Source: Pseudomonadota bacterium
Lineage (GTDB): Bacteria; Pseudomonadota; Alphaproteobacteria; Reyranellales; Reyranellaceae
Length of the DNA: 10,258 nucleotides
Assembly: GCA_023436825.1 (NCBI GenBank)
Contig: JAEZHS010000305.1
Coordinates: forward strand, 1 to 10,258
Direction: 5' to 3'
The position numbers were made by a program, and so were the translations under genes. Of this stretch, positions 1 through 10,258 are shown in pieces (position 1 is the first letter of the stretch; each line of letters begins with the position of its first letter). Under the pieces are notes generated by a model. It ran no database searches and was not told the origin of the DNA. It worked only from the letters and a program-made list of their open reading frames with translations.

Positions 1-1
1 G

Positions 2-640
2 CTGAAGCCCGCGATGGTGGCGATCGACACCGGCGGCAAGGCGGGCTCGACCGAGAAGGCCTATGCCTTCGGCCGCTGGCTACGCCGTCACCGGCCCGAC
101 CTGTTGCGCCGCGTGATGTTTATTAAGGGCGCATCGTCTGTGTCGGCTGCGAGCCAGGTGCGCGTGTGGCGCGCGCAATGGGACCCCAAGACGGCAGAGC
201 GCAAGCCCGGCGCGACGAAGAAGCCGCTGAGCCGCGCCGGCGTCGATTTGTGGCTGCTGGCGACCGACCTCTTGAAGGACGCCGTCGCCAACCGCCTGCG
301 CCGCGCGATGAAGGCCAAGGGCCAGCGGTGCGAAGGTGCGCTGCACGTCTCGCGGCACCTGCCGCCGGCGACGTTCGAGCAGCTCTGCGCTGAATCGCGC
401 GATGAGGACGGGCATTGGCAGAACGAACGCCGCGTCGCCAACGAAGGTTGGGACCTCGCGGTCTACTGCCACGCCGCGTGGATCCGGCTCGGCGGCGAGC
501 GCATCGACTGGGCCCGGCCGCCGACCTTCGCCGTGGTCGCCAAGGCGTCGGTGCAGTTGCCGACGATCGACAAACCCGCGCCCGCGCCGCCGCCACCGCG
601 GCGACGGGCGAGCCTGTTCCGCTTCGGCGGACGTCTTTGA
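2..640 (+). CDS. terL: Phage terminase large subunit, GpA family (5'-truncated; nuclease domain)
   Basis: This is the C-terminal part of the large terminase, the ATPase/nuclease that cuts concatemeric DNA and drives it into the procapsid through the portal. The reading frame is open from base 2, so the true start and the ATPase domain lie outside the window; the ATG at base 14 is internal. Visible signatures of the GpA nuclease domain are the VAIDTGG strand, whose Asp (bases 26-28) is a likely metal ligand, then the following helix with AYAFGRWLRRH, the 'MFIKG' strand, and the late NEGWD motif (bases 440-454), which corresponds to the 'RNEalD' signature of the family. The Pro/Ala-rich, basic tail (bases 567-637) is typical of a portal-docking C-terminus. 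The immediately following gpW-like and portal genes confirm the context. The family call is recognised by eye from motifs and synteny; confidence is high. Confidence 0.9.
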   Translation: MKPAMVAIDTGGKAGSTEKAYAFGRWLRRHRPDLLRRVMFIKGASSVSAASQVRVWRAQWDPKTAERKPGATKKPLSRAGVDLWLLATDLLKDAVANRLRRAMKAKGQRCEGALHVSRHLPPATFEQLCAESRDEDGHWQNERRVANEGWDLAVYCHAAWIRLGGERIDWARPPTFAVVAKASVQLPTIDKPAPAPPPPRRRASLFRFGGRL

Positions 641-647
641 GGGAACC

Positions 648-911
648 ATGGCTGCACTGGACGGCATCACGCTCGAGCAGGCGCAGGCCAATCTCGACGC
701 CTGGGTGAAGTGCTCGCTCAAGGTGGCGGCAAACCAGTCGTACACAATGCAGATCGACGGCAGCGAGCGCGTCTTCACCCGCGCCAATGCCGAGCACATC
801 GACAAGATGATCGACTATTGGCAGGGCAAGGTGCGCGCCATCACGGCCGCCGCCGCGAATGGCGGGCAGCGCCGCGGCATCCGCGTGACCCGGGGCCTGC
901 CCTCATGGTGA
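648..911 (+). CDS. gpW/DUF6148-like head-tail joining protein
   Basis: A small 87-residue protein located exactly where lambda encodes gpW, between the terminase and the portal. gpW binds the portal ring and forms part of the head completion connector that retains DNA and allows tail attachment. The sequence has an N-terminal helix rich in Gln/Ala (LEQAQANLDAWVKCSL), a short hairpin (QSYTMQIDGSERVFTRA), a second helix (EHIDKMIDYWQGKV) and a basic C-terminal tail (GQRRGIRVTRGLP) resembling the gpW tail. This is the helix-hairpin-helix layout of gpW and of the DUF6148 family. The start at 648 is chosen because GAGGGA (639-644) precedes it; the frame is open farther upstream, but that part only shadows the terminase gene. 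Its stop overlaps the portal start, which suggests translational coupling. Confidence 0.8.
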   Translation: MAALDGITLEQAQANLDAWVKCSLKVAANQSYTMQIDGSERVFTRANAEHIDKMIDYWQGKVRAITAAAANGGQRRGIRVTRGLPSW

Positions 912-2479
912 AGCGCGCGCTGGCCCGCATGCTGCTGCCCAGCCTCAAGGTCTGGGCGGGCTACGGCAGCGGCGGCTATACCGGCGGCGGCAGCCGCGGC
1001 TCGCTCGCGACCTTCCTGCCGCGCGCCGGCGGGCCGCGGTCGGACGCGATCCCGTCTCTGCCCAACCTGCGGGCGCGCAGCCGGGACCTCGACCGCAACA
1101 GCCCGCTTGCCACCGGCACGCTCGCGACCGTCACCACCAACGTGGTCGGCACCGGCATCTTCCCGATGGCGCGGCTCGACCCGATCCGGCTCGGCCTGGG
1201 GCCGGACAAGGCCGCGCAGATCGAGCTCGACCTCGGCTTCGAGTTCGACCTGTGGGCCGACGCCATCACGGCCGACGACACGCTCGAGCAGGACTTCTGG
1301 GGTCTGCAGGAGCTGGCGCTGCGCTCGCAGCTCTTGAGCGGCGATTGCTTCTCGGTGCCGCGCTACGACACCCGCGGCGCGTCGCCCTACGAGCTCGGCA
1401 TCGAGCTGATCGAGGCCGACCGCTGCTGCAACCCGACCGGCAAGATGGACGGCAGCATCATGCCGGGCGGCGCCGAGCTGATCGCCGGCGTCGAGGTCGA
1501 CCAGCGCGGCCGCGCCGTCGCCTACTGGTTCAGCGATCGCCACCCGGGTGAGGCGCTGCGCCGCTCGCTGCGCTGGCAGCGCCTGCCGGCATGGGGGCCG
1601 GGCGGCAACCGCGCGGTGTTCCATCACTTCCGCCGCCTGCGGCCCGGCCAGACGCGCGGTATCCCGTACTTCGCGCCGGTCATCAGCCTGTTCAAGGATC
1701 TCGGCCGCTACACCGACGCCGAGATCATGGCCGCGGTGCTGTCGGCCTGCTTCGCGTTGTCGACCACGGACGAGGCCGGAGACGGCGCCGACGTGCATGG
1801 CGCCGCCGATGCCGACGAGGTGCCGTCGGGCAACGGCGTCTCCGACCGCCTGCGCTTCTTCGAGCCCGGCCTGATGGCCAACCTCGCGGACCGGCAGAAG
1901 ATCGATTCCTTCCTGCCCAACCGGCCGAACCAGGCGTTCGATCCGTTCGTGCTCGCCATGCTGCGCCAGGTCGGCGTCGCGCTCGAGCTGCCCTACGAGG
2001 TGCTGGTCAAGCACTTCACCGCCTCCTACTCGGCGGCGCGCGCCGCGCTGCTCGAGGCGTGGAAGATGTTCCGCATGCGCCGCGCCTGGCTCGCGGCGTC
2101 GTTCTGCCAGCCGTACTACGAGCGCTGGCTGGTCGAGGCCTCGGCGCTCGGCCGGCCCGGCGTGCCCGACGTGTTCGGCGACTACGGCCGCTTCCGCGCC
2201 TGGTCGGCGTGCGAGTGGATCGGTCCGTCGCCCGGCCAGATCGACGAGCTGAAGGAGGCGCAGGCCGCCAAGCTGCGCGTCGACGAGGAGTTCTCCACGC
2301 GCGAGGAGGAGACGGCGCGACTGACCGGCGGCGACTGGCGGCAGAAGCATCGCCAGCGCGTGATCGAAGAGCGGCTGCGCCGGCAGGACGGCACGATCGC
2401 CGTGCCGTCGGCTGGCGTGCCCGCCGACAACGCGCAGCAGGATCCGCCGCAGAACCCGGACCAGAAGGAGGCCGCGTGA
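905..2479 (+). CDS. Phage portal protein, lambda gpB family (Phage_portal_2)
   Basis: The 524-residue portal forms the dodecameric ring at one capsid vertex through which the terminase pumps DNA. Family signatures are visible in order: LRARSRDLDRNSPLA and TTNVVGTGI near residues 55-85 (the conserved 'RSRDL.RN..a' and 'nvVGtGi' blocks), LLSGDCF, GIELIEADR, then GRAVAYWFSDRHPGE, the RPGQTRGIPYFAPVI block, the YTDAEIMAAVLSA helix, and the late WIGPSPGQIDELKEAQAAK segment. The acidic/basic C-terminal tail is typical. Length matches the family (about 500-550 aa). The ATG at 905 overlaps the gpW-like stop by 7 bases; GTG at 908 gives a 4-base GTGA overlap and is an equally possible start. The frame extends upstream to 710, but that part only shadows the gpW-like gene. 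The N-terminus has a Gly-rich stretch (residues 20-32) that is probably flexible. Confidence 0.93.
   Translation: MVKRALARMLLPSLKVWAGYGSGGYTGGGSRGSLATFLPRAGGPRSDAIPSLPNLRARSRDLDRNSPLATGTLATVTTNVVGTGIFPMARLDPIRLGLGPDKAAQIELDLGFEFDLWADAITADDTLEQDFWGLQELALRSQLLSGDCFSVPRYDTRGASPYELGIELIEADRCCNPTGKMDGSIMPGGAELIAGVEVDQRGRAVAYWFSDRHPGEALRRSLRWQRLPAWGPGGNRAVFHHFRRLRPGQTRGIPYFAPVISLFKDLGRYTDAEIMAAVLSACFALSTTDEAGDGADVHGAADADEVPSGNGVSDRLRFFEPGLMANLADRQKIDSFLPNRPNQAFDPFVLAMLRQVGVALELPYEVLVKHFTASYSAARAALLEAWKMFRMRRAWLAASFCQPYYERWLVEASALGRPGVPDVFGDYGRFRAWSACEWIGPSPGQIDELKEAQAAKLRVDEEFSTREEETARLTGGDWRQKHRQRVIEERLRRQDGTIAVPSAGVPADNAQQDPPQNPDQKEAA
2465..2470 (+). promoter_or_regulatory. Ribosome binding site fixing the GTG start of the protease
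   Basis: AAGGAG lies five bases before the GTG at 2476. The frame of the protease is open far upstream, including an ATG at 1591, but that extension only shadows the portal gene. This strong site, together with the GTGA overlap with the portal stop, decides for the GTG start. Confidence 0.8.
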
Positions 2480-3831
2480 CCGACCACGTACCGCTGCGCG
2501 TCCTCGACGCGCTGCTGACCCAGCAGTGGGCCATGCAGGAGGACTACCTGCGCGCCATGGTCGAGGTGGTGAACCGCGACCACGGTCCCGCGCTCGAGGC
2601 GCTGGCGGCGCGACGCGACAAGCCGCTCGACAACACTCATCGCACGACGGTGCGCGAGGGCGTCGCCATCGTGCCCGTCGTCGGGCCGCTGTTCCGCTAC
2701 GCCAACCTGTTCACCATGCTGAGCGGCGCCAGCTCGCTCGGCACGCTCGCCACCGACTTCCAGGCCGCGCTCGACGATCGGTCGGTGCGCGCCATCCTGC
2801 TGAACGTCGACAGCCCCGGTGGCGAGGTCAACGGCATCGCCGAAATGGCGTCGATGGTCATGGCCGCGCGCGGCCGCAAGAAGATCGCGGCGCACATCGG
2901 CCATTCCGGCGCCTCGGGGGCCTACTGGATCGCCTCGGCGGCCGAGCTGGTCACTGCCGCGCCGACCGCTCTGGTCGGCTCGGTGGGCGCCGTCATGACC
3001 ATTCGCGACACGCGCAAGATCGACGAGGCGCGCGGCATCCGCACGATCGAGATCGTGTCCAGCCAGTCGCCCGACAAGCGCGTCGATCCCGCGACCGATG
3101 CCGGCGTCGCCAAGCTGCAGCTGGTGGTCGACCGCATCGCCGAAGAGTTCGTGACTGCCGTCGCCCGCCAGCGCGGCGTCACGCCTGAGAAAGTCCTCGC
3201 CGACTTCGGCAAGGGCGGCCTGCTGGTCGGGGCGGACGCCGCCCGCGCCGGCATGGTCGACGGTGTGTCGACCTTCGAGAGCGTGTTGGCGTCGCTTGTT
3301 GCAGAGACCACGGGAGGCGGCGACCAGCGCCGGTCCTTCTTCACCTTCAGCACGGAGAAAGAGATGACTGTGATCACGACGGTGGCCGCGCTGCGGGCCG
3401 CCTATCCCGACCTCGTCGCCCAGATCGAGAAGGACGCCGCCACCACGGCGCGCGCCGAGGGCGAGACTGCCGGCAAGGCCGCAGGCATCGCCGAGGGCGA
3501 GAAGGCGGGCAAGGCCGCCGGCTTCGTCGAGGGCGCCACCGCCGAGCGTGCGCGCGTCGCCGGCATCCAGGCGCACCAGGTGCCGGGCACCGAGAAGCTG
3601 GTCGCCGAGATGGTGGCCGACGGCAAGACCACGCCCGACCAGGCCGCCGCGCGCATCCTGGGCGAGGTGAGGGCGCAGGGCCCGCGCGCGCTCGCCGCGT
3701 TGAAGACCGACGAGCCGCCGAAGACCGGCAGCGGCGCGACGGCGTCCGGCGGCGGCAGTGCTGACCTGTCCGCTTACGACAAGGGCCGCGTCATCGCCCT
3801 GCGCGCCAAGGGCAAAGAGGCGGCGGCGTAA
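2476..3831 (+). CDS. Capsid assembly protease, S49 (SppA/ClpP-like; lambda gpC type) with C-terminal scaffold region
   Basis: A 451-residue protease-scaffold protein that would act inside the procapsid, cleaving scaffold and portal during maturation. Residues about 60-275 form an S49 domain: EGVAIVPVVGPL, the oxyanion/turn motif NVDSPGGEV (110-118), and HSGASGAYWIAS (143-154), where Ser147 is the expected nucleophile. The candidate general-base lysine is Lys201 in SPDKRVDP, by analogy with SppA-type Ser/Lys dyads. Residues about 297-451 are a charged, Ala/Gly/Glu-rich helical region with AxG/EG repeats and the ATAERARVAGI segment, typical of the scaffold half of gpC-like proteins. The gene starts at GTG 2476 within a GTGA overlap with the portal stop. 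The scaffold part appears to be expressed separately as well, from an internal start at 3364 (see that entry). Identity is very likely; the catalytic assignments are inferred by motif. Confidence 0.92.
   Translation: MTDHVPLRVLDALLTQQWAMQEDYLRAMVEVVNRDHGPALEALAARRDKPLDNTHRTTVREGVAIVPVVGPLFRYANLFTMLSGASSLGTLATDFQAALDDRSVRAILLNVDSPGGEVNGIAEMASMVMAARGRKKIAAHIGHSGASGAYWIASAAELVTAAPTALVGSVGAVMTIRDTRKIDEARGIRTIEIVSSQSPDKRVDPATDAGVAKLQLVVDRIAEEFVTAVARQRGVTPEKVLADFGKGGLLVGADAARAGMVDGVSTFESVLASLVAETTGGGDQRRSFFTFSTEKEMTVITTVAALRAAYPDLVAQIEKDAATTARAEGETAGKAAGIAEGEKAGKAAGFVEGATAERARVAGIQAHQVPGTEKLVAEMVADGKTTPDQAAARILGEVRAQGPRALAALKTDEPPKTGSGATASGGGSADLSAYDKGRVIALRAKGKEAAA
3354..3357 (+). promoter_or_regulatory. 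Internal ribosome binding site for a nested scaffold protein
   Basis: GGAG at 3354-3357 is followed after six bases by an in-frame ATG at 3364. It lies inside the protease gene, at the junction between the protease domain and the scaffold-like C-terminal region. Position and spacing are those of a working translation start. Confidence 0.6.
3364..3831 (+). CDS. Nested capsid scaffold protein (Nu3-like), in frame with the protease
   Basis: The predicted 155-residue product is the C-terminal third of the protease polypeptide, made from an internal ATG in the same frame. In lambda, the scaffold Nu3 is produced this way from inside gene C and guides assembly of the major capsid protein before being removed. 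Here the internal ATG has a good ribosome binding site and starts exactly where the S49 domain ends. The product has the expected composition: an initial helix (TTVAALRAAYPDLVAQIEK), a long charged Ala/Glu/Lys-rich helical stretch with repeated A-G-x-A-x-G units, ATAERARVAGI, a predicted linker with PPKTGSGATASGGGS, and a short basic C-terminal helix (AYDKGRVIALRAKGKEAAA), which in scaffolds commonly contacts the capsid protein. Separate expression is inferred from sequence only. Confidence 0.62.
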   Translation: MTVITTVAALRAAYPDLVAQIEKDAATTARAEGETAGKAAGIAEGEKAGKAAGFVEGATAERARVAGIQAHQVPGTEKLVAEMVADGKTTPDQAAARILGEVRAQGPRALAALKTDEPPKTGSGATASGGGSADLSAYDKGRVIALRAKGKEAAA

Positions 3832-3840
3832 GGCCGCCTC
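3817..3840 (+). other. Hairpin spanning the protease/scaffold stop codon
   Basis: GAGGCGGC (3817-3824) pairs perfectly with GCCGCCTC (3833-3840) around an 8-base loop that contains the stop codon. No T-run follows directly, so an intrinsic terminator is unlikely. It may influence mRNA stability ahead of the decoration gene, or may be a chance result of high GC. Confidence 0.3.
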
Positions 3841-3876
3841 GGTTCCCCTCCCGCAACTCTTTCAAAGGACGTTCCC

Positions 3877-4518
3877 ATGGAAACCGCTACCTACGATCCC
3901 AACGGCCTGATGGCCGGCGACGAGGCGCCGCTGCAGCGTGCGATCACGCTGATCTCGGGCCAGAACCTGGCGCGCGGCGCGCTGCTCGGCCGCGTCACCG
4001 TCGGCTCCGCGAGCTCGGCCGCCAAGGCCGGCGGCAACACCGGCGGCGGCACGCTGACGCTCGACGGCACCACGCCGGTGCTGGCCGGCGCGAAGTCCGG
4101 CGTCTACACCGTGCGCTGCATCGCCGCCGCGAGCAACGCCGGCACCTTCCGGGTCGAGGATCCCGACGGCTTCGTCCTGGGCGACGTCGAGGTCGGCGCG
4201 ACCTTCGCCGACGACATCAAGTTCGTTCTCGCCGATGTCGGCACCGACTTCGCCGTCGGCGACGGCTTCGATGTCACCGTCGCAGCCGCCGACAAGTACA
4301 AGCTGTCGCTGTCTGCCGCGACCGACGGCTCGCAGGTCCCGGCCGCCGTGCTGGCGATCGACTGCGACGCCAGCCTCGCCGACAAGAGCACCACCGCCTT
4401 CTTCAGCGGCGAGTTCAACGGCGCGAAGATGACCTTCGGCGCCGGCCACACGGCATCGAGCGTGGAGGCGACCTTCCGGAAGGCGGGTGTGCCCATTGCA
4501 GTCAGGACGCTGCCCTAA
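3877..4518 (+). CDS. Head decoration protein, lambda gpD family, with inserted domain
   Basis: This 213-residue protein is the shell-stabilising decoration protein that binds the expanded capsid as trimers. The N-terminal 45 residues (GDEAPLQRAITLISGQNLARGALLGRVT) and C-terminal 75 residues (KYKLSLSAATDGSQVPAAVLAIDCD..., ending AVRTLP) make a complete gpD-like fold: start of life as an additive to the shell surface, with the 'G...P.AVL' and terminal hydrophobic strand blocks of the HDPD family. Residues about 52-137 are an extra beta-rich block (GGNTGGGTLTLDG..., GTFRVEDPDGFVLGDVEVG, TDFAVGDGFDVTVAA) absent from the roughly 110-residue lambda gpD. Similar blocks are familiar in phage decoration proteins. 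AAAGGA (3864-3869) precedes the ATG by seven bases. The gene sits directly before the major capsid gene, as in lambda. Confidence 0.85.
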   Translation: METATYDPNGLMAGDEAPLQRAITLISGQNLARGALLGRVTVGSASSAAKAGGNTGGGTLTLDGTTPVLAGAKSGVYTVRCIAAASNAGTFRVEDPDGFVLGDVEVGATFADDIKFVLADVGTDFAVGDGFDVTVAAADKYKLSLSAATDGSQVPAAVLAIDCDASLADKSTTAFFSGEFNGAKMTFGAGHTASSVEATFRKAGVPIAVRTLP

Positions 4519-4560
4519 GAAGGCGACGTCGCCCCCAACCCCCCTTCCTGAGAGGCTTCT

Positions 4561-5592
4561 ATGAATCTCTACGACACCCAGACCCTGCTCGGCATGATCG
4601 ACGCGCTCGACACGCCGCGCCGCTTCATGTTCGACTTGTACTTCAGCGCGGCGACGATCACCTTCGACACCGAGGAGATCCTGTTCGACCGCATCACGGC
4701 GTCGCGGCGCATCGCGCCCTATGTCTCGCCGCGGGTGGCGGGCAAGGCGCAGAGCCTGCGCGGGGCGACCTCGCGCTCCTACCGGCCGGCCTACGTCAAG
4801 CCCAAGGCGGTTGTGAACCCCGCCGCCGCGCTGAAGCGCCGCCCGGGCGAGCGCATCGGCGGCGAGATGTCTCCGGCCGACCGCTTCGACCGCATCCTGG
4901 TGCAGGAGCTCGAGGACCAGGACCTGCAGATCACGCGCCGCGAGGAGCTGATGGCGATCGAGATCTTGCGGACCGGCAAGCTGGTCGCCGAGTCGGCCGA
5001 GTTCGACAAGCTCGAGCTCGACTTCGATCGCCCGGCCGGCCACACGGTCGGCCTCACCTCGACCGACCGCTGGGGCGAGAGCGGCGTCAAGCCGCTGGCC
5101 AACATCAAGACCTGGGCGCAGACCGTGCACAACAACAGCGGTGCGCATCCCGGCCTGGTCATCTTCGATCCGCTGGCGGCCGGCCTCTTCCTGGCCGACC
5201 CCGACCTGGCCGCCATCCTCGACAATCGCCGCCAGGCCGACGGCAGCATGCAGCTCGCCGGCGCCGTCACCGGCGCGCAGGGCACCGAGGCGGTGCGGCT
5301 GGGCGCCATCGGCCAGTTCGAGTTCTGGCAGTACCAGCAGACCTACAAGGACGATTCCGGCGCCACCCAGAAGATGATGCCGGACTACACGGTCATCATG
5401 GGCTCGCCCGCCGGCTTCGAGGGCTATGCCTGCTACGGCGCCATCCAGGACGTCGACGCCCTGCAGGCCATGCCGCGCTTCCCCAAGATGTGGACGGAGA
5501 ACGATCCGTCCGTCGCCATGGTGATGACGCAGTCGGCGCCGCTGCCGGTGCCGGCGCGGGTCGATACGTCGTTCTGCGCGACCGTGCGGTAA
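4561..5592 (+). CDS. Major capsid protein, lambda gpE family
   Basis: The 343-residue shell protein matches lambda gpE in length (341) and in block order. Visible matches are the N-terminal 'LYDTQTLLGMI' helix, FDLYFSAATITFDTEEILFDRI, the YVSPRVAGKAQSLRG segment, YRPAYVKPKAVVNP (gpE has TPGYVKPKHEVNP), the ERIGGEMSPADRFDRILVQELEDQDLQITRREE helix region, IVIFDPLAAGLF-like strand (LVIFDPLAAGLF), LDNRR, the PDYTVIMGSPAGFEGYACYGAIQDVDA block (gpE: YGCIQDADA), PRFPKMWTENDPS, and the QSAPL strand near the C-terminus. It would adopt the HK97 fold, assemble on the scaffold and be expanded during packaging. The ribosome binding site is GAGAGG at 4550-4555, five bases before the ATG. Confidence 0.95.
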   Translation: MNLYDTQTLLGMIDALDTPRRFMFDLYFSAATITFDTEEILFDRITASRRIAPYVSPRVAGKAQSLRGATSRSYRPAYVKPKAVVNPAAALKRRPGERIGGEMSPADRFDRILVQELEDQDLQITRREELMAIEILRTGKLVAESAEFDKLELDFDRPAGHTVGLTSTDRWGESGVKPLANIKTWAQTVHNNSGAHPGLVIFDPLAAGLFLADPDLAAILDNRRQADGSMQLAGAVTGAQGTEAVRLGAIGQFEFWQYQQTYKDDSGATQKMMPDYTVIMGSPAGFEGYACYGAIQDVDALQAMPRFPKMWTENDPSVAMVMTQSAPLPVPARVDTSFCATVR

Positions 5593-5623
5593 CCCGGACC
5601 GACCCGCCACTCTGGCGCGCTGA

Positions 5624-5643
5624 GGGCGCAGTTTACTGCGCCC
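5624..5643 (+). other. Perfect hairpin downstream of the capsid gene (first of two)
   Basis: GGGCGCAG (5624-5631) and CTGCGCCC (5636-5643) form a perfect 8-bp stem with a TTTA loop, 32 bases after the capsid stop. No T-tract follows. Possible roles are protection of the capsid mRNA 3' end or partial transcription attenuation. Confidence 0.5.
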
Positions 5644-5653
5644 CGCGACGCGC

Positions 5654-5676
5654 ACTCCCGGCCTTTGGCCGGGAGT
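5654..5676 (+). terminator. Terminator-like hairpin downstream of the capsid gene (second of two)
   Basis: ACTCCCGGCC (5654-5663) and GGCCGGGAGT (5667-5676) form a perfect 10-bp stem with a TTT loop. It is a strong stem, but what follows (TGATGACTCTTG) is not a T-run, so it is at best a weak or factor-assisted terminator. The surrounding gap 5593-5720 holds no other recognisable feature apart from the first hairpin and the ribosome binding site AGGAG at 5709-5713. Confidence 0.4.
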
Positions 5677-5720
5677 TGATGACTCTTGAAAATCCCCTCT
5701 GACTGACCAGGAGCCCCGCA

Positions 5721-6146
5721 ATGGCGTCCTATGTGAAGTTCCAGCCGTTCGTCGAGAACGTGTCCGAGAAGGTCCACAATCTCGGCGCCGATACGCTGAA
5801 GATCGCGCTGAGCAACACCGCGCCCAACGCGACCGACGCGACCTTCTCGCAGATCACCGAGATCTCGGCGGGCAACGGCTATACCGCGGGCGGCACCGCC
5901 GCCTCGATCTCGTCCTCGGCGCAGTCGTCTGGCACCTACAAGCTGGTGCTGGCCGACGTGGTGTTCACCGCGTCCGGCGGCACCATCGGGCCGTTCCGCT
6001 ACGTCATCCTCTACAACGACACGCCGACCTCGCCGGCCGATCCGCTGATCGCCTACTGGGATTACGGCTCGTCGATCACGCTCAACTCGGGCGAGACCTT
6101 CACCGCCGACATGGATGCCACCGCCGGCGTGCTGACTCTCGCCTAA
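5721..6146 (+). CDS. Conserved phage protein, beta-rich, probable virion component (141 aa)
   Basis: The sequence resembles a family of small phage proteins that I recognise only as conserved hypotheticals, with the pattern 'Y.kF..FvE.v.e.vHdL..dtlkiaLs...p' at the N-terminus (VKFQPFVENVSEKVHNLGADTLKIALSNTAP), TEISAGNGY, a Ser/Thr-rich middle, then SSGTYKLVLADVVFTASGGTIGPFRYVILYND and a final LIAYWDYGSSITL. The alternation of hydrophobic and polar residues predicts beta strands throughout, with no membrane segment or signal peptide. The family is usually found next to capsid or tail genes, so a structural role is inferred. The start is supported by AGGAG (5709-5713) seven bases upstream. The exact function is unknown. 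Confidence 0.75.
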   Translation: MASYVKFQPFVENVSEKVHNLGADTLKIALSNTAPNATDATFSQITEISAGNGYTAGGTAASISSSAQSSGTYKLVLADVVFTASGGTIGPFRYVILYNDTPTSPADPLIAYWDYGSSITLNSGETFTADMDATAGVLTLA

Positions 6147-6151
6147 GCGGT

Positions 6152-6184
6152 GCCGGCGCCGCCGCGCGGCGCTGGCGTCCTTTT
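6152..6184 (+). terminator. Candidate weak rho-independent terminator after the 141-aa gene
   Basis: GCCGGCGCCGC (6152-6162) pairs with GCGGCGCTGGC (6166-6176) across a 3-base loop: 11 pairs, one of them G-U. It is followed by GTCCTTTT (6177-6184), a short T-rich run. This is the most terminator-like structure in the window, but the short T-tract and the closely spaced next gene suggest attenuation and not full termination. Confidence 0.45.
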
Positions 6185-6210
6185 CACCATCAAGCAGTGA
6201 GGATCCCGCC

Positions 6211-6450
6211 ATGGGTATCAAAGACGACTGGCTCGCCGACTTCTGGAAGACCAAGGATGCGATCGACGCGCTCGACAAGAAGCTCGAGCCGATGATCGCC
6301 GCACGCGACAAGCTGCAGGCCGAGTTCGAGCCCAAGCTGCGTGACATGAACCAGGCGATCATGGAAGCCAAGGAGCCGCGCTACGAGCTGGCGCAGAAGC
6401 TCGCCATGCTCGCCAAGGCGCTGGGCGACAAGGTCGGCGAGCGGCCGTAG
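6211..6450 (+). CDS. Small charged coiled-coil protein, unknown function (79 aa)
   Basis: I do not recognise a family. The protein is almost wholly helical by composition, with heptad-like spacing of hydrophobics (WLADFWKTKDAIDALDKKLEPM, then IAARDKLQAEF and ELAQKLAMLAKALG) and many Lys/Glu/Asp residues, so a short coiled coil is likely. It has no signal peptide or membrane segment. GAGGA (6199-6203) sits seven bases before the ATG. It occupies the region between capsid and neck genes where lambda has FI, a packaging accessory factor, but there is no sequence reason to equate them. Conserved operon position and a good ribosome binding site make it a real gene; function is open. Confidence 0.7.
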   Translation: MGIKDDWLADFWKTKDAIDALDKKLEPMIAARDKLQAEFEPKLRDMNQAIMEAKEPRYELAQKLAMLAKALGDKVGERP

Positions 6451-6464
6451 GGGAGGGCAAGACG

Positions 6465-6731
6465 ATGGCCCTCTCCGTAGAAAAAGGCGAGCAGGCCGGC
6501 AGGCTCGCTGCCGCGATCCGATCGGCGGACGAAGCGCTTTCCGGCTTGAACACGAGGATCTCCGAAGGTGCGCAGATCACGAGCATGATCGCGCAGCTTG
6601 CGAACGGAAACACGGTGCGCGCCGAGATGCTGATGACTGCCGAGGAATCGGCCGAGGTCTTCACGGCCGTTCGCACCATCGTTCAGGCCAAGCGCAACGC
6701 GCTCGCGAACGCCCTGGCCGCCATCAACTGA
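6465..6731 (+). CDS. Small helical protein, unknown function (88 aa)
   Basis: Unrecognised. The composition is Ala/Glu/Arg-rich and predicts two or three amphipathic helices (GEQAGRLAAAIRSADEALSGL; ISEGAQITSMIAQLA; ESAEVFTAVRTIVQAKRNALA). It starts 14 bases after the previous stop, with GGAGGG (6452-6457) seven bases before the ATG, so it is probably co-translated with the 79-aa gene. Its codon use is visibly less GC-extreme than that of the capsid genes, marking the beginning of a lower-GC stretch that continues to about 8258. It may interact with its helical neighbour, but that is a guess from adjacency. Confidence 0.68.
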   Translation: MALSVEKGEQAGRLAAAIRSADEALSGLNTRISEGAQITSMIAQLANGNTVRAEMLMTAEESAEVFTAVRTIVQAKRNALANALAAIN

Positions 6732-6753
6732 TTCCGACGGGAGCAAATCCACC

Positions 6754-7218
6754 ATGGCAATGTTTTCCGTCGCGATCTCTGACGTCGCCGTGACCCTCGT
6801 ACAGGACGTCTTCCACCTCAAAGCCGGGTCTACACGACCGATCATCATTCACGGTCTGGAGCTCGAGCAGAAGGGCCTCACCGCTGCCGAGGCGCTGGCC
6901 GTCAAGCTGAAGCGACATACCGCGACGGTGACGCAGGGCAGCGGCGGCAGCACGCCAACCCCGGCCGTGCTCGCTGGCGGGTCGGCATCGTCCGGCGTGA
7001 CGGCGCACGCCAACGACACCACGCGCGCCTCGGCGGGCACCATCACGACCCTGTTCGGCAAGACGTTTCAGTTGCTGAACGGCCTGATCTGGCTGCCGAC
7101 TCCGGAAATCCGGCCGATCATCGATCCGGCGACCGGCTTCATCGTCGAGCTGGCGACCGCCCCGTCCGCGAGCATGAACCTCTCGGGCTGGATCGTTTAC
7201 GAGGAAGTCGGGCTCTAG
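6754..7218 (+). CDS. Conserved phage protein, beta-rich, probable virion component (154 aa)
   Basis: This resembles a widespread group of phage conserved hypotheticals of about 140-160 residues: an N-terminal strand (FSVAISDVAVTLVQDVFHLKAG) and 'IIIHGLELEQKG', a middle with TVTQGSGGSTPTPAVL, 'ANDTT', then a C-terminal 'WLPTPEIRPIID' (the 'w.PtPe.rp.i.p' signature), TGFIVELATAP and a final 'GWIVYEE'. The pattern suggests a compact beta-sandwich, plausibly a capsid- or tail-associated decoration. No signal or membrane segment. GGGAG at 6739-6743 precedes the ATG by ten bases, and the next gene begins only two bases after the stop, pointing to tight coupling. Function is inferred from family habit and position only. 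Confidence 0.72.
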   Translation: MAMFSVAISDVAVTLVQDVFHLKAGSTRPIIIHGLELEQKGLTAAEALAVKLKRHTATVTQGSGGSTPTPAVLAGGSASSGVTAHANDTTRASAGTITTLFGKTFQLLNGLIWLPTPEIRPIIDPATGFIVELATAPSASMNLSGWIVYEEVGL

Positions 7219-7220
7219 CC

Positions 7221-8258
7221 GTGGCCAATCGTTACTGGCGCGGCGGGACCGGCACATGGGACCTCACCGACACCTCGCACTGGTCGACCACCAGCGGCGG
7301 GGCGGGCGGCGCGAGCGTTCCCACGAATGCCGATGCCGTCATCTTCGACAACAACTCGGGCACCGGAACGACAACCGTTAACGATTCCGTCGTCTGTGCC
7401 TCGCTGACGACGACCAGCTACAACGGCACCATCAGCATCGCCAACGGTCAGCGAATCACGGTAAGCGGCAATGTCACGATAGGCAGCGGCACGACTTGGA
7501 CGGTCGGGGGCGGTCATGCGCTGACGATCGATGGCACCTGTACCCTGACGAGCAACGGCAAGAACCTCGGCATTGTCGAGAGTTTCGGCGTCGCGGTGAC
7601 TCTCGCTGACGCGCTTACGGCGACCGGTTTCGGGTTGGGGTTCAGTCAATCTGGTGGGTCTTTCACCAGCGCGAATTTTGCGATCAACACCGACAAGTTC
7701 GTGGTCCTTTCCGGGTCAATCGACCTGGGCACGTCGACCGTGACCCTCACAGATGGCGATTTCGCCAATAACGCCGACGGCACTTCGACCACGGCGAGCG
7801 CCACGGTCAAGATGAACATAACCAACTCCGGCGGGCGGGAATTCGACGGCGGCGGATACTCCTACAGCAAGGTATGGATGACCGGCGCCGGAAGCGGCGC
7901 GCATTCCACGCGCGGCGACAACACCATCGGCGAGCTGCAAATCGACGCGCGCACCGGCGGTCGCGTCGTCAATTTCCGGCGCAGCACCACGAACACGATC
8001 ACCACCATCACTTGCGCCGGGATGGCCGGCAACCTCACGACGCTGCAATCGAGCGTCGCTGGAACGCCGTTTACGCTGTCCAAGAGCTCGGGCGCCGTCG
8101 CAGTCGACTATTGCAACATCATCGACAGCACAGCCGCCGGCGGCGCGACGTTCAAAGCCACCCGTTCGATCGATGGCGGCGGCAACACCGGCTGGATTTT
8201 CGTGACAGCGGCAGGCGCTCCCCCACGCGCCGCACGGGCCACCTATCTGAGGATGTAA
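7221..8258 (+). CDS. Gly/Ser/Thr-rich beta-helix-like phage protein, candidate fibre or adhesin (345 aa)
   Basis: The N-terminus (RYWRGGTGTWDLTDTSHWS, then TTSGGAGGASVPTNADAVIFD) is a module I recognise from large phage and bacterial surface or virion proteins with parallel beta-helix repeats. The middle 250 residues are rich in Gly, Ser, Thr and Asn, with short alternating strands such as GTISIANGQRITVSGNVTIG and SGSIDLGTSTVTLTDG, as in beta-helices. The C-terminal region near residues 295-328 has the DYCNIIDSTAAGGATF...DGGGNTGWIF block that commonly ends such proteins. The start is GTG, two bases after the previous stop; the nearest SD-like GAGGAAG (7201-7207) is 13 bases away, so translation may depend on coupling. 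A role as a head or neck fibre, or glycan-binding component, is inferred. Confidence 0.75.
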   Translation: MANRYWRGGTGTWDLTDTSHWSTTSGGAGGASVPTNADAVIFDNNSGTGTTTVNDSVVCASLTTTSYNGTISIANGQRITVSGNVTIGSGTTWTVGGGHALTIDGTCTLTSNGKNLGIVESFGVAVTLADALTATGFGLGFSQSGGSFTSANFAINTDKFVVLSGSIDLGTSTVTLTDGDFANNADGTSTTASATVKMNITNSGGREFDGGGYSYSKVWMTGAGSGAHSTRGDNTIGELQIDARTGGRVVNFRRSTTNTITTITCAGMAGNLTTLQSSVAGTPFTLSKSSGAVAVDYCNIIDSTAAGGATFKATRSIDGGGNTGWIFVTAAGAPPRAARATYLRM

Positions 8259-8262
8259 CGCC

Positions 8263-10176
8263 ATGGCGCGCATGGTCTTCCGGCCGCGGAGCCTGGTGCC
8301 GACGGTCAACCGCGCCGCGCGCCGCGTTCGGCCGATCGGCACGAGAAGGCTTGCGCTCGGCGCTGGCGCCTACACCTACACCGGCGTCGCCGTCACCCTG
8401 AAGATCGGCCGCGCCGTCATCGCCAATGCCGGCAGCTACGCGCTGAGTGGGCAGGCGGTGGCGCTGAAGACGGCCCGGCGCATCGCCTGCGACCCCGGCA
8501 GCTATGTCCTTACCGGCCAGCCGCTCGGCCTCACGGCAACGCGCACCATGGCCGCCAATGCCGGCGCCTACACGCTGACCGGCCGCGACGTCGGCCTGAT
8601 CTACGGCGCGGGCTTCGGCATGGAGTCGGGCACCTATGTGCTGACCGGCCAGACCGTGACGTTGTCCTGGGTGCGGCCGCTGGCGCTCGACGCCGGCGCC
8701 TATGCCTACACCGGCCAGGCGGTGGCCTTCCCACGCACCTTCCGCCTCGAGGCGGGGACCGGCGCCTACACGCTCGCTGGCCAGACGGTCGCCTTGCGCA
8801 CCACCCGCCCGATGTCGATGGGCCACGGCGCCTACACTCTCGCGATCCAGAACCTCAACGCACTCGCCACCTTCATCGGCACGCTGGGGGCGGGCGGCTA
8901 TGCCTATGCCGGCAAGGACGTGATCTTGACCAAGACGCGGCCGATCGCCATGGCGACCGGCAACTATGCCCTGGGCGGCCAGCCGGTCGCGCTGCGCGCG
9001 GTGCGCACCATGGCCATGGCGGCCGGGTCCTACGTCTACACCGGCGAGGATGCGATCCTGCAGCGGACCTATCCGCTGCCGCTCGACACCGTCGCCTATG
9101 CGCTCGCCGGCCAGGCCGTCGGCCTCGCCGCGACGCGCACCGTTCCGCTCGGGGTCGGTGTCCATGTGCTGGCGGGCAAGCCGGTGGCGCTGCTGGCGGC
9201 GCGCACGCTGGGGCTTGGCGCCGGGGCTTATGCGCTGTCGGGCCAGGCGGTCGGCCTCACGGCGACCCGCACCCTGCCGCTGCTGGCCGGTGTCTATCTC
9301 TACACCGGCCGCGATCTCGGCGTGCTGGCGGCGCGGCTGCTGGCGCTCGGCGCCGGTGCCCACGACTACACCGGTCAGGCGATCGACCTGCGCGCCGTAC
9401 GCACAATGGCGGTCGGCGCTGGCCCTTATCAGTTGGCCGGCCGGCCGGTGGCACTGACGGTCGGGCACGCGCTCGGTCTCGACGCCGGCGCATACGACCT
9501 GACAGGGAACGATGCCGTCCTGGTGCGCGGCAAGCAGCTGACCTTGGACGTGGGCCTGTTCGCGCTGGCGGGACAGGACGCAATCCTTCAAGCCGTGCGC
9601 TTCCTCGCGCTTGATGCTGGCGAGCATGTCTACACCGGCAACGACGTCGATCTGCTGCACACGCGGCCGATCGAGATCGGCGCCGGCACCTATGCGCTCA
9701 GCGGCCAGGATGTCGGCTTCTCACACCTGTTCAGGATCGCGCTCGACGGCGGCGCCTATGCCCTGACGGTCGGCGACCTGCGCACGGTCCGCGACCTGAT
9801 CATGCCGCTCGATGCCGGCGCCTACGTGCTGACCGGCGGCGCCCTCCAGCGCATCGTCACGCGGCACGGCGCCGAGGATCTCGATGACCTGCTGGTCTTC
9901 TTCAATGAGGAGGAGTTCGGCGTCACAGCGACCTGGTCGCGCGGCGGAGTCGACCTGCTCGACGTGCCCGGGCTGTTCAATCGGCCGAGCAGCGACGACA
10001 CCATGGGCGGGCAGGTGGCGTTCACCGCCACCAACCCGACCTTCGCCTGCCCGGCGATCCTGGTGCAGGGCATGCGCCAGGGCGACGGGCTCAAGGTCCG
10101 TGGCGCCGAGCTGCGCGTGCGGCAGGTAAGGCCGGACGGGACGGGCATCGCACGACTGACACTCGAGGCGGCATGA
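8263..10176 (+). CDS. Head-tail joining (gpFII-like) protein fused to 23 tandem 22-residue repeats (637 aa)
   Basis: The protein has three parts. Residues 1-27 are basic (seven Arg). Residues 28-533 are 23 uninterrupted 22-residue repeats. Residues 534-637 align by eye with lambda gpFII, the protein that completes the filled head and provides the site for tail attachment: GVTATWSRGG against gpFII GTSATITSGE, then 'PGLFNRP' against 'RGVFDDP', 'MRQGDGLKVRG' against 'LRRGDTLTIGE', and 'VRQVRPDGTGIARLTL' against 'VDRVSPDDGGSCHLWL'. Lambda gpFII is about 117 aa, so the repeat section is an addition of about 500 residues. Start at ATG 8263 with GAGGA (8249-8253) nine bases upstream, four bases after the previous stop; the stop overlaps the next start (ATGA). 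No signal or transmembrane segment. The repeats probably form a beta-solenoid or fibre attached to the neck; that function is inferred. Confidence 0.8.
   Translation: MARMVFRPRSLVPTVNRAARRVRPIGTRRLALGAGAYTYTGVAVTLKIGRAVIANAGSYALSGQAVALKTARRIACDPGSYVLTGQPLGLTATRTMAANAGAYTLTGRDVGLIYGAGFGMESGTYVLTGQTVTLSWVRPLALDAGAYAYTGQAVAFPRTFRLEAGTGAYTLAGQTVALRTTRPMSMGHGAYTLAIQNLNALATFIGTLGAGGYAYAGKDVILTKTRPIAMATGNYALGGQPVALRAVRTMAMAAGSYVYTGEDAILQRTYPLPLDTVAYALAGQAVGLAATRTVPLGVGVHVLAGKPVALLAARTLGLGAGAYALSGQAVGLTATRTLPLLAGVYLYTGRDLGVLAARLLALGAGAHDYTGQAIDLRAVRTMAVGAGPYQLAGRPVALTVGHALGLDAGAYDLTGNDAVLVRGKQLTLDVGLFALAGQDAILQAVRFLALDAGEHVYTGNDVDLLHTRPIEIGAGTYALSGQDVGFSHLFRIALDGGAYALTVGDLRTVRDLIMPLDAGAYVLTGGALQRIVTRHGAEDLDDLLVFFNEEEFGVTATWSRGGVDLLDVPGLFNRPSSDDTMGGQVAFTATNPTFACPAILVQGMRQGDGLKVRGAELRVRQVRPDGTGIARLTLEAA
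8344..9861 (+). repeat. 23 tandem 66-bp coding repeats (22 residues each)
   Basis: Twenty-three direct repeats of exactly 66 bp, all in frame and with no insertion or deletion. Consensus by position: 1 Arg, 3 Leu/Met, 5 Leu/Met/Ala, 7 Ala, 8 Gly, 9 Ala/Ser, 10 Tyr, 12 Leu or Tyr, 13 Thr/Ser/Ala, 14 Gly, 15 Gln/Arg/Asn, 17 Val, 19 Leu, 22 Thr/Val. Position 8 is Gly in 22 of 23 units, position 14 is Gly in 21, and position 10 is Tyr in 19 (His or Phe in the other four). No two units are identical in protein sequence. Units 8 and 22 are the most degenerate. A local 'YxYTG' variant occurs in units 1, 6, 11, 15, 16 and 20 without a strict period. Confidence 0.95.
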
Positions 10177-10258
10177 CACACGTGAGGACCCTGCTTCGCC
10201 GCCGCGCCAAGGCGCTGCTGGACGGCATCGCCACCGTCTTCGTCGGCCGCACCTGGCC
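10173..10258 (+). CDS. Probable tail terminator protein (3'-truncated)
   Basis: Only the first 28 codons are present. The ATG lies in an ATGA overlap with the preceding stop, so translation is likely coupled. The N-terminus (HVRTLLRRRAKALLDGIATVF, then VGRTW) follows the pattern 'R..l..a...aL.Gl.tv..sR.yp' seen in tail terminator proteins of the lambda gpU/HK97 gp10 type and in related minor tail proteins. A tail terminator or tail-completion gene is expected right after the neck gene in lambda-like gene order. The fragment is too short for a firm call. Confidence 0.5.
   Translation, partial: MTHVRTLLRRRAKALLDGIATVFVGRTW

Follow-up and report, generated by a model that had tools for sequence, protein, structure and literature searches.

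A phage stopper domain of the gpFII type fused to a 23-copy repeat predicted to form a beta-helical arm

According to the excerpts of the published structures considered here, six copies of gpFII make up the stopper ring of phage lambda, with their N-terminal helices forming a ring where the adaptor barrel rests (PMC10721106), and in phage R4C the N-terminal helix of the stopper contacts loops of the adaptor through D7 and D13 (PMC10276861). Neck fibres appear in an excerpted survey as separate proteins, such as the whiskers of T4, gp12 of phi29 and gp40 of XM1 (PMC10491603). In lactococcal phages, excerpts of two reports portray the neck passage structure (NPS) as a set of neck appendages with sugar-binding modules that bind cells weakly and are dispensable; the non-essential NPS of TP901-1 is placed at the portal vertex, though its gene follows the baseplate genes (PMC6669499, PMC4493119). 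Neck appendages are known from few phages, in which they are separate proteins, and a stopper that brings its own arm would fix both their number and their place.

The window analysed here, a stretch of 10,258 nucleotides from a bacterium of the Reyranellaceae, contains a block of phage genes on the plus strand. They include a lambda-type portal protein (gpB; 899..2479; PF05136, E 3.7e-92), an S49 head protease of the gpC type (2473..3831; PF01343, E 3e-20), a gpD-type head decoration protein (3877..4518; PF02924, E 1.6e-10) and a lambda-type major capsid protein (gpE; 4561..5592; PF03864, E 5.8e-60). Within the protease ORF, at 3453-3535, lies a 36-base DNA tandem repeat of 2.3 copies encoding AEGEKAGKAAG-type residues. 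Five ORFs separate the major capsid gene from the gene of interest. These are a PHROG_644 gene of 141 residues (5721..6146), which its PHROG match and locus comparison mark as a gene that commonly accompanies the repeat gene elsewhere among phages, a small companion ORF of 79 residues (6211..6450), a small unassigned ORF of 88 residues (6465..6731), a companion ORF of 154 residues (6754..7218) and a companion ORF of 345 residues that begins MANRYWRGGTGTWD (7221..8258) and whose beta-helix character is an impression only. Searches of solved structures with the PHROG_644 protein and the 345-residue ORF gave nothing significant.

The fusion ORF itself (8263..10176, ATG start, stop codon at 10174-10176) encodes 637 residues. 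It overlaps by four nucleotides (ATGA) the start of the next gene (10173..10258), which is cut by the end of the window and resembles a tail terminator (gpU): its 28 visible residues match a gpU-like protein of CRP-406 at 32%, with an E value of 0.002 calculated against only three subject proteins. By the Pfam matches and these 28 terminator residues, the gene sits between the capsid genes and a gpU-like start, in agreement with the preliminary description, which had placed it in the FII position just before a probable tail terminator. The encoded protein consists of a basic N-terminal leader that is predicted to be disordered (residues 1-27, 8263..8343; pLDDT <50 over residues 1-26), 23 tandem repeats of 22 residues with the pattern R..L.L..G.Y.LTGQ.V.L... 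(residues 28-533, 8344..9861), a short linker between repeats and FII domain (residues 534-536, 9862..9870) and a domain assigned by profiles, alignment and structures to the gpFII-type stoppers, or head closure Hc1 proteins (residues 537-637, 9871..10173).

Profile and structure tools support the identification of the C-terminal domain as a gpFII-type stopper. Residues 541-633 match Pfam PF05354 (Phage_attach) with an E value of 5.4e-15 and a score of 56.2 bits, well above the cut-off of 26, and residues 544-636 match PHROG_82, head closure Hc1 (E 3.1e-14). A tblastn search of phage records found seven relatives in Rhodobacter and Roseobacter phages, all of them head-tail joining proteins that stand alone, with 26-30% identity. 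The start methionines of the stand-alone relatives align at about residue 537, so that the whole FII length is present; since homology begins there, the domain comprises ∼101 residues. The gpFII identity proposed at the outset thus stands, and the length of 104 residues given with it is slightly too long. In searches of solved structures, a profile built without the lambda or RcCronus row hit the R4C stopper at 3.7e-12 and lambda gpFII at 9.9e-6; with the domain alone as query, the values were 7e-6 for R4C and no better than 0.1 for lambda. Confidence in the AlphaFold model is high from about residue 547 onwards and low over residues 490-546, which include the joint of arm and ring. In this model the C-terminal domain adopts the stopper beta-barrel fold, and the structures that match it best are those of stoppers, among them lambda FII (in two neck entries) and that of R4C. 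A structural match to gpFII-type connectors, on which the preliminary description had staked its reading, is therefore at hand. The N-terminal segment of the domain, where the pLDDT is below 50, aligns with the adaptor-binding helix of stoppers, and in the alignment D542, N548 and neighbouring acidic residues of this segment are kept.

The repeat array is strikingly regular, with 23 copies of exactly 22 residues and no insertion between residues 28 and 533, as the preliminary description had it. Mean BLOSUM62 self-match scores reach 1.28, 1.44 and 1.30 at offsets of 22, 44 and 66 residues, with a maximum of -0.35 in 300 shuffles. The copies share a mean pairwise identity of 36% at the protein level and 52% at the DNA level. 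Gly8, Tyr10 and Gly14 are nearly invariant and show few non-synonymous differences (pN 0.04, 0.12 and 0.13, respectively). At the DNA level, Tandem Repeats Finder reports no array in this region, which argues for an old array rather than a freshly duplicated one. The predicted model of the repeat part is a parallel beta-helix, all beta and devoid of helices longer than three residues, in line with the beta-solenoid that had been thought probable. Foldseek found no PDB match for this model at an E value of 0.001 or better, which counts against the collar reading discussed below, and a sequence search of solved structures with the repeats returned nothing significant; the nearest folds given by VIA-align include beta-helices that bind or cleave sugars. 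Residues 325-385 also weakly match PHROG_17327, a ‘head-tail connector’ family (E 0.0062), which may mark another neck fusion.

The junction between repeats and stopper looks real, because third-position G+C stays high through the junction, at 0.92, 0.87 and 0.88; the G+C at the codon positions is alike in both parts. Moreover, the array ends about three residues before the FII domain and leaves no tail. These properties bear on the explanation that a repeat gene and a separate FII gene read as one only because the stop codon dividing them was lost, through an assembly or sequencing artefact or in a decaying prophage. This is very improbable: a single copy of the exact fusion was found, as such an accident would have it, but the coding signature is kept through the junction, whereas third-position G+C was the lowest of the three upstream of FII in 14/14 long PF05354 frames above the cut-off that were tested in a survey of the phylum. 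Neither the stop of the repeat so close to the domain, with nothing left over, nor the existence of two podovirus records with a matching layout and another neck protein (see below) favours an accident. Among further contrast frames, the third position was lowest in L093, L095, L100, L115 and L123, and not in L120 and L144; for these two frames, which both have a methionine or valine start-like position near the domain, the codon-position test gave no decision.

The preliminary description had suggested a search for other proteins that pair this repeat with an FII-like domain; none was found in protein, profile or genome searches. A region-restricted protein search with the whole chain gave 213 candidates for its FII part, none of them at an E value of 0.001, and the best E value of an FII profile against the best 120 of 272 repeat proteins was 0.29. 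PF05354 gave 40 matches in 33 of 385 genomes of one class (nine frames of at least 190 residues, seven inspected) and 87 matches in 55 of 398 genomes of the phylum (27 such frames, 22 inspected), and among these matches no second FII fusion was established. The long frames above the cut-off look like out-of-frame upstream sequence ahead of an ordinary FII. Seven frames below the cut-off (L122, L168-L172 and L174) appear by eye to encode unrelated secreted or adhesin-like proteins, as does the similar sub-cut-off frame L173. Two FII-profile matches (L043 and L045) proved to be drift onto tail-fibre-like repeats, and the long FII frame of L054 consists of an FII that stands alone, preceded by an open frame. 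A search of plasmids gave no match.

Homologous repeats, whose existence in other phage proteins had been thought possible, are numerous: 272 database proteins match the repeat among 7992 candidates scored, many of them with lectin or carbohydrate-binding domains. A profile built from the repeats of other proteins scores the repeats of the window at 449.6 bits, compared with 3.1 for the best of 50 shuffles. Of the best 120 of these proteins, Pfam and PHROG scans covered 48 and 58, respectively. Other scans gave at least 53 repeat loci, which group into 37 clusters when a threshold of 70% identity across 70% of the shorter chain is applied. In one virion-type protein of 2770 residues (L069:3806-12118), 42 or more copies of the repeat were detected among other domains.

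The repeat gene has a regular companion. A PHROG_644 homolog, with 47-76% identity to the product of 5721-6146, occurs in 40/53 listed repeat loci, upstream on the same strand in 39 of them (median distance 2.1 kb) and downstream in one; counted by cluster, it occurs in 29/37. It was found in none of 34 loci chosen for a related capsid protein. The other companions are less frequent, with homologs of 6211-6450, 6754-7218 and 7221-8258 in three, two (L001 and L066) and four of the 53 listed loci, respectively. In the closest relatives of the capsid protein (L005-L008, 64-69% identity), other genes follow the capsid gene and there is no repeat gene. Since capsid relatives lack the repeat gene and PHROG_644 is linked to the repeats, the repeat part presumably arrived with the cassette and the capsid separately. 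The cassette link is weaker when the search starts from PHROG_644 than when it starts from the repeat. Homologs were then found in 5/385 genomes of the class, with a repeat gene only in L051; in the other four (29-39% identity) the repeat profile recognizes none within the 12-18 kb examined. Cyanophage Pam1 and MW202738 also carry PHROG_644 with no clear repeat array, apart from one stretch of 24 bits in MW202738. Such carriers indicate that the PHROG_644 family, whose annotation is unknown function, extends beyond the repeats. In Pam1 the PHROG_644 protein is gp9, encoded between virion genes. The N-terminus of its neighbour gp10 (L124:8272-9003) seems by eye to hold two units 22 residues apart, outside the best matches of the repeat profile.

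Links between repeat and neck are found in other phages as well. In two podovirus records, proteins of 753 residues (MW202473, L125:9445-11706) and 652 residues (MW202478, L126:9433-11391) end in a tail tubular protein A domain (PHROG_394, E 1e-35 and 3e-36, respectively), preceded by a period-22 array and adjoined by a PHROG_644 gene. The two are 34% identical over 89% of their length. The array of MW202473 scores 20.9 bits with the profile of known repeats (best of 50 shuffles 3.8); that of MW202478 scores 7.1 bits versus 6.8 for shuffles and is indistinguishable by the general repeat profile, which counts against the parallel. The 420-520 extra N-terminal residues of period-22 array in these proteins are unremarked in the public records, whose annotators give the name tail tubular protein A and nothing more. 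A search for more tail tubular protein A fusions returned the query alone.

In five further distinct arrangements (L001, L059, L060, L062 and L067, the loci for which a neck-side position is established, downstream genes having been assigned in part of the loci), neck genes follow immediately after a repeat gene. In podovirus MW202572 (L001), the last base of the separate repeat gene is also the first base of a gene for a stand-alone tail tubular protein A. In the four others, which have neck blocks of the HK97 type, the repeat gene adjoins a head-tail adaptor gene (PHROG_442, E 5e-18 to 2e-34), overlapping it by four bases in L059 and L062; after the adaptor come Hc1 (PHROG_25) and, in the loci scanned that far, Neck1 (PHROG_5) and a terminator (PHROG_347). 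The gene lengths of L061 are identical to those of L060, from which its neck-side position is taken. Collectively, the FII, tail tubular protein A and adaptor-Hc1 cases indicate that the repeat gene is joined to, or parked against, at least three kinds of neck gene. If fusions act as Rosetta stones, a neck role can be read from them for the proteins with LTGQ repeats, and it is tempting to propose, quite tentatively and at odds that we would put below even, that these are portable neck (collar) adhesins of siphoviruses and podoviruses, made as separate chains or fused to rings. Two observations count against a collar: in L004, L054 and L057 the repeat gene comes after tail genes or before the terminase gene, and most repeat proteins carry no neck-protein fusion. 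For unfused repeat proteins a tail-side gene place is compatible with a neck position, since in the excerpted reports the NPS gene of TP901-1 follows the baseplate genes.

On the fusion, the identity and gene position of its domain, the companion cassette and the parallel neck fusions and adjacencies, as read out by these tools, we base an architecture to which we give a probability of roughly 0.62: the protein would be the stopper of a siphovirus-like phage with an N-terminal beta-helical arm of 23 turns, and six arms would make an accessory, glycan-holding collar. By analogy with lambda and R4C, the C-terminal domain would assemble as a ring of six placed between the adaptor and the tail terminator. 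The repeats attach just before the segment that aligns with the adaptor-contacting helix; if the ring forms in this way, each neck would display six beta-helical arms leaving at the level of the adaptor. A beta-helix rises 0.48 nm per turn, so that 23 turns would give an arm of ∼11 nm. Of the long appendages around the neck that had been envisaged, the repeat arm on a stopper is retained; the predicted length is modest. The arms would be one instance of a portable phage repeat family whose members frequently include carbohydrate-binding domains; judging from related genes elsewhere, such arms may be a portable part with which phages grip bacteria at the neck. Most likely, the collar would give a weak, multivalent hold on surface glycans during the search of the tail tip for its receptor. 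The six arms on the virion, their outward orientation and glycan binding are predictions made from sequence.

The arms could be missing from the ring if they were removed, or if the stopper were made from an internal start, so that the ring would have few arms or none and the repeat piece would be a free decoration protein. An S49-type prohead protease is encoded at 2473-3831, the repeat protein is a separate chain in most relatives, and in the span inspected (residues 430-559) the in-frame starts nearest the domain are an ATG at residue 514 and a GTG at residue 522. Against internal initiation, no purine-rich ribosome site occurs in the 20 bases upstream of either start, and no in-frame ATG, GTG or TTG lies between residues 523 and 559; we regard loss of the arm in either way as unlikely. 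Slightly less likely again are arms that are structural rather than adhesive, serving as a clamp or collar to stiffen the joint of head and tail or to relay a signal for DNA release. There are precedents in excerpted reports, as the collar of phage Milano, which lacks fibres, reinforces the neck (PMC10491603), and the Ig-like domain of the R4C adaptor serves, in the view of its authors, local stability and not adsorption (PMC10276861). The relatives of the repeat, with their lectin-type and carbohydrate-binding domains, and the sugar-binding or sugar-cleaving beta-helices among the nearest VIA-align folds speak instead for an adhesive collar.

Neither the sequence searches nor the literature searched, which was mostly open-access, turned up another FII or stopper protein fused to a repeat arm. 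The supposition that no neck protein of such architecture had been described thus holds for stopper fusions in that literature, and the protein is not wholly alone, in view of the two podovirus tail tubular protein A fusions. The fusion points to a virion site for a large, mostly unnamed family of phage repeat proteins and makes the question testable, with one protein, one ring and a predicted six arms. For phage engineering in the laboratory, it would imply that the N-terminus of a stopper tolerates a large addition.

In comparison with known systems, the domain resembles lambda gpFII and the R4C stopper in its profile, fold, position between capsid and terminator genes and acidic N-terminal segment. 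Unlike the gpFII-type stoppers compared, which are stand-alone proteins of ∼100-125 residues, it is preceded by 536 residues. With the fusions of MW202473 and MW202478 it shares a period-22 array before a C-terminal neck protein and a PHROG_644 neighbour; in contrast, these have another neck protein (PHROG_394), an extra N-terminal domain and diverged repeats. Cthe_2159 and the two-partner-secretion adhesins EtpA and FHA are more distant: there is no significant Foldseek match to them, and the window protein differs in its strict 22-residue period and phage context. Finally, it would resemble the NPS of TP901-1 and the 936 phages and the collar fibres as an accessory neck appendage, theirs carrying carbohydrate-binding parts in the excerpts considered. 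The likeness to the NPS is one of role only, as the window protein has no Pfam or PHROG match to a BppU-like domain, a trimeric coiled coil or a C-terminal CBM. Whereas the NPS is built from separate proteins with a BppU-like domain, a coiled coil and a CBM, the arm proposed here is part of the ring protein itself and all beta.
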